Notes under the pieces: model-generated
The model's database searches: none
Told to the model about the DNA's origin: nothing
Seen by the model: only the letters and a program-made list of their open reading frames with translations
Part shown: in pieces, positions 1-49,409 of the stretch
How positions within the stretch are numbered: the first letter of the stretch is position 1
How the letters are laid out: each line of letters begins with the position of its first letter
Assembly (NCBI GenBank): GCA_030018135.1
Contig: JASEGJ010000007.1
Location: 1 to 49,409 of the forward strand
Source: Candidatus Hodarchaeaceae archaeon
Lineage (GTDB): Archaea > Hadarchaeota > Hadarchaeia > Hadarchaeales > Hadarchaeaceae
Reading direction: 5' to 3'
Length of the DNA stretch: 49,409 nt
Program-made: the position numbers and the translations under genes

Positions 1-13
1 TGGGACTCCGATG

Positions 14-22
14 TTTTTAAAC
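14..22 (+). promoter_or_regulatory. Candidate TATA box for the first amidohydrolase
   Basis: A TTTTTAAAC element lies about 70-75 nt before the preferred TTG start of the next gene. That implies a leader of about 45 nt, which contains a GAGGAGG Shine-Dalgarno site. A 5-bp inverted repeat (ATGAC/GTCAT, 43-58) sits just after the expected transcription start and could be an operator. This is inference from spacing only. Confidence 0.35.
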
Positions 23-90
23 TACGGCGTGACTTGTGGGAAATGACTTAAATGTCATGTGATGTTTCGTCGTTACGAGGAGGAAGGGAT

Positions 91-1434
91 TTGGTCGATC
101 TCGTGATAAAAAACGGTTTGATTGTCACGATGGACAAGGAACATCGAATCATCGCCAATGGTTCCGTGGGTGTTGAAGACGGTCGCATTGTATCGATCGG
201 TCGCAGGATTAAGGTCGAAGGCAAGCCAGAAGAAACGATCGACGCAAAGGGCAAGATCGTCATGCCCGGCTTGATTTGCTCGCACACCCACCTCTACCGT
301 GGGTTCCTCCGGGGTGCTCCCCTAAAGATCGAGCCGCCCACGGACTTCTCTCAGATCCTTCAGCGCACATGGTGGCCGATGGACGAAGCGATGACGCGGG
401 AAGATGCATACGCAAGCGCGCTCATTTCATGCCTTGGGTTTGTCAAAACTGGCACGACCTTGTTCGCCGACACCTTCTCCGGCCCAAACGCGATAACGGG
501 TGTGCTTGACCGCATCGCCGCAGCGGTCGAACAGTCGGGCATTCGCGGGATAATTGCCTTCGAGGCCACGGAACGGCGGACACACGCGGAGGGTGCCAAA
601 GGCACCCGTGAGAACGAGCGCTACATCCGCAAGATCAAGAAGGAGCGCACAAGCCGCGTGCGGGGGATGTTCGGCATTCATGCCTCTTTTACCGTTTCCG
701 AGGAACTCCTTCGTTATGTCCGTGAACTTGCAAGCCGCTATAAGGTGCCCATCACCATCCACACATCCGAGGGGCTTGTGGATTTATATCACAACTATGA
801 GCGATTTGGAAGGCGCACCGTCGAACGCCTTTGCGATGCCGGCCTGCTTGGGGCGGACGTTGTATTGGCCCATTGCGTGCAAGTTAACGACGATGAGCTG
901 GACATAATCAAGCGCACTAACACCAAAGTGGCACACAATCCCATGAGCGATATGTTGAACGCGGTAGGCATAGCACCCATCGCCAAGATGCTCTCGATGG
1001 GCATTTCCGTCGGTTTGGGTAATGACGGCTACATCTTCGATGGTTTTGAAAACATTCGGGCGGCCTTTCTATTGCATAAGATTGCGCTTCGAGATCCCCG
1101 TGCGATCTCGCCGATGGAAGCATTGGAAATGGCGACCATCAGGGGCGCGGAGCTTTACGGGCTGGAGAACGAGTTGGGCTCGCTCGAGGCCGGCAAACTC
1201 GCGGATATCATCATCATAGACCCCGCCACCGCACCCACGCCAATAAGACCGGAAAGTGTTGTCGGACACTTGGTAAACACCATCACCGGCAACGATGTCG
1301 AAACCGTAATCGTCGGGGGCACCGCAGTGATGCGCGAGCGCAAGTTATTGACGCTTGATGAGCAAGAAACCGTCAAGGTCGCGCGAAAGGCGGCTGAAAA
1401 ACTCTGGCAAAAACTTGGGGCGATAAGGAGATGA
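91..1434 (+). CDS. SsnA/TrzA-type metal-dependent amidohydrolase
   Basis: A cytosolic amidohydrolase-superfamily deaminase/hydrolase, probably acting on a ring amine or amide of a purine- or pyrimidine-like compound. Counting from the TTG start, the HTH metal motif is at residues 65-67. It is followed by a His/Glu pair in IHTSEG, a metal-ligand His in LAHC, and the Asp of GLGNDG, so the catalytic set looks intact. The length (447 aa) is normal for the SsnA/AtzA group. I chose TTG at 91 over the upstream ATG at 52 because GAGGAGG lies 7 nt before it and homologues begin close to this point. The next gene follows after 4 nt and is surely cotranscribed. It is a paralogue of the SsnA encoded at 2527-3864. 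The substrate is unknown. Confidence 0.88.
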   Translation: MVDLVIKNGLIVTMDKEHRIIANGSVGVEDGRIVSIGRRIKVEGKPEETIDAKGKIVMPGLICSHTHLYRGFLRGAPLKIEPPTDFSQILQRTWWPMDEAMTREDAYASALISCLGFVKTGTTLFADTFSGPNAITGVLDRIAAAVEQSGIRGIIAFEATERRTHAEGAKGTRENERYIRKIKKERTSRVRGMFGIHASFTVSEELLRYVRELASRYKVPITIHTSEGLVDLYHNYERFGRRTVERLCDAGLLGADVVLAHCVQVNDDELDIIKRTNTKVAHNPMSDMLNAVGIAPIAKMLSMGISVGLGNDGYIFDGFENIRAAFLLHKIALRDPRAISPMEALEMATIRGAELYGLENELGSLEAGKLADIIIIDPATAPTPIRPESVVGHLVNTITGNDVETVIVGGTAVMRERKLLTLDEQETVKVARKAAEKLWQKLGAIRR

Positions 1435-1438
1435 TGGC

Positions 1439-2524
1439 TTGGTGAACTTAGCCGTCGAGATTTGTGGGCTTAAGCTTCGAAATCCGGTCATACCTGCCGC
1501 TGGCCCGATGGTGCGAAATGGCGACGCTTTAGCCGTTGCCGCTAAGGAGGGCGCAGGCGCCCTAGTGACGAAGACCATTAGTGTCACCCAGGCCGTGGTG
1601 CCTCGCCCGTGCATCGCCAAGGTCAAGGAGGGCCTTCTAAACGCGGAGTATGGGTCGGACCTAGCGCCTGAGAAATGGCTGAACGTGGAGCTTGTAAAAG
1701 CGAAAAGGACGGGGTTGCCCCTGATAGCTAGCGTGGGTTACAAACCTGCTGAGATCTCCGAACTTGCCCCAAAGCTTGAGGCGGCTGGCGTGGATGCGCT
1801 CGAGCTCTCGACCCACTACCTCGCTGACACAAGTTCCTTGATCGAGGTCACGAAGACCGCGAAGGAAAAAGTCGATATCCCCGTTTTCGTCAAGCTCAGC
1901 CCAAATACACTCGATATAATCGGGTCCGCCCGCGCCGCTGAGGGAGCTGGAGCTGACGGACTAGTGGCCATCAACACGCTTGGCCCATGCATGGCCATCG
2001 ACATCGAGACCGCTCGCCCAATTTTAGGTAGCTCCGGCGGTTATGGTTGGTTGTCCGGCCCCGCGATCAAGCCGCTTGCGTTGCGCTGTGTCGCGGATAT
2101 CTGCCGGGCGGTGCACATACCAGTGATAGGCGTTGGAGGCATATCCGACGGCAGGGATGCGGTCGAGTTCATCATGGCCGGCGCAACTGCCGTGCAGGTG
2201 TGCACGGCGGCGATCGTGCGTGGGCCCAAGATTTACGCACTAATAGCCGACGAGATCGCGCGATTCATGCGCGTGAAGGGTTACAATTCAATCGAGGATT
2301 TTAAGGGCATCGCGCTCAGGCACCTGCCCGAGCAGCCGCTGCGCACGAGGGCCAAGCCGCCGGAACTCATCCAGAGCAAGTGCACGAGCTGCGGGCTGTG
2401 CGAGAAGTACTGCATTTATGGTGCGATTAGAATAATAGGCAAAATCCCGAAAATTGATCCTGGCAGGTGTTATGGCTGCGGGCTATGTGCCACAGTATGC
2501 CCCACTCGAGCATTACTTTTTTAG
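1439..2524 (+). CDS. PreA-like dihydroorotate/dihydropyrimidine dehydrogenase fold with C-terminal 2[4Fe-4S] ferredoxin
   Basis: An FMN TIM-barrel of the dihydroorotate dehydrogenase/PreA family (about residues 1-300) joined to a bacterial-type ferredoxin. The ferredoxin has Cys 315, 318, 321, 325 and Cys 344, 347, 350, 354, enough for two [4Fe-4S] clusters. Starts are TTG 1439 or GTG 1442, behind AAGGAG. The phosphate-loop region (VGVGGISDGRDAVEFIMAG) is well kept. The loop that in PreA and class 1 DHODH carries the catalytic Cys (SCP) reads STHYLAD at residues 124-130, so the usual general acid/base is missing. The protein could be a specialised reductase or an electron-transfer subunit. 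It is coupled to the amidohydrolase upstream and ends 2 nt from the converging ssnA. Confidence 0.8.
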   Translation: MVNLAVEICGLKLRNPVIPAAGPMVRNGDALAVAAKEGAGALVTKTISVTQAVVPRPCIAKVKEGLLNAEYGSDLAPEKWLNVELVKAKRTGLPLIASVGYKPAEISELAPKLEAAGVDALELSTHYLADTSSLIEVTKTAKEKVDIPVFVKLSPNTLDIIGSARAAEGAGADGLVAINTLGPCMAIDIETARPILGSSGGYGWLSGPAIKPLALRCVADICRAVHIPVIGVGGISDGRDAVEFIMAGATAVQVCTAAIVRGPKIYALIADEIARFMRVKGYNSIEDFKGIALRHLPEQPLRTRAKPPELIQSKCTSCGLCEKYCIYGAIRIIGKIPKIDPGRCYGCGLCATVCPTRALLF

Positions 2525-2526
2525 CG

Positions 2527-3864
2527 TTAGAAACGTTCCCAGAGCTTCGAGGCGAGCTCCGAGGACTTCTGGGCAATAGCTGCTTCGTCCAAGCCAACCA
2601 GTTTTCGGTTCTGCATCAGCACCTTGCCGTTAACTATCGTGGTGTCCACGACGGCGTTTGATATCCCAAATAAAAGATGTCCAAGGAAGTTATCGGCGCT
2701 GAGGGGCGTCGGCGGCAAGTAGTCGACCAAGATCAGGTCCGCATAGGCGCCCGGCGATAACCTCCCCAGCGGCCTTGAGAAGAAGTTTTGCGCGATTTTA
2801 GGATTGTTGACGAAGCACATCTTCAGGACCTCGCCGTAGCCCACCCGCGGGTCCCCCTTGATCAGTTTGTGCAAGATGTTGGCGACCCTCAGCTCGGCAA
2901 ACATGTTAGACGTGAACCCATCCGTTCCTAACCCGACTGTAATGCCCTTTCCGATCATCTCAATTACCGGCGCGCATCCGACCGCATTGCCCATGTTGGA
3001 CTCTGGGTTATGGACGACATTTGTGCCTGTACGCTCGAGGATGTCCATCTCGTGGGCGTCGACATGAACGCAGTGCGCGGCTATCGTCTTGGGCCCGAGG
3101 ATCCCAAGGTCGTTTAACCTTTCGACGACCCTCTTCTTGTATTTCTTCAGGCTGTTATCGACATCCGCCTTGTCCTCCGCCACGTGCACATGAAAACCGA
3201 CACCCAGCTTTTTGGCAACCTCCGCGCACTTAGCCAGGGTCTCATCGGACAAAGTAAGGGAGGCGTGAAGCCCGAAGGTGCCGCTGATGAGCTCATTTCT
3301 TTCTCTCTGACAGAGCCTGATGAACCTCTCGTTCTCCTCGATTCCAGCCTTGGCTACGTCTGGGCCATCCCGATCGGATGTCTCATAGCAAAGGCAACCT
3401 CTGATGCCGGTCTCGCGCAGGGCCTTTGCGATTGAATCGAGGCTCCCTCCGCACGCGAAGGGGCTGGCGTGGTGATCGACGATGGTCGTCGCTCCAGATT
3501 TGATGCAGTCCATCAACGGTATCAGCGCACTGTAGTACACGTCGTCTTGCGTCAAAGCTTTGTCGAGCCTCCACCAAAGGCGCTCCAATATCTCCACGAA
3601 GTTCGAGGGGGGCTCGTCCTTCAGCGCCACGCCGCGGGCGAAGGTGCTGTAGAGGTGCATGTGGGTGTTGATCATTCCTGGCATTATCACCTTTCCTGTA
3701 GCATCGATGAATTGATCGATTTTATGTCTTTTCCTAAGCTCCGCGGTTATACCCAGATCTTTAATGACGTTGCCCTCGATCAGGACCGCCCCGTTTTTAA
3801 TCACCCTATTTTTCTCGCCCAATGTGATCAGCGTTCCATTTCCAACCAAGGTTGTTTCCTTCAT
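2527..3864 (-). CDS. ssnA: SsnA-like aminohydrolase
   Basis: An amidohydrolase closely resembling bacterial SsnA, the putative aminohydrolase of the anaerobic purine-catabolic gene set. Shared features include the RLWWRLDKAL segment, the TTIVDHHASP segment and the GHLLFG C-terminal region. Metal-site motifs are HMH (residues 68-70), HVAED, AAHC and GLGTDG, all intact. Length (445 aa) matches the family. I chose the ATG at 3864 because GAGGGGAGG lies 9 nt upstream; a TTG 9 nt earlier directly abuts that site. It is the last gene of a preT-preA-ssnA unit, about 45 nt after preA, so the three products probably act on one heterocyclic substrate. The reaction of SsnA is not firmly known to me. Confidence 0.88.
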   Translation of the reverse strand: MKETTLVGNGTLITLGEKNRVIKNGAVLIEGNVIKDLGITAELRKRHKIDQFIDATGKVIMPGMINTHMHLYSTFARGVALKDEPPSNFVEILERLWWRLDKALTQDDVYYSALIPLMDCIKSGATTIVDHHASPFACGGSLDSIAKALRETGIRGCLCYETSDRDGPDVAKAGIEENERFIRLCQRERNELISGTFGLHASLTLSDETLAKCAEVAKKLGVGFHVHVAEDKADVDNSLKKYKKRVVERLNDLGILGPKTIAAHCVHVDAHEMDILERTGTNVVHNPESNMGNAVGCAPVIEMIGKGITVGLGTDGFTSNMFAELRVANILHKLIKGDPRVGYGEVLKMCFVNNPKIAQNFFSRPLGRLSPGAYADLILVDYLPPTPLSADNFLGHLLFGISNAVVDTTIVNGKVLMQNRKLVGLDEAAIAQKSSELASKLWERF

Positions 3865-3909
3865 CAAGATCAACCTCCCCTCAAAGGAGGAGCGGCAAGA
3901 GCATTTTGC

Positions 3910-5121
3910 TCATCCCTTCTCAACCCTTTTCCAAGTTATGCAATCCCAAACGGGGCAGACTGTAACGCAAAGCCCGCACCCCACACATTTCTCCTCGTCT
4001 ATCACCGGCAACCTTTCCTCATCGAGCTCAATCGCTTGATGCCCGCCGTCTCGGCAGGCGATATAACAAAGGTCGTCCTTGACGCAAGTTTTTCTGTTTA
4101 CCTGAGCAACGACCTTGTAGTCGCGTGGAAGTTCTGGGTGCATAACTATCTTGGGAAGCGCCAATCCAATCAACTTGGAAACGCTGCTCATTCCTTTGTC
4201 TTGGAGGTAATCGGTGATGCCGTCCTTCAGGTCGTCGATTATCCTATATCCATTGCGCATGACTGCAGTACAAAATTGTACGTTCCCAGCTCCAACCAGC
4301 ATGAACTCCACTGCGTCTTGCCAAGTCATTGCCCCTCCGGTTCCGGAGATTGGAATTCCGACGTGCTTTGCGAGCTCGGCGATGACGCGCAAGGTGATGG
4401 GCTTGATCGCCGCCCCGGAGTAACCGCTGTAAGTGGATTTTCCGTCGACGGAGGGATGAGGCTCAAATGAGTTTATGTCAATCCCCATTAGGGCGGGGAT
4501 CGTATTGCTGGCAGTGATGCCATCCGCACCGCTCTCCTTAACAGCCCGCCCAATCTCGACTATATCAGCCACCTGCGGGGTGATTTTGATAAATATGGGA
4601 ACTCTCTTTGCAGCGGCTTTCACCCAGCTTGCTACCTCTCTCGTCAATTTAGGATCCTGTGCGACCATAGCACCTGGCTTCTCCCCCATAGATCCCTGGG
4701 GGCACGAAAAACTGCACTCTATCAAATCTACTCCGGCTGCTTCTAAGCGCCGAACGAGAGTCTGCCAATCTTCCTTCCTGGCCCCCATGATGCTGGCGCC
4801 CACGACGTAGTCTGGGAACTCACTCTTTAGCTCTGCCACCCTTCCCTCGACCTCGTCGATGTGGTGCTCGGAAATCAGATCGATGTTTCCGAGCCCAATC
4901 ACCTTTTTGTCCTCAAAATCCAACCCCGCAATCATGGGATAAACTAGTTCCACCACCTCGCTCTCAACGGAGGTCGTCTTGAGTATAGCCCCGGCCCAGC
5001 CAGCTTCAAATGCGCGCTTAACCATTTCCACGTCATCCGTGGGCGGCCCGGCGGATAGCACAAATGGGTTTGAAAATTTTACCCCACACAGCTCAACTGA
5101 GAGATCTATTTTACCTGTCAC
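3910..5121 (-). CDS. preA: PreA-like dihydropyrimidine dehydrogenase subunit (FMN, ferredoxin domain)
   Basis: The FMN-barrel catalytic subunit of an NAD-dependent dihydropyrimidine dehydrogenase-type complex, acting with the PreT-like subunit encoded just upstream. The catalytic loop CSFSCPQG is present (Cys 140 counting from GTG 5121), as is the SGTGGAMTWQDAVEF flavin/phosphate region. The C-terminal ferredoxin has one standard cluster motif (Cys 379, 382, 385, 389). Its other motif is C-x2-D-x2-C-x3-C (346, Asp 349, 352, 356), with Asp in place of the second Cys. GTG 5121 is preferred because GGGAGGT lies about 6 nt before it; an upstream GTG at 5148 would overlap preT. Length is 403 aa, typical of PreA. 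Substrate could be a purine derivative rather than uracil, given ssnA next door. Confidence 0.88.
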   Translation of the reverse strand: MTGKIDLSVELCGVKFSNPFVLSAGPPTDDVEMVKRAFEAGWAGAILKTTSVESEVVELVYPMIAGLDFEDKKVIGLGNIDLISEHHIDEVEGRVAELKSEFPDYVVGASIMGARKEDWQTLVRRLEAAGVDLIECSFSCPQGSMGEKPGAMVAQDPKLTREVASWVKAAAKRVPIFIKITPQVADIVEIGRAVKESGADGITASNTIPALMGIDINSFEPHPSVDGKSTYSGYSGAAIKPITLRVIAELAKHVGIPISGTGGAMTWQDAVEFMLVGAGNVQFCTAVMRNGYRIIDDLKDGITDYLQDKGMSSVSKLIGLALPKIVMHPELPRDYKVVAQVNRKTCVKDDLCYIACRDGGHQAIELDEERLPVIDEEKCVGCGLCVTVCPVWDCITWKRVEKG

Positions 5122-5144
5122 CGTTCCACCTCCCATTGATGGAC

Positions 5145-6530
5145 TCACTTTTCACCCTTAATAGATTTTAGGTAATTATTTATGTTTTCGGCGGCCTTTT
5201 TCCCCTCAGCTACAGCTTGAACAACCGTATCTCCACCATTAACGATATCTCCGCCGGCAAACACGCCCTCACGGGATGTCATGTAGGTTTCCTCATCGAC
5301 GACGATCAAGCCCGGCCCCCGCGTTTTTAAACCGAGGATTTGGATTAAATGGGGGTCGGGCCCCTGACCGATGGCTTCAACGACCGTATCCACTTCCAAA
5401 GAAAATTCGGTGCCTTCGATGGGAACAGCATTGGATGGTGAAAAATTATTTGGCTCCTTCCACCTTATCTTAACGCCCTCGAAGCCCTTCACTTTACCTT
5501 TTTCGTCTCCAAGTATCCTCAAGGGTTTGGACCTCGTATGAAACTCGACCCCCTCTTCTTTTGCGAACTCGATTTCAGATGGAAATGCTGGCATCTCCTC
5601 GAACGATTCAAGACAAACAACGTGGACCTTTTCGGCTCCTAGTCTTAGAAGACAACAAGCGGCGTCCATGGCTACATTGCCGCCACCGATGACGAGCGCC
5701 CTCTTTCCCACCCTCAGTGGGAATTCCCTCGCAGGCGATTCGGATTGATGAATATTTACCTGAGATAACAGCTCTAGGGCCGAGCAAACACCTTCAAGGT
5801 TCTCCCCAGGTATCCGGACGAAGTATGGCCTCCAAAGCCCCGTGCCGATAAAAATCGCGTCAAAACCTTGGCTAAACAAGGTGTCTAAGTTAAGTTTTTC
5901 GTCAAGAGGAGCACCAGTCTTTATTTTTACGTCTAGTTGTTTGATGTAATCAATTTCCGCCATCGCCACCGCTTTCGGGAGCCGATATGGGGGAATCCCA
6001 TATGTCATCATGCCGCCCGGTAACTGTTTGGCTTCGAAAATGGTCACCTCGTGACCGGCTTTGGCCAACTCGGTAGCTGCAGCGAGGCCTGCTGGACCGG
6101 ATCCAATTACGGCGACTTTTTTCCCGGTCGGTTCCGCCCTCTTGAACGGCTCGATCCCCTTTGGCGCTTCGATATCGATCGCGAAACGGTGTAGAGCGCG
6201 GATATTTATGGGCTCAACGAGCTCGGTGGCACTACAGGCTTTTTCACAAAGTTTTTCAGATGGGCATACTCGTCCACAAGTACCGGATAAAATATTGCTC
6301 ATCCTTATTATCCGAGCAGCGGCGCGAAAGTTCTTGGTCTTGATTCGCCGGATAAACCCGACCACATCTATGCCGGCAGGACAATTCTTGTTGCAGGGTG
6401 CATCGTGGCAAAAGAGACACCTTGCGGACTCCGCTATTGCCTGATGTGGGGGATAGGTGCCTTCGACCTCATCAAAACTCTTGATGCGCTCCTCCGGCGG
6501 CAATATTGGAGCCCTCTGTCGTTCGGCCAT
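5145..6530 (-). CDS. preT: PreT/GltD-like NAD(P)H-dependent FAD oxidoreductase subunit
   Basis: An electron-input subunit of the GltD/PreT family (461 aa). The N-terminal adrenodoxin-reductase-associated Fe-S domain has Cys 38, 41, 46, 50 and Cys 85, 89, 95, 99. The FAD Rossmann motif GSGPAG is at 143-148 and the NAD(P) motif GGGNVA at 282-287. The late GVFAGGD segment, which closes the FAD site, is intact. It takes electrons from NAD(P)H and passes them through the Fe-S clusters to the PreA-like partner 23 nt downstream. In bacterial YgfK the comparable modules are fused; here they are separate. It is the first gene of the minus-strand unit, with a TATA element just upstream. Confidence 0.92.
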   Translation of the reverse strand: MAERQRAPILPPEERIKSFDEVEGTYPPHQAIAESARCLFCHDAPCNKNCPAGIDVVGFIRRIKTKNFRAAARIIRMSNILSGTCGRVCPSEKLCEKACSATELVEPINIRALHRFAIDIEAPKGIEPFKRAEPTGKKVAVIGSGPAGLAAATELAKAGHEVTIFEAKQLPGGMMTYGIPPYRLPKAVAMAEIDYIKQLDVKIKTGAPLDEKLNLDTLFSQGFDAIFIGTGLWRPYFVRIPGENLEGVCSALELLSQVNIHQSESPAREFPLRVGKRALVIGGGNVAMDAACCLLRLGAEKVHVVCLESFEEMPAFPSEIEFAKEEGVEFHTRSKPLRILGDEKGKVKGFEGVKIRWKEPNNFSPSNAVPIEGTEFSLEVDTVVEAIGQGPDPHLIQILGLKTRGPGLIVVDEETYMTSREGVFAGGDIVNGGDTVVQAVAEGKKAAENINNYLKSIKGEK

Positions 6531-6556
6531 TTTTTTCCACCACTCAGCAAATGCGC

Positions 6557-6567
6557 TATTTTTTAAA
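6557..6567 (-). promoter_or_regulatory. TATA box for preT-preA-ssnA
   Basis: On the minus strand, CTTTAAAAAATAG is centred about 32 nt before the preT ATG. Transcription would start a few nucleotides before the ATG, giving a very short leader. Position and sequence fit an archaeal promoter. Confidence 0.5.
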
Positions 6568-6656
6568 GGTTATATGTTATTAAAAATTTTCCAACAAGGC
6601 GGTTATCAAATAGATCTTCGCGGGCAAGAACAATAATTTCGGAGGATCAAAAATTG

Positions 6657-6668
6657 GTTTAGATTTAG
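6657..6668 (+). promoter_or_regulatory. TATA-like element before the membrane coiled-coil gene
   Basis: GGTTTAGATTTA is centred about 27 nt before the ATG at 6690, so the message would be leaderless. This supports ATG 6690 rather than the later ATG at 6723. Confidence 0.4.
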
Positions 6669-6689
6669 TCAAGCTAAAGAGAACCTTAA

Positions 6690-7295
6690 ATGTTAGTGCG
6701 GTTAAATGTCAGCGGTGTTCGGATGTGGCAAGAAGCGTTCCTTGTGCTCGTGATCCTCGCTTTGCTCGCTTGGGCACTTTTCTCAGGTGGTGGAACATTT
6801 AGAACACGCAGGATTAAGGCGGAAATTAATGGCCTACGCGAGGAACTCGCTAAGATGCGAAGCATCAACGAGGCCCTTCGTGACCGTCTCGATTCGGAGC
6901 AGGACGAGAAGGCAAGATCGCTTGTTGACATTTGTGAGCTGGCGCGGGATCTTGAAATCCTCAGATCTGCAACTGCTGGCTCGACCACATGTCAGAGGGA
7001 GCTTGCAGAGAAATACGACATTCAGCCAAGCCCCGAGCTTATCGATCGAATATTGGCGACAAAACCGAAAATCGACCCGGCAACAAAGAAAAAGCTTGCG
7101 CACGAACTACTCGTCGGAGGGGTTGGCAGGGTGATCCTCCGTGGTTTAGATGCTGGTGGATCCATCGAGCGGGCCGCCGGAAATGCGGGTGTCCCTGTGG
7201 TCATCGCCAGGGATCAGGTCAAAAGATTGCGAGTCTTGGGCTACCTTAACGATAGGCTGAAGCCCACGGAACGTGGACGAGAAGCATTAGCCTAG
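6690..7295 (+). CDS. Membrane-anchored coiled-coil protein with C-terminal winged helix
   Basis: I do not recognise this 201-residue protein. It has one hydrophobic segment (about residues 14-33), a charged heptad-like coiled coil (about 38-75), and a C-terminal part (about 130-200) that reads like a winged helix, with the sequence DQVKRLRVLGYLNDRL followed by a TERG motif typical of the wing. The topology suggests a membrane-tethered DNA-binding protein with its bulk in the cytoplasm. ATG 6690 fits a leaderless promoter; ATG 6723 would only shorten the tail before the membrane segment. Its 3' end overlaps the converging HD-domain gene by 9 nt. Confidence 0.7.
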   Translation: MLVRLNVSGVRMWQEAFLVLVILALLAWALFSGGGTFRTRRIKAEINGLREELAKMRSINEALRDRLDSEQDEKARSLVDICELARDLEILRSATAGSTTCQRELAEKYDIQPSPELIDRILATKPKIDPATKKKLAHELLVGGVGRVILRGLDAGGSIERAAGNAGVPVVIARDQVKRLRVLGYLNDRLKPTERGREALA

Positions 7296-8561
7296 CACTT
7301 TTTCAGCGGCGCGCCTTACCTCCCCAACCTGTTCCCTTGCGGAAACGACGCGTAACTGGTAGCGAGGTGCGTGCCGCTTTTTTAGTGCCTCCGCAATAGT
7401 CGAGAGCTTTGAGAGCTCGATGAGCTTGCCATCGGCCAACACTGGCACTTCGACCTTCTCAAGGCGGGGCTCAGATAGCAAGATATCGACGATTGGAACG
7501 TCTAAAATTACATAACCGCGTGGGACACCCGCCTCGTCGGCAATCTCATTTTGTAGGTCCCTGATGCGATGCCACTCACCGTAGGTCTTGATGAGGCGCC
7601 TCCTTTCAACAGGGGTTATCTCGCGCCTTTCCTCGACGTAGGCGGTCTTAAAAAGCCGCCTATAGCGCAGCCTCATTACTATCTCGTGCGGATAACCAGG
7701 CATCGCGTGGAGCCTTTCGGCCAGATCTGCGTCGGTAAGGCGATAGAAGTTGTTCCTGGTTATACTTCCGCCCTGCTCGATGGCGAACTCCACCGCGTTT
7801 GCGAGCATCATCTCAGCTATGCGGACGGTATGATGGAAGTAAACGGAGGTGAACATGAGCGCGCGGGCGGTAAGCAACCCCTCAACCGCTTCAATGCCCT
7901 TGCTCGCGATTGCCAGACGATTTTTGTGCACGATAAGTGTGCGCATTAGACGGTCGACATCAATCATGCCGAGCGCAACTCCCGTGGAGTGGGCATCCCG
8001 CATCAAATAATCCATTTGATCGACATCGATGTCTCCGTGGATGATTTGGCCAAGGTGGGGGACGCGGTGCTTTCCAAGCAGGAGACGAGCAAGCTCATTG
8101 GCGTCGACACCTCGCCTAGAAAGCACATCTGCGGCCATGGGCACCTTCATCCGTTTAAGTTCCGCAAGTTCGCTTGGTCCGCAAATGCTCGTTTTTCCTT
8201 GGAGGATGTCTCCCACTAGCTCCATATGATCCTTGCCTAGATACTCCTTCATCAAGTACTCAAGCGTATGCGAGTAAGGTGGATGCCCGACATCATGGAG
8301 CATCGCTGCTGCCAGCAGGAGGTCAAGTTTCTCTTCTGAAAGCTCGAGCTCATGTCCCAAGCGCTCCACGAGGTGGGCGACGCCCAGTGCGTGTTCGAAA
8401 CGTGTGTGATTTGCTCCGGGAAAGACGAGATTTGCCAAGCCGAGTTGCCTGATGCCCCTGAGGCGTTGAACCTCGGGGGTATCGACGAGCTCCAGCACGA
8501 TGCCGCTCAGGCGCATGCTGCCATGCACCGGGTCGTGGATGATCTTTTCCTCTGTCAGCAA
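7287..8561 (-). CDS. HD-domain phosphohydrolase (dGTPase/SAMHD1-like)
   Basis: A 424-aa HD-superfamily hydrolase. The metal ligands are seen as His 57 (TRFEHALG), the His 89-Asp 90 doublet (AAMLHDVGH) and a later Asp in DQMDYLMRD. The N-terminal IHDPVHG and LGLANLVFPGA stretches are typical of the archaeal and bacterial dNTPase-like family that includes SAMHD1. The likely activity is hydrolysis of deoxynucleotide triphosphates or of another phosphoester; sequence alone cannot decide. The start is TTG, directly after the stop of the MoaD-like gene, with GGGGGCGG about 5 nt upstream. The two genes are therefore translationally coupled, although no shared function is obvious. Confidence 0.88.
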   Translation of the reverse strand: MLTEEKIIHDPVHGSMRLSGIVLELVDTPEVQRLRGIRQLGLANLVFPGANHTRFEHALGVAHLVERLGHELELSEEKLDLLLAAAMLHDVGHPPYSHTLEYLMKEYLGKDHMELVGDILQGKTSICGPSELAELKRMKVPMAADVLSRRGVDANELARLLLGKHRVPHLGQIIHGDIDVDQMDYLMRDAHSTGVALGMIDVDRLMRTLIVHKNRLAIASKGIEAVEGLLTARALMFTSVYFHHTVRIAEMMLANAVEFAIEQGGSITRNNFYRLTDADLAERLHAMPGYPHEIVMRLRYRRLFKTAYVEERREITPVERRRLIKTYGEWHRIRDLQNEIADEAGVPRGYVILDVPIVDILLSEPRLEKVEVPVLADGKLIELSKLSTIAEALKKRHAPRYQLRVVSAREQVGEVRRAAEKVLG

Positions 8562-8837
8562 TCAACCGCCCCCAACCGGTGGAAATATCGCCACAGAATC
8601 GCCATCGTTAAGCTTGGCCCTTAGATCGACGCCATGTCCATTCAGCAGGATTTTGATGTAGGGTCTGATCTTTTTTTTGTTAGGAAGGAAAAGCTCATCT
8701 TCAAATCTGACGCCGTAGCGCTTAGTGAGTTCGTTTAACAAGTCACCCACGGTCGCGCGCGCCGATATGTCAATAATCAACTCGCGCCCTCCAATGATAT
8801 CTTGGAAAATGCCCCAAGGTTTGACCTTTATCTTCAT
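8562..8837 (-). CDS. MoaD/ThiS-type ubiquitin-like sulfur carrier
   Basis: A small beta-grasp protein (91 aa) ending in PPVGGG. The C-terminal Gly-Gly is the site that an E1-like enzyme adenylates and thiocarboxylates. Such proteins supply sulfur to molybdopterin synthase (MoaD) or tRNA thiolation, or act as ubiquitin-like modifiers (SAMP) in archaea. ATG 8837 is preferred over ATG 8852 because GGTGGGG lies about 6 nt before it. The window has moaA, moaB, moaC, mobB and two moeA genes but no moaE, so a role as MoaD is plausible but not proven. It is cotranscribed with the HD hydrolase. Confidence 0.82.
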   Translation of the reverse strand: MKIKVKPWGIFQDIIGGRELIIDISARATVGDLLNELTKRYGVRFEDELFLPNKKKIRPYIKILLNGHGVDLRAKLNDGDSVAIFPPVGGG

Positions 8838-8952
8838 ATTTTTCCCCACCATCGTTGGTAATAATTTCGATTTAATGCTTTGTATTTCATGCGCATTTTT
8901 ACTTAGCTTAAAAGAAATGCCTTTTCAATCTGAACCATGTCAGACGCTGAGT

Positions 8953-11805
8953 TTAGTCCCCCCAAAAGCGCCTCGTTCGGGCATAAACACGTTCCGCTCG
9001 CAGGATCGCTTTATAAAAATCGCCCTCGTCTTTAAAATCCATTGCAAGTATCCTTGTAGCGGTCCGCGCTCCGATCCCGCGCCCCGCTAACGCAATGATC
9101 GCGCGTTTGCCATAAGTTAAAATAAGGTCCGCAATCTTACGAGCGCGCGTGAACAGCCGTAGCTCAACCTCACCAATGTTCTCTCCGGCCGCACGCTTGC
9201 GAATCACCTTTAGCACCTCGTTATGTTCTTTTGGTAACAAGGTCAACAGCCCTGCACCACATCTGCCACACTTAGGCGACTCTGGTAACCGCCCGATCCG
9301 CGTCAGCACATTCCACGTGCAACAATTCATGCAGAACAACCGCACTCGGCGATTATTCAATCGATGTTTGAGCACACGTATGATCTCCAGCTCCGCGCGT
9401 CTGGGCACTATCAGCTCACCGCTTGTAAGTTCATCGAGTATCGGCCAACCCATCTGCGTTGGTCCCTCGTCCTTCGTTCGAGCAATAGTTGTTAGCTCGA
9501 TTGCTCCCGTTTGGACGAGGCGAGCAACTTCTATGGTTTTTGCCGCATCGAGCTTCTCCAGCATTACCTCACGCATCGCTTCCTCGTGGATTGGCGTTGC
9601 CTCAAACGCCTTGGCCAACCGACGCAAGTTGATGTGCGCGAGATCCGCATCCTTTCTGATCGCGCCAAATCTTTTAGCGACATGCAACAGGCGCCATTTG
9701 AACACAGAGCTATCTTTAAGCGTGAGTTGCAAGATCGGCCCGATGTGTTCTGGTTTAAGCTCTTTGAGCATCTGTCCGAGCAGTTCTGGTGCAGCGTCCA
9801 TCGGGAACCTAAATGCAATTCTATAGGGGTCGGTCTTGACCGCCACGCTCGTGCCGAGCCTCGTCGAAAGTAGTGCTACCAATACCAGCCCAAGCGTTTT
9901 GTTCACGAGCGTTCCAAAACATGCATGCAGGACCACAAATTGCTCATAAATTTCGATCACAAGCTTGTCGCTTGTCGGTATCGGCAGGCCTGCCCTAGCA
10001 TGTTCTTCAAATTGCTTTATGAACCAGTTCGCTGCCGCCTTTGAGATCGGATATTCATCGATTAGCCAACTTGTGATATGCTCCGTCGCATCGCCAGCCT
10101 TGAGTCGTTCAGCAATTTGTGCCCTGACCTTACCCATCTCTTGTGCGACCTCAAATGGCACAGGAATTAGCTCGCCTTCCCAGGCAGGAATTGCGCCGAG
10201 TGGGTCCTCGGCTGGCTCGACGAGCACGCGCTTCTCCTCGGGTTCCACATCGATTACTTGCCAAGTTTCGCCCTTGCAGATAAATGTTGTGCCGGGCTCT
10301 GCGCATGTAGCGACAAATTCCTCATCAAGTGTGCCGATGGACTTGCGGGAGGCGATGTCGTCGATGTGATAGCGCCTAGTATCTGAAATCATCGAGAGAT
10401 TGGTAAAATAATACTCCCAAGCTGGCATGCGGCGCTTAAATTCATTCCCCTCAAGCCAAATCAGTCCCTGGCTATTGAGCTGTTTCAAAACCTCGATCAG
10501 CTTATCATTCGAAAGATTATGATATGGATATGCACGTTTAATCAAAGTGAGAGCGTCGTCAATATCGACCCTGCTTTGGTCAAGCGAAAGCCCAACGAGC
10601 TGATGGGCTAACACATCGAGGGCACTTTCATGGATCCTGCTCGGCTCAAGGGAACCTACCAATGCCCGCCGCGAGATGACTGCAGCTTCCATCGCGTCGT
10701 CTGGGCTAGTCGCAAGTACGATGCCATGTGAAAGTTCACCGACGTGATGGCCTGAACGCCCCACCCGTTGGACGAGACGGGTGACTTGCCGCGGCGACAT
10801 GTACTGGACGACTAGATCGACCGTGCCTATATCTATGCCAAGTTCCATGGAACTGGTGCAGATAAGGCATTTAAGCTGTTCATTGCGAAAGCCCTCCTCC
10901 GCCGCGATGCGCACCTCCTTCGCCAAAGAGCCGTGGTGCACACCGATCGGAAGACGAGCGTCCAAAAGCCTCAGACGTGAGCCCAAAATCTCCGCCGCTT
11001 CTCGCGTGTTCACAAAAGTTAGCGTTGAGCCATGTTTATTCATCAGTTCGCGAATGCGCCGTAGCCTGGCAACCATAGTTGGCTCAGCGAAAATTCTATC
11101 GGCTAATTCAGCATCTTCTCTTTTTGGCACTGGGCTCTCCACATGTAACTTCATTCCTTTTGCGACTGAGGCATCGACGATCTCTACATTGCGATCGGCA
11201 CCGACGAGAAATTGTGCTACCACAGAAGGGCTGCCGATGGTTGCAGATAGCCCGATACGTTGGAACTCACCAGCCAGCCTGCTTAATAGCTCGAGCCCAA
11301 CGGCCAACTGTGTACCGCGCTCGTCCTCCGCGAACTCGTGAACTTCATCGATGATTGCCCATCGCACCAATTTCAGGTGTTCACGGATGCGCCTGCCGGG
11401 TAGGATGGCCTGGAGGGTTTCGGGTGTGGTGATGAGCATATCGGGCGGTCTTTCAACTTGCTTCTGTCGCTCGCTCACGGAGGTGTCACCGTGCCTGACG
11501 AGGATACGTAGCCCTAGCTGGTCGCCCCAACGCTCCAAGCGAATCAACATGTCTCGATTGAGGGCCCGAAGCGGGGCGATATACAATATCTTGATACCCG
11601 GCTGCCACTCTCGCGAGAGGTACATGCTGAAAACCGGCAGCAGTGCAGCCTCCGTCTTCCCCGTGCCAGTCGGTGCGATGAGCAACACATGTTTGCCGGA
11701 GAGTATCTCGGGAATTGCTAATTCCTGCGGTTTAGTTGGTTCGCCCAGCCCGAACTCTTTTATGGCCCCCACCACCGGCTCGCACAGCATTTTAAACATG
11801 TTCAT
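8953..11805 (-). CDS. lhr: Lhr-type superfamily 2 DEAD/DEAH helicase
   Basis: A large ATP-dependent 3'-5' helicase (950 aa) of the Lhr family, thought to act on replication or repair intermediates and perhaps RNA. The Walker A motif APTGTGKT lies near residue 47, the DEVH box (IIDEVHEF) near 155, motif III is LSATIG, and motif VI is in QRVGRSGHH. The long C-terminal half contains the winged-helix and Lhr-specific domains, a CxxC/CxxC zinc element, and a terminal helix-hairpin-helix-like stretch (LAGRGIGARTATRIL). ATG 11805 is preferred, with GGTGA just upstream; GTG 11814 is possible. It is divergent from topA-mre11-rad50, which fits a DNA repair role. Confidence 0.9.
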   Translation of the reverse strand: MNMFKMLCEPVVGAIKEFGLGEPTKPQELAIPEILSGKHVLLIAPTGTGKTEAALLPVFSMYLSREWQPGIKILYIAPLRALNRDMLIRLERWGDQLGLRILVRHGDTSVSERQKQVERPPDMLITTPETLQAILPGRRIREHLKLVRWAIIDEVHEFAEDERGTQLAVGLELLSRLAGEFQRIGLSATIGSPSVVAQFLVGADRNVEIVDASVAKGMKLHVESPVPKREDAELADRIFAEPTMVARLRRIRELMNKHGSTLTFVNTREAAEILGSRLRLLDARLPIGVHHGSLAKEVRIAAEEGFRNEQLKCLICTSSMELGIDIGTVDLVVQYMSPRQVTRLVQRVGRSGHHVGELSHGIVLATSPDDAMEAAVISRRALVGSLEPSRIHESALDVLAHQLVGLSLDQSRVDIDDALTLIKRAYPYHNLSNDKLIEVLKQLNSQGLIWLEGNEFKRRMPAWEYYFTNLSMISDTRRYHIDDIASRKSIGTLDEEFVATCAEPGTTFICKGETWQVIDVEPEEKRVLVEPAEDPLGAIPAWEGELIPVPFEVAQEMGKVRAQIAERLKAGDATEHITSWLIDEYPISKAAANWFIKQFEEHARAGLPIPTSDKLVIEIYEQFVVLHACFGTLVNKTLGLVLVALLSTRLGTSVAVKTDPYRIAFRFPMDAAPELLGQMLKELKPEHIGPILQLTLKDSSVFKWRLLHVAKRFGAIRKDADLAHINLRRLAKAFEATPIHEEAMREVMLEKLDAAKTIEVARLVQTGAIELTTIARTKDEGPTQMGWPILDELTSGELIVPRRAELEIIRVLKHRLNNRRVRLFCMNCCTWNVLTRIGRLPESPKCGRCGAGLLTLLPKEHNEVLKVIRKRAAGENIGEVELRLFTRARKIADLILTYGKRAIIALAGRGIGARTATRILAMDFKDEGDFYKAILRAERVYARTRRFWGD

Positions 11806-11854
11806 TAAAATCACCGAAAATTTGATTACTTTCGGCGCGCTCTGTGCTTAAGCA

Positions 11855-11866
11855 ATTTATATTGGA
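11855..11866. promoter_or_regulatory. TATA element between lhr and topA
   Basis: CAATTTATATTG is nearly self-complementary. On the plus strand it is about 55 nt before the topA ATG, and on the minus strand about 50 nt before the lhr ATG. It could serve both genes, each with a leader of about 25-30 nt carrying a Shine-Dalgarno site. This is inferred from position only. Confidence 0.4.
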
Positions 11867-11912
11867 CCTTTCATTTAAGTTCGGTGAGTGCTTACGCTTT
11901 CAAGGTGAAGAA

Positions 11913-14021
11913 ATGGGAAAAACTCTTATCATATGCGAGAAGCCGAGTTCAGCTGCAAAGATCGCGGCGGCCCTCGCCAAGAAAAAACCTAAGAAACAGG
12001 AGCTCAATGGCGTACCCTACTATGAGCTCGAACTCGACGGCAAGCGAATGTTCGTCGCCCCGGCATTGGGCCACCTATTTACGCTTAAAAATGTAAAGCC
12101 GATGCACGATTACCCGGTTTATGACGTAGACTGGGTGCCGACGTACGAAGTCAATCGTAGGGCTGAACGCGCTAGAGCTTTCGTTGAGGCAATCCGCGAG
12201 CTGGCTAAAGACGCCGATGAGTTCATCAGTGCCACCGACTACGATGTCGAGGGCGCAGTGATCGGGTATAACGTGCTCAGGTTCCTTTGCGATGAAAAAG
12301 CCGTGTCTCGCGCCAAACGAATGAAGTTCTCTGCCCTGACAACATCCGACCTCCGCCAGGCATATGAAAATCTTCTCCCGCGTTTGGATTTGGAACTCGT
12401 TGATTCCGGCATCGCTCGCCATGTGCTTGACTGGTATTGGGGAATGAATGTTTCAAAAGCGATGAGCGCTGCGGTGGAGGCCGCTCATAAACGATTTGCC
12501 AAGCTATCGACGGGGCGTGTGCAGACCCCCATGTTAAAAATTTTGGTCGAACGCGAACGTGAGATAAAGGCATTCAAGCCCGAACCATTTTGGGTCGTCA
12601 GCCTGCTCTTTGAGATAGAGGGGCGAGAAATCATTGCGGAACATGCGACACCGCGCTTCTTCAACAAGGCGGAAGCCGGGAAAGTTAGAGACTCATGTCA
12701 GGGTAAGCAAGCCCGAGTTTCGGCGATCCAAACGCGACAATATAGACAACCCCCGCCAGCGCCGTTTGATCTCGGCGTCCTGCAGTCGGAGGCCTACCGC
12801 TGTTTTGGTTACACGCCTATGCGAACGCAACAACTAGCTCAATTTCTCTATGACGCAGCCTTGATCAGCTATCCGCGCACCTCTAGCCAAAAGTTGCCGC
12901 CTTCCATTGGTTATGCCGAGATTATCGAGCGGCTTGGCAAGATCTCAAAGCAGTACAAGAAATTGGCTGACAGTTTGTTGGAGTTGCCCGAGTTATCACC
13001 GAACGAGGGCGGGAAAACGGACCCGGCACATCCGGCGATCTATCCAACTGGGGAGAAACCTGAGAAACTCTCTGGCCCGCAACAGAAATTGTATGACCTC
13101 ATTGTTAGGCGCTACTTCTCGGTTTTTGGCAAGCCCGCGCTTAAGGAAAGCGTTCGCGTTGAACTCGATGTTGGTGGGCAGCCCTTCTACCTCCGCGGTC
13201 GCCGCATCATAGACGATGGCTGGCTGATGTATTATGGCCCCTACGGCGCGACTGAAGAGATAACCCTGCCATTGCTCTCCGAAGGGCAAGTGCTGATGCC
13301 AAAGAAATTGCTATTTGATGAAAAGGAAACTCAGCCACCGCCGCGCTACAATCCAGCGTCAATCATAAAAGAAATGGAAAAACGAAATCTTGGGACAAAG
13401 GCAACGCGCGCGCCCATCCTCCAAAATGTTTACAATCGAGGCTACATCATGGGTAATCAAATCAGGGTGACGGAACTTGGTATGGGTGTCGTGGATGCGC
13501 TCAGTGAACACTGCCCCGAAATAATCAGCGAGGAGCTAACCGCGCATTTCGAGCAAGAGATGGAGGCTATCCAGCAGGGTAAGCGCAATAAGGATGAGGT
13601 AATTGCCAAAGCTAGGGCCAAACTTAATGAAATTTTAAAGAAATTCAAGCAACATCAGCTTGAGATAGGCAAGGGGCTTGGTGAGGCGTTCAGGCAAACG
13701 AAACAGAAGCAAAGGGTCCTCGGCACATGTCAAAAATGCGGCGGTCAACTAAAGATCGTCGTCTCGCGTCGCACGCACAAGCGTTTCGCGGGTTGTTCAA
13801 ACTACTCCGAGGGATGCAGAAATTCTTTCCCGCTACCACAATTCGGCATGATCATGTCCATGGATAAAACGTGTGAGCAATGCGGCACACCGATGATTCA
13901 AGTAAACCGCCAAGGGACGCGTCCTTATCGCATGTGTCTCGACCCAAAGTGTCCCAGCAAAAAGGACTGGGGGAAGAAAAAAGCCGATGTGGTGCGGGCT
14001 CAGGGGGAAGAGGCAAGTTGA
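11913..14021 (+). CDS. topA: Archaeal type IA DNA topoisomerase
   Basis: A DNA topoisomerase I (702 aa), which relaxes negative supercoils or decatenates DNA through a 5'-phosphotyrosine link. The TOPRIM domain starts with IICEKPSSA (catalytic Glu) and has SATDYDVEG as its acidic motif. The active-site Tyr is residue 320 in SYPRTSS. The C-terminus carries two zinc-ribbon modules (CQKC with a later Cys pair, and CEQC with CLDPKC). ATG 11913 is preferred over upstream ATGs because AAGGTGA lies 4-5 nt before it and the TOPRIM motif follows at once. Its stop overlaps the mre11 start by 4 nt, so it heads a topA-mre11-rad50 operon. Confidence 0.93.
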   Translation: MGKTLIICEKPSSAAKIAAALAKKKPKKQELNGVPYYELELDGKRMFVAPALGHLFTLKNVKPMHDYPVYDVDWVPTYEVNRRAERARAFVEAIRELAKDADEFISATDYDVEGAVIGYNVLRFLCDEKAVSRAKRMKFSALTTSDLRQAYENLLPRLDLELVDSGIARHVLDWYWGMNVSKAMSAAVEAAHKRFAKLSTGRVQTPMLKILVEREREIKAFKPEPFWVVSLLFEIEGREIIAEHATPRFFNKAEAGKVRDSCQGKQARVSAIQTRQYRQPPPAPFDLGVLQSEAYRCFGYTPMRTQQLAQFLYDAALISYPRTSSQKLPPSIGYAEIIERLGKISKQYKKLADSLLELPELSPNEGGKTDPAHPAIYPTGEKPEKLSGPQQKLYDLIVRRYFSVFGKPALKESVRVELDVGGQPFYLRGRRIIDDGWLMYYGPYGATEEITLPLLSEGQVLMPKKLLFDEKETQPPPRYNPASIIKEMEKRNLGTKATRAPILQNVYNRGYIMGNQIRVTELGMGVVDALSEHCPEIISEELTAHFEQEMEAIQQGKRNKDEVIAKARAKLNEILKKFKQHQLEIGKGLGEAFRQTKQKQRVLGTCQKCGGQLKIVVSRRTHKRFAGCSNYSEGCRNSFPLPQFGMIMSMDKTCEQCGTPMIQVNRQGTRPYRMCLDPKCPSKKDWGKKKADVVRAQGEEAS

Positions 14022-15307
14022 AAATCGCCGTTATTTCTGATACGCATCTCGGAGCTAAGTGGGGTACTCCTCGTGAGCAAGATTCTTTTGATCAGGCACG
14101 AGAAGCAATCGAACGTGCGCTCGAGCTTGGTGCCCAACTCATTCTCATCTTAGGTGACATCTTCGATACGCGGATACCCCGCCAAGAGATCTGGCCCCAG
14201 GCTATGCGAATTTTAGCATTGGCACTGGCGCGAGAGCAAGGCGAGATAAGACTCAGCAAGGTAATCGACAAGAATCCGGAGGACATCTCCGCCGTAGCCC
14301 TCCAGGGGTCGCCAATTGTAGCTCTACATGGAAATCATGAGCGCCGCGTCAGAGGTCTCATGAACCCGGTTGAGGCCCTTGAGGCGGCGGGGTTCCTTAT
14401 CCACCTGCACCAAAATGTTTTGGTCTTCGAAACACCTGCCGGCGACATAGCCATTCATGGGATGAGCAACGTACCCGAGAGGCACGCGAAAAATGTCCTT
14501 AGCACTTGGAACCCAAAACCCGTAAATGGTGCGTTTAACATCCTCATGCTCCACCAAGCAGTTGGGCAATACGTTTTTTCAAGTGAGGAGTGCCCGACAC
14601 TTGATCTTTCCGACCTGCCGTTAGGCTTCGATCTCTACCTGTGTGGGCACATGCATTATCATGCTGAAGCAGCTGCACATGGCAAGTCGCTACTGTTCCC
14701 TGGCAGCACCGAACGCACGCAGCTCTTGCCCATTGAGGCTCAAGTGCCCAAGGGTTTCTACATGCTATACATTGATGATGGGCTGCGCTATGAGTTCGTC
14801 GAGCTCCAACGGACGCGCGACTTTTATTATGAGGAGATGATTTTCGATGGTGTGGGCATATCTCAGCTGAATGCAGCGGTCAGGGAAAAACTGCAAGAAC
14901 TGCTGGGGAAACCGAGGCGCAATCCCGACAAACTTCCTCTGATAAGGCTTAGGCTCCGCGGCACCCTTGCTAAAGATGCGTCGCGGGGTGAATTCGATCA
15001 TGAAGCTATAATCCAGGAATTTTCGGATAATGCGTCGGTGACAATAAGCAAGGACGACCTCATCGCGCCAGGATTGGAGGAAAAAATGCGGTTCCTGCGC
15101 GAGTTACGTGAGCATCGGCTACCCGTGGATGAAATGGCAATGCGACTGCTCGACGCAAATCTCCGCGATGTTGGGTACGATCAAGTACTCGATTTTCGAG
15201 TGCTCTATGACCTCCTCATCGAAGACAGAACCGAGGAGGCGCTCGACAAGGTGTTTGAAGTTGTGGAAAGATTGGTAGAGGCCGAACTCAAGGGGCGAAA
15301 GCAGTGA
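14018..15307 (+). CDS. mre11: DNA double-strand break repair nuclease Mre11
   Basis: The Mn-dependent nuclease of the Mre11-Rad50 complex (429 aa), which trims DNA ends before homologous recombination. All phosphoesterase motifs are visible: ISDTHLG (residues 6-12), LGDIFDTR, GNHE, LMLHQ and GHMH. The TTG start at 14018 overlaps the topA stop in a TTGA tetranucleotide. It is preceded by a purine-rich GGGGGAAGAGG, and Met-Lys-Ile-Ala at the start matches the family. The stop overlaps the rad50 GTG by 4 nt. Archaeal mre11-rad50 usually sits with herA and nurA; neither is present here. Confidence 0.94.
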   Translation: MKIAVISDTHLGAKWGTPREQDSFDQAREAIERALELGAQLILILGDIFDTRIPRQEIWPQAMRILALALAREQGEIRLSKVIDKNPEDISAVALQGSPIVALHGNHERRVRGLMNPVEALEAAGFLIHLHQNVLVFETPAGDIAIHGMSNVPERHAKNVLSTWNPKPVNGAFNILMLHQAVGQYVFSSEECPTLDLSDLPLGFDLYLCGHMHYHAEAAAHGKSLLFPGSTERTQLLPIEAQVPKGFYMLYIDDGLRYEFVELQRTRDFYYEEMIFDGVGISQLNAAVREKLQELLGKPRRNPDKLPLIRLRLRGTLAKDASRGEFDHEAIIQEFSDNASVTISKDDLIAPGLEEKMRFLRELREHRLPVDEMAMRLLDANLRDVGYDQVLDFRVLYDLLIEDRTEEALDKVFEVVERLVEAELKGRKQ

Positions 15308-17700
15308 TAACACATGTCAAGCTAAAGCAATGGAAGACCCACCTCCAGAGTAATTTGCAATTCGGCGAAGGTACAAACGCCCTCGTGGGGATGATGGGGG
15401 CTGGAAAGTCGGCCGTGCTGGAGGCTGTCGCATATGCGCTCTTTGGCACGTTGCCGAGGGTGCAGACGCGCCGCATAAAACTCGACGACCTTATCATGAA
15501 CAGGCCGAGGCCAATGGACTCGGCTGAGGTTGAGGTTGGCTTTGTCGCTCCCGATGGTGATGAGTACATAGTTAAACGCATCATAGAGCGAGGAAGCGGC
15601 ACAACGTTCTCAGAGCTGCGGAAGGCGAACGGCGAACTCATCGAGAGCCCAAGTGCGACTCGCGTGAGTGAGATGATTCAATCGCTCCTTAAGCTTGATT
15701 ACGACCTTTTTGAACGGGCGATTTACTCCGAGCAAAATCGTCTCGATTATTTCCTGATCCTGCCACGGGGCAAGCGGATGGAGAGCATCGATGAGTTATT
15801 GGGCATAGATAAGCTAGAACTCGCACGAAAGAACATGGGTAATTTGGCGTACCGCGTAAATGGTCGAATTGATGACCGCCAAGCGGCGTTAAACCAGCTC
15901 AAGCAAGATGCAATACTTGCCACATTGCCAGCCCTAGAGCAAGGGTTAAAAGAAATAGAATTATCAAAGCAGGAAGTTCAAGCACGGCTTGGGCAACTGC
16001 AGCCCGAGCTGGATGCCGTCCAAACGCAACTCCAGCGACTGCGCGAGATGGAGCAAAAATCGATACAATTGGATAAATCACTTGGCGAGCTTGAGGGGGC
16101 GGTAAGCGCTATCAAACATCAGTTGGATCAAATCAAGGGCAAGCTTGGGGCGGCCGTTGGAGTTGAGCATGAAGAGCTTCAACAGCAGGTCGCGGATCTT
16201 GAGCAGGCTTGCAACGAGGCTTTTAGTAATGTGGATGTGCTTAATTCTAAGCTCACTATTAGCAGCTCAAGGGTCCGTGAACTGGAAACAAAGATAGGGA
16301 TGTTTCAGGATAGATTGGAAAAGCTTTCGAGCGAAATCGCGCGACTGCATAAATCTCGTAAAGAGCTGGAGCAGTTGAAGCTTCAAGAGGTGATCAGACT
16401 CATTGAAGAGCTTCAGATAAATATTCGAAGCACTGGCGATGAGCTAGCTGCTTGTCGCGCGCGGATGCAAGACCTACAGCAAACATTAAATGAACTCGCG
16501 GCAGCTGGCCCGACTTGTCCAGTTTGCGATAGCCCACTGTCGGAGGATAAAAAACAAAATTTGTTTAAAGAACGTGAGCGCCAACTCGAGGCGCAGCACA
16601 AACAAGCTACCCAGCTGGAAACGCTTCTATCTAAATTGAACGAAGATCTACAGCGGAGACTTGAACTTCAGAGGCGTGCGCTATTGCTCGCAAAGGAGGT
16701 AGAGGACCTTCCAACACTCGAGGCTGAGCACTCACAACTCGAGCAGCAGCTTCGAAGCTTGGAGGGGGAGCTCACAAGCGTTCGCGCGGAGGTAGAAAAA
16801 CTTCGCTCCGATGTTGACAGTTCTCGCCAAAAGGCCGAGAGGCTGCGGGAGCAACTCCTTAAGGCCAAGCAAACATTGCAATTGCGGCTGGACCTCAACC
16901 AACTTGAGTTAAAACATAAACAGAAACTCGCAGGGAGCTTGCGGATACAGCGTGAACTCTGGCAACTGAGGCGAACCTACGATGAAGCCCAGGTTAGGGC
17001 ACTCGAAAAGCGATTCGAGGAACTAATTCGAGCGCATGAACACCTTAAAACAGAGCTTATTGGTAAGGAGCAAGTCATCGCGGAGAGGCGAAAGCTAGTA
17101 GAGAATATTCGGGAAAAACAGACCACTTTAACGCGTTACGAGGTTGAACTCAAGTTCCTTCAGCAGGTATTAGGAGCGATTCAGACGATTCAAACCGCTT
17201 TAACTAGAACACAGACAACATTGCGCCGCGATTTCATCGAGGCGGTGAATGGGGCAATGAACGAGCTATGGGAAGACATTTATCCCTATGGCGATTTTAC
17301 GGGCATCAGGCTCGCTGTCGAAGGAGGGGAGCGCGGAGACTACGTGCTTCAGTTGCGCGATAGGCTTGGCAACTGGATTCCCGTGGAGGGTATCGCGAGC
17401 GGAGGCGAGCGAACGTGCGCCTGTTTGGCATTGAGGATAGCATTCGCAGTCGTCCTGGCGCCTGCATTGAGCTGGTTGGTGCTCGATGAGCCCACGCACA
17501 ACCTCGATGTAGAGGGTATTCAAGAATTAGCGACCGCGTTGCGCGAACGCGTACCGGAAATAGTCCGCCAGGTACTGCTTATAACCCACGAGGAGCGCCT
17601 GGAGGCTGCGGTGAGCGGCTATCTGTACCGCTTTTCGCGTGACAAGGACGCTGACCAACCAACAAAGATCGAACAGGTAGCGCTACCGGAGTTAGATTAA
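15304..17700 (+). CDS. rad50: DNA double-strand break repair ATPase Rad50
   Basis: An SMC-like ATPase (798 aa), somewhat short for Rad50, partner of Mre11. Walker A is GMMGAGKS (residues 29-36). Two long coiled coils flank a zinc hook CPVC (Cys 405, Cys 408). The ABC signature ASGGERTC lies near residue 700, and Walker B is LVLDEPTHNLD. The GTG start overlaps the mre11 stop by 4 nt. The gene ends within a TTAA that is also read as the stop of the converging minus-strand gene. All catalytic elements look intact. Confidence 0.95.
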   Translation: MITHVKLKQWKTHLQSNLQFGEGTNALVGMMGAGKSAVLEAVAYALFGTLPRVQTRRIKLDDLIMNRPRPMDSAEVEVGFVAPDGDEYIVKRIIERGSGTTFSELRKANGELIESPSATRVSEMIQSLLKLDYDLFERAIYSEQNRLDYFLILPRGKRMESIDELLGIDKLELARKNMGNLAYRVNGRIDDRQAALNQLKQDAILATLPALEQGLKEIELSKQEVQARLGQLQPELDAVQTQLQRLREMEQKSIQLDKSLGELEGAVSAIKHQLDQIKGKLGAAVGVEHEELQQQVADLEQACNEAFSNVDVLNSKLTISSSRVRELETKIGMFQDRLEKLSSEIARLHKSRKELEQLKLQEVIRLIEELQINIRSTGDELAACRARMQDLQQTLNELAAAGPTCPVCDSPLSEDKKQNLFKERERQLEAQHKQATQLETLLSKLNEDLQRRLELQRRALLLAKEVEDLPTLEAEHSQLEQQLRSLEGELTSVRAEVEKLRSDVDSSRQKAERLREQLLKAKQTLQLRLDLNQLELKHKQKLAGSLRIQRELWQLRRTYDEAQVRALEKRFEELIRAHEHLKTELIGKEQVIAERRKLVENIREKQTTLTRYEVELKFLQQVLGAIQTIQTALTRTQTTLRRDFIEAVNGAMNELWEDIYPYGDFTGIRLAVEGGERGDYVLQLRDRLGNWIPVEGIASGGERTCACLALRIAFAVVLAPALSWLVLDEPTHNLDVEGIQELATALRERVPEIVRQVLLITHEERLEAAVSGYLYRFSRDKDADQPTKIEQVALPELD

Positions 17701-18179
17701 GAGATTTGGAAAAGTTTTACAGTTGCCTCAACTACCACGTTTTCCCCGCCAGCCTTTGTAATGGATATCCGACCCAATCGAATGAACTGTCTGCTTGTTT
17801 CGCTCGAGTTTTCAGGGCAAACGAGCTCCCAAGTCCTTTGACCGTGTCTCAAAGAGATGGAGACTACAAAATCGTGCGGGCGGAGGTAGTCGATCGCAGC
17901 AAACATCTGCGAACGCAGGTGGTCGCCGGGCACGACCGGATTTTCAAGCACGAGGTTGTCAGCGGCGGCTTTCAAAAAGCTTACCGTATATGGTTCAACC
18001 CAAGCCGTCTCAACCGCCTTATAGAGGTGCTCGCACTTGAGTTCAAGCTGTCTGTCCACGGCGGCTTGGAGCGGTCGTAGGGTGTAGGCGTGCATGAGCA
18101 CAGCACCTAGGACAAGCAAGACGAACATAAAGACCATCGCGAGCACATCCGCGATGCCGCGTACACCTAGGCGTACCAT
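17697..18179 (-). CDS. Pilin-like exported protein with N-terminal hydrophobic helix
   Basis: An unrecognised 160-residue protein. It starts MVRLGVRGIADVLA, then a hydrophobic helix (about residues 10-30), then a soluble domain with few hallmarks. The Arg-Gly-Ile junction followed by a membrane helix resembles an archaeal type IV pilin or archaellin-type signal, so it may be a minor pilin. ATG 18179 is preferred because it puts the hydrophobic segment at the very N-terminus. It overlaps the end of the upstream gene by 13 nt and is the last of four similar genes read together. Its stop shares a TTAA with that of rad50. Confidence 0.65.
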   Translation of the reverse strand: MVRLGVRGIADVLAMVFMFVLLVLGAVLMHAYTLRPLQAAVDRQLELKCEHLYKAVETAWVEPYTVSFLKAAADNLVLENPVVPGDHLRSQMFAAIDYLRPHDFVVSISLRHGQRTWELVCPENSSETSRQFIRLGRISITKAGGENVVVEATVKLFQIS

Positions 18180-18604
18180 GCTATCACACCCAGCTTTGCT
18201 GGCAGGACCCGATTGTTCATCCAGAGAGAGCATGCGATCATCAAAGAGCAACTCGCCTCATCGCTGGGAGGCATTGGCCCGTAGGGACCGAATGTGCCTT
18301 CTTCGCCGCCTCGCTTATAGTGCAAAGTCGCTTGAAACTCAAATTTGCTTTTACCAATCTCCCGCACGAACGTGAGGTTCTCCAATCCATTGGGATCGAG
18401 TATGTAACAACGCTTGCCGCTGATGTTATCGACATATGCAAGTTCTTCTGCGGTCAGACGAGCTGCAATTGCCGAGGTCGCGTCGCTCAGTGCGGCGAGC
18501 GCTGAAATATCGCGGTGTTGTCTATAAGCCGATACTGTTACCAGCAGAAGGATAATCGCCAAGATGCAAACTACAAGAGTTTTTAATATTTGTGTAAGGC
18601 TCAT
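18167..18604 (-). CDS. Pilin-like exported protein
   Basis: An unrecognised 145-residue protein with a single N-terminal hydrophobic helix (about residues 7-27) after a short MSLTQILK leader, then a soluble domain containing several Cys (near residues 67, 115 and 120). The organisation matches a minor pilin or pseudopilin, but no clear peptidase cleavage motif is visible. The ATG overlaps the stop of the gene before it by 4 nt. The gene is the third of a four-gene cassette. Confidence 0.65.
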   Translation of the reverse strand: MSLTQILKTLVVCILAIILLLVTVSAYRQHRDISALAALSDATSAIAARLTAEELAYVDNISGKRCYILDPNGLENLTFVREIGKSKFEFQATLHYKRGGEEGTFGPYGPMPPSDEASCSLMIACSLWMNNRVLPAKLGVIAWYA

Positions 18605-18954
18605 GTAGACACCAATATCGAATTGTTTTCAAGCACGATTGTTAAGGTATAGGTGCCTGCCCAAAGCTCTGGGCCAATAATTGGCAAGGGATAGCCACCT
18701 TGGAGGATAGCTATTCCATCAATGACTAACCGGTCGTTGTCAAATCTTAAGGTATGGTTAGACGGCAGAGTGATCTCAATCGTTTGGGGATTACCAGTCA
18801 CGATTGCTGTCCATACCGCAGCATCTACCTCAAATGCTGCTTCTTTTGCCTCTCGGACGCTAGCCAAGGGCCTCATATATTGATAGCCCATGACAAATGT
18901 CGCAACCACAAGTGCTGCGAGAACGACCAGTCCAAGCGTTCTCAGCGCTGGCAC
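18601..18954 (-). CDS. Small exported or membrane-anchored pilin-like protein
   Basis: An unrecognised 117-residue protein. One N-terminal hydrophobic helix (about residues 6-24) is followed by a beta-rich segment that includes two potential N-glycosylation sites (NHT and NNS). The short head, single helix and beta-rich tail match pilin architecture. The GTG start lies 3 nt after the stop of the preceding gene, and its own stop overlaps the next start by 4 nt, so expression is coupled. Confidence 0.62.
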   Translation of the reverse strand: MPALRTLGLVVLAALVVATFVMGYQYMRPLASVREAKEAAFEVDAAVWTAIVTGNPQTIEITLPSNHTLRFDNDRLVIDGIAILQGGYPLPIIGPELWAGTYTLTIVLENNSILVST

Positions 18955-18957
18955 GCG

Positions 18958-19137
18958 TTACGCTCCCTTGGCATTCTCGATCGCGTTTTCGAGTATTTCA
19001 GATGCCGCCTCGCCAGCCCTCCTATAAAGCCCTATGCCAATGCCCAAGCCTATTGCAAGCAGAGCTACTGCGGCGAGCAACTTCATGACGATTGGCTCAA
19101 CGGCGGCTTCATCGCGTAGTAACTCCCTAATCTTCAT
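18958..19137 (-). CDS. Small pilin-like protein with class III-type signal
   Basis: A 59-residue protein beginning MKIRELLRDEAAVEPIVMK and then a hydrophobic helix rich in Leu, Ala and Gly, ending in a short charged helix. The DEAAVEPI stretch before the membrane helix looks like the archaeal class III signal seen in type IV pilins and archaellins. A very strong AAGGAGGAGGTGAA lies upstream. ATG 19137 is used here; a TTG 6 nt earlier gives a tighter spacing and is possible. It is the first and probably most translated gene of the cassette, which would fit a major pilin subunit. Confidence 0.6.
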   Translation of the reverse strand: MKIRELLRDEAAVEPIVMKLLAAVALLAIGLGIGIGLYRRAGEAASEILENAIENAKGA

Positions 19138-19194
19138 CTGCAAAATTTCACCTCCTCCTTTCCCCTCTCTGGCTCTCATTTTGAGGGGAGTGCC

Positions 19195-19204
19195 TTTTTA
19201 AAGC
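19195..19204 (-). promoter_or_regulatory. TATA box for the pilin-like cassette
   Basis: On the minus strand GCTTTAAAAA lies about 60 nt before the first cassette start. Transcription would begin near 19172, giving a leader of about 35 nt that contains the strong Shine-Dalgarno site. Confidence 0.45.
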
Positions 19205-19281
19205 TTTTGCGCGCGAAGATGGGCCGCGTATCTCTACCCAAGGCTTTAACCGTCAAATGCGACATTTTTTTTGGTACTCCG

Positions 19282-20520
19282 ATGAGTGGACCATGGACTG
19301 ATAAGTACCGTCCACATGTACTCGACGACATAGTTGGACAGCCACAAGCTGTTCATGCCATTCGTGAGTGGAGCGAAGATCTAAGAAAAGGCAAGGTGAA
19401 AAAGCCCGCGCTCCTTCTTTACGGGCCAGCTGGCACCGGCAAGACCGTCGCAGCTCAAGCTCTGGCGCGGGAAATGAATTGGGACCTCGTTGAACTCAAC
19501 GCGAGCGATGAGCGAACGTTTGATGTGATAAGACGGGTGGCCGGTACCGCGGCCACTACGGGGACGCTTTTCGAAGGCACCGCGAGCAAGCGTCTGGTGG
19601 TCCTCGATGAGGCGGACAACGTTTACGGCACCGCCGATCGTGGCGGTTACCGAGCAATTGCGGAATTGCTAAAACAAGCAAAAAATCCCATCGTGCTGAT
19701 CGCGAACGATCAATATGCAATTCCGGTGGATATCAGAACCCTGTGTCTAGCGGTTAACTTCAGGCGCATCACGCAGGATTCAATCATCAAGGTGCTGGAG
19801 AGGATATGCAAAGCAGAAAAAATAGAGGCCGAGCCGCTCGCGCTTAAGGTAATCGCGGAGACCGCGCGCGGTGACCTGCGCTCGGCAATAAACGACTTAC
19901 AGGCGGTTGCGATGGGTAAGCGACGCCTTACAATTAAGGATGTCGTCATCTACAGACGCGACAGGGGGGTCAACATATTTGAGGTGCTCACTCAACTCAT
20001 GCGCGCAACCTCTTGCAAACATGCACGAGAGCTCCTTTGGACGCTTGACCGCCCCCCGGATGACGCGATCGATTGGATAAGCGAAAACGTACCCCGGATG
20101 CTCCTCAGTCCCGCGGACCTCGCGCGCGTTTATGAAGCCCTCTCCCGCGCCGATATCTTCCTCGGTCGGACGAGGCGGAGGCAGACCTATGGCATGTGGG
20201 GGTATGCGAGCGATCTGATGACTGCCGGCGTCGCGCTGTCACGCGAGGGGCAACTCAAGTATGTCCGCTTTCAAGTTCCCAGCTCCGGCTTGCTCTACGC
20301 ACGAACTAGGGGGGCGCGCGCGGTGCGCGATGGCATAGCTCGGAAAATCGCCTCGCGTTGCCACACATCGAGCGCGGTCGCAAGAAAGCACTTTTTGCCG
20401 TATATGGGCATCATATTTAAACGAGACAAAAAGTCAGCAACACGAATTGCCGCCGAGCTAGAACTTGGGGATAATGAGATCAAATTTTTAACTGAGCGGG
20501 CTTACCCCCGTCCATTATGA
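19282..20520 (+). CDS. rfcL: Replication factor C large subunit
   Basis: The AAA+ large subunit of the RFC clamp loader (412 aa), which loads PCNA with the small subunit. The N-terminus PWTDKYRP is diagnostic. Walker A is GPAGTGKT (residues 48-55), and Walker B is VVLDEADN. The NASDERT segment and the sensor region follow, then the collar domain. No PIP-box-like motif is seen at the C-terminus, which ends AYPRPL. ATG 19282 is chosen because the RFC-L family starts at this point; an ORF extending upstream has no family similarity. Its last 41 nt overlap the converging peptidase gene. Confidence 0.93.
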   Translation: MSGPWTDKYRPHVLDDIVGQPQAVHAIREWSEDLRKGKVKKPALLLYGPAGTGKTVAAQALAREMNWDLVELNASDERTFDVIRRVAGTAATTGTLFEGTASKRLVVLDEADNVYGTADRGGYRAIAELLKQAKNPIVLIANDQYAIPVDIRTLCLAVNFRRITQDSIIKVLERICKAEKIEAEPLALKVIAETARGDLRSAINDLQAVAMGKRRLTIKDVVIYRRDRGVNIFEVLTQLMRATSCKHARELLWTLDRPPDDAIDWISENVPRMLLSPADLARVYEALSRADIFLGRTRRRQTYGMWGYASDLMTAGVALSREGQLKYVRFQVPSSGLLYARTRGARAVRDGIARKIASRCHTSSAVARKHFLPYMGIIFKRDKKSATRIAAELELGDNEIKFLTERAYPRPL

Positions 20521-21631
20521 TTGTTCCGTTCGCGAACACCTGCCCTTCAGTCATGTCCTTGATCAGATCCAAGTGGCTTGAAGCCTTATTCCTGCCGTGA
20601 TATGCTCCCTGATTATTGCCTATTGCTATGTGCACGGTCCCGAAAATTTTCTCATCCACTATTATGCTCCCCCCCGTGTACTCAGCGCCAGGGTTGCACC
20701 CGATGCCAAATTCTGCGATCCTATCCTTCTCGCCGGTGTTGGCCTCGAGGAACCTCCTGAAATTTTCCCTTCCCCTCTCAGCTTTGTAGCTGGTGACCTT
20801 TCCCTTTTTAAACTTCAACCAAAGGTGCTCCAGCTCCCCGAAGCCCGGGATCGCCGCCCTCTCGAAGGATATTTCGCCCTTGGCGGTTGTCTCCAGCGGC
20901 GCCATGAATACCTCCCCGGCGGGGATGTTCACCCCGACATCACCCCTCTCGATATCTTCCTTCGAGATCATGCCATCGTCGACGAGGATTGGCCTGCCTT
21001 CGATGCTGAGGATTAAATCCGTCCCATCGTCAGCTGTTATCCGAATTTCATCCTTGCCAGCAAGTGCGGCTCGATAATACCTACAAATCTTGAGAAACTT
21101 TCCTGTGAAAGTGCTTTCGATGCTTTTGAAAAATATCCCCCTGAACTTCTCGACGGGGCATCCGTAGGCCTCAGCCGTGGCGGGAAGGGGCCAACCGAAA
21201 TATGCCCACCTGACCTTCCTTCGGTCCGTTATCTCCCGCAATCTTTGCCTGATCGAAGCCGTGAGCTTGACCCTATCGGGTATTCCCATAGCCCAGTTTG
21301 GCTCATCCTCCTCGCCGATGAATACCAGGGCATCCGCCTTCTTGGCTATCGCCTCGGCAAATGGGCTCATCTCACGAAGCGAGTCCCTCGGGGCTAGTTC
21401 GTATCTGACCCTCTCCCTCCCTGAGCGATGCGTCAGCAATAGCGCGTGAGCCCCTTGGCGCCAGCACTCCTCCTCGACAGCGAGGGCGAACTCCTCGCAG
21501 GTCGGGTCGGTTGGATTGTAGGTAATCCTCACAGAATCGTACTTACCATCGGGCATCCTCCCTATCCTCATCGAACGCGTAACGAAGGCCTTGGCTATTT
21601 TTCTCATCTTCTTCTCCGACCACTCCCGCAT
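20480..21631 (-). CDS. M29-family aminopeptidase
   Basis: A cobalt/zinc aminopeptidase of the thermophilic M29 family (383 aa), a cytosolic enzyme releasing N-terminal residues. The expected metal ligands are visible: Glu in PLETTAKGE, Glu in AEFGIGCNPGA, His in TVHIAIG, and His/Asp in SSHLDLI. ATG 21631 is chosen because AGGAG lies about 5 nt before it and it clears the truA stop by 32 nt; a farther upstream start would overlap truA. It is the last gene of the cofactor operon. The last 41 nt run antisense to the end of rfcL. Confidence 0.88.
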   Translation of the reverse strand: MREWSEKKMRKIAKAFVTRSMRIGRMPDGKYDSVRITYNPTDPTCEEFALAVEEECWRQGAHALLLTHRSGRERVRYELAPRDSLREMSPFAEAIAKKADALVFIGEEDEPNWAMGIPDRVKLTASIRQRLREITDRRKVRWAYFGWPLPATAEAYGCPVEKFRGIFFKSIESTFTGKFLKICRYYRAALAGKDEIRITADDGTDLILSIEGRPILVDDGMISKEDIERGDVGVNIPAGEVFMAPLETTAKGEISFERAAIPGFGELEHLWLKFKKGKVTSYKAERGRENFRRFLEANTGEKDRIAEFGIGCNPGAEYTGGSIIVDEKIFGTVHIAIGNNQGAYHGRNKASSHLDLIKDMTEGQVFANGTIIMDGGKPAQLKI

Positions 21632-21663
21632 AGGTCTCCTATCAAATGTATGTCGAATTGCCT

Positions 21664-22479
21664 TTAGGTTTTTACGATCGCCCGCAAAAGGCATTCGTAA
21701 ATTACAGCACGCCGCATGTGATGGGCGCGCTCACGTTTTAGAAGGTTGAGGAATTTTGGGGCTAAAGGCGGGTTTGGCTCGAGCTTCAGGCCGGGGTACT
21801 CAATTTTCATTAAAATCAAGCCCTCCGGGGGCGCTGGTGCTATGGGTGCGTCCATGCGTCCATCGAGCATCTCTCGCAACCTTGCGATTGTCATCCTGCC
21901 GGTGCCGACGGCTAGAAGGGCGTTGACGAGGCGACGCACCTGCTGCCACAAAAAAGCCTTGGCGGCAAAGTCGAATGTGAGAATTTTCCCGCCGCGAACG
22001 CTTGCCCGCTCAAGTTTCGCCTCGGTCGATCTGCCCTTCTCCCGCTTACAGAAGTTTCTGAAGTCATGCGTGCCCACCAACAGCGCCGCCGCCGCTCGCG
22101 CCTTGTTTGGGTTGAAACCCTTTGGGGCCTCGCAGATGTAGCGGTAGTGCTTGCGCATCGCTTGCCCGCGCGGGTCGAAGGAGGGCTCGACCTTGGTCGC
22201 TCCCAAGATAGCAATGTCCGGCGGCAAGGAGGCGTTTAATGCGCGCAGGTTAGGCCGCTTGAGCGCATCGAGCGCTATCACTTGCCCGAGCGCACTCACG
22301 CCTCGATCCGTGCGTGCGGCCACGCGGTACCTAGCGTGGGAAAGTTCGCGATAGAACTCAAACCTTTCGAAGGCCCTCAGCAACTCCGCCTCGACTGTGG
22401 ACAACCCGGGCTGCCTCGCGAACCCGAAATACCTCGTCCCATCGTAGGCGACTAAAAACGCGTACCTCATGCACCTCAC
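21664..22479 (-). CDS. truA: tRNA pseudouridine synthase TruA
   Basis: Makes pseudouridine at positions 38-40 of the tRNA anticodon stem. The catalytic Asp is in AARTDRGVSALGQ, and the fold begins with FLVAYDGTRYFGFARQ. The length (271 aa) is normal for archaeal TruA. The start is either GTG 22479, overlapping the creatininase stop by 4 nt, or ATG 22470; the latter has its purine-rich sequence too close to be a good ribosome site. It is embedded in the molybdopterin operon, probably only for co-expression. Confidence 0.92.
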   Translation of the reverse strand: MRCMRYAFLVAYDGTRYFGFARQPGLSTVEAELLRAFERFEFYRELSHARYRVAARTDRGVSALGQVIALDALKRPNLRALNASLPPDIAILGATKVEPSFDPRGQAMRKHYRYICEAPKGFNPNKARAAAALLVGTHDFRNFCKREKGRSTEAKLERASVRGGKILTFDFAAKAFLWQQVRRLVNALLAVGTGRMTIARLREMLDGRMDAPIAPAPPEGLILMKIEYPGLKLEPNPPLAPKFLNLLKRERAHHMRRAVIYECLLRAIVKT

Positions 22480-23201
22480 GTGTCGCTTCTGGCTCGGCGG
22501 GACTCGATGAGCTTAGCGATCTCGTCGACCATCCGCTTGAAAATCCTCTCGCCCTTCTCCCTTGATGCTAAGCTAGGCTTTCCGAAAACGCCGGACTCCG
22601 TCGGCCTTTCCTCGGCAGCGACTTCGAACGTCTCGAGCCTCGGCAGCTCGTCGACGGATTTTTTCATGTCCACGAGTTCCGGCCTTAAATAAAGCATGAG
22701 TGACGTCTCGGCCTCATCCGCGTGTCCCGCAAATTGCCCCGGAGGCGCTTCGCCCGATTCCAAAAGATCCGCGATCGAGATCTCGTAGGGATCTATCAGG
22801 TAAACCCCCGCGCCCTTGGCCGTCAAAGCCCTCCCCGCTTCCCTGAGGGCCACCTTGTGGACGCTTCCCGCGTGCCCGGTGAGGAGGTAGAACGCCCTGA
22901 ATCCCTTTTCATACATGTCGCCGAGGATGTCGCGGACAAACCCCTTGAGGGAGTCGAACTCAACGCTGGTGGTGCCTGGGTAGGGGGCGGTGTGCCTACA
23001 TATCCCATAGTTGATGAGGGGCATCACCAAAATTCCAAGCCTTTTGCTGAGTTCTTTCGCCATCTCCCAAGCTATGATGGCGTCGGTCGAAAGGGGCAGG
23101 TGGTGCCCGTGCTCCTCCATTGAACCGATCGGAATGATTACATCGCTCCTACCTTTGAGGTATTCCTCAACTTGCTTCCAAGTGGCATCCCCCGCGAGCA
23201 A
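22476..23201 (-). CDS. Creatininase-family metal amidohydrolase
   Basis: A 241-residue member of the creatininase family. Metal-binding motifs are visible: GSMEEHGHHLPLSTDA near the N-terminus, GHAGSV, and HADEAETS. In archaea this family includes ArfB, which deformylates a GTP-derived pyrimidine on the path to riboflavin and F420; other members act on creatinine or peptide cofactors. The TTG start has GGAGGTGA 4-6 nt upstream. It lies 4 nt after moaA and overlaps truA. Being tightly placed behind moaA raises a possible role in pterin metabolism, but ArfB is the simpler guess. Confidence 0.85.
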   Translation of the reverse strand: MLAGDATWKQVEEYLKGRSDVIIPIGSMEEHGHHLPLSTDAIIAWEMAKELSKRLGILVMPLINYGICRHTAPYPGTTSVEFDSLKGFVRDILGDMYEKGFRAFYLLTGHAGSVHKVALREAGRALTAKGAGVYLIDPYEISIADLLESGEAPPGQFAGHADEAETSLMLYLRPELVDMKKSVDELPRLETFEVAAEERPTESGVFGKPSLASREKGERIFKRMVDEIAKLIESRRARSDT

Positions 23202-23205
23202 GTGG

Positions 23206-24144
23206 TCACCTCCTGCGGTTCACCCGTTTTAAGGGGGCTGGCTTAAAATAGGGTTCTCGGCGTGCGATCGCCTTTTGAAAGGCGGCCCTCGCCTTGCCCA
23301 GCGCCCCAGCGCGCGAGTACGAAAGCACGTTCACGAGGTTATCGTTGCGCATGAGGCACGGCTTGAGGTAGCCATCGGAGGTTAGACGGAGGCGGGTGCA
23401 GTGCATGCAGAATTCTGAGTTGTGCATCGGCCTAACCAGTTCGACCTCGCCCCCTCGCAGGATGTACTTCTTGCGAGCATTCATGTGGCGGCGGGTTTCC
23501 ACGGCTACGGCTTGCTTTTGCAGCTCCCGCTCGATGTCGCCGAGGTCGCGATGGTAACAGGAGAGATTTTGCCCGTCCCCTGAAATTTGGAGGAGTTCGA
23601 TGAGCTGGAGGATCGCGCCGCGCTGGGAGGCGTAGGCAACCATTTGCCCGATCTCACCCTCGTTTATGCCCGCGAGTACGACCATGTTGATCTTTACGGG
23701 CATCAGACCCGCACTCACGGCTGCATCGATGCCGGCAAACGCATCATCAAGTAGATCCTTACCCGTTATCCTCTCGTAAGTTTTTGGATCCAAGGTGTCG
23801 AGGCTTATGTTCACGCGCGCAAGTCCGGCTTCGGCGAGTTCATCCGCGACGTCGGCGAGGAGCGTCCCGTTTGTGGTCATCGAGATTTCGGAGATCGGGG
23901 CCCTCGCAATGGAGCTGACGATGTCAACTATATCCCCTCGCATCAGGGGCTCGCCCCCCGTCAACTTCACCTTGCGCACGCCAAACTCGGCCGCAAGTTT
24001 AACGATTCGTCCCATGTCGTCGGCGGTCATCGCGCGCTCGCTCGTTAGACAACCCTCGCGGTGGCAGTAAAAGCAATTCAAGTTGCAGTCGTCGGTCACC
24101 GATATCCGCAGAGCTGTGAGCGACCTGCCGAACCTATCTCGCAT
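23206..24144 (-). CDS. moaA: GTP 3',8-cyclase MoaA
   Basis: A radical-SAM enzyme making the first molybdopterin intermediate from GTP. The N-terminal cluster motif is CNLNCFYC (Cys 20, 24, 27), followed by LTGGEPL. The C-terminal second cluster motif is CMHC with a later Cys in KPCLM. Length 312 aa fits archaeal MoaA. It ends RVNRRR and lacks the C-terminal Gly-Gly found in many bacterial MoaA. The start overlaps the end of mobB by 11 nt, so translation is coupled. Confidence 0.93.
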   Translation of the reverse strand: MRDRFGRSLTALRISVTDDCNLNCFYCHREGCLTSERAMTADDMGRIVKLAAEFGVRKVKLTGGEPLMRGDIVDIVSSIARAPISEISMTTNGTLLADVADELAEAGLARVNISLDTLDPKTYERITGKDLLDDAFAGIDAAVSAGLMPVKINMVVLAGINEGEIGQMVAYASQRGAILQLIELLQISGDGQNLSCYHRDLGDIERELQKQAVAVETRRHMNARKKYILRGGEVELVRPMHNSEFCMHCTRLRLTSDGYLKPCLMRNDNLVNVLSYSRAGALGKARAAFQKAIARREPYFKPAPLKRVNRRR

Positions 24145-24868
24145 GCCTCCTCACCCTAAGCTCGATCTGCCCGCCCTTCGTCCCCTTCATGGTGGAGAGC
24201 ATGCCATCGATCACCCCGGCTATTAAAGTCTGCATGAAGGGATTGAGGTGAACCTGTTTTCCGTCGATGGTTAATGTGACGCGCTCACGCAAAGTTGGAC
24301 AACCATTCCACCGCTCCCGCCCGGAGAGCACCGCGAGCGCAAACTCCCTGCAGCTTTGATGACCACAATGTCTGCAATCCAGCTCCGGCAGCAGGGGTAG
24401 GGCCTTTTGCTCAACGAGATCGGCGAGCTTTCTCACCTCATCGTGCCGAAAGACGGGCAACCAAAGCTTCCGGTGCCCGATGCAGGCGATGGTGAACTCG
24501 TCCGCCAACTTTTTTGCCTCCGCCCCGCTACGGGCCACAGCCACCTTTGTTATACCCTTCGCCCCCCTGAAGCCTTCGACGATCACGAAATCTATCCCGC
24601 GCAGGGCGCGTATGACATCGTGGAGTTTGGCAGCGCGCCTTGTTATCGTCGCAACCTCTCGCGGCGCGATACATATCACCGGGTTCGCACCCGCCTGCGC
24701 ATGTCGCCACGTGTCCTTACCCCGCTGGTCTATGGTGAACTCGCGTTCGCGCACATGTTTAATGGTACATACTCGATAACCCCGCTTGATCAGCTCTCTA
24801 ACCAGCCCTTCTGTAACCGCTGTTTTGCCCGACTTTTTGTATCCGACTACCGCGACGATTCTAAGCAA
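24134..24868 (-). CDS. mobB: MobB-type GTPase with C-terminal Fe-S region
   Basis: A P-loop protein (244 aa) that helps attach or deliver the molybdopterin nucleotide cofactor. The Walker motif is GYKKSGKT (residues 9-16). A C-terminal extension carries Cys 165, 168, 173 and 190 (CRHCGHQSC and GCP), a pattern known from methanogen MobB proteins and probably binding an Fe-S cluster. The start is TTG 24868, inside the end of moeA (22 nt overlap). No other start lies upstream of the P-loop. It is the second gene of moeA-mobB-moaA. Confidence 0.88.
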   Translation of the reverse strand: MLRIVAVVGYKKSGKTAVTEGLVRELIKRGYRVCTIKHVREREFTIDQRGKDTWRHAQAGANPVICIAPREVATITRRAAKLHDVIRALRGIDFVIVEGFRGAKGITKVAVARSGAEAKKLADEFTIACIGHRKLWLPVFRHDEVRKLADLVEQKALPLLPELDCRHCGHQSCREFALAVLSGRERWNGCPTLRERVTLTIDGKQVHLNPFMQTLIAGVIDGMLSTMKGTKGGQIELRVRRHAR

Positions 24869-26106
24869 GTTCTGCGCCCCCCAAAAAGCATGACCTCGAC
24901 CATTTCCCCTTCCTCGACTATCTCCCGCTCGAGCGGCACCTCCACGTAGCCGTCTGCCATCGAAAGCGCCGTTATCGCCCCCGACCCCTCTAGGAGCGGC
25001 TCGGCTAAAAGCTCACTGCTCTTTCGCGTCAGCTTAACGGGCACAAGCTCGCGCCGCCCCCTAGCTAACAGGATCTTCATGCTCAGTCGTGCACGCACCG
25101 CCTCGCGCCTTAGGTGCGGCGCGCCGGCGAGCTGCCTGAGGTAGGGCGCCACGAGCTGGTCGAACACCATGAGCGCCGATACAGGGTAGCCAGGGAGCCC
25201 GAACACTGGCTTGCCGTTCACGACCGCCAAGAACGTGGGCTTGCCGGGCCTCATCGCAAGCCCGTGGACGAGCAAACCCGGCCTGCCTAAGCCATCGACG
25301 ACCATGGGCACGATGTCGCCCCTGCCAGCCGAGGAGCCGCCCGAGATGATGACCACATCGCAGGTGGCTAAACCCCTTTTAATCGTCACCCCGACCTTAG
25401 ATGCCTCGTCGCTCACTATACCCAAGTATCTGGGTTCGCAACCGTGCTCCCTGACGGCCTCGCATATCGCCGGCCCATTCACATCGTATATCTGCCCCGC
25501 CTTAAGCCTCGAGCCTGGTTTTGCCAGCTCGGCCCCGCTGGAGATGACCGCCACGCGTGGGGGCTTGAGAACCTTCACTCGCTTCACGCCGACGGCCGCC
25601 AAGGTGCCTATCGCGGGCGGCGTGAGCCTCTCCCCTGCGAGCATTACCTTCATGCCGCGCTTGACCTCAGACCCCTGCCGGGAGACGTTCTCACCCGGCG
25701 CTACCGCGCGGTAGATTTTAACCACGTTCCCTTGGGAGACGGCGTGCTCGACCATCAGCACGGCGTTTGCGCCCATTGGCATGGGCGCGCCGGTCGCGAT
25801 CTCGATGCACTGTCCCTCGCCCACTTTCAACCGAGGATAATCACCCGCTCTGATGCTGCCCAAGCAGGAGAGCTCTATAGGCACTTTCTCGTCAGCGCCG
25901 AAGGTGTCGGCAGCTCGAACCGCGTATCCGTCGACGGCCGAGCGATCGAATGGCGGGACATCGACCTTTGAGGTGACATCCTCTGCCAGGACCCGGCCGC
26001 CAGCTTCGTCTAGCGGCACTTCGACCGCATTCGGCCGTGAGCGCCAATATCTTTCCAGAGTGCGCCTAGCATCCTCGAGGGTTCTCACGCGGAGAAATCC
26101 CGGCAT
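24847..26106 (-). CDS. moeA: Molybdopterin molybdenumtransferase MoeA (paralogue 1)
   Basis: Inserts molybdate or tungstate into adenylylated molybdopterin. The N-terminal PPFDRSAVDGYA segment, the VMVEHA segment and the ISGGSSAGRGD motif with PGKP are all typical of MoeA. Length 419 aa matches the stand-alone enzyme. A second moeA lies at 28089-29324; archaea often keep two, perhaps for Mo and W. The ATG has no clear ribosome site, and a TATA element ends about 30 nt upstream, so a near-leaderless message is likely. It leads the operon that ends with the M29 peptidase. Confidence 0.93.
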   Translation of the reverse strand: MPGFLRVRTLEDARRTLERYWRSRPNAVEVPLDEAGGRVLAEDVTSKVDVPPFDRSAVDGYAVRAADTFGADEKVPIELSCLGSIRAGDYPRLKVGEGQCIEIATGAPMPMGANAVLMVEHAVSQGNVVKIYRAVAPGENVSRQGSEVKRGMKVMLAGERLTPPAIGTLAAVGVKRVKVLKPPRVAVISSGAELAKPGSRLKAGQIYDVNGPAICEAVREHGCEPRYLGIVSDEASKVGVTIKRGLATCDVVIISGGSSAGRGDIVPMVVDGLGRPGLLVHGLAMRPGKPTFLAVVNGKPVFGLPGYPVSALMVFDQLVAPYLRQLAGAPHLRREAVRARLSMKILLARGRRELVPVKLTRKSSELLAEPLLEGSGAITALSMADGYVEVPLEREIVEEGEMVEVMLFGGRRTCLESSR

Positions 26107-26135
26107 TAAATCGCTTACTAATTGAACGCCTAGGC

Positions 26136-26145
26136 TTAAAATTTT
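26136..26145 (-). promoter_or_regulatory. TATA box for moeA-mobB-moaA operon
   Basis: AAAATTTTAA on the minus strand is centred about 35 nt before the moeA ATG, so the leader would be about 8 nt. Confidence 0.45.
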
Positions 26146-26283
26146 TCCGAGCGCGCCATCGGCTCCACTGCGCCATACACGACCTGCATCGAGGTGAAGA
26201 AGGAACCCTTGGCGACCGAAAAACTTATCCGAGATTATCAGGACGGAGCTAGGTTGGGCGGCAAGTGGGCCAAAAATTTATAG
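26140..26283 (+). pseudogene. Possible remnant of an AOR-like N-terminal segment
   Basis: An open plus-strand stretch of about 47 codons without a start near its beginning. Its translation contains EVKKEPL, then LIRDY, then GARLGGKW, and ends at TAG 26281-26283. This looks like the N-terminal pattern of aldehyde:ferredoxin oxidoreductases (KKEPL, then GGRGLGAK). If so, it is a decayed scrap of a tungstopterin enzyme next to the cofactor genes. Similarity is judged by eye and is weak. Confidence 0.2.
26274..26282 (+). promoter_or_regulatory. TATA-like element before the small membrane ORF
   Basis: AAATTTATA is centred about 42 nt before the GTG at 26320. It may drive the plus-strand run of small anchored genes. 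Confidence 0.3.
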
Positions 26284-26319
26284 GGGCCTAACTCAAAAAA
26301 AAGGCAACGGGACTTTCGA

Positions 26320-26451
26320 GTGAGAAGGCTGGCCGTGCTTGCTGTTGCGGTAAGCTTGATTATTTCACTTTTAGTTGTCGCCACCTATGAACCCATAAAT
26401 CCGAGTCGACCGCGCCGTCAGCGGAATCCGCGGTGGCCTCCTCGCCCTTGA
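26320..26451 (+). CDS. Short ORF with signal-anchor-like segment
   Basis: A 43-codon ORF from GTG to TGA. It starts Val/Met-Arg-Arg-Leu and has a hydrophobic run (about residues 4-21) ending LLVVATYEP, then an Arg/Pro-rich tail. It has the same layout as the N-terminus of the next gene. It could be a small membrane peptide or the broken front of a longer exported protein. No good ribosome site is seen. Confidence 0.3.
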   Translation: MRRLAVLAVAVSLIISLLVVATYEPINPSRPRRQRNPRWPPRP

Positions 26452-26475
26452 CGTGTCACCCATGAGAGGACGGCC

Positions 26476-26952
26476 ATGAAGGGCAGATTTTTCCTGCTGG
26501 GGGCGGTCTTGGCGATCTCCCTCGCCGGCGCTTGGTATTTTACCCGCCCCACCCCGCAAGCTCCGCCTCTGGAAAACGAGCCCCTCGTCGGCACCTTCGT
26601 CTTGAGCATCGATAAGAATGTTTACATCCCGGGGGAGAACATGAGGATAACTGTCAAGAATGCGACGAACAAGGAATTGACGTTCGCCAACACGTCGTTC
26701 GCCCTGCGCCTCGAAAAATGGGACGGCTCCGCTTGGCGGCTCCATGCGATGGTGCCTGGCGAGGTGTGGACGACGGTCATCGAGCCGGGCGTGGGGTGGC
26801 ACACAGTTTTCGCCATTGAGGATGAAAAATTCGAGCTGGGAAAGTACCGAGTTGGTACCCTAGGAGGGACGTACAGGGTCGGCGGGGAGTGGTACACCAC
26901 GCCCCCAGCCTTCGCGGAGTTCGAGGTGCGAGCGCGTAGAGGTGAATTGTAG
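26476..26952 (+). CDS. Exported or membrane-anchored protein with Ig-like domain
   Basis: A 158-residue protein of unknown function. Residues about 4-22 form a signal peptide or anchor, followed by a Pro-rich linker and then a beta-sandwich-like domain. The phrases YIPGENMRITVKN and WTTVIEPGVGW are typical of small extracellular Ig-like domains found in secreted proteins. GAGAGGA lies 5 nt before the ATG. It sits between two other genes with N-terminal anchors on the plus strand, flanked by cofactor operons on the minus strand. Confidence 0.7.
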   Translation: MKGRFFLLGAVLAISLAGAWYFTRPTPQAPPLENEPLVGTFVLSIDKNVYIPGENMRITVKNATNKELTFANTSFALRLEKWDGSAWRLHAMVPGEVWTTVIEPGVGWHTVFAIEDEKFELGKYRVGTLGGTYRVGGEWYTTPPAFAEFEVRARRGEL

Positions 26953-27010
26953 CCTCCGAAAGACGGCATCAAAAAGAGAGGAAAGAATTCAAAAATTGAA
27001 GTGAGGTGAA

Positions 27011-27891
27011 ATGCATCTGAGCAAGCGGACCTTGGCGATAGCGCTAGCGTCGGTGATAATTTTCGGTGCGACCCTCGCGTGGTTCACAGCCGAGCCCCAA
27101 AGGCCCATAGCCATCGTCAGCGCCCTGCCGCAAGAGCTTCAGCCCATCAGGGAAGCGATGGGTTCGAGGCGGGAGTTCCGGGCGGCGAACTGGACCTTCT
27201 ACGAAGGCGAGCTTTACGGCAAGCGCGTCGTCGCGACGAGCTGCGGGAGGGGCAAGGTGAGCGCTGCCGCGGCGATGAGCCTGCTCATAGAGCTTTTTGA
27301 GCCAAAGGCTATCATCTCCATCGCGACCTCTGGCGCCCTAGGCGATAGCGGGATAGGCGATGTGGTCATCTCCCTTCGAGCCGCGCAGCACGACCACGGC
27401 GAGATCATACCCATAGGGGGCCTGCCCGGCGCGCTCTACCCAAAGAACACCGACTTCGGGAGGGCTTCGTGCCCTCGCCCGTCCAGCTCTGGGCGGAAAA
27501 TGGCAGACAGCTCCTGAGCTACTTTGAAGCGGACAGCGATCTCGTGGCGCTTGCCATGCGGGCGGGCGAGCTGGTGGAGTTGAGGCGGATCCCAGCGCTT
27601 GGCTGGACACCGACCGTAAGGGCGGGCACGGTGGTGAGCGGCGATCAGTTCGTCGCCTCCTCGCAAAAGCGGGACTGGCTGAGCAGGGCGTTCGACGCTA
27701 GCGCCGTTGATATGGAGGGCGCCGCCATAGCTCAGGTCGCTCACCTGCGCGGGGTGCCATGGGTGCTCGTGCGATGCAACTCCGATGTGGCGGATGAAAA
27801 CGCATATGCTGACATGGCTAGGTTCAGCGACTACGCCGCAGGTAACGCGGCCGCGCTCGCGCTCAAGATGGTCGAACTCTGGACGGCATAA
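27011..27891 (+). pseudogene. Membrane-anchored MTA/SAH nucleosidase-like protein, frameshifted
   Basis: Two reading frames together make one phosphorylase/nucleosidase-family protein of about 290 residues. The first (27011 to about 27460) has an N-terminal anchor (about residues 7-25), then IAIVSALPQELQPI and SCGRGKVSAAAA, both family-typical. The second (from about 27460 to 27891) has the VVSGDQFVAS, VDMEGAA and RCNSD motifs. The frames join near 27455-27466, where restoring one base in the GGG run gives DFGEGFVPSPVQL. GTGAGGTGAA precedes the ATG. Normal nucleosidases are soluble, so the anchor is odd. The break may be genuine inactivation or a sequence error. Confidence 0.8.
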
Positions 27892-27921
27892 GGGCGAGAG
27901 ATTTTGATGGACACCCTTCAC

Positions 27922-27940
27922 GCTTTTTCCAACTATTTTT
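27922..27940 (+). terminator. T-rich archaeal terminator candidate
   Basis: Two T5 runs (CGCTTTTTCC and CTATTTTTG) follow the nucleosidase stop by about 30-50 nt. Archaeal RNA polymerase often stops at such T-tracts without a hairpin. Confidence 0.35.
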
Positions 27941-28054
27941 GACGCATATGCGACAGATTCAGCGCTTAGGGCTCGTTTTAGAACGACATATGTGCATCGC
28001 GGACCGGATCGACCCGAGATGAGGCCCTTTGAAACCTTTGAATACGCAATGCGT

Positions 28055-28075
28055 TCGCGACGCAAAAAACGTCGT
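28055..28075 (-). terminator. Hairpin with T6 loop after moeA paralogue 2
   Basis: On the minus strand CGACG-TTTTTTG-CGTCG follows the moeA stop by about 20 nt. A 5-6 bp stem with a T-rich loop is compatible with a terminator, although the T-run is in the loop rather than after the stem. Confidence 0.3.
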
Positions 28076-28088
28076 GGGCGGGCTAGGG

Positions 28089-29324
28089 CTAGCGATAGAG
28101 TTCGACCTCGACGATGCTGCCCCCGTTGAAGCCCTCCACATCCTCCGGCACGATGACGAACCCGTTTGCCTTGGTCATCGAACTCAATATGCCGGAGCCC
28201 GCTATCCGGATCGGATCGGCCATGAGTTCGCCCGCCTCGCGTCGAACGTGCACTCTAACGACCTCGATGCGCCCCAGCGTTGAGCTGACCTTCCGCGTCA
28301 ATCGAGCCAGAATCGATGGGTAGCCTCGATCGGCAGGCAAGCCCTGCATGCGCCGCAGCGCCGGGCGGGCAATCATATCGAAGGCGACGAGCGCGCTGAC
28401 CGGAAAGCCCGCCAACGCGAATACTGGCTTGCCCTTGACGATGCCGAAGGCCGTCGGACCTCCAGGGCGGATAGCCACGCCGTGGAGGAGCACCTCGCCC
28501 AGCTCGGCGACGGCATTCGGCACGATATCGCGCTCGCCGACCGAGCTACCGCCGGATATCAGCACCACATCATGTTTTATCGCCCTGAGCAAAGCGCGCT
28601 TCAGCAGTTCGGGCCCGTCCGGCACTATGCCTAGCCGACGTGGCAATCCCCCGCAGCTGGCTACCGCTGCCGCTAGCGAGTAGCTGTTGATGTCGGCGAT
28701 TTCCGCACGCTTGAGGCGCGTGCCCGGCTCTCGAAGCTCGCTGCCCGTCGCCAAGATCGCGACCCTCGGCCTACGGGCGACTCGCACTCGAACATTGCCC
28801 GTCGACGCGAGCATGCCTATATCCTGCGGCCTGAGCTGCCACCCGCGCTCGAGCACGACCTCGCCGGCTTTTACGTCCTCGCCCCGCGCCGACACGTTCT
28901 TGCCCGGCGTGACGGGCGCAAGCACGGCGATGCGGCTGCCCTCAACCCTGGTATGCTCGACCATGACGGCGGCATCCGCGCCCTTGGGCATCGGCGCACC
29001 CGTCATTATTTTAACAGCTTCGCCCCTCCTCACGCTCAGCTTGGTCGCGGCCCCAATGTCCGCCGATCCGACGACGTGCAATTTCGCTGGTTTCAGCTCG
29101 CTCGCGCCGAAGGTGTCGGCCGCTTGGACCGCGTATCCGTCGACAGCCGAGCGATCGAACGGCGGAACGTCGACTTTAGAAAAGATGTCCTCGGCCAACG
29201 CGCGGTTGAGGGCTCGATCGAACGGCACGACCTCCGACCCGAGTTGTTTGACGTTGGAGAGTACGACTTTCAGCGCGTCGGAAAGTCGAATGTAACTCGC
29301 GAATCCGCGCATTCTGACCGACAT
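28089..29324 (-). CDS. moeA: Molybdopterin molybdenumtransferase MoeA (paralogue 2)
   Basis: The second MoeA (412 aa), with PPFDRSAVDGYA, VMVEHT, and ISGGSSVGERD motifs and a C-terminal FNGGSIVEVELY beta-barrel. Its sequence differs clearly from paralogue 1, so the two are old duplicates and may be selective for different metals. I chose ATG 29324, one base after the moaB stop; longer forms would run back through moaB and start with a Ser-rich stretch unlike the family. It ends the moaC-moaB-moeA operon. Confidence 0.92.
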   Translation of the reverse strand: MSVRMRGFASYIRLSDALKVVLSNVKQLGSEVVPFDRALNRALAEDIFSKVDVPPFDRSAVDGYAVQAADTFGASELKPAKLHVVGSADIGAATKLSVRRGEAVKIMTGAPMPKGADAAVMVEHTRVEGSRIAVLAPVTPGKNVSARGEDVKAGEVVLERGWQLRPQDIGMLASTGNVRVRVARRPRVAILATGSELREPGTRLKRAEIADINSYSLAAAVASCGGLPRRLGIVPDGPELLKRALLRAIKHDVVLISGGSSVGERDIVPNAVAELGEVLLHGVAIRPGGPTAFGIVKGKPVFALAGFPVSALVAFDMIARPALRRMQGLPADRGYPSILARLTRKVSSTLGRIEVVRVHVRREAGELMADPIRIAGSGILSSMTKANGFVIVPEDVEGFNGGSIVEVELYR

Positions 29325-29325
29325 T

Positions 29326-29841
29326 TCACTCACGCGCATGCTTGACGATGTGCCCGAGCTCGGGGAGGATGAGCTCCATGGCGACCTCAACCGCATTCGG
29401 AGCACCTGGCAGGCAGAATATGGGCTTCCGTTTTATTACCCCTGCGGTCGCGCGCGTCAGGATCGCCGGCCCGCCGACCTTTTCATAGCCCGTGCGTCTC
29501 AGAAGCTCGCCAAAGCCGGGCAATTCCTTTTCGAGGAGGGGGCATATCGTCTCTATCGTCACATCGCGGGCGGTTATCCCGGTGCCGCCGGTCGTTATTA
29601 TGGCATCGATCTCAGGGTCCGAGCTGAACCTCTCGACGGCGGCCCTGATCTCGTCGGCTTCGTCCGGCAGGATCAGTCGAGTGGGGGCATGGCCGGCTTC
29701 CTTGAGCCTGCGCTCGATAAGCTTCCCTGATACATCCTCATCCTTGCCCTCCTGCATCGCCGCCGCCCGGCTATCGCTCACCGTGAGCACCGCGATACGC
29801 AAGTGCTGTGGCGCGCCCTTTTTGTGCTCTATTCCACCCAT
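29326..29841 (-). CDS. moaB: Molybdopterin adenylyltransferase MoaB/MogA-type
   Basis: Adenylylates molybdopterin before metal insertion by MoeA. The TTGGTGITARD motif and the GAPNAVEVAMELILPEL C-terminal segment are family marks. Length 171 aa is normal. The ATG overlaps the end of moaC by 13 nt, and moeA follows 1 nt after the stop, so the three are made together. Confidence 0.92.
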   Translation of the reverse strand: MGGIEHKKGAPQHLRIAVLTVSDSRAAAMQEGKDEDVSGKLIERRLKEAGHAPTRLILPDEADEIRAAVERFSSDPEIDAIITTGGTGITARDVTIETICPLLEKELPGFGELLRRTGYEKVGGPAILTRATAGVIKRKPIFCLPGAPNAVEVAMELILPELGHIVKHARE

Positions 29842-30272
29842 TCTTTCGACTTCCTCACGACCTTAACTCCAGCGATCTCGGTAGTTGGGTACTGCCCAGC
29901 CTCGTCCTTCTCCATCCCCTTGACCATATCCCATATCGCCAGCAGGGCACCTGCGACCCCGACGAGGGCCTCCATTTCCACGCCTGTTTTGCCCATGCTT
30001 TTGACCTCCACATTTACCCGGACGCCCCCCTCCTCCAGCTCAAAATTCACCTCGGTGCTCGTTATGGGGATTGGGTGCGCGAGGGGGATGAACTCGGGCG
30101 TGCGCTTGACCGCCAAGATCGCCGCCGTTTGCGCGACGGTGAGCACGTCCCCCTTCGGTACCTCGCCGGCCCTGATCTTTCTGATCGTGCCCTCCTTCAA
30201 TCGAATGAAGCCGCTGGCCGTTGCGGTCCGCGGGACCTCTGGCTTTATGCTGATGTCGACCATGCGAGCCAT
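29829..30272 (-). CDS. moaC: Cyclic pyranopterin monophosphate synthase MoaC
   Basis: Converts the MoaA product to cyclic pyranopterin monophosphate. The segments KGDVLTVAQTAAI, PLAHPIPI and VKSMGKTGVEMEAL, which carry the active-site residues, are clear. Length 147 aa is typical. Start is ATG 30272 or ATG 30263 (MVDIS, the common family start). The upstream TATA box supports a leaderless message from the first ATG. Confidence 0.93.
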   Translation of the reverse strand: MARMVDISIKPEVPRTATASGFIRLKEGTIRKIRAGEVPKGDVLTVAQTAAILAVKRTPEFIPLAHPIPITSTEVNFELEEGGVRVNVEVKSMGKTGVEMEALVGVAGALLAIWDMVKGMEKDEAGQYPTTEIAGVKVVRKSKEWVE

Positions 30273-30304
30273 TTAACCACGCCGAATTACTGATGAGGAA
30301 CGTG

Positions 30305-30313
30305 GTATAAATT
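30305..30313 (-). promoter_or_regulatory. TATA box for moaC-moaB-moeA
   Basis: GAATTTATA on the minus strand is centred about 37 nt before the moaC ATG, fitting transcription from just upstream of the start codon. Confidence 0.5.
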
Positions 30314-30581
30314 CTTGACTAAAGGACAGTACACTAAAAAGCCTGCGGGCGAAATTTTTATCAATCAACAAAAGCTCCTCAACGGGAAAGTATAAAGATT
30401 TCAGTTTTCGTACGTATTAAGCTGTTTTTAAAACGGAGCTTTTTTTGACCTTCTTTTCATCAGTTTTGTAGGATAACGCATTGAACGGAGGCTAAATCGG
30501 GCTTCTTTTCGGCAAGCTTAATACATACCAGTTTTCATGTTGTCAACACCAACGACAAGTGGCGAGCCTCGGTAAGCAGTA
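30314..30581. other. AT-rich intergenic region between moaC and vapB
   Basis: No protein gene is seen in about 270 nt. The region holds an isolated hairpin with a following T-run at 30419-30446 and several TATA-like stretches (for example GTATAAAGA at 30389-30397). It may contain a small RNA, but no direct evidence exists in the sequence. Confidence 0.4.
30419..30446 (+). terminator. Hairpin with trailing T-run, no obvious gene upstream
   Basis: AAGCT-GTTTT-T-AAAAC-GG-AGCTT can fold into a stem, and it is followed directly by seven T. It has the form of an intrinsic terminator on the plus strand, yet no plus-strand gene precedes it for over 2 kb. Confidence 0.35.
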
Positions 30582-30601
30582 AGTATAAATGTTAAGTATA
30601 A
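30582..30601 (+). promoter_or_regulatory. Tandem TATA-like elements before vapB
   Basis: GTATAAAT and GTATAACT lie about 35 and 22 nt before the vapB ATG at 30619. The two nearly repeated copies could be a promoter plus an AbrB-type operator for autoregulation. Confidence 0.4.
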
Positions 30602-30618
30602 CTATTTTTGATGGTAAG

Positions 30619-30861
30619 ATGAGAGTAAAGGCACGTGTCGGTCCCAAGGGGCAGGTGGTAATACCCAAGGAACTAAGGGATGAGTTCAAACTATCCCCCG
30701 GCGATGAGGTCACGTTCGACGCTAATGAGCACACCATCCTGATCTACCCGCGGATTGACCCAAAAAAGTTCGTCGATGAGTTCCTGAGCATTGTCAAAAA
30801 CAAGAAAAAACCGCCTGCAAAAATAGACTGGGACGAACTTTACTACTCTCAATTCGAGTGA
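30619..30861 (+). CDS. vapB: AbrB-family antitoxin (VapB)
   Basis: A swapped-hairpin AbrB/SpoVT DNA-binding antitoxin (80 aa). The motif VGPKGQVVIPKELRDEF at residues about 7-23 is diagnostic, and LSPGDEV follows. The C-terminal part should bind and block the PIN toxin. ATG 30619 is chosen because the family starts just before this motif. It overlaps vapC by 4 nt (GTGA). Such antitoxins usually repress their own promoter. Confidence 0.9.
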   Translation: MRVKARVGPKGQVVIPKELRDEFKLSPGDEVTFDANEHTILIYPRIDPKKFVDEFLSIVKNKKKPPAKIDWDELYYSQFE

Positions 30862-31292
30862 CGCCGATGATGTACTGCGACTCCAACCTCTTCATCTACC
30901 CAGCTATTTATGTCGGTGGAAAAGCCGCTATGGCCGGAAAAGTTCTTGAGGCGCTGGCGGAGGGCAAACTGGAGGGGCTGACGTGCTCCCTCACGATTGA
31001 CGAGGTTCTCTGGATCGTGTGGAAAAATGCCAGCAAGGTTGCGGCGATCGAGCAGGCCAAACGAGTTCTGGAGTTCCCCAACCTCAAAGTCGTCGACACG
31101 AGGGCTTCAGATATGAGAAAGGCAATGGATCTCATCAAAAAATACGACCTCAGGCCGCGGGATGCCATCCACGCCGCTTGCAGCCTGAACCACGCTATTT
31201 TTTCGATAATCTCTGATGACGCCGATTTCGATGCCGTTGGGGAACTGAAGAGGCTGAGTTTCGAAGATGTAGTTTCCATGCAAAGGTTGTAG
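30858..31292 (+). CDS. vapC: PIN-domain ribonuclease toxin (VapC)
   Basis: A PIN-domain RNase (144 aa) with the acidic site Asp (MYCDSNLF), Glu (LTIDEVLW), Asp (LRPRDAIHAA) and Asp (ISDDADFD). These coordinate Mg for RNA cleavage. The start is GTG 30858, overlapping the vapB stop, or ATG 30867. It forms a VapBC toxin-antitoxin pair with the AbrB-type protein upstream. Confidence 0.9.
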   Translation: MTPMMYCDSNLFIYPAIYVGGKAAMAGKVLEALAEGKLEGLTCSLTIDEVLWIVWKNASKVAAIEQAKRVLEFPNLKVVDTRASDMRKAMDLIKKYDLRPRDAIHAACSLNHAIFSIISDDADFDAVGELKRLSFEDVVSMQRL

Positions 31293-31482
31293 TCCCGAGC
31301 GTTGGCTATGGAATTTTTGGAAAATTTCGACGCTCTCGATCAAGATGCATGGGAGCGGGACCGGCGAGATACCTTCGTTCGATATTTGATGAAATTGAAG
31401 ATATCATGAGGACGTCGGAATAGTCTGAAAGTCCTCGGCGATCGTGGCACAAGAGAAATGCGGCCGGGTCCGTTCAACGACG

Positions 31483-31767
31483 TTAATAGTACATGAGATT
31501 TAGGTGGGGCTCCTCCACGGGCGACCAGACGTAGTTCCTGCCAAACTTCGCTCGCCTGACCCTTCCGGAGCGCTCGAGCTGTTTTAATGTCCGACGAACA
31601 TCCTCGGTCCCGCAGCCGAGGATGTGCGCTATGTCCCTAGCCTGCAGGCAGCCGTAGCGGCGCAGGATGTACTCGATAACCTCGCTCCGTATGTTCAGGG
31701 GCCAGTATTCCTCTTCCTCTTCACCTTCTTCTTCCTCTTCTTGGATGTATTCAGGCATTTCTCGCAT
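31483..31767 (-). CDS. Small winged-helix protein with acidic N-terminus
   Basis: A 94-residue protein. After a short MREMPEYIQ start comes a run of Glu (about residues 10-20), then a winged helix-turn-helix (about 28-75) with VRRTLKQLERSGRV as the recognition region, and a Tyr-rich tail. ATG 31767 is chosen because AGGGGTG lies 5 nt upstream. It lies downstream of hisI on the same strand after about 58 nt and could be cotranscribed with the histidine genes. The acidic arm may mimic DNA or bind a partner. Confidence 0.7.
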   Translation of the reverse strand: MREMPEYIQEEEEEGEEEEEYWPLNIRSEVIEYILRRYGCLQARDIAHILGCGTEDVRRTLKQLERSGRVRRAKFGRNYVWSPVEEPHLNLMYY

Positions 31768-31825
31768 TTTTGCACCCCTTTCTACATCGAAGATGAAGTT
31801 CAAAAGATTTTCTATTGGAAGCTAG

Positions 31826-32221
31826 CTAATAGACCTCCTCGGGTTTGAACTTTCGCTTGAGCACCTGCACCAGCTCGCCGCGTTCAACCTTGCGGTAGAA
31901 ACAAGAATAATAGCCCTTGTGGCAGGCGGCGCCGACCTGTTCGACGTCGAACACGAGCGCATCGCCGTTGCAATCTACCCAAACGTCGCGCACATGTTGA
32001 TAATGCCTCGAAACCTCGCCCTTGAGCCAGAGCCGCCCGCGGGAGCGGCTCCAATAGTGCATCAAGCCGGTCGTCAGCGTCCTGATCACCGCTTCCTCAT
32101 TCATGTGGGCGACCATGAGCACATCCTTGCTCCTGAAGTCGCGCGCCACCGCTGTCACCAATCCATCCCTAAAGCTTAGCTTTTTGACGACCGACTGCGC
32201 CTGTCTTAACGAGAATTTCAA
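31826..32221 (-). CDS. hisI: Phosphoribosyl-AMP cyclohydrolase HisI
   Basis: Opens the purine ring of phosphoribosyl-AMP in histidine synthesis. The zinc-site region ACHKGYYSCFYR and the YWSRSRGRLW segment are clear. The Mg-binding triplet, normally DCDGD, reads DCNGD here, with Asn in place of one Asp. Length 131 aa is normal, with no fused HisE. The ATG overlaps the hisH stop by 4 nt. It is the last clearly biosynthetic gene of the operon. Confidence 0.92.
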   Translation of the reverse strand: MKFSLRQAQSVVKKLSFRDGLVTAVARDFRSKDVLMVAHMNEEAVIRTLTTGLMHYWSRSRGRLWLKGEVSRHYQHVRDVWVDCNGDALVFDVEQVGAACHKGYYSCFYRKVERGELVQVLKRKFKPEEVY

Positions 32222-32826
32222 GTCGATCCCGCCATCCTCACGAAGTTGCGTATAATTTGCAACCCCAACTTGCCGCTCTTCTCCGGGTGAAATTGCGTGC
32301 CGATGATCGAGCCGAGCGCGATAATCGATGGAAACTCGACGCCATAGCTCGTGGTAGCTACGACCGTGCTTGGATCCTTTGGGTTGGCGTAATAGGAGTG
32401 GACGAAGTACATGTTGCTGCCCGATGCAATGTTGGAGGTGATTTCGTGCGCCCGTCTCAACCTAATGGAATTCCACCCCATATGGGGCACCTTCAGGCCG
32501 CGAGGCAATCTCACCGCCTCCCCGGGGATCAGGTCTAAACCGCGGGAGTTGCCCTCCTCACTCGAGGTCAGCAACAGTTGCATGCCCAAGCAAATGCCCA
32601 ACAACGGTTTTTCCGCAGCTGTCGCCTCGCCGACGATATCAAGTTTGTCCTCAAGTTGTTCCATCGCGCTTTCAAATGCCCCGACGCCCGGGAGCACTAT
32701 GGCATCCGCTGCCGATATCTCGGCTGACTCGCTGGAGACCTTGACTTGGGCGCCAGCCAGTTCCATGCCCCGACGGATGCTATGCAGATTGCCGACTCCG
32801 TAGTCCACGATCGCAACCGCCACCAT
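32218..32826 (-). CDS. hisH: Imidazole glycerol phosphate synthase glutaminase subunit HisH
   Basis: A class I glutamine amidotransferase (202 aa) that feeds ammonia to HisF. The catalytic Cys is in GICLGMQ and the His/Glu pair in FHPEKSG. The DYGVGNLHS start is typical. A GGAGGTGTAGGCA ribosome site precedes ATG 32826. It overlaps hisI by 4 nt. Confidence 0.93.
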   Translation of the reverse strand: MVAVAIVDYGVGNLHSIRRGMELAGAQVKVSSESAEISAADAIVLPGVGAFESAMEQLEDKLDIVGEATAAEKPLLGICLGMQLLLTSSEEGNSRGLDLIPGEAVRLPRGLKVPHMGWNSIRLRRAHEITSNIASGSNMYFVHSYYANPKDPSTVVATTSYGVEFPSIIALGSIIGTQFHPEKSGKLGLQIIRNFVRMAGST

Positions 32827-32861
32827 TGCCTACACCTCCTCCGAACTCAGCCATTGCCCCA

Positions 32862-34163
32862 TCACTTCTTCAACCTCGTCCGTATGCTCTGCGCATGGCC
32901 GGGCAGACCCTCGACCTCCGCCAGCTTTTCGACGATGTCCGCCAAGCGCTCCAAACCCCGCTTGGTCAGCATCTGCACGCTGGGCAACCGCACGAAGTCG
33001 AGCACGGAGAGGCCGGAGCACCGCCTAGCACTTCCGCCCGTGGGGAGGATGTGGCTCGGCCCAACCGCGAGGTCGCCGGCGGTTGCTGGCGCATAAGGCC
33101 CTATGAAGACCGCGCCCGCGTTACGTATTTTTTTCAGCGCCTGCTTGGGGCGCCCCACCATCAACTGCAGGTGTTCGGGAGCATAATCGTTCACAAATTC
33201 TACGGCATCCGCTAGATCGCGCGCAACCAGCACGCGCCCGTATCTGCCAAGCGATTTTAGCACGATATCTTTGCGGGGAGCTTCTTCGGCCATGCCTCGA
33301 ACGAGCTCGCATACCCTTGAAGCTAGCTCCTCCGACGTCGTCACCAAAACTGCTGCTGCGGCTGGATCGTGTTCAGCTTGTGCTATCAGGTCAGCTGCCA
33401 CATAGCTTGGATCCGCGGACGAATCGGCGAGGATGAGGATTTCACTCGGGCCAGCGGCAAAGTCTATGTCCACGTCAGCTGCAACTACCTGCTTAGCGGC
33501 CACGACGTAAACGTTCCCTGGACCGACTATCTTATCTACCCTCGGCACGGTCCGCGTACCGTACGCCATCGCAGCTACGGCCTGCGCTCCGCCGACCCTG
33601 AACACCTCATCTGCGCCGGCCACATCAGCGGCGACGAGGGTGGCGGGGTCAACTTTGCCGTCGCGCAGCGGTGGGGTGCACACGATGACCCGCTCAACAC
33701 CGGCCACCCTCGCTGGGACGACCGCCATGAGCACGCTCGAGGGATACCTCGCCAGCCCACCGGGGGAGTAAACGCCAACCCTCTCCAAGGGGCGCACCAA
33801 CTGGCCGGCCTTCACGCCGGGTTGCAGTTCGTCGATCCATCCGCGCGGCACTTGCTTGAGGTGGAATTTCCTGATCGCTCGGGCCGCACTTTTAATCGCC
33901 CCAACGAATTTTGCGTCCGTTTGCTCGTACGCGGCGCTTACCTCCTCGCTGGCGATGCGAAGCTGTTCGCATCTGAGCTTTATGCCATCGAAGCGCTCGG
34001 TGTACTTTATCAACGCGTCGTCGCCCCACCTGCGCACATCCTCCACGATCTCGCGCACCCTGGGGACTACCGAGGCGACATCAAGCTCGGAGCGCTTTAG
34101 CAGCTGCTTCCGCTCGTCCGATGAGCACTCCCACAGGCGCACGACCTTCAAGGGTGTTTTCAT
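32862..34163 (-). CDS. hisD: Histidinol dehydrogenase HisD
   Basis: Carries out the last two oxidations to histidine using NAD and Zn. The motifs GPGNVYV, DFAAGPSEILI, DLIAQAEHDP and NDYAPEHLQL (the catalytic Glu/His) are intact. Length is 433 aa. It starts with ATG 34163, about 18 nt after the hisF stop, and hisH follows about 35 nt later. Confidence 0.95.
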   Translation of the reverse strand: MKTPLKVVRLWECSSDERKQLLKRSELDVASVVPRVREIVEDVRRWGDDALIKYTERFDGIKLRCEQLRIASEEVSAAYEQTDAKFVGAIKSAARAIRKFHLKQVPRGWIDELQPGVKAGQLVRPLERVGVYSPGGLARYPSSVLMAVVPARVAGVERVIVCTPPLRDGKVDPATLVAADVAGADEVFRVGGAQAVAAMAYGTRTVPRVDKIVGPGNVYVVAAKQVVAADVDIDFAAGPSEILILADSSADPSYVAADLIAQAEHDPAAAAVLVTTSEELASRVCELVRGMAEEAPRKDIVLKSLGRYGRVLVARDLADAVEFVNDYAPEHLQLMVGRPKQALKKIRNAGAVFIGPYAPATAGDLAVGPSHILPTGGSARRCSGLSVLDFVRLPSVQMLTKRGLERLADIVEKLAEVEGLPGHAQSIRTRLKK

Positions 34164-34181
34164 TCACAAACCCCAGTTATA

Positions 34182-34940
34182 TCACAGCCTCACCGGTACC
34201 CCCCGCTCTAGCAGGTATCGCTTGACGTCTTCGACAGTGTAAACGCCGAAGTGGAATATGCCCGCGACCAACGCGGCATCCGCCCGCCCGATGGTTAGGG
34301 CTTCATATATATGCTGGGGATTTCCAGCACCCCCCGAGGCGATTACGGGTATGCCCACCGCCTCCGCTATCGTGCATGTCAGCTCAAGGTCGTAGCCCGC
34401 CCGTGTGCCATCCGCATCTATGCTGGTTAGGAGGATCTCGCCGGCGCCGAGCGACTCCACCCTCCTCGCCCACTCGAGCGCGTCCATGCCCGTGGGCCTG
34501 CGGGCGCCGTAGGTATAAACTTCCCACCTCTGCCGCCCGATCAGCTTTGCGTCGATGGCTATGACTATGCACTGGGTTCCAAAGCGTTGCGCCGCCCGCC
34601 GCACGAGCTCTGGGTTCTCCACCGCTGCCGTGTTTATCGCCACCTTGTCCGCGCCGGAGCGGAGCATCCGCCCTATGTGCTCGAGCGAGCGTATACCGCC
34701 TCCAACGGTCAGCGGGATGAAAAGCTGCTCCGCCGTGCGCTCGACGACGCTAAACATTGCCTCCCTGCCCTCCGGCGATGCGCCTATGTCCAGGAATACC
34801 ACCTCGTCGGCCCCCTGCTCATCGTACCACCTCGCGAGTTCCGCCGGGTCGCCCGCATCCCTCAGATCCTTGAACCTTATACCCTTGACCACTCGGCCGT
34901 TTAACACATCCAGGCACGGGATGATCCGCTTCGTCAACAT
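34182..34940 (-). CDS. hisF: Imidazole glycerol phosphate synthase cyclase subunit HisF
   Basis: A TIM-barrel cyclase (252 aa) that joins ammonia from HisH to PRFAR. The catalytic Asp residues are in [14 protein letters not shown] and in [12 protein letters not shown]. The ATG follows the hisB stop with no spacer. Confidence 0.95.
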
Positions 34941-35516
34941 CTACAATACCCCCTTGGTGCTGGGCACGCCGCGCCTCCCCGGCTCCCTGCGCACCGCCTC
35001 CTTCAGTGCCACCCCCAGAGCCTTGAAAATCGCCTCCGCCTTGTGGTGGTCGTTGCGCCCGCGCATCACTTGCACGTGCAGATTCAGCTTGCCGTTCGCC
35101 GCGAAGGTTTGGAGCAGGTGCGTGACGAGATCTGCGCTCAGGTCGTCCAATCTCTTCTTCGCAAATCTCGCCTCCACATCGGCATACGCGCGCCCGCCGA
35201 GGTCGACTGCCACCAGCACTAGTGCGTCGTCCATTGGCAGGATGGAGTCGCCCGCTCGACGGATGCCCGCCTTTGCGCCGAGCGCCTTGTCCAGGGCAGA
35301 GCCTAGGGCTATCATCACATCCTCCGCGATGTGGTGCTCGAGGTCGCCTCGCGCCCGGACCCTGACGTCGAAGCAGCCGTGCTTCGCAAAGCTGCTGAGC
35401 AGGTGGTCGAAAAACTTTATGCCGGTGTCGACGTCCACCTTGCCCGAGCCGTCCAAATTTATCGCGACATCGACCGCAGTTTCCTTTGTTTTTCTACCGA
35501 CCTTGCCCACCCTCAT
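34941..35516 (-). CDS. hisB: Imidazoleglycerol-phosphate dehydratase HisB
   Basis: A Mn-dependent dehydratase (191 aa). The metal-binding pairs DLEHHIAED and NDHHKAEA are present, as is FFDHLL. It is a stand-alone IGPD without a phosphatase domain, so histidinol-phosphate phosphatase must come from another protein. The start overlaps the hisA stop by 4 nt. Confidence 0.95.
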
Positions 35517-36229
35517 TCCGCCACCTCCATCGCCTGCCTAAGCGTGAGCCTGCCCTCGTAAAGGGCCATCCCTATCACCAACCCGGCCGCCCCTGCCTCG
35601 CGGGCCGTCCTCACGTCCTCGACCGAAGCCACCCCTCCAGCCGCGAAGACCGGTATTTTGACGGCCCGCACGAGTTCTCGGATGGCCCCCGCCGCAACGC
35701 CGGCCATCCTTCCCTCGACATCCACGTTCGTAAACAACAGCGACCCGACGCCCATGCGCTCGAACTCCCTCGCCAGCTCGACCGCGGGCCTCTGCGTGGG
35801 CGTGGCCCAACCCTCTATGACCGCCCTGCCAGCCCGGGTGTCGATCGCCGCCATTATCCTCGCCCCGCCAGCGAGTTCGACAAGCTCGCGTGCCAGCTCC
35901 GGCTCCCTTATCATAGCCGTGCTCAGGATCACCCTATCTGCCCCTATCCCAAGGAGTTCGGAAGCCCTTTCAGCTGATCGGATGCCTCCACCGACCTGCA
36001 CTCCCACATTTACGCTTGCCAGCACTTCGGCGATCTTGTTGAAGTTGTCGCCCGTGCCCATAGCGGCATCTAGGTCTATGAGGTGCAGGTAGCGGGCCCC
36101 CTCGGCTATCCATCGTTGGGCGGCTTCCACCGGGTCGCCGTAAACCCGCTCGGTCTCTGGCCTGCCTCCGACCAGCTGGACGCATCGCCCCCTTCTGATG
36201 TCAACGCTTGGGATCACCAACATCATCAT
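35513..36229 (-). CDS. hisA: Phosphoribosylformimino-AICAR-phosphate isomerase HisA
   Basis: A TIM-barrel isomerase (about 239 aa) with catalytic Asp in [14 protein letters not shown] and in [12 protein letters not shown]. The start lies in a run of GTG ATG ATG ATG; the exact one cannot be fixed, and a GTGAAG ribosome-site-like stretch is just upstream. It lies about 20 nt after hisG and overlaps hisB by 4 nt. Confidence 0.94.
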
Positions 36230-36248
36230 CACTTCACTGGTGTGTGCA

Positions 36249-37109
36249 TTAAGGCAGGATCCGCTCGATCGGCACCACCAAGATATCGCGGGCCCCAGCC
36301 GCCTTCGCCCTCCTCACCACCTCGTATACCTCGTCCGCATCGACGACCGCCTGCACAGCTAACATGGGCTCCGCGGCCTCCACCCTGGAAATGGTCGGCC
36401 CCGCCATGCCCGGCATCACTCGCTTGATCTCCGGAAGCTTTGCCTCGGGCACGTTCATGAGCACCAGCTTGCGCCCCCTCGCCCTGAGCACGCTGCTGAT
36501 CGCCGTCGTTATGTACTCGATCTTGGTCCCCTTCTCCTGCAGGCTCCTGCGATTCGCGATCAACCGGGCGGTGCTGCTCAATATCGTATCGACGACGCAC
36601 AAGCCGTGCGTGCGCAACGTCGTGCCAGTGCTGATTATGTCAACTATTAGGTCGGCCACCCCTATCAGCGGCGTTATCTCGGTGGCCCCCGTGACGTGCA
36701 CGAGTTCGACCTCGATGCCGCTCTCCCTGAAGTAGCGCTTAGTTATGTTTGGAAATTCCGTCGCAACCCTCATGCCCGGCTTTACGTCGCTTGTCGCCTT
36801 GATGCCGGATTTTTCGTGCGCCGCGACGATCAGCTTCGCTGAGCCATAGCCAAGGTCAAGCAGCTCGACGACATCCCCCCCGCTCTCCTGCACAAGGTCA
36901 TGCCCAGTTATGCCCATGTCCGTCGCTCCCTTCGCCACGAGGTCCGTTACGTCCTGCGCTCGGACGAACACAAGTTCGATTTCCGGGTCGTTCGTCCGCG
37001 CGAAGAGCTGTCGCACATCCCTGTTGATGACCCCTATGCCGGAGTCCTCCAGCAATCTGATCGTCGCCTCCTCCAAGTGCCCCTTCGGGACGGCAATTTT
37101 GACGACCAC
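36249..37109 (-). CDS. hisG: ATP phosphoribosyltransferase HisG, long form
   Basis: Catalyses the committed first step, joining ATP and PRPP. Length 286 aa and the C-terminal ACT-like regulatory domain (after about residue 210) make it the long, hisZ-independent form, which is normally inhibited by histidine. The segments IAVPKGHLEEATI, TDMGITGHDL and DIISTGTTLR (PRPP loop) are clear. The GTG start follows the hisC stop directly, with GGAGGT upstream. Confidence 0.95.
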   Translation of the reverse strand: MVVKIAVPKGHLEEATIRLLEDSGIGVINRDVRQLFARTNDPEIELVFVRAQDVTDLVAKGATDMGITGHDLVQESGGDVVELLDLGYGSAKLIVAAHEKSGIKATSDVKPGMRVATEFPNITKRYFRESGIEVELVHVTGATEITPLIGVADLIVDIISTGTTLRTHGLCVVDTILSSTARLIANRRSLQEKGTKIEYITTAISSVLRARGRKLVLMNVPEAKLPEIKRVMPGMAGPTISRVEAAEPMLAVQAVVDADEVYEVVRRAKAAGARDILVVPIERILP

Positions 37110-38231
37110 CTAACCACCTCCCTTGAATTTTCTTACCGCCACCACGAGCCGCTCGTTCTGGCGCGGGGTACCCACGCTTATTCGAACGTAGCTCGGACCC
37201 GCCCCCCTGAACCTCGATAGGTCGCGGATCAAGATGCCGCGCCTAGCTAGGAATTCGCATAGCCTCGGCGCATCGGTGTCCAGGGGTCTGACGTCCGCCA
37301 TCAGGAAATTTGCATCCGATGGCAGGACGAGCATGCCCGCCTTCGAGAGTTCCCGGCGCAGGTAGTCGCGGCCCGCGCGAACGACGCCCACGACCTTTTG
37401 CAAATATCGCCCGTCGCGCAGGGCTGCCACGGCTGCGGACTGAGCTATGCGATTGACGTTGAATGGGGCGCGAATTCTCTCGAGCGCATCGACGAGTTCC
37501 GGGGACCCGATGGCGTAGCCTATCCTAACGCCCGCCAGCCCGAACGCCTTGGAAAACGTGCGCAGTACGAGCAAGTTCTCGCGCCTCGTCGCTTCCTTGA
37601 CGACGGAATAACCGGCAAACTCCGCGTAGGCCTCGTCTACCACGATAAGCTTGCCGCATGCGATGAGCTTTCGCAAGCCTATCAAGCTGATGCTATTGCC
37701 GGTTGGGTTGTTCGGCCGGCCGATGAAAGCCAGCCTTGCGTCGGACATGGCATCCGAGAGCTCCGCCGCTCGCCACCTGAAGTTTGGCAGCTCGACGAAC
37801 TTCGGCGAGCCGCCATTGACGCGGCAGGCGATTTCGTACATGCTAAAGGTCGGCAGCGGTATCAGCGCTCGATCATTTGGGTCCATGAAGGCTTTACATA
37901 TCAGATCGACTAGCTCGTCCGAGCCGTTTCCGATGGCTATGCACTCGACATCGATGTCCAGGTAGTCGGCGATCGCCCGTTTGAGCTCCCCCGCCCTCGG
38001 GTCGGGATACAGGCCGATATACTTGGCCTCCCGCCTGATTGCCCTGAGCACGCTCGGCGATGGCCCGAGTGGGCTCTCGTTCGAGCTGAGCTTGACGACC
38101 GCCTTCGACTCGATGTCGCACTCGCGCGCGGAGTCGGCGAGCGGGTACACCATGCCCGACCGCGATAGCTCCTCAACGCGCCTTGAGAGCATCCCGCGCA
38201 CTTTCTGACATTTTGGCCTCACGTTCGACAT
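37110..38231 (-). CDS. hisC: Histidinol-phosphate aminotransferase HisC
   Basis: A PLP-dependent fold-type I transaminase (373 aa). The Schiff-base Lys is in RTFSKAFGLAG. RPNNPTGN and VDEAYAEF mark the cofactor site. ATG 38231 is preferred, with GGAGGGG 6 nt upstream, overlapping the stop of the PHP gene by 1 nt (TGATG). It is coupled to the PHP gene, which may supply the next enzyme of the pathway. Confidence 0.94.
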   Translation of the reverse strand: MSNVRPKCQKVRGMLSRRVEELSRSGMVYPLADSARECDIESKAVVKLSSNESPLGPSPSVLRAIRREAKYIGLYPDPRAGELKRAIADYLDIDVECIAIGNGSDELVDLICKAFMDPNDRALIPLPTFSMYEIACRVNGGSPKFVELPNFRWRAAELSDAMSDARLAFIGRPNNPTGNSISLIGLRKLIACGKLIVVDEAYAEFAGYSVVKEATRRENLLVLRTFSKAFGLAGVRIGYAIGSPELVDALERIRAPFNVNRIAQSAAVAALRDGRYLQKVVGVVRAGRDYLRRELSKAGMLVLPSDANFLMADVRPLDTDAPRLCEFLARRGILIRDLSRFRGAGPSYVRISVGTPRQNERLVVAVRKFKGGG

Positions 38232-38887
38232 CACAACCCCTCCAGCAGCAGCTTTGGGTTTTCGACCACTGCCATTTGAGCATCTCCTTCGCTCAACCCA
38301 GCGCCCCTCGCCACCCTCAGCGCCTCCTCCAGCGTCAGCAGCTCATCTGGCGTGTGGGCATCGGTGTTCACGAGCAACTTCGCCTTACTCTCCATCGCCG
38401 TGCGCGCGATCCAGCCGTTTGCCATGCAGTGCCCCTGCCTCGACGTCAACTCGAGGTAGATGCCCCCCTCGTGCGCGCGGTCAGCTTGCTCCTGCGTGAG
38501 CAGCCCCGGGTGCGCGAGGATGTTGACGTCTGACGATGAGAGGGCGGCGTCGTTCGTGCCCTCGTGGACGGGTTCGACCAGCGTTTCGCCGTGGACCACG
38601 ACGAGTTCAGCGCCCAGCCTTCGAGCGAGCCTCGCCAGCTTCGCTATGGTTTTTATCGGCACGTGCGTGAGTTCGGCGCCCGGCACCACGCGGATGTCCA
38701 TGTGGCGATTGAGCTCGGCGGCGACCTTTGCTATCCTCGGCACCACCCAGTCGATGTTCGAGAGGTCGACGTGATCCGTTATCGCGATCGCCTCGTGCCC
38801 GAGGCGTTCAGCCCTGCGCGCCAGCTCGCTCGGCACAAGCTCGCCGTCGCTCAGCAGCGAGTGGGTGTGCAGGTCGATGCGCTTCAT
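38231..38887 (-). CDS. PHP-domain phosphoesterase, candidate histidinol-phosphate phosphatase
   Basis: A trinuclear-metal PHP hydrolase (218 aa). All motifs are present: DLHTHSLLSDGE, ITDHVD, PGAELTH, VVVHGET, ILAHPG and NTDAHTPDE. PHP enzymes include the HisK/HisJ-type histidinol-phosphate phosphatases. No other phosphatase for that step is seen here, and the gene overlaps hisC by 1 nt, so that role is likely. ATG 38887 is preferred because GGGGGA lies just upstream and overlaps the end of the DUF1152 gene. A different phosphoester substrate cannot be excluded. Confidence 0.85.
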   Translation of the reverse strand: MKRIDLHTHSLLSDGELVPSELARRAERLGHEAIAITDHVDLSNIDWVVPRIAKVAAELNRHMDIRVVPGAELTHVPIKTIAKLARLARRLGAELVVVHGETLVEPVHEGTNDAALSSSDVNILAHPGLLTQEQADRAHEGGIYLELTSRQGHCMANGWIARTAMESKAKLLVNTDAHTPDELLTLEEALRVARGAGLSEGDAQMAVVENPKLLLEGL

Positions 38888-39855
38888 TTCTTCCCCCCGT
38901 AGAGCTTGTCGCTCGCGGCGTACTTCTTCCACACGTAGTTCCGCTCAAACGTCAACTCGCTCGGCACGCCCATGCGCTCGAGCACGGCCTGCGCCTCGTC
39001 CAAGCTCTTGGTTTGCACCAATTCCTTGGCGACCTTGCTGATGTTCTCGAAGATGACCCGCGGGTCGAAGTAAAACGTCACCGCCGAGGCGGGCGTGAGC
39101 AAGACCTTGCGATAGCCGCCGCGGATTTCGACCTCGCCCGTCTTGCCCCTCGCGGCCTCCACGGCCAGCGCGGTCGCCTCGGTCCTCGTGCTGCGGATTA
39201 CCTCGTCCAGCAGGCGAAGGTCCTCCGGCGTCAAACCGCGGGCGCCTAGGAAGCCGCCGAGGCTGGCCGCCCGCGCGACGTTCTCGTTCAGCCGCTCGAA
39301 GTTGAGCTCGCCGTCGCTCCCGTAGCCGAGCACCCCTAAAACTGCTGGCACATCTAGATTCACCATGGCGGCGAGCATCATGCTGTCGGCGAGCATGCTG
39401 TGCAGCCCCTGCTCGTTGCCCTCGGCGAGCACATCTCCGCCCACGTCTATGCCCACGAATAGGTCTATGCCCAACCGTTTCATCGCCTCGTTCAGGCCCA
39501 CTATTACGCCCTGCACGCCTTTGTTCAGGTCGACGAGGAGTGTCCTAGCGTTTAAAACCTCGGCCACCGCTGACTCCGTGAACCTTATGCCCTTCGTCGT
39601 CCTCGTCTTGGCGTTCGCCAGCCCGACGGTCTCCGAGAGCAACTCGATCTCGACGATCTCGTCCATGCGCCTCGGCCCGGGCTCGGGGTCTATGACGTAG
39701 CGCTCCCATGTCAGGCCGCCCACGACGGTGCTCAGGCCGAGCCATCGGAGGTAGCGGGCTGTAGGCAAGGTGCCGACGACGTCCCCGCCACCCCCTATGC
39801 CCATGACGAACGCGTAGTTCGATTCGTCGACCAGCGCCTCGAGCGACTTCGCCAC
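38884..39855 (-). CDS. DUF1152 family protein
   Basis: A 323-aa archaeal protein that I recognise as DUF1152. The N-terminal glycine-rich GIGGGGDVVG (residues 19-28) suggests nucleotide binding, and GIDVGGDVL lies in the middle. Its function is not known to me. GTG 39855 has AAGGTGA 4 nt upstream. It is the first gene of the histidine operon, overlapping the PHP gene by 4 nt, and is divergent from an Lrp-type regulator. A link to histidine or nucleotide metabolism is inferred from position only. Confidence 0.8.
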   Translation of the reverse strand: MAKSLEALVDESNYAFVMGIGGGGDVVGTLPTARYLRWLGLSTVVGGLTWERYVIDPEPGPRRMDEIVEIELLSETVGLANAKTRTTKGIRFTESAVAEVLNARTLLVDLNKGVQGVIVGLNEAMKRLGIDLFVGIDVGGDVLAEGNEQGLHSMLADSMMLAAMVNLDVPAVLGVLGYGSDGELNFERLNENVARAASLGGFLGARGLTPEDLRLLDEVIRSTRTEATALAVEAARGKTGEVEIRGGYRKVLLTPASAVTFYFDPRVIFENISKVAKELVQTKSLDEAQAVLERMGVPSELTFERNYVWKKYAASDKLYGGKK

Positions 39856-39886
39856 CGCATCACCTTGCAGGAATTCGCGCTATTTG

Positions 39887-39897
39887 TATATAAATTT
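39887..39897 (-). promoter_or_regulatory. TATA box for the histidine operon
   Basis: On the minus strand AAAATTTATATA ends about 30 nt before the GTG of the DUF1152 gene. It is a strong archaeal TATA sequence. Confidence 0.5.
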
Positions 39898-39941
39898 TAC
39901 TAAAATACATTAAAAGTAAAAAATATTTCCAATAAATCGAA

Positions 39942-39954
39942 AATTATATATAAT
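39942..39954 (+). promoter_or_regulatory. TATA box for the Lrp-type regulator
   Basis: AATTATATATAATG is centred about 50 nt before the GTG start, so transcription would begin near 39975 with a leader of about 22 nt. Confidence 0.5.
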
Positions 39955-39985
39955 GTTTACCAAATAGCGGGTAATCGGCGCGCAA

Positions 39986-39995
39986 GGAACGTTCC
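39986..39995. promoter_or_regulatory. Palindrome GGAACGTTCC next to the Lrp start
   Basis: A perfect 10-bp palindrome lies 2 nt before the GTG start of the regulator, in the transcribed leader. It is a plausible autoregulatory operator and could also affect the divergent histidine promoter about 90-100 nt away. It also provides the purine-rich ribosome-site stretch AAGGA. Confidence 0.4.
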
Positions 39996-39997
39996 GG

Positions 39998-40456
39998 GTG
40001 GAAGTCTTGGAACTGGATCCGACCGACGTAAAGCTGCTAAACCTGCTCCAGGCCGACGCCAAGGCATCGTACGCCCAACTCGCGAGGAGGCTGGACATAA
40101 GCTCTTCGGGCGTGCACAAGCGGATAAAGCGGTTGGTCGACGCGGGCGTCATCAAAAAGTTCGCGGCGGTCGTCGACCCATCGGTTGTCGGCAAAAAATT
40201 GAAGGCGTTCATAGGCATCTCGACCGCCCCCGGCACCTGCGGCGAGGTGATAGCTCAGCTCGGCAAGCATCCCGAGGTGCTGGAGATCCACGAGGTGGCG
40301 GGCGAGCACGACCTGTTCGTGAAGCTTATCACCGAGGACACGCTGAGGCTCAACGAGCTGTTGCACGAGATCGATAGCATACCCGGCGTGAGCAGCACGC
40401 GGACGCTTGTGGTGCTTAAGACCGAAAAGGAGACGGGCTCGATCCCGCTTGGGTAG
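39998..40456 (+). CDS. Lrp/AsnC-family transcriptional regulator
   Basis: A 152-residue feast/famine regulator. The N-terminal winged helix (about residues 6-55, with LARRLDISSSGVHKRIKRL) binds DNA. The C-terminal RAM/ACT domain (about 68-140) should bind an amino acid effector. It is divergent from the DUF1152-PHP-his operon and shares its promoter region, so it probably controls histidine synthesis and itself. The start is GTG 39998. Confidence 0.9.
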   Translation: MEVLELDPTDVKLLNLLQADAKASYAQLARRLDISSSGVHKRIKRLVDAGVIKKFAAVVDPSVVGKKLKAFIGISTAPGTCGEVIAQLGKHPEVLEIHEVAGEHDLFVKLITEDTLRLNELLHEIDSIPGVSSTRTLVVLKTEKETGSIPLG

Positions 40457-40494
40457 TTTTAAAACGGTGAAAGGAGGCGCCAAGTGAGATCATC

Positions 40495-41538
40495 CTATAC
40501 CTCAGGCGTTTGGAGCAACGGGGCTTCGTCAGAAAACAAGCGAGGGGCCGCTACCTTTTTTGCTTCAACGAGCATTACTGCACCATACCATCGAACGCCA
40601 ATTGCTTTAAAATTATGTTTTTTCAGCATTTCTGCAACCTCGTCGCTGTTGAAGAACCGGACCCGGTGTCCCACCCTTTCGCTAACGTAGAAAAACGCCC
40701 TCATCAGGGGGTTTGGCCTCGGCGGATAGCAAACGATGCTCACCAATAGCTTGGAATCATCCTTTAAGACCCTCGACATCTCAGCCAACGCCTTTTCTGG
40801 TTGCGGAAACAAGTTGAGCGAAGCTTGGCAGGTCAAGCCGTCGAAAGTTTTGTCCTTGAATGGCAACCCCTCGGCATCGCCATTTAAGAAGGTGATGTTC
40901 TTCAAACCCCTTCGCTCGGCCTTCCTCTTCCCCAGCTTAAGCATTTCCAGGGCGATGTCGATCCCAAAAATTTGACCGCGTGGGCCGACCGTCCTGCTCA
41001 GCTCCCTCGCAACCAGCCCCGTCCCAGTGGCGACATCGAGAAATATCTCGCCCCCGCCGGAGCTGGCCATCTTGGCCGTGATCCTAGCGAGCCCTTGATA
41101 CGAAAAGCCGTAGACAATAGATGGGACGATCAACCTTCCCCACTCGTACATGAAGGCCGTCCGGGCGAAATCCTCCTCTATAAATTTTTTCGATATATAG
41201 CTCCTTTCTTCGGGGCTCAACTCCTCGTATTTCAATTCCTTGATGGCCCGGCCGCAGTTGGGGCACAGCACGATTTCGCCCCTGAGGCCGACGAAGGATG
41301 ACCAGGGCTCCCGAACGGCCTCAACCTGCCTCTTGCACCCATCGCAAAATTGGATATTTTTAGGGGGTTTTTCCTCCAGCGTGGGGATCCCGTCTTCGAT
41401 GATGTAATCGTTCCCGCAGCGCTTACATGCGATTTCTCCGCGCAATATCTCCTGCCCCTCTCGCTCGCGAATGCTCAAGCTAAAATCCGAGCTTTTGCAT
41501 GTTGGGCAAAGCAGGTACCGAACGATCTCTCTTTTCAT
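40495..41538 (-). CDS. SAM-dependent methyltransferase with N-terminal zinc ribbons
   Basis: A 347-residue protein. It starts MKREIVRYLLCPTC and has a Trm112-like zinc element (CPTC/CKRC), a second zinc ribbon (CDGC/CPNC), and then a class I methyltransferase domain (about residues 120-330) with motif I FLDVATGTGLV and a UbiE-like core. The substrate may be a quinone, lipid or other small molecule. ATG 41538 is chosen because GGAAAGG directly precedes it and a TATA element is well placed. It ends 38 nt from the converging lrp gene. Confidence 0.82.
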   Translation of the reverse strand: MKREIVRYLLCPTCKSSDFSLSIREREGQEILRGEIACKRCGNDYIIEDGIPTLEEKPPKNIQFCDGCKRQVEAVREPWSSFVGLRGEIVLCPNCGRAIKELKYEELSPEERSYISKKFIEEDFARTAFMYEWGRLIVPSIVYGFSYQGLARITAKMASSGGGEIFLDVATGTGLVARELSRTVGPRGQIFGIDIALEMLKLGKRKAERRGLKNITFLNGDAEGLPFKDKTFDGLTCQASLNLFPQPEKALAEMSRVLKDDSKLLVSIVCYPPRPNPLMRAFFYVSERVGHRVRFFNSDEVAEMLKKHNFKAIGVRWYGAVMLVEAKKVAAPRLFSDEAPLLQTPEV

Positions 41539-41568
41539 CCTTTCCCACTTCAAAAAGGTCGCCCCACG

Positions 41569-41577
41569 GATATATTT
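41569..41577 (-). promoter_or_regulatory. TATA box for the methyltransferase
   Basis: AAATATATC on the minus strand is centred about 35 nt before the methyltransferase ATG. Confidence 0.45.
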
Positions 41578-41819
41578 GATGATGGTTTGTGGCAAAATCG
41601 AGTTCGCTCAAAGGAGCAGGCATAGAACGCCATGCCATCAAAAGCCCTATTGGCATCCTCAGGGCAACTTTCATGTGCAGGTTAAATACCTGTTGATCGC
41701 CAACGAACGCTACTTGACATCTTTCTCCTGTTTTTCTGTGTCGACAAAAATGGTGCCCCACCGATAAATCCGGCGGAAACTACTTATGGGCTCTTGGAGA
41801 GGCTAGAGAGGGTAATTCA

Positions 41820-42812
41820 ATGGCTGATGAGTACGAGAGGGCGGCGGACGAGGTGAGGAAGCTGTTTCAAGAGAGGGGCGGTAAAATTTTGGAGGATTTG
41901 ACGGCTAGCATCTTGGGGGAAAAAATCGAATGCGACGAAACCAAGGAGGCGTTATCCCACTTCGCGTCCTACTGGCGCGATCTCGTCAGGCCCTCGCTGG
42001 TCTCGCTAGCTTGCGAGGCGGTGGGCGGGGATCCCTCGGTCGTCGCCCCGATAGGAAAGTCCCTGAGCCTCCTCAGCGGAGCCACGGACGTACACGACGA
42101 CATAATAGACAGGACGATGACGAAGGAGAAGAGAAACACCGTCCTCGGAGGGTTCGGGGGCGATATTGCCCTGCTGGCCGGGGATGCCCTGATCTTCAAG
42201 GGATTTGCGGAGTTCTTCGAGGGCCTCATGAAATTGGAGATCCCGCCCGAGAAAAAGTCTGCCGTAGTTCGCGCGGTCAAGGAGCTATATTTCGAGATGT
42301 GCGATGGCGAAGCCCTGGAGCTGAGGTTCAGGGCTCGGACCGACGTTGAGCCGGAAGAATACCTTCGAGTGGTGAGGAAGAAAGCCGCAGATATCGAAGC
42401 CTTGACGCGCGTTGGGGCGATGCTGGGCGGGGGGAGTGAGGAACAAACAAAGACTCTTGGGGAGTACGGTAGGCTTTTGGGCATGATTGTACTCTTGAGA
42501 AACGACCTCGAGGACTTACTGAATTTCGACGCCGTGGACTCGAGGATAACAAACGAGAGCCTTCCGCTACCCATACTTTATGCTCTGAAAAACGATGAAA
42601 AAAAGGCAGGTATCCTTGCCATTTTGAAAAATGGGGAAGTAAAAGGGGCGGAAGCTGAAAGACTATTAAAATTAGTTTCGGAAGCCGGAGGACTGGACAA
42701 GCTTTGGGAAATGTTTAGGGGGCTCAAGGCTCAAGCTAACAAAAAGGTTGGAAATAAAAAAATATTTAAAACTATTCTAGAAGCAACCGTTCCCGAGAGC
42801 CCTGAGATCTAG
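41820..42812 (+). CDS. Polyprenyl synthase-like protein
   Basis: A 330-aa member of the trans-isoprenyl diphosphate synthase fold. The first aspartate-rich motif is intact (VHDDIIDR), followed by the TVLGGFGGDIALLAGD stretch. The second motif, usually DDxxD, reads NDLED. That change may alter chain length, or turn the protein into a non-canonical synthase or a regulatory subunit. Its ATG is preceded by GAGAGGGT. No other isoprenoid gene is nearby. Confidence 0.8.
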   Translation: MADEYERAADEVRKLFQERGGKILEDLTASILGEKIECDETKEALSHFASYWRDLVRPSLVSLACEAVGGDPSVVAPIGKSLSLLSGATDVHDDIIDRTMTKEKRNTVLGGFGGDIALLAGDALIFKGFAEFFEGLMKLEIPPEKKSAVVRAVKELYFEMCDGEALELRFRARTDVEPEEYLRVVRKKAADIEALTRVGAMLGGGSEEQTKTLGEYGRLLGMIVLLRNDLEDLLNFDAVDSRITNESLPLPILYALKNDEKKAGILAILKNGEVKGAEAERLLKLVSEAGGLDKLWEMFRGLKAQANKKVGNKKIFKTILEATVPESPEI

Positions 42813-42890
42813 CCCATAATTGGCAAGACCCTAGAGCCAAACTCGTACTGGTGAATACTTCAGCCTCATTCCCATTTCTCCTTTTGTATG

Positions 42891-42905
42891 TATGTTGCAC
42901 ACATA
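42891..42905. promoter_or_regulatory. Inverted repeat upstream of the transporter
   Basis: TATGT-TGCAC-ACATA sits about 20 nt before a TATA-like ATAAATAA (42923-42930) and 75 nt before the transporter ATG. The ATGT/ACAT arms resemble PadR-type operators. Confidence 0.3.
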
Positions 42906-42978
42906 TACATTAAAAAAAAACCATAAATAAACCTTTCTATACTGGCTCAGGTGAAGAAAAAAGGGGTGGCATGAGAAA

Positions 42979-44184
42979 ATGGTGCTGTTTAAATGGCTCT
43001 TTGCCCATCGGAAGGGTTTCTTGCCAATGTTTTTTTTGATACTCAATTCGGTAACGTGGTTTTACCTAATGGTATTCATGATAGAGTTCATGATGCCGGA
43101 TGTGAATCCTTTTGCGTCCTCGCTTCGCTGGCTGTTCTATATGACCACGGCGGTATCCATGTTGATCGGGCCCGTCGTCGTCGGAAGGGTCAGTAAAGCA
43201 CGGTTCCTCTCCTTTTGGATCCTCTTAGGCGTTATTTTTTCGTTATTTCCTATGATTTTGCTTACATCTAGCGAATACGAAGTCGCGGCGCTGCTGATCC
43301 TCTGGGGTTTTGCATTCGGGATCGGCTTCCCCTCCTGCCTCGCCCTAATACCCACTCTCACGAGTGTTGAGGAAAGGGGGCGAGCGGGAGGTGCGGTATT
43401 TTTTGCAACTTATGCCATCTCACCATTATTGATAATTGCTATCAAGCAACTTGATGTTTTTTCAGGTTCTTTCGTGCTTGCAGCATGGAGAAGTCTCTGC
43501 ATTGGAGCGTTTTTGTTTAGTTTTAATGTGGATGTCGCATCACTTAGACCCGTTTCTTATTGTTCTATCCTCCGCCGTAGTATGTTCCTCCTTTATTTTC
43601 TCCCTTGGTTAGCTTTCTGTTTGATAAATTATTTTGAAAGACAGGTTTTGGAACAGTTTTTTGGTAAATCCATGATAGCTTTGATGGTTACCGTTGAGCT
43701 CGTAGTTGGGAGTCTTTTTTGTCTTATAGGCGGATGGCTTATGGATTTGAAAGGAAGAAAGTGGGTAATCATCATGGGACTTGTGGCATTGGGGTTAGGG
43801 TATGCCTTGCTCGGCCTTTTTCCGCTTATTTCTGCCGTCCAAGCATTCTATATGATTATGGATGGTATCGCTTTCGGCATCTTTACGGTGGCGTTTATAT
43901 TTGTCGTATGGGGAGACATTTCAAACGGTGAACGTGGAGAGAAATTTTACGGAATAGGAGGTCTCCCTGTTCTATTAGCTCCGACGTTGTCCCTGTTCGC
44001 CGCCGCTTGGCTTAGAACGCTAGACGCGAGCAACGCCTTCTCGCTCGCCAGCTTCTTCCTCTTCCTGGCGGTCATCCCGATCTTCTTCGCCCCCGAGCTG
44101 CTTCCGGAGTGCGTGCTAAAGGAGAGGGAGCTCAGGAGGTACGTCGAGGAGGTCAAGAAGGTCGCTGGTCGGGGCGGGGCTTGA
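42979..44184 (+). CDS. Major facilitator superfamily-like transporter
   Basis: A polytopic membrane protein (401 aa) with about 12 hydrophobic helices. It shows the MFS-type loop after helices 2 and 8 (GRVSKARFLSF and DLKGRKWVI). Its substrate is unknown. ATG 42979 follows GGGGTGGC after about 10 nt. The first kilobase is AT-rich, while the last 200 nt return to the high GC of the neighbours, suggesting a mosaic gene or recent transfer. Its last 32 nt are antisense to the end of the ParA gene. Confidence 0.8.
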   Translation: MVLFKWLFAHRKGFLPMFFLILNSVTWFYLMVFMIEFMMPDVNPFASSLRWLFYMTTAVSMLIGPVVVGRVSKARFLSFWILLGVIFSLFPMILLTSSEYEVAALLILWGFAFGIGFPSCLALIPTLTSVEERGRAGGAVFFATYAISPLLIIAIKQLDVFSGSFVLAAWRSLCIGAFLFSFNVDVASLRPVSYCSILRRSMFLLYFLPWLAFCLINYFERQVLEQFFGKSMIALMVTVELVVGSLFCLIGGWLMDLKGRKWVIIMGLVALGLGYALLGLFPLISAVQAFYMIMDGIAFGIFTVAFIFVVWGDISNGERGEKFYGIGGLPVLLAPTLSLFAAAWLRTLDASNAFSLASFFLFLAVIPIFFAPELLPECVLKERELRRYVEEVKKVAGRGGA

Positions 44185-44971
44185 GCGCGTCCTTGGCCTT
44201 CTCCACTTGCTTGACGACCTCAACCAAGCTCTTCGAAAACGGGTGGTCCGGCTTCTCCAGCGCAATGATCGTCGACCTCTCCAGCCCGAGGACGTCGCAA
44301 TAGCAGGGCAGAAGGTCGATCACCGGCAGTTTGAAGGCCTTTTTGAATTGATTCGCCAGCTTCTTCCTCATCTCCTCGTTTATCGTCAACTGCGCGGGTA
44401 TCTTGTTCATCAAGACCATGGCCCGCTTCTCGAGCAGGCCGTAGAGCTCGCCCACCATGCCCTGGGCGCCCGCGACGTCGGACGAGTCCCAAGTCGAGAC
44501 CACCAGCACCACGTCCGCCGCGGCGATCGCGTTTATGCTCGCGTAGCTAAGGCCCGGGCCGGTGTCGAGGATCACGTAGTCCATTGCCAACTTCTTGAGC
44601 AGGATGTCCCTCAGCGAGAGCAGGCGGTGCAGCGCCCGCATCTCCCACTTGCCGTTCTTCGTCACGATCTCCCTTATCGCTTGCATCGACGGATTTGCCA
44701 GGGCCACGAGCAGCCTCCCCTCGGTGCCCTTTTCCTTCGAGAAATCCTTCAATATGTCGATCGGCTCGCACCTGCCCTCCAAAAAGTCGTTCATCCAGTA
44801 CTTTCCGTCCGCCGCGAAGGTGGCGTCGAGGCTGGGCGCGCGCAGGTCCAGATCTAGCAGGCAGACGTTCTTGCCTTGGCTCGCGAATATCGCCGCCAAG
44901 TTGGTGGAGATCAGGCTCTTTCCCGTACCTCCCTTGTAGCTGTGCACCGCTATGACCATGCCCGGGTTCAA
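44153..44971 (-). CDS. ParA/MinD-family ATPase
   Basis: A deviant-Walker P-loop ATPase (272 aa) with YKGGTGKS (residues 12-19), LLDLDLRAPSLD and DYVILDTGPGLS motifs. Such proteins position DNA or protein cargo by ATP-driven surface binding. The start is TTG 44971, with GGGGGAGG about 6 nt upstream and a 4-nt overlap with the winged-helix gene before it. The pair may be a DNA partition module like SegAB, but the partner differs. No flagellar or Fe-S assembly genes are nearby. Confidence 0.85.
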   Translation of the reverse strand: MNPGMVIAVHSYKGGTGKSLISTNLAAIFASQGKNVCLLDLDLRAPSLDATFAADGKYWMNDFLEGRCEPIDILKDFSKEKGTEGRLLVALANPSMQAIREIVTKNGKWEMRALHRLLSLRDILLKKLAMDYVILDTGPGLSYASINAIAAADVVLVVSTWDSSDVAGAQGMVGELYGLLEKRAMVLMNKIPAQLTINEEMRKKLANQFKKAFKLPVIDLLPCYCDVLGLERSTIIALEKPDHPFSKSLVEVVKQVEKAKDALKPRPDQRPS

Positions 44972-45399
44972 GCTAATCCTCCCCCTTTGGGCTCTGGTCG
45001 TTGTTCGACCCCCATCGAGTCGCCCTCCGCCACGAAATACACCCGCTTGCCCTCTCTTTGTCTCTTCAGGTAACCCATCCTCGCCAGCTGGTTCAGGTAC
45101 GCGCTCTCGATCGCCCTGGCCCTGCCGGTCTCCTTCGCCACGTCGTCGGCCATCGCCTTCCCCAATTTCACTATCGCGATGGCGCTCTTCCTCAGGTGGT
45201 CCGGAAGGGAGAGGAGGGTCATGATGTCGAGGACCTCGCCCACCCTCGTCAGTTCCTCGGCCTTTTTGAGCAGGGGCCTTTTACCGACATCGCTGATCAA
45301 AACATCTATCTTCCTCTCTATTCGGCTCATCCACTCCCTGAGCTCATCCCGTTTGAACGGCTTTGCTTCCTCTGAACCGCGGATTTTCCGCATTTTCAT
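44968..45399 (-). CDS. Winged-helix partner of the ParA ATPase
   Basis: A 143-residue protein with a basic head, an amphipathic coiled region (about residues 15-45), and a C-terminal winged helix (about 80-130) whose wing reads KRQREGKRVYFVAEG. I do not recognise a named family. It lies directly before the ParA gene with a 4-nt overlap, which suggests a DNA-binding adaptor for the ATPase. A TATA box lies just upstream of its ATG. Confidence 0.72.
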   Translation of the reverse strand: MKMRKIRGSEEAKPFKRDELREWMSRIERKIDVLISDVGKRPLLKKAEELTRVGEVLDIMTLLSLPDHLRKSAIAIVKLGKAMADDVAKETGRARAIESAYLNQLARMGYLKRQREGKRVYFVAEGDSMGVEQRPEPKGGGLA

Positions 45400-45425
45400 T
45401 CCTGTTTAACACCCCTACACCTGCG

Positions 45426-45435
45426 TTTAAAGCGG
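45426..45435 (-). promoter_or_regulatory. TATA box for the winged-helix/ParA pair
   Basis: GCTTTAAACG on the minus strand is centred about 31 nt before the ATG at 45399. Confidence 0.45.
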
Positions 45436-45475
45436 TTGTGAAGCTATCCTCTAGATTTATCCTCCACCTCGAAAA

Positions 45476-45536
45476 TGGCCGCTCGTCCGGGGACTCGAAC
45501 CCGGGTTTGTGGGCGTTTCACTGAGACTCCTGAGTT
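45476..45536 (-). other. tRNA 3'-end-like remnant
   Basis: The minus strand reads CTCAGGA-GTCTC, like an anticodon loop and 3' stem for tRNA-Leu(CAG). It continues with a variable-arm-like stretch, a T-arm CCGGG-TTCGAGT-CCCCGG (one base longer than normal), and ends ACGAGCGGCCA. I can find no 5' half upstream within reach. It could be an attachment-site remnant, a decayed tRNA, or the 3' part of an intron-bearing or split tRNA. Confidence 0.4.
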
Positions 45537-45551
45537 GTTTTTTGCGATATC

Positions 45552-45576
45552 CCCCAAAGAGGGGCTTTCGGGCCCC
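45552..45576. other. Two mutually exclusive GC hairpins after the HEPN gene
   Basis: CCCC-AAAGA-GGGG (45552-45564) and GGGGC-TTTCGG-GCCCC (45561-45576) share the GGGG arm, so only one can form at a time. They lie just past the stop of the HEPN gene and before the tRNA-like segment on the minus strand. A role in termination or RNA processing is possible. Confidence 0.35.
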
Positions 45577-45579
45577 AAC

Positions 45580-46035
45580 TCAAATCTCGCCCCTTTCTTT
45601 CCCGCCCCGAGCTTGCCCCTTAAGGCCCCGAACCAAAAATTTCTTACAATCCGAGTGAACCTTTCTCGCAGAGCGCAGGGCCTCCGGGGCGTAGTCTTTG
45701 AAGTACTCGGCCGTGATGCCCTGCTCAAACCCGTAGCCAGCGAGCCCCCGTTGCTCCGCAAGCTTTGCCACGACATCCGAGATCTCGGGGATCTCCTTCC
45801 TGAACCACGGCGGGATACCCTCCCGATCGGCCAACTGCAGAAAAACATCACTCACATCGTGCTCCTTCGGGAAATCTATGCCGACGGAGAGCAGCACCGC
45901 CTTGGCCGATTGTTCGACCGCCATCTGGGCGCTATAGACCACATCGTCCCACCGCGCGTCCTCGAGCGCCCTCTCGGCACCCTGAAGCCACCTACCCGCC
46001 CGATCCAGTACCTGCCGCGCTATCGCCGAATTCAT
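45580..46035 (-). CDS. HEPN-domain protein
   Basis: A 151-residue all-helical HEPN protein. The N-terminal half has the pattern ARWDDVVYSAQMAVEQSAKAVL, typical of the family, and KEHDVSDV. HEPN proteins paired with a minimal nucleotidyltransferase act as RNase toxins or as regulatory partners. ATG 46035 has GGGGGAGGT 6 nt upstream and overlaps the nucleotidyltransferase stop by 4 nt. The usual Arg-x4-6-His active site is not obvious, so toxicity is uncertain. Confidence 0.82.
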   Translation of the reverse strand: MNSAIARQVLDRAGRWLQGAERALEDARWDDVVYSAQMAVEQSAKAVLLSVGIDFPKEHDVSDVFLQLADREGIPPWFRKEIPEISDVVAKLAEQRGLAGYGFEQGITAEYFKDYAPEALRSARKVHSDCKKFLVRGLKGQARGGKERGEI

Positions 46036-46784
46036 TTGAGAACCTCCCCCGCAACGCTTGGGACCCGAACCCAATAAAACTCGCCGCTTGGGGTGGTCAC
46101 CCGCCTCGTCCCCTCCTCGATGAGCTTCTTCCTGACGCCTTCGAGAACTCCGGTGAGAAACCCATCCCTTTCAAAGAGGATTATCCCGTCCAGGCAGGCG
46201 TCCAAGTACATCCGATGGAAACGCAGGGCTTCGTCCTTGTCGAGGGGGTAATGCTGGATGATCGGCACGAAGCCCGCCCGCACCGCTCGTGAGAATTCCC
46301 CCGTATTCCGGAGTTCGTCCCTGAGCTTCAACAGCTCCTCGCTTCGCTCCCAAGTTGGTTTTTTCCACCCCTCCACCACGATGAGCAGGTCGATATCGCT
46401 GTCAGGGGTCCAATCTCCTCGAGCCACGGAACCGAAGACCAGGACGCCGAGGAGCCCATCCTTAAAGTGGCCCAACAAAATCTTACAATAACGCTCGAGG
46501 ACGTCCGCAAATGCGCGATGGGGGATGCGGTCGACGTTCGTGATCTCGGCCCCCGGCACCTCGATCAGCTCAAACCAGCTTTTGGCGAGTCCCGCGGCCC
46601 GCCTCCCCTTTTCGGAGAGGGAGTAGATCTTGTCCCTGGATTCCACCATGCCGAGCGAGCTGAGTTCCCTCAACTTCTTGCTCAGGGTGCGTGGGTTCTT
46701 GAGGGATTCCATGAGTTCGCCGAACCTGGCTGCCCCCTTGTGCTCGAGCTCGAGGAGGAGAACGCTAGCATACCTATCGATCAT
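46032..46784 (-). CDS. Winged-helix/minimal nucleotidyltransferase fusion
   Basis: A 250-aa protein. Residues about 1-65 form a winged helix (LSKKLRELSSLGMVESR), and residues 105-170 form a nucleotidyltransferase core with GSVARG (118-123) and catalytic Asp 130 and 132 (SDIDLL). The pairing with the HEPN gene makes a MNT/HEPN toxin-antitoxin-like module. The added winged helix probably gives autoregulation: the promoter contains two nearly identical 12-bp elements 21 bp apart. The start is ATG 46784. Confidence 0.85.
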   Translation of the reverse strand: MIDRYASVLLLELEHKGAARFGELMESLKNPRTLSKKLRELSSLGMVESRDKIYSLSEKGRRAAGLAKSWFELIEVPGAEITNVDRIPHRAFADVLERYCKILLGHFKDGLLGVLVFGSVARGDWTPDSDIDLLIVVEGWKKPTWERSEELLKLRDELRNTGEFSRAVRAGFVPIIQHYPLDKDEALRFHRMYLDACLDGIILFERDGFLTGVLEGVRKKLIEEGTRRVTTPSGEFYWVRVPSVAGEVLK

Positions 46785-46789
46785 TTCTA

Positions 46790-46822
46790 TACCTAAATAT
46801 AGTTATATTTTACCTAAGTATA
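46790..46822. promoter_or_regulatory. Paired direct repeats overlapping the MNT/HEPN promoter
   Basis: TACCTAAATATA (46790-46801) and TACCTAAGTATA (46811-46822) match at 11 of 12 bases and are spaced by 21 bp, two helical turns. The second overlaps an AT-rich TATA-like stretch, read on the minus strand about 25-40 nt before the ATG at 46784. This looks like an operator for the winged-helix fusion protein. Confidence 0.5.
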
Positions 46823-46976
46823 AATATTTTTTTCAGGCCCGATCTCGCCCAACTACATAAGTGGGCGGAAGACCGACGAGGGGTACCTATCCTCCTTAAT
46901 TGAAACATGATCGGGCACGGGAAGTTGGTGAAATTCGACGGGCAACAGAAGATTAACAGCAAACGGTTTACATTTC

Positions 46977-47405
46977 ATGTGGGCTACGATGTCGCTGGAA
47001 GAAAAAATAAAGGAACTCCTCGGACGAGAGAGGCACATCGAACTAGCGTACCTTTTCGGCTCGGCGGCACGGGGGAAAATTAGCAAGCTGAGCGATGTCG
47101 ACGTAGCTGTTTACCTCGATGAGTCCCTCTCGAGCGATGAAAGGTTCAAACTGCAACTCAGACTGATGGGCGAGCTGGCCTCATTGCTCAGGACCGGTAA
47201 AATAGACCTCGTTGTGATGAACGATGCTCCTCCCGTCTTGAACTATGAGATAATCAGGTTCGAGCCCATCTACGTTAGGGATACATCAAAAAAGGTTAGG
47301 GTCGAACATAGCATAATGTCAAGGTACTTGGACAGGAGGTACTATGAGAAACGGATGCTCGAGACATTCTTAAGGAGGGTTTCCGAGAAGGGGTTGGATT
47401 GGTGA
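46977..47405 (+). CDS. Minimal nucleotidyltransferase antitoxin (MntA-like)
   Basis: A 142-aa nucleotidyltransferase with LFGSAARG (residues 27-33) and SDVDVAV (Asp 40, 42). MntA-type proteins silence HepT toxins by AMPylation of a Tyr. The start may be ATG 46977 or ATG 46989 (MSLEEK), neither with a clear ribosome site. The HepT-like gene follows after 4 nt. It is separate from the first module, which faces the other way. Confidence 0.85.
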   Translation: MWATMSLEEKIKELLGRERHIELAYLFGSAARGKISKLSDVDVAVYLDESLSSDERFKLQLRLMGELASLLRTGKIDLVVMNDAPPVLNYEIIRFEPIYVRDTSKKVRVEHSIMSRYLDRRYYEKRMLETFLRRVSEKGLDW

Positions 47406-47441
47406 TTCGATGGAAGCAAAGGAGAGCATAGCTAGAAAACT

Positions 47442-47831
47442 ATGATGATGAAAAGGTGCACAGATTTCCTCCGAGCCAACCAGCACGTGAGCTCGGAAGA
47501 ACTCGAGAAAAACTACGCGCTGAGGAGCGCCATCGAGCGAAACTTTCAAGTTGCGATAGAGGCTGCCCTTGACACAGCGGAGGTGATCATCTCGGAGGAG
47601 GGTTTCGAGAAGCCCGAGGATTATCGGGGGGCAATTTTGGAGCTCGGGCGGGGAGGGATTCTCCCGCCGGAATTTGCGGAAAGGTTTGCACCAGCGGCCG
47701 GCTTTAGAAACATATTGGTTCACGGTTATGCGGAAGTCGACATAAAGAAATTGCACGAGCTTTTGCTGGAAGGGCCGAAGGATTTCGATGAGTTCGCGAG
47801 ACACGTAGCAAAGCATCTCGAAAAGGGGTAG
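47442..47831 (+). CDS. HepT-like HEPN toxin, apparent N-terminal frameshift
   Basis: A HEPN protein with ERNFQVAIEAALD and RNILVHGY, which contains the Arg-x4-His RNase motif. It reads from ATG 47442, but the natural start is likely ATG 47410, 4 nt after the MntA stop. That frame gives MEAKESIARKL and then stops at 47443-47445. Restoring one base near 47440 joins the two into a normal HepT head (ARKL, then KRCTDFL). Either the gene has a real frameshift, or a base is missing in the assembly, or translation starts at 47442. Confidence 0.8.
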   Translation: MMMKRCTDFLRANQHVSSEELEKNYALRSAIERNFQVAIEAALDTAEVIISEEGFEKPEDYRGAILELGRGGILPPEFAERFAPAAGFRNILVHGYAEVDIKKLHELLLEGPKDFDEFARHVAKHLEKG

Positions 47832-47848
47832 CCAGCTAATGGGGCGGG

Positions 47849-48847
47849 TCAGGCTGGCCCGAGCTTGTAATACGGGCTGACCCTGTAAATGATGGCGAAG
47901 GCTATTAGCAATCCGCATATGATCATGGCCGCCCATGCGGCTGCGAGCAGGTTGTCGGCCTCCGCGCCGGGTGCCGCGACGAGCACTAAATCCCCGCTCA
48001 AATCGGCCAGCGGGCCCCGATGGGTCAACACCGTCAGCCAGGCGTTATCGCCGAACAACTCGGCAACCTCATGGCCGATCCGCTGGAGCTCGTCGATGCT
48101 CACGCTCAGCTCGAGGGCGACGTTTTCCTGACCCACCTCGAAGGACTCGATGTCGAAGCCAGCCGCCCGCACGGATCGCGCATCCAGCCTGTCCCGCGTC
48201 AGGCAGAATAGGGTTATCTCGGTGGTGCCGGAGGCCAGCGAGGAGATCTCCAGCGGGTAGTAGAGGAAGTCGCTCTCGAACGAGTAGAGGAGGGGCTCGA
48301 CGCTTTTCCTGCCCTCGTCCAAGTCGATGAGGTCGAAGACCCAATAATTCACGCCCCTTCGGATGTACCTCGCCGCCAGGTTTTCTAGCCCGCCGAAGGC
48401 GATGCCCTGCGCGAGGCCCCTGTCCGTCAAGAAGTTCTCGGCCCAATCGATGAGCTCCAGAGCGTCGTTGGCTCTAACCGCGGTGATATCGTGGGCACCG
48501 ATCCGCTGGTGGAATACCACCTCGATCGGCGCCTCGCCAAGCACCCCCCTCTTGGCAAACGCGTCTCCGGCGTATTTGTTGACCAAATTTTGGATTTCGA
48601 CGAAGGAGTTGAAGTCGCCCGCCTCCACCTCGGGCAGGGATGGGAACGGCATGATTTCTAGGGCCCAGGTGTTCTCGCTCGCGTAAACGTCTGTGGAGAG
48701 GATCATTACCTCTCGCTCGCCGTTCCACGCGATGATCGCCTTTTGACCGGGCTCCCAAACCGAGACCGGCCCGGGCGCCACCATACCTCGGTCTGCTGCA
48801 ACGGTCGACGCCGCCGCGGAGAGGAGCATCGGGACGACTAGGATCAA
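47849..48847 (-). CDS. DUF2330 surface protein
   Basis: A 332-aa exported protein. A signal peptide (about residues 1-19) precedes ADRGMVAPGPV and EPGQKAIIAWNG, which I recognise as the DUF2330 family. A long soluble domain follows and then a C-terminal membrane helix (about 300-320), so most of it faces outward. The function of DUF2330 is unknown. The TTG start has only a weak ribosome site. It lies downstream of the PadR-like gene and probably belongs to the same unit. Confidence 0.8.
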   Translation of the reverse strand: MILVVPMLLSAAASTVAADRGMVAPGPVSVWEPGQKAIIAWNGEREVMILSTDVYASENTWALEIMPFPSLPEVEAGDFNSFVEIQNLVNKYAGDAFAKRGVLGEAPIEVVFHQRIGAHDITAVRANDALELIDWAENFLTDRGLAQGIAFGGLENLAARYIRRGVNYWVFDLIDLDEGRKSVEPLLYSFESDFLYYPLEISSLASGTTEITLFCLTRDRLDARSVRAAGFDIESFEVGQENVALELSVSIDELQRIGHEVAELFGDNAWLTVLTHRGPLADLSGDLVLVAAPGAEADNLLAAAWAAMIICGLLIAFAIIYRVSPYYKLGPA

Positions 48848-48892
48848 AATGTACGGGGGCTTACCCGTGGTCGCACCCTTTCTGTTTTAGAG

Positions 48893-49303
48893 CTAGCTCG
48901 GCTTAAATTTTATTTCATCTTTGAAACCACCCCCAAAGGCAAAAATCCCGGTCGGTGCGTTTTGAGTTTTTGGGCAGCTTTCGGATAAAGGGACCCGCAA
49001 GAGCGGGATGGTAGCTCTCCCTATCGACTCGAGCAGGTATTTTTGAACCGAGACGAAATTGTTTATCTTGCCCCCCTCACCCGCCCGCCCTCCTCGGCCA
49101 GCGCATAAACCTCCTGCGCGGGAATCGAACTTCATCGCCACAAGCAGCCCCTTGCCCTCGAGCGAGTAAAGCAGCGGGTAGACCGCGCCCTGGCTGAGGA
49201 AGGTGCGGTATCGCTGGTAGATTGACCTGATCACATTGTGGCCGGTTAAAAGGTTGTGGTAAGGCGCAAATGAAAAAAAAAAATTTTGATACACATGTAT
49301 CAA
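48893..49303 (-). pseudogene. PadR-like winged-helix regulator with frameshifts
   Basis: The long frame contains NVIRSIYQRYRTFLSQGAVYPLL and LYSLEGKGLLV, typical of PadR regulators. The next expected segment (VYALAEEGG) occurs only in another frame. A third change back, in the C6/G6 run at 49071-49076, restores a plausible tail (KINNFVSVQKYLLESIG). So two single-base shifts, near 49114-49122 and 49071-49080, interrupt the gene. The start is unclear; TTG 49303 follows a TATA-like element by about 30 nt and abuts an inverted repeat. Confidence 0.6.
49287..49302. promoter_or_regulatory. Inverted repeat at the PadR-like gene start
   Basis: TGATACA-CA-TGTATCA is a 7-bp inverted repeat with a 2-bp spacer. 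It lies just downstream of the expected transcription start of the PadR-like gene, so it is a likely autoregulatory operator. Confidence 0.45.
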
Positions 49304-49330
49304 AAAAGCATGTTGCCGAAGGTGAAAGAA

Positions 49331-49341
49331 AAGTTTTAAAA
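49331..49341 (-). promoter_or_regulatory. TATA-like element for the PadR-like gene
   Basis: TTTAAAACTT on the minus strand lies about 30 nt before TTG 49303 and about 25 nt before the inverted repeat. Confidence 0.4.
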
Positions 49342-49409
49342 ATCCCCCGGGGGTGGGTTTTCCTCAGGATTATTGATTTAAACAACCAAGTCCCATGGAT
49401 TTTGGAGGC

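Follow-up and report, generated by a model that had tools for sequence, protein, structure and literature searches.

Among described type IV pilus (T4P) systems, subclade 4F is characterized in the part of PMC4858521 that deals with it by an ATPase with a cysteine-rich N-terminus, a TadC platform and a separate pilin set. In Haloferax volcanii, pilins are cleaved at the site RA|VS (as given in a section of PMC4371748), and they are encoded apart from their motor (as outlined in PMC4858521). The Epd pilins of methanogens and the Tad pili have a very short major pilin, which in Tad lacks a globular domain, and two one-domain platform genes (according to the relevant parts of PMC6668835 and PMC11067988). 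Our literature searches found no published description of pili in Hadarchaeota.

Here we analyzed a window of 49,409 nucleotides (the whole stretch of contig JASEGJ010000007.1 studied, from Candidatus Hodarchaeaceae archaeon, assembly GCA_030018135.1), in which four genes, g1 to g4, very probably form the pilin set of a Hadarchaeal type IV pilus, judging from sequence. The subclade 4F features (cysteine-rich ATPase N-terminus, TadC platform and separate pilins) recur in this system, a likeness of features rather than of tree position or pilin arCOGs, and the P-loop of the Hadarchaeal ATPase (PilB on contig C45), set against that subclade, reads GEKGSAKT. As in Haloferax volcanii PilA, assembled with PilB3-PilC3, a charged residue and A precede the cut and V starts the mature helix, with RG|VEP in most g1 proteins. 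In the Haloferax site, P comes next after these residues. However, Hadarchaeal g1 carries VEP-MK and a head that is short or absent, and the PilB3-type ATPase of the same genome, on contig C25, is distinct from the C45 PilB. The very short candidate major pilin is shared with Epd and Tad, but one platform protein of about 660 aa stands where those systems have two genes, and the prepilin peptidase of this genome scores below the curated cut-offs of EppA and FlaK.

Cassette organization and pilin-like features

The initial annotation proposed four tightly coupled genes, each encoding one hydrophobic helix and a small soluble part. Four coupled genes are indeed found on the minus strand from 19137 to 17697, each with a single N-terminal hydrophobic helix, but g1 has almost no soluble part. 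The first gene, g1 (18958-19137, minus strand, 59 aa), encodes a predicted headless type IV prepilin; it is followed on the same strand by the minor-pilin-like g2 (18601-18954, 117 aa) and g3 (18167-18604, 145 aa) and by the predicted class III prepilin g4 (17697-18176, 159 aa). The gap between g1 and g2 is 3 bp, and the overlaps are 4 bp for g2/g3 and 10 bp for g3/g4. The open frame of g4 extends to 18251, beyond the chosen start at 18176. The strong ribosome site reported for the first gene corresponds to a full predicted Shine-Dalgarno sequence, GGAGGTGA (19148-19155, minus strand), 10 nt before the g1 ATG at 19137, and a TATA-like element, CTTTAAAAAG (19194-19203, minus strand), was likewise read from the sequence ahead of g1. 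A bacterial promoter/terminator scan was uninformative, because its models are bacterial and the host is archaeal. The suggested search of relatives recovered the same set, and since g1-g2-g3-g4 are kept in order there, the cassette goes beyond chance.

A class III-like signal had been assigned to the first gene, and prediction of prepilin peptidase sites placed one in g1 (LLRDEA|AVEPIVMKLL) but likewise one in g4 (VRG|IADVLAM), and none in g2 or g3 of this genome. Under our own loose rule, which follows the criteria available from PMC4371748 and is not FlaFind itself, 17 of 18 g1, 16 of 18 g4 and 13 of 15 copies of a fifth pilin gene, g5, passed (one stretch per genome, counting only matches that begin at or before query residue 12); g3 passed in 5 of 14 relatives, and g2 in 1 of 14, at a site upstream of its own start. 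A few passes sit at shifted sites, such as that of g5 in L090. The rule is loose, since 13 of 35 control ORFs with an N-terminal hydrophobic stretch pass it (13 of 250 non-cassette ORFs altogether), in a control slightly stricter than the cassette counts (G/A only at -1, versus G/A/S). This control replaced an earlier one (25/43) that had included cassette genes.

For g2 and g3, it is linkage and profile homology only that suggest membership of the T4P system, more weakly for g3. The g2 profile aligned with four proteins encoded beside the same motor type outside the phylum (hhalign 96.6%, score 61.8; the best of 40 column shuffles scored 27.7). Similarly, the g3 profile reached 53% and a score of 32 against outside proteins (best of 40 shuffles 19.4, run against the four-row outside set only), or 75% and 36 when one outside row (L208) was omitted. 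The outside g2-like and g3-like proteins were selected by eye; in these sets g4 has no counterpart (hhalign at most 2%). L109 (internal stop) and L105 (cut before g2) were not used in the g2 alignment, nor L105 and L106 (g3 in two frames) in that of g3. Searches of Pfam and NCBIfam with g1-g4 gave nothing above cut-off (matches below it or none), and a PDB sequence profile search with g4 gave no match.

The predicted structure of g4, built on 13 sequences, has a long N-terminal helix (residues 5-57) followed by a small part, with two helices and four strands; the remaining four AF2 models were of low quality (pLDDT 51-75). The g2 model has a comparable long helix (residues 3-53) and a small part with beta strands, so that the small parts of the two models contain four or five strands. 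With these two models Foldseek returned no solved structure at E <= 0.001, and the VIA-align rows lie at background level, with no pilin standing out among those shown (g2 against Clostridioides difficile PilW, Z 3.0).

Motor, platform and peptidase genes

The reported lack of a pilus ATPase or membrane platform near the cassette was borne out, as PF00437, PF00482 and the cognate platform, searched against the whole genome, all failed to match the contig that carries it. The proposed genome-wide search for PilB and PilC found both, on contig C45 and away from the cassette: a PilC orthologue (54% identity over 2-655 of 660) with PilB immediately before it (60% identity). In six relatives the corresponding PilB-like ATPase and TadC-like platform lie directly upstream of g1, with PilB-PilC-g1-g2-g3-g4 contiguous in G004, G023, G019 and G018 and PilB-PilC-g1 lying at the end of a contig in G020 and G002. 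The own-genome copy of g5 is on contig C41; with cassette, motor and g5 apart, the operon is therefore split over three places.

The C45 PilB has a cysteine-rich N-terminus (CCGC, CRVC, CRGC and CTEC within the first 140 residues). It had no match in the Pfam search; among NCBIfam models it matched FlaI (7e-15) and TadA (2.8e-14), both below the curated cut-offs, and among solved structures GspE, FlaI and CpaF (E 9e-11 to 6e-8). The PilC of this genome has no direct Pfam match either. Its family is linked to T2SSF by eleven weaker PilC-search matches, which are open frames passing the PF00482 cut-off, and the PilC copy of G017 reached 23.1 bits against that cut-off of 25.2. There is a single such platform gene in G000, the genome of the window (658 aa), and in its sister G005 (661 aa); of 19 platform-bearing genomes entered for the tree, 18 were used as rows, G026 being left out for 22 stops in the frame read. 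Matches to PF00437 and PF00482 were rejected as identifiers of the motor, because in this genome these models find the C25 pair and ATPase frames on C16 and C4, not the C45 pair. As to the EppA homologue that had been recommended as a check, an A24 prepilin peptidase is present on contig C23 (PF01478 5e-16, PF06819 3e-13), but it scores 37.8 bits with the EppA model (cut-off 450) and 41.4 bits with FlaK (cut-off 330).

Among the 11 near-complete genomes of the phylum (the Hadarchaeota genomes compared are metagenome-assembled), g1, g4, PilC and g5 are each present in nine, the same nine, and none of them was found in G024 and G001. These distributions bear on whether another motor handles these pilins, besides or instead of the C45 pair, since the genome also holds a PilB3-type ATPase/TadC locus on C25 and a divergent pair on C16, the cassette is unlinked to C45, and archaeal ATPase/TadC modules can act in trans and share pilin sets (as described in part of PMC4858521). 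We consider such use unlikely, though far from negligible: a C45-type pair adjoins the cassette in the six relatives and its presence matches that of the cassette, whereas PF00482 platforms occur at E <= 0.001 in all 11 genomes, including the cassette-negative G024 and G001. Linkage to PilB/TadC in relatives, and the presence of both with a peptidase in this genome, uphold the pilin-like identity given by the initial annotation, but its restriction to minor pilins is probably too narrow, as g1 has features expected of a shaft.

The g1 head and the g5 extension

In relatives g1 carries a beta head, some 90 residues long, which is lacking from G000 and G005; in the same two genomes g5 is extended at its C-terminus by a large additional region, joined through a glycine-rich linker. 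We rejected the idea that the short g1 frame is a mis-read fragment of a longer gene, since it stops 3 bp before g2 and ends alike in G005. Between the two genomes the g1 stump is 80% identical (dN 0.16, dS about 2.2), compared with 52-58% for g2-g4, 75% for RFC-L and 71% for rad50.

That the stump is a decaying remnant of a headed pilin, in a lineage losing its pilus, would fit the retention of the head in relatives and the g4 remnant found beside rad50 in G012, which indicates that losses occur. We give this decay little credence, because the stump is the best-conserved cassette gene between two genera and its ribosome site is complete, and because L209, an archaeal genome from outside the phylum, encodes a similar class III-like pilin of 61 aa, followed by g2-like and g3-like genes. 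With shaft and tip subunits assigned by inference, g1 is probably, though by no means assuredly, the shaft subunit, and g5 is tentatively proposed as a tip adhesin. A still more speculative possibility is that one lineage moved its exposed domain: g1, through loss of its beta head, may have been reduced to a helix alone, about 48 residues long, and g5 may have gained its C-terminus to become the sole adhesive tip, so that an archaeal pilus of the headed type would have been converted into one without heads, resembling Tad.

Genomic neighbours and a proposed mode of assembly

The initial annotation placed the cassette between DNA repair genes, called its position after rad50 suggestive and named DNA-uptake pseudopilins as an alternative to minor pilins. 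The corresponding rival explanation is one of competence-type pseudopilins with a functional tie to the rad50/mre11 repair locus. The gene rad50 does adjoin it, but the other neighbour, the RFC large subunit, is a replication gene and is divergently transcribed. Moreover, rad50 converges on g4, the two stops overlapping by 2 bp, so the cassette does not lie downstream of rad50 within one transcript. Although rad50 is a neighbour in nine genomes, with mre11 alongside in eight of these, and certain pili of archaea (Ups) have been connected with DNA exchange and with aggregation induced by UV (according to a portion of PMC11178815), the linkage is limited to the window and L034-L041 and did not appear in the stretches retrieved for other cassette genomes. 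ComEC was found in none of 28 genomes, a weak point because archaeal control genomes were negative too. The limited linkage, the convergent orientation and the lack of ComEC thus leave a DNA-uptake or repair role unsupported and very improbable. A reading of these proteins as membrane-anchored sensors or signalling components, not pilins, can practically be dismissed: Cache/PAS sensor domains make up most of the best VIA-align rows for the g4 model, but their Z of about 7-8 is common background by the tool's own note, and the class III sites and PilB/PilC linkage would be left unexplained.

For the type IV pilus that we favor, prepilins would enter the membrane, where the A24 peptidase would remove the short, charged leader peptides from g1, g4 and g5. 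The pilins would reach the motor in trans, and PilB would power PilC, with g1 helices pulled from the membrane into the filament core, while g2-g5, as minor pilins present in few copies, would initiate, cap or decorate the filament. Because the proposed shaft subunit of G000 and G005 has no beta head, their filament would be a slender bundle of helices without heads, like that of Tad pili, and the extended C-terminus of g5 may have taken over as the domain that faces the surface. Judged from other archaeal T4P, adhesion is the likeliest use of the pilus, at about an even chance.

Hadarchaeota would thereby gain a defined pilus system, with an ATPase missed by Pfam and pilins that have no curated family above cut-off, for which reason standard annotation would probably call its genes hypothetical. 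If the head loss is true, the two sister genera, set against relatives that keep the head, would form a natural experiment on the origin of headless pili and on the function of the head.

Cassette organization and the rad50 neighborhood

The four minus-strand pilin-like genes of the window, g1 (19137-18958, 59 aa), g2 (18954-18601, 117 aa), g3 (18604-18167, 145 aa) and g4 (18176-17697, 159 aa), are packed with one 3-bp gap and two overlaps. Reading of the sequence revealed GGAGGTGA ahead of g1 and a TATA-like CTTTAAAAAG 57-66 bp upstream of its ATG. The cassette is flanked by two plus-strand genes, rad50 (15304-17700) on the g4 side and the RFC large subunit gene (listed from 19207) on the g1 side. 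Among 28 genomes of the phylum, g4 is present in 22 (in G012 as a 31-residue remnant only), and the order g1-g2-g3-g4 is constant across the fetched stretches, some of which are cut by contig ends. The set noticed in the initial annotation is thus kept in relatives.

The place of the cassette after rad50 had been regarded as suggestive, with DNA-uptake pseudopilins as one possibility. However, rad50 is convergent with g4 and their stop codons overlap by 2 bp, so rad50 lies outside the cassette transcript. Besides, the genomes with g4 next to rad50 number nine (the window plus L034-L041), and no rad50 was seen in the stretches retrieved for the remaining genomes (L042-L054, including several short contigs), so the repair-gene neighborhood is confined to part of the phylum and lends the uptake reading no support. 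ComEC was found in none of the 28 genomes, which argues against bacterial-type DNA uptake, although this argument is weakened by archaeal controls that likewise lack ComEC. In G012, a C-terminal g4 remnant (L055:7053-7145) adjoins rad50 where relatives hold the whole cassette, and is a trace of cassette loss.

Elsewhere in the window, two moeA-like genes (24847-26106 and 28089-29405, named partly by eye from translations) are located near each other in a neighborhood of molybdopterin genes, and a nucleosidase-like open frame (27011-27517, named by eye) has an apparently shortened C-terminus, perhaps caused by a frameshift.

The separate motor and the fifth pilin-like gene

In G004, G023, G019 and G018, g1-g4 are directly preceded by the genes for a PilB-like ATPase and a ~660-aa platform protein; G020 and G002 have the same pair before g1, at the end of a contig. 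The orthologous pair of the genome under study (1.11 Mb, 45 contigs, 92.9% complete) was found on contig C45 (identity 54% for the platform and 60% for the ATPase), flanked by metabolic genes and the RFC small subunit gene; the PilB/PilC homologues missing from the vicinity of the cassette in the initial annotation are therefore encoded elsewhere. A prepilin peptidase is encoded on C23. The C45 ATPase, undetected by Pfam search, matches NCBIfam FlaI and TadA (under the curated cut-offs of both) and solved GspE, FlaI and CpaF structures; its P-loop reads GEKGSAKT, and its start is cysteine-rich, a trait also described for subclade 4F ATPases (PMC4858521). The C45 platform itself has no Pfam match, and eleven weaker matches of the platform search are open frames above the T2SSF (PF00482) cut-off. 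A search of 394 genomes gave platform matches of at least 42% identity in Hadarchaeota only, and the matches listed outside the phylum at E <= 1e-20 show 20-27% identity.

A fifth pilin-like gene, g5 (about 226 aa), is present in 20 of the 28 genomes; it directly follows g4 in eleven of them and lies apart from it in the other nine, including the genome under study (C41). In exactly these nine genomes the cassette adjoins rad50, so a single relocation of g1-g4 to rad50, away from the motor and g5, accounts for both patterns. Such a split is no objection to a common system, because archaeal ATPase/TadC modules are reported to serve pilins encoded elsewhere (PMC4858521). Of the near-complete genomes (n = 11, completeness >=90%, contamination <=5%), an identical nine carry g4, the platform, g5 and g1, and none of the four was found in G024 and G001; owing to shared ancestry, these counts are less independent than they look. 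PF00482 platforms of any kind are present in 11/11 (E <= 0.001), so the co-occurrence is specific to the cassette and its C45-type motor.

The genome has two further motor loci, which could share the cassette pilins. On C25 (L032:1679-4693), a PilB3-type pilus ATPase with an intein inserted at the P-loop (GGTASGK...; PF14890 4e-23) adjoins a TadC of canonical type in which T2SSF matches twice, forming a second pilus motor locus. The third, divergent ATPase on C16 (L056:8415-12264; 26% to the C45-type PilB) is accompanied by a platform-like gene that seems to be divided between two neighboring open frames. The RFC small subunit on C45 (L088:7607-9904, 765 aa) also carries an intein (PF14890 1.5e-13; LAGLIDADG weak), and is uninterrupted in the sister genome G005 (325 aa, L089:7146-8123). 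A MinD/ParA-like ATPase is encoded at 44153-44971 of the window (PF13614 1.6e-16); euryarchaeal type IV pili are expected to have a FleN/MinD ATPase as a stand-alone partner (PMC4858521).

Prepilin signals, profiles and folds

Class III sites were scored as a charged residue at -2 and G/A/S at -1 followed by a hydrophobic stretch (PMC4371748). The rule is passed by 17/18 g1, 16/18 g4, 13/15 g5, 5/14 g3 and 1/14 g2 proteins. It is loose: a slightly stricter version still admits 13 of 250 non-cassette ORFs (13/35 of those whose start is hydrophobic). Its value comes from conservation of the site position across a family. The signal credited to the first gene of the cassette holds for g1 but is not unique to it, since g4 passes too, while g2 and g3 of the window fail.

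Compared by hhalign, the g2 profile matched four g2-like proteins whose genes adjoin a motor of the same type in archaea not belonging to the phylum (96.6%; score 61.8 against 27.7 for the best of 40 column shuffles). The g3 match was weaker (53%, or 75% without one row; score 32-36, shuffles <=19.4), and g4 had no hhalign counterpart among these outside proteins, several of which have class III-like starts (KGIES, KGIEG, RGQMG and KGQAG, read from the sequences). The AlphaFold2 model of g4 (mean pLDDT 86, against 51-75 for the other four models) has three helices, one of them at 5-57, and four strands, and that of g2 (pLDDT 81) a helix at 3-53 and five strands. Foldseek with the g4 and g2 models found no significant solved relative, VIA-align returned background-level matches only (for g4 mostly Cache/PAS sensor domains and ribosomal proteins), and neither search yielded a pilin of note. 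These fold results fit the pilus reading poorly, as do the failing class III sites of g2 and g3 in the window and the presence of two other motor loci in the genome.

Headless g1, lengthened g5 and the predicted pilus

In 16 genomes the g1 match spans query residues 1 or 2 to 139-143 (query 143), comprising the pilin N-terminus and a head whose Pfam matches (Cadherin-like, BACON and DUF11) fall below threshold; partial matches occur in G002 and G020 (contig ends) and G006 (early end). In the genome under study and G005, g1 stops after 59-60 aa, and in the former this stump is the sole match to the headed query at E <= 0.05. Between the two genomes the stump is 80% identical (g2-g4 52-58%, rad50 71%, RFC large subunit 75%) with dN 0.16 against dS about 2.2, and selection thus seems to act on it. 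Because the two group as sisters in the platform tree (support 99/98; 18 rows) and the remaining two cassette-bearing families of the order retain a headed g1, loss of the head is the simplest reading. Small headless pilins in the g1 position also occur outside the phylum, as L209, from another archaeal genome, has g2- and g3-like genes preceded by one for a class III-like pilin of 61 aa. In many Hadarchaeal genomes, for example at G021:C3, G022:C8 and G026:C1, segments of larger proteins (with open frames as long as 5,638 aa) are similar to the g1 head.

The g5 protein has 508 aa in the genome under study and 430 aa up to the contig end in G005, and open frames of at most 270 aa (<=53% of that size) in other genomes. 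The lengthened form consists of a glycine-rich linker and an additional C-terminal region (CarboxypepD_reg E 0.039, below cut-off).

By analogy with the type IV pilus family, the A24 peptidase on C23 would remove the prepilin leaders, PilB/PilC would extract g1 into a helical core, and g2-g5 would serve as minor subunits; adhesion is the most likely use. Clade 1 is described as having small major pilins, about 70 aa long (PMC4858521), short major pilins are associated with Epd and Tad (PMC6668835), and Tad pilins are reported to lack the globular domain (PMC11067988). The general kind, an archaeal type IV pilus, is already known. In literature on pili of Hadesarchaea and Hadarchaeota, taken as titles and abstract starts outside subscription journals and preprints, no such system appeared. 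What sets this case apart is a set of pilin families without a curated model, a platform family confined to Hadarchaeota among the genomes searched, the splitting of the operon, and g1 as a headless candidate for the shaft, paired with a lengthened minor pilin (g5).
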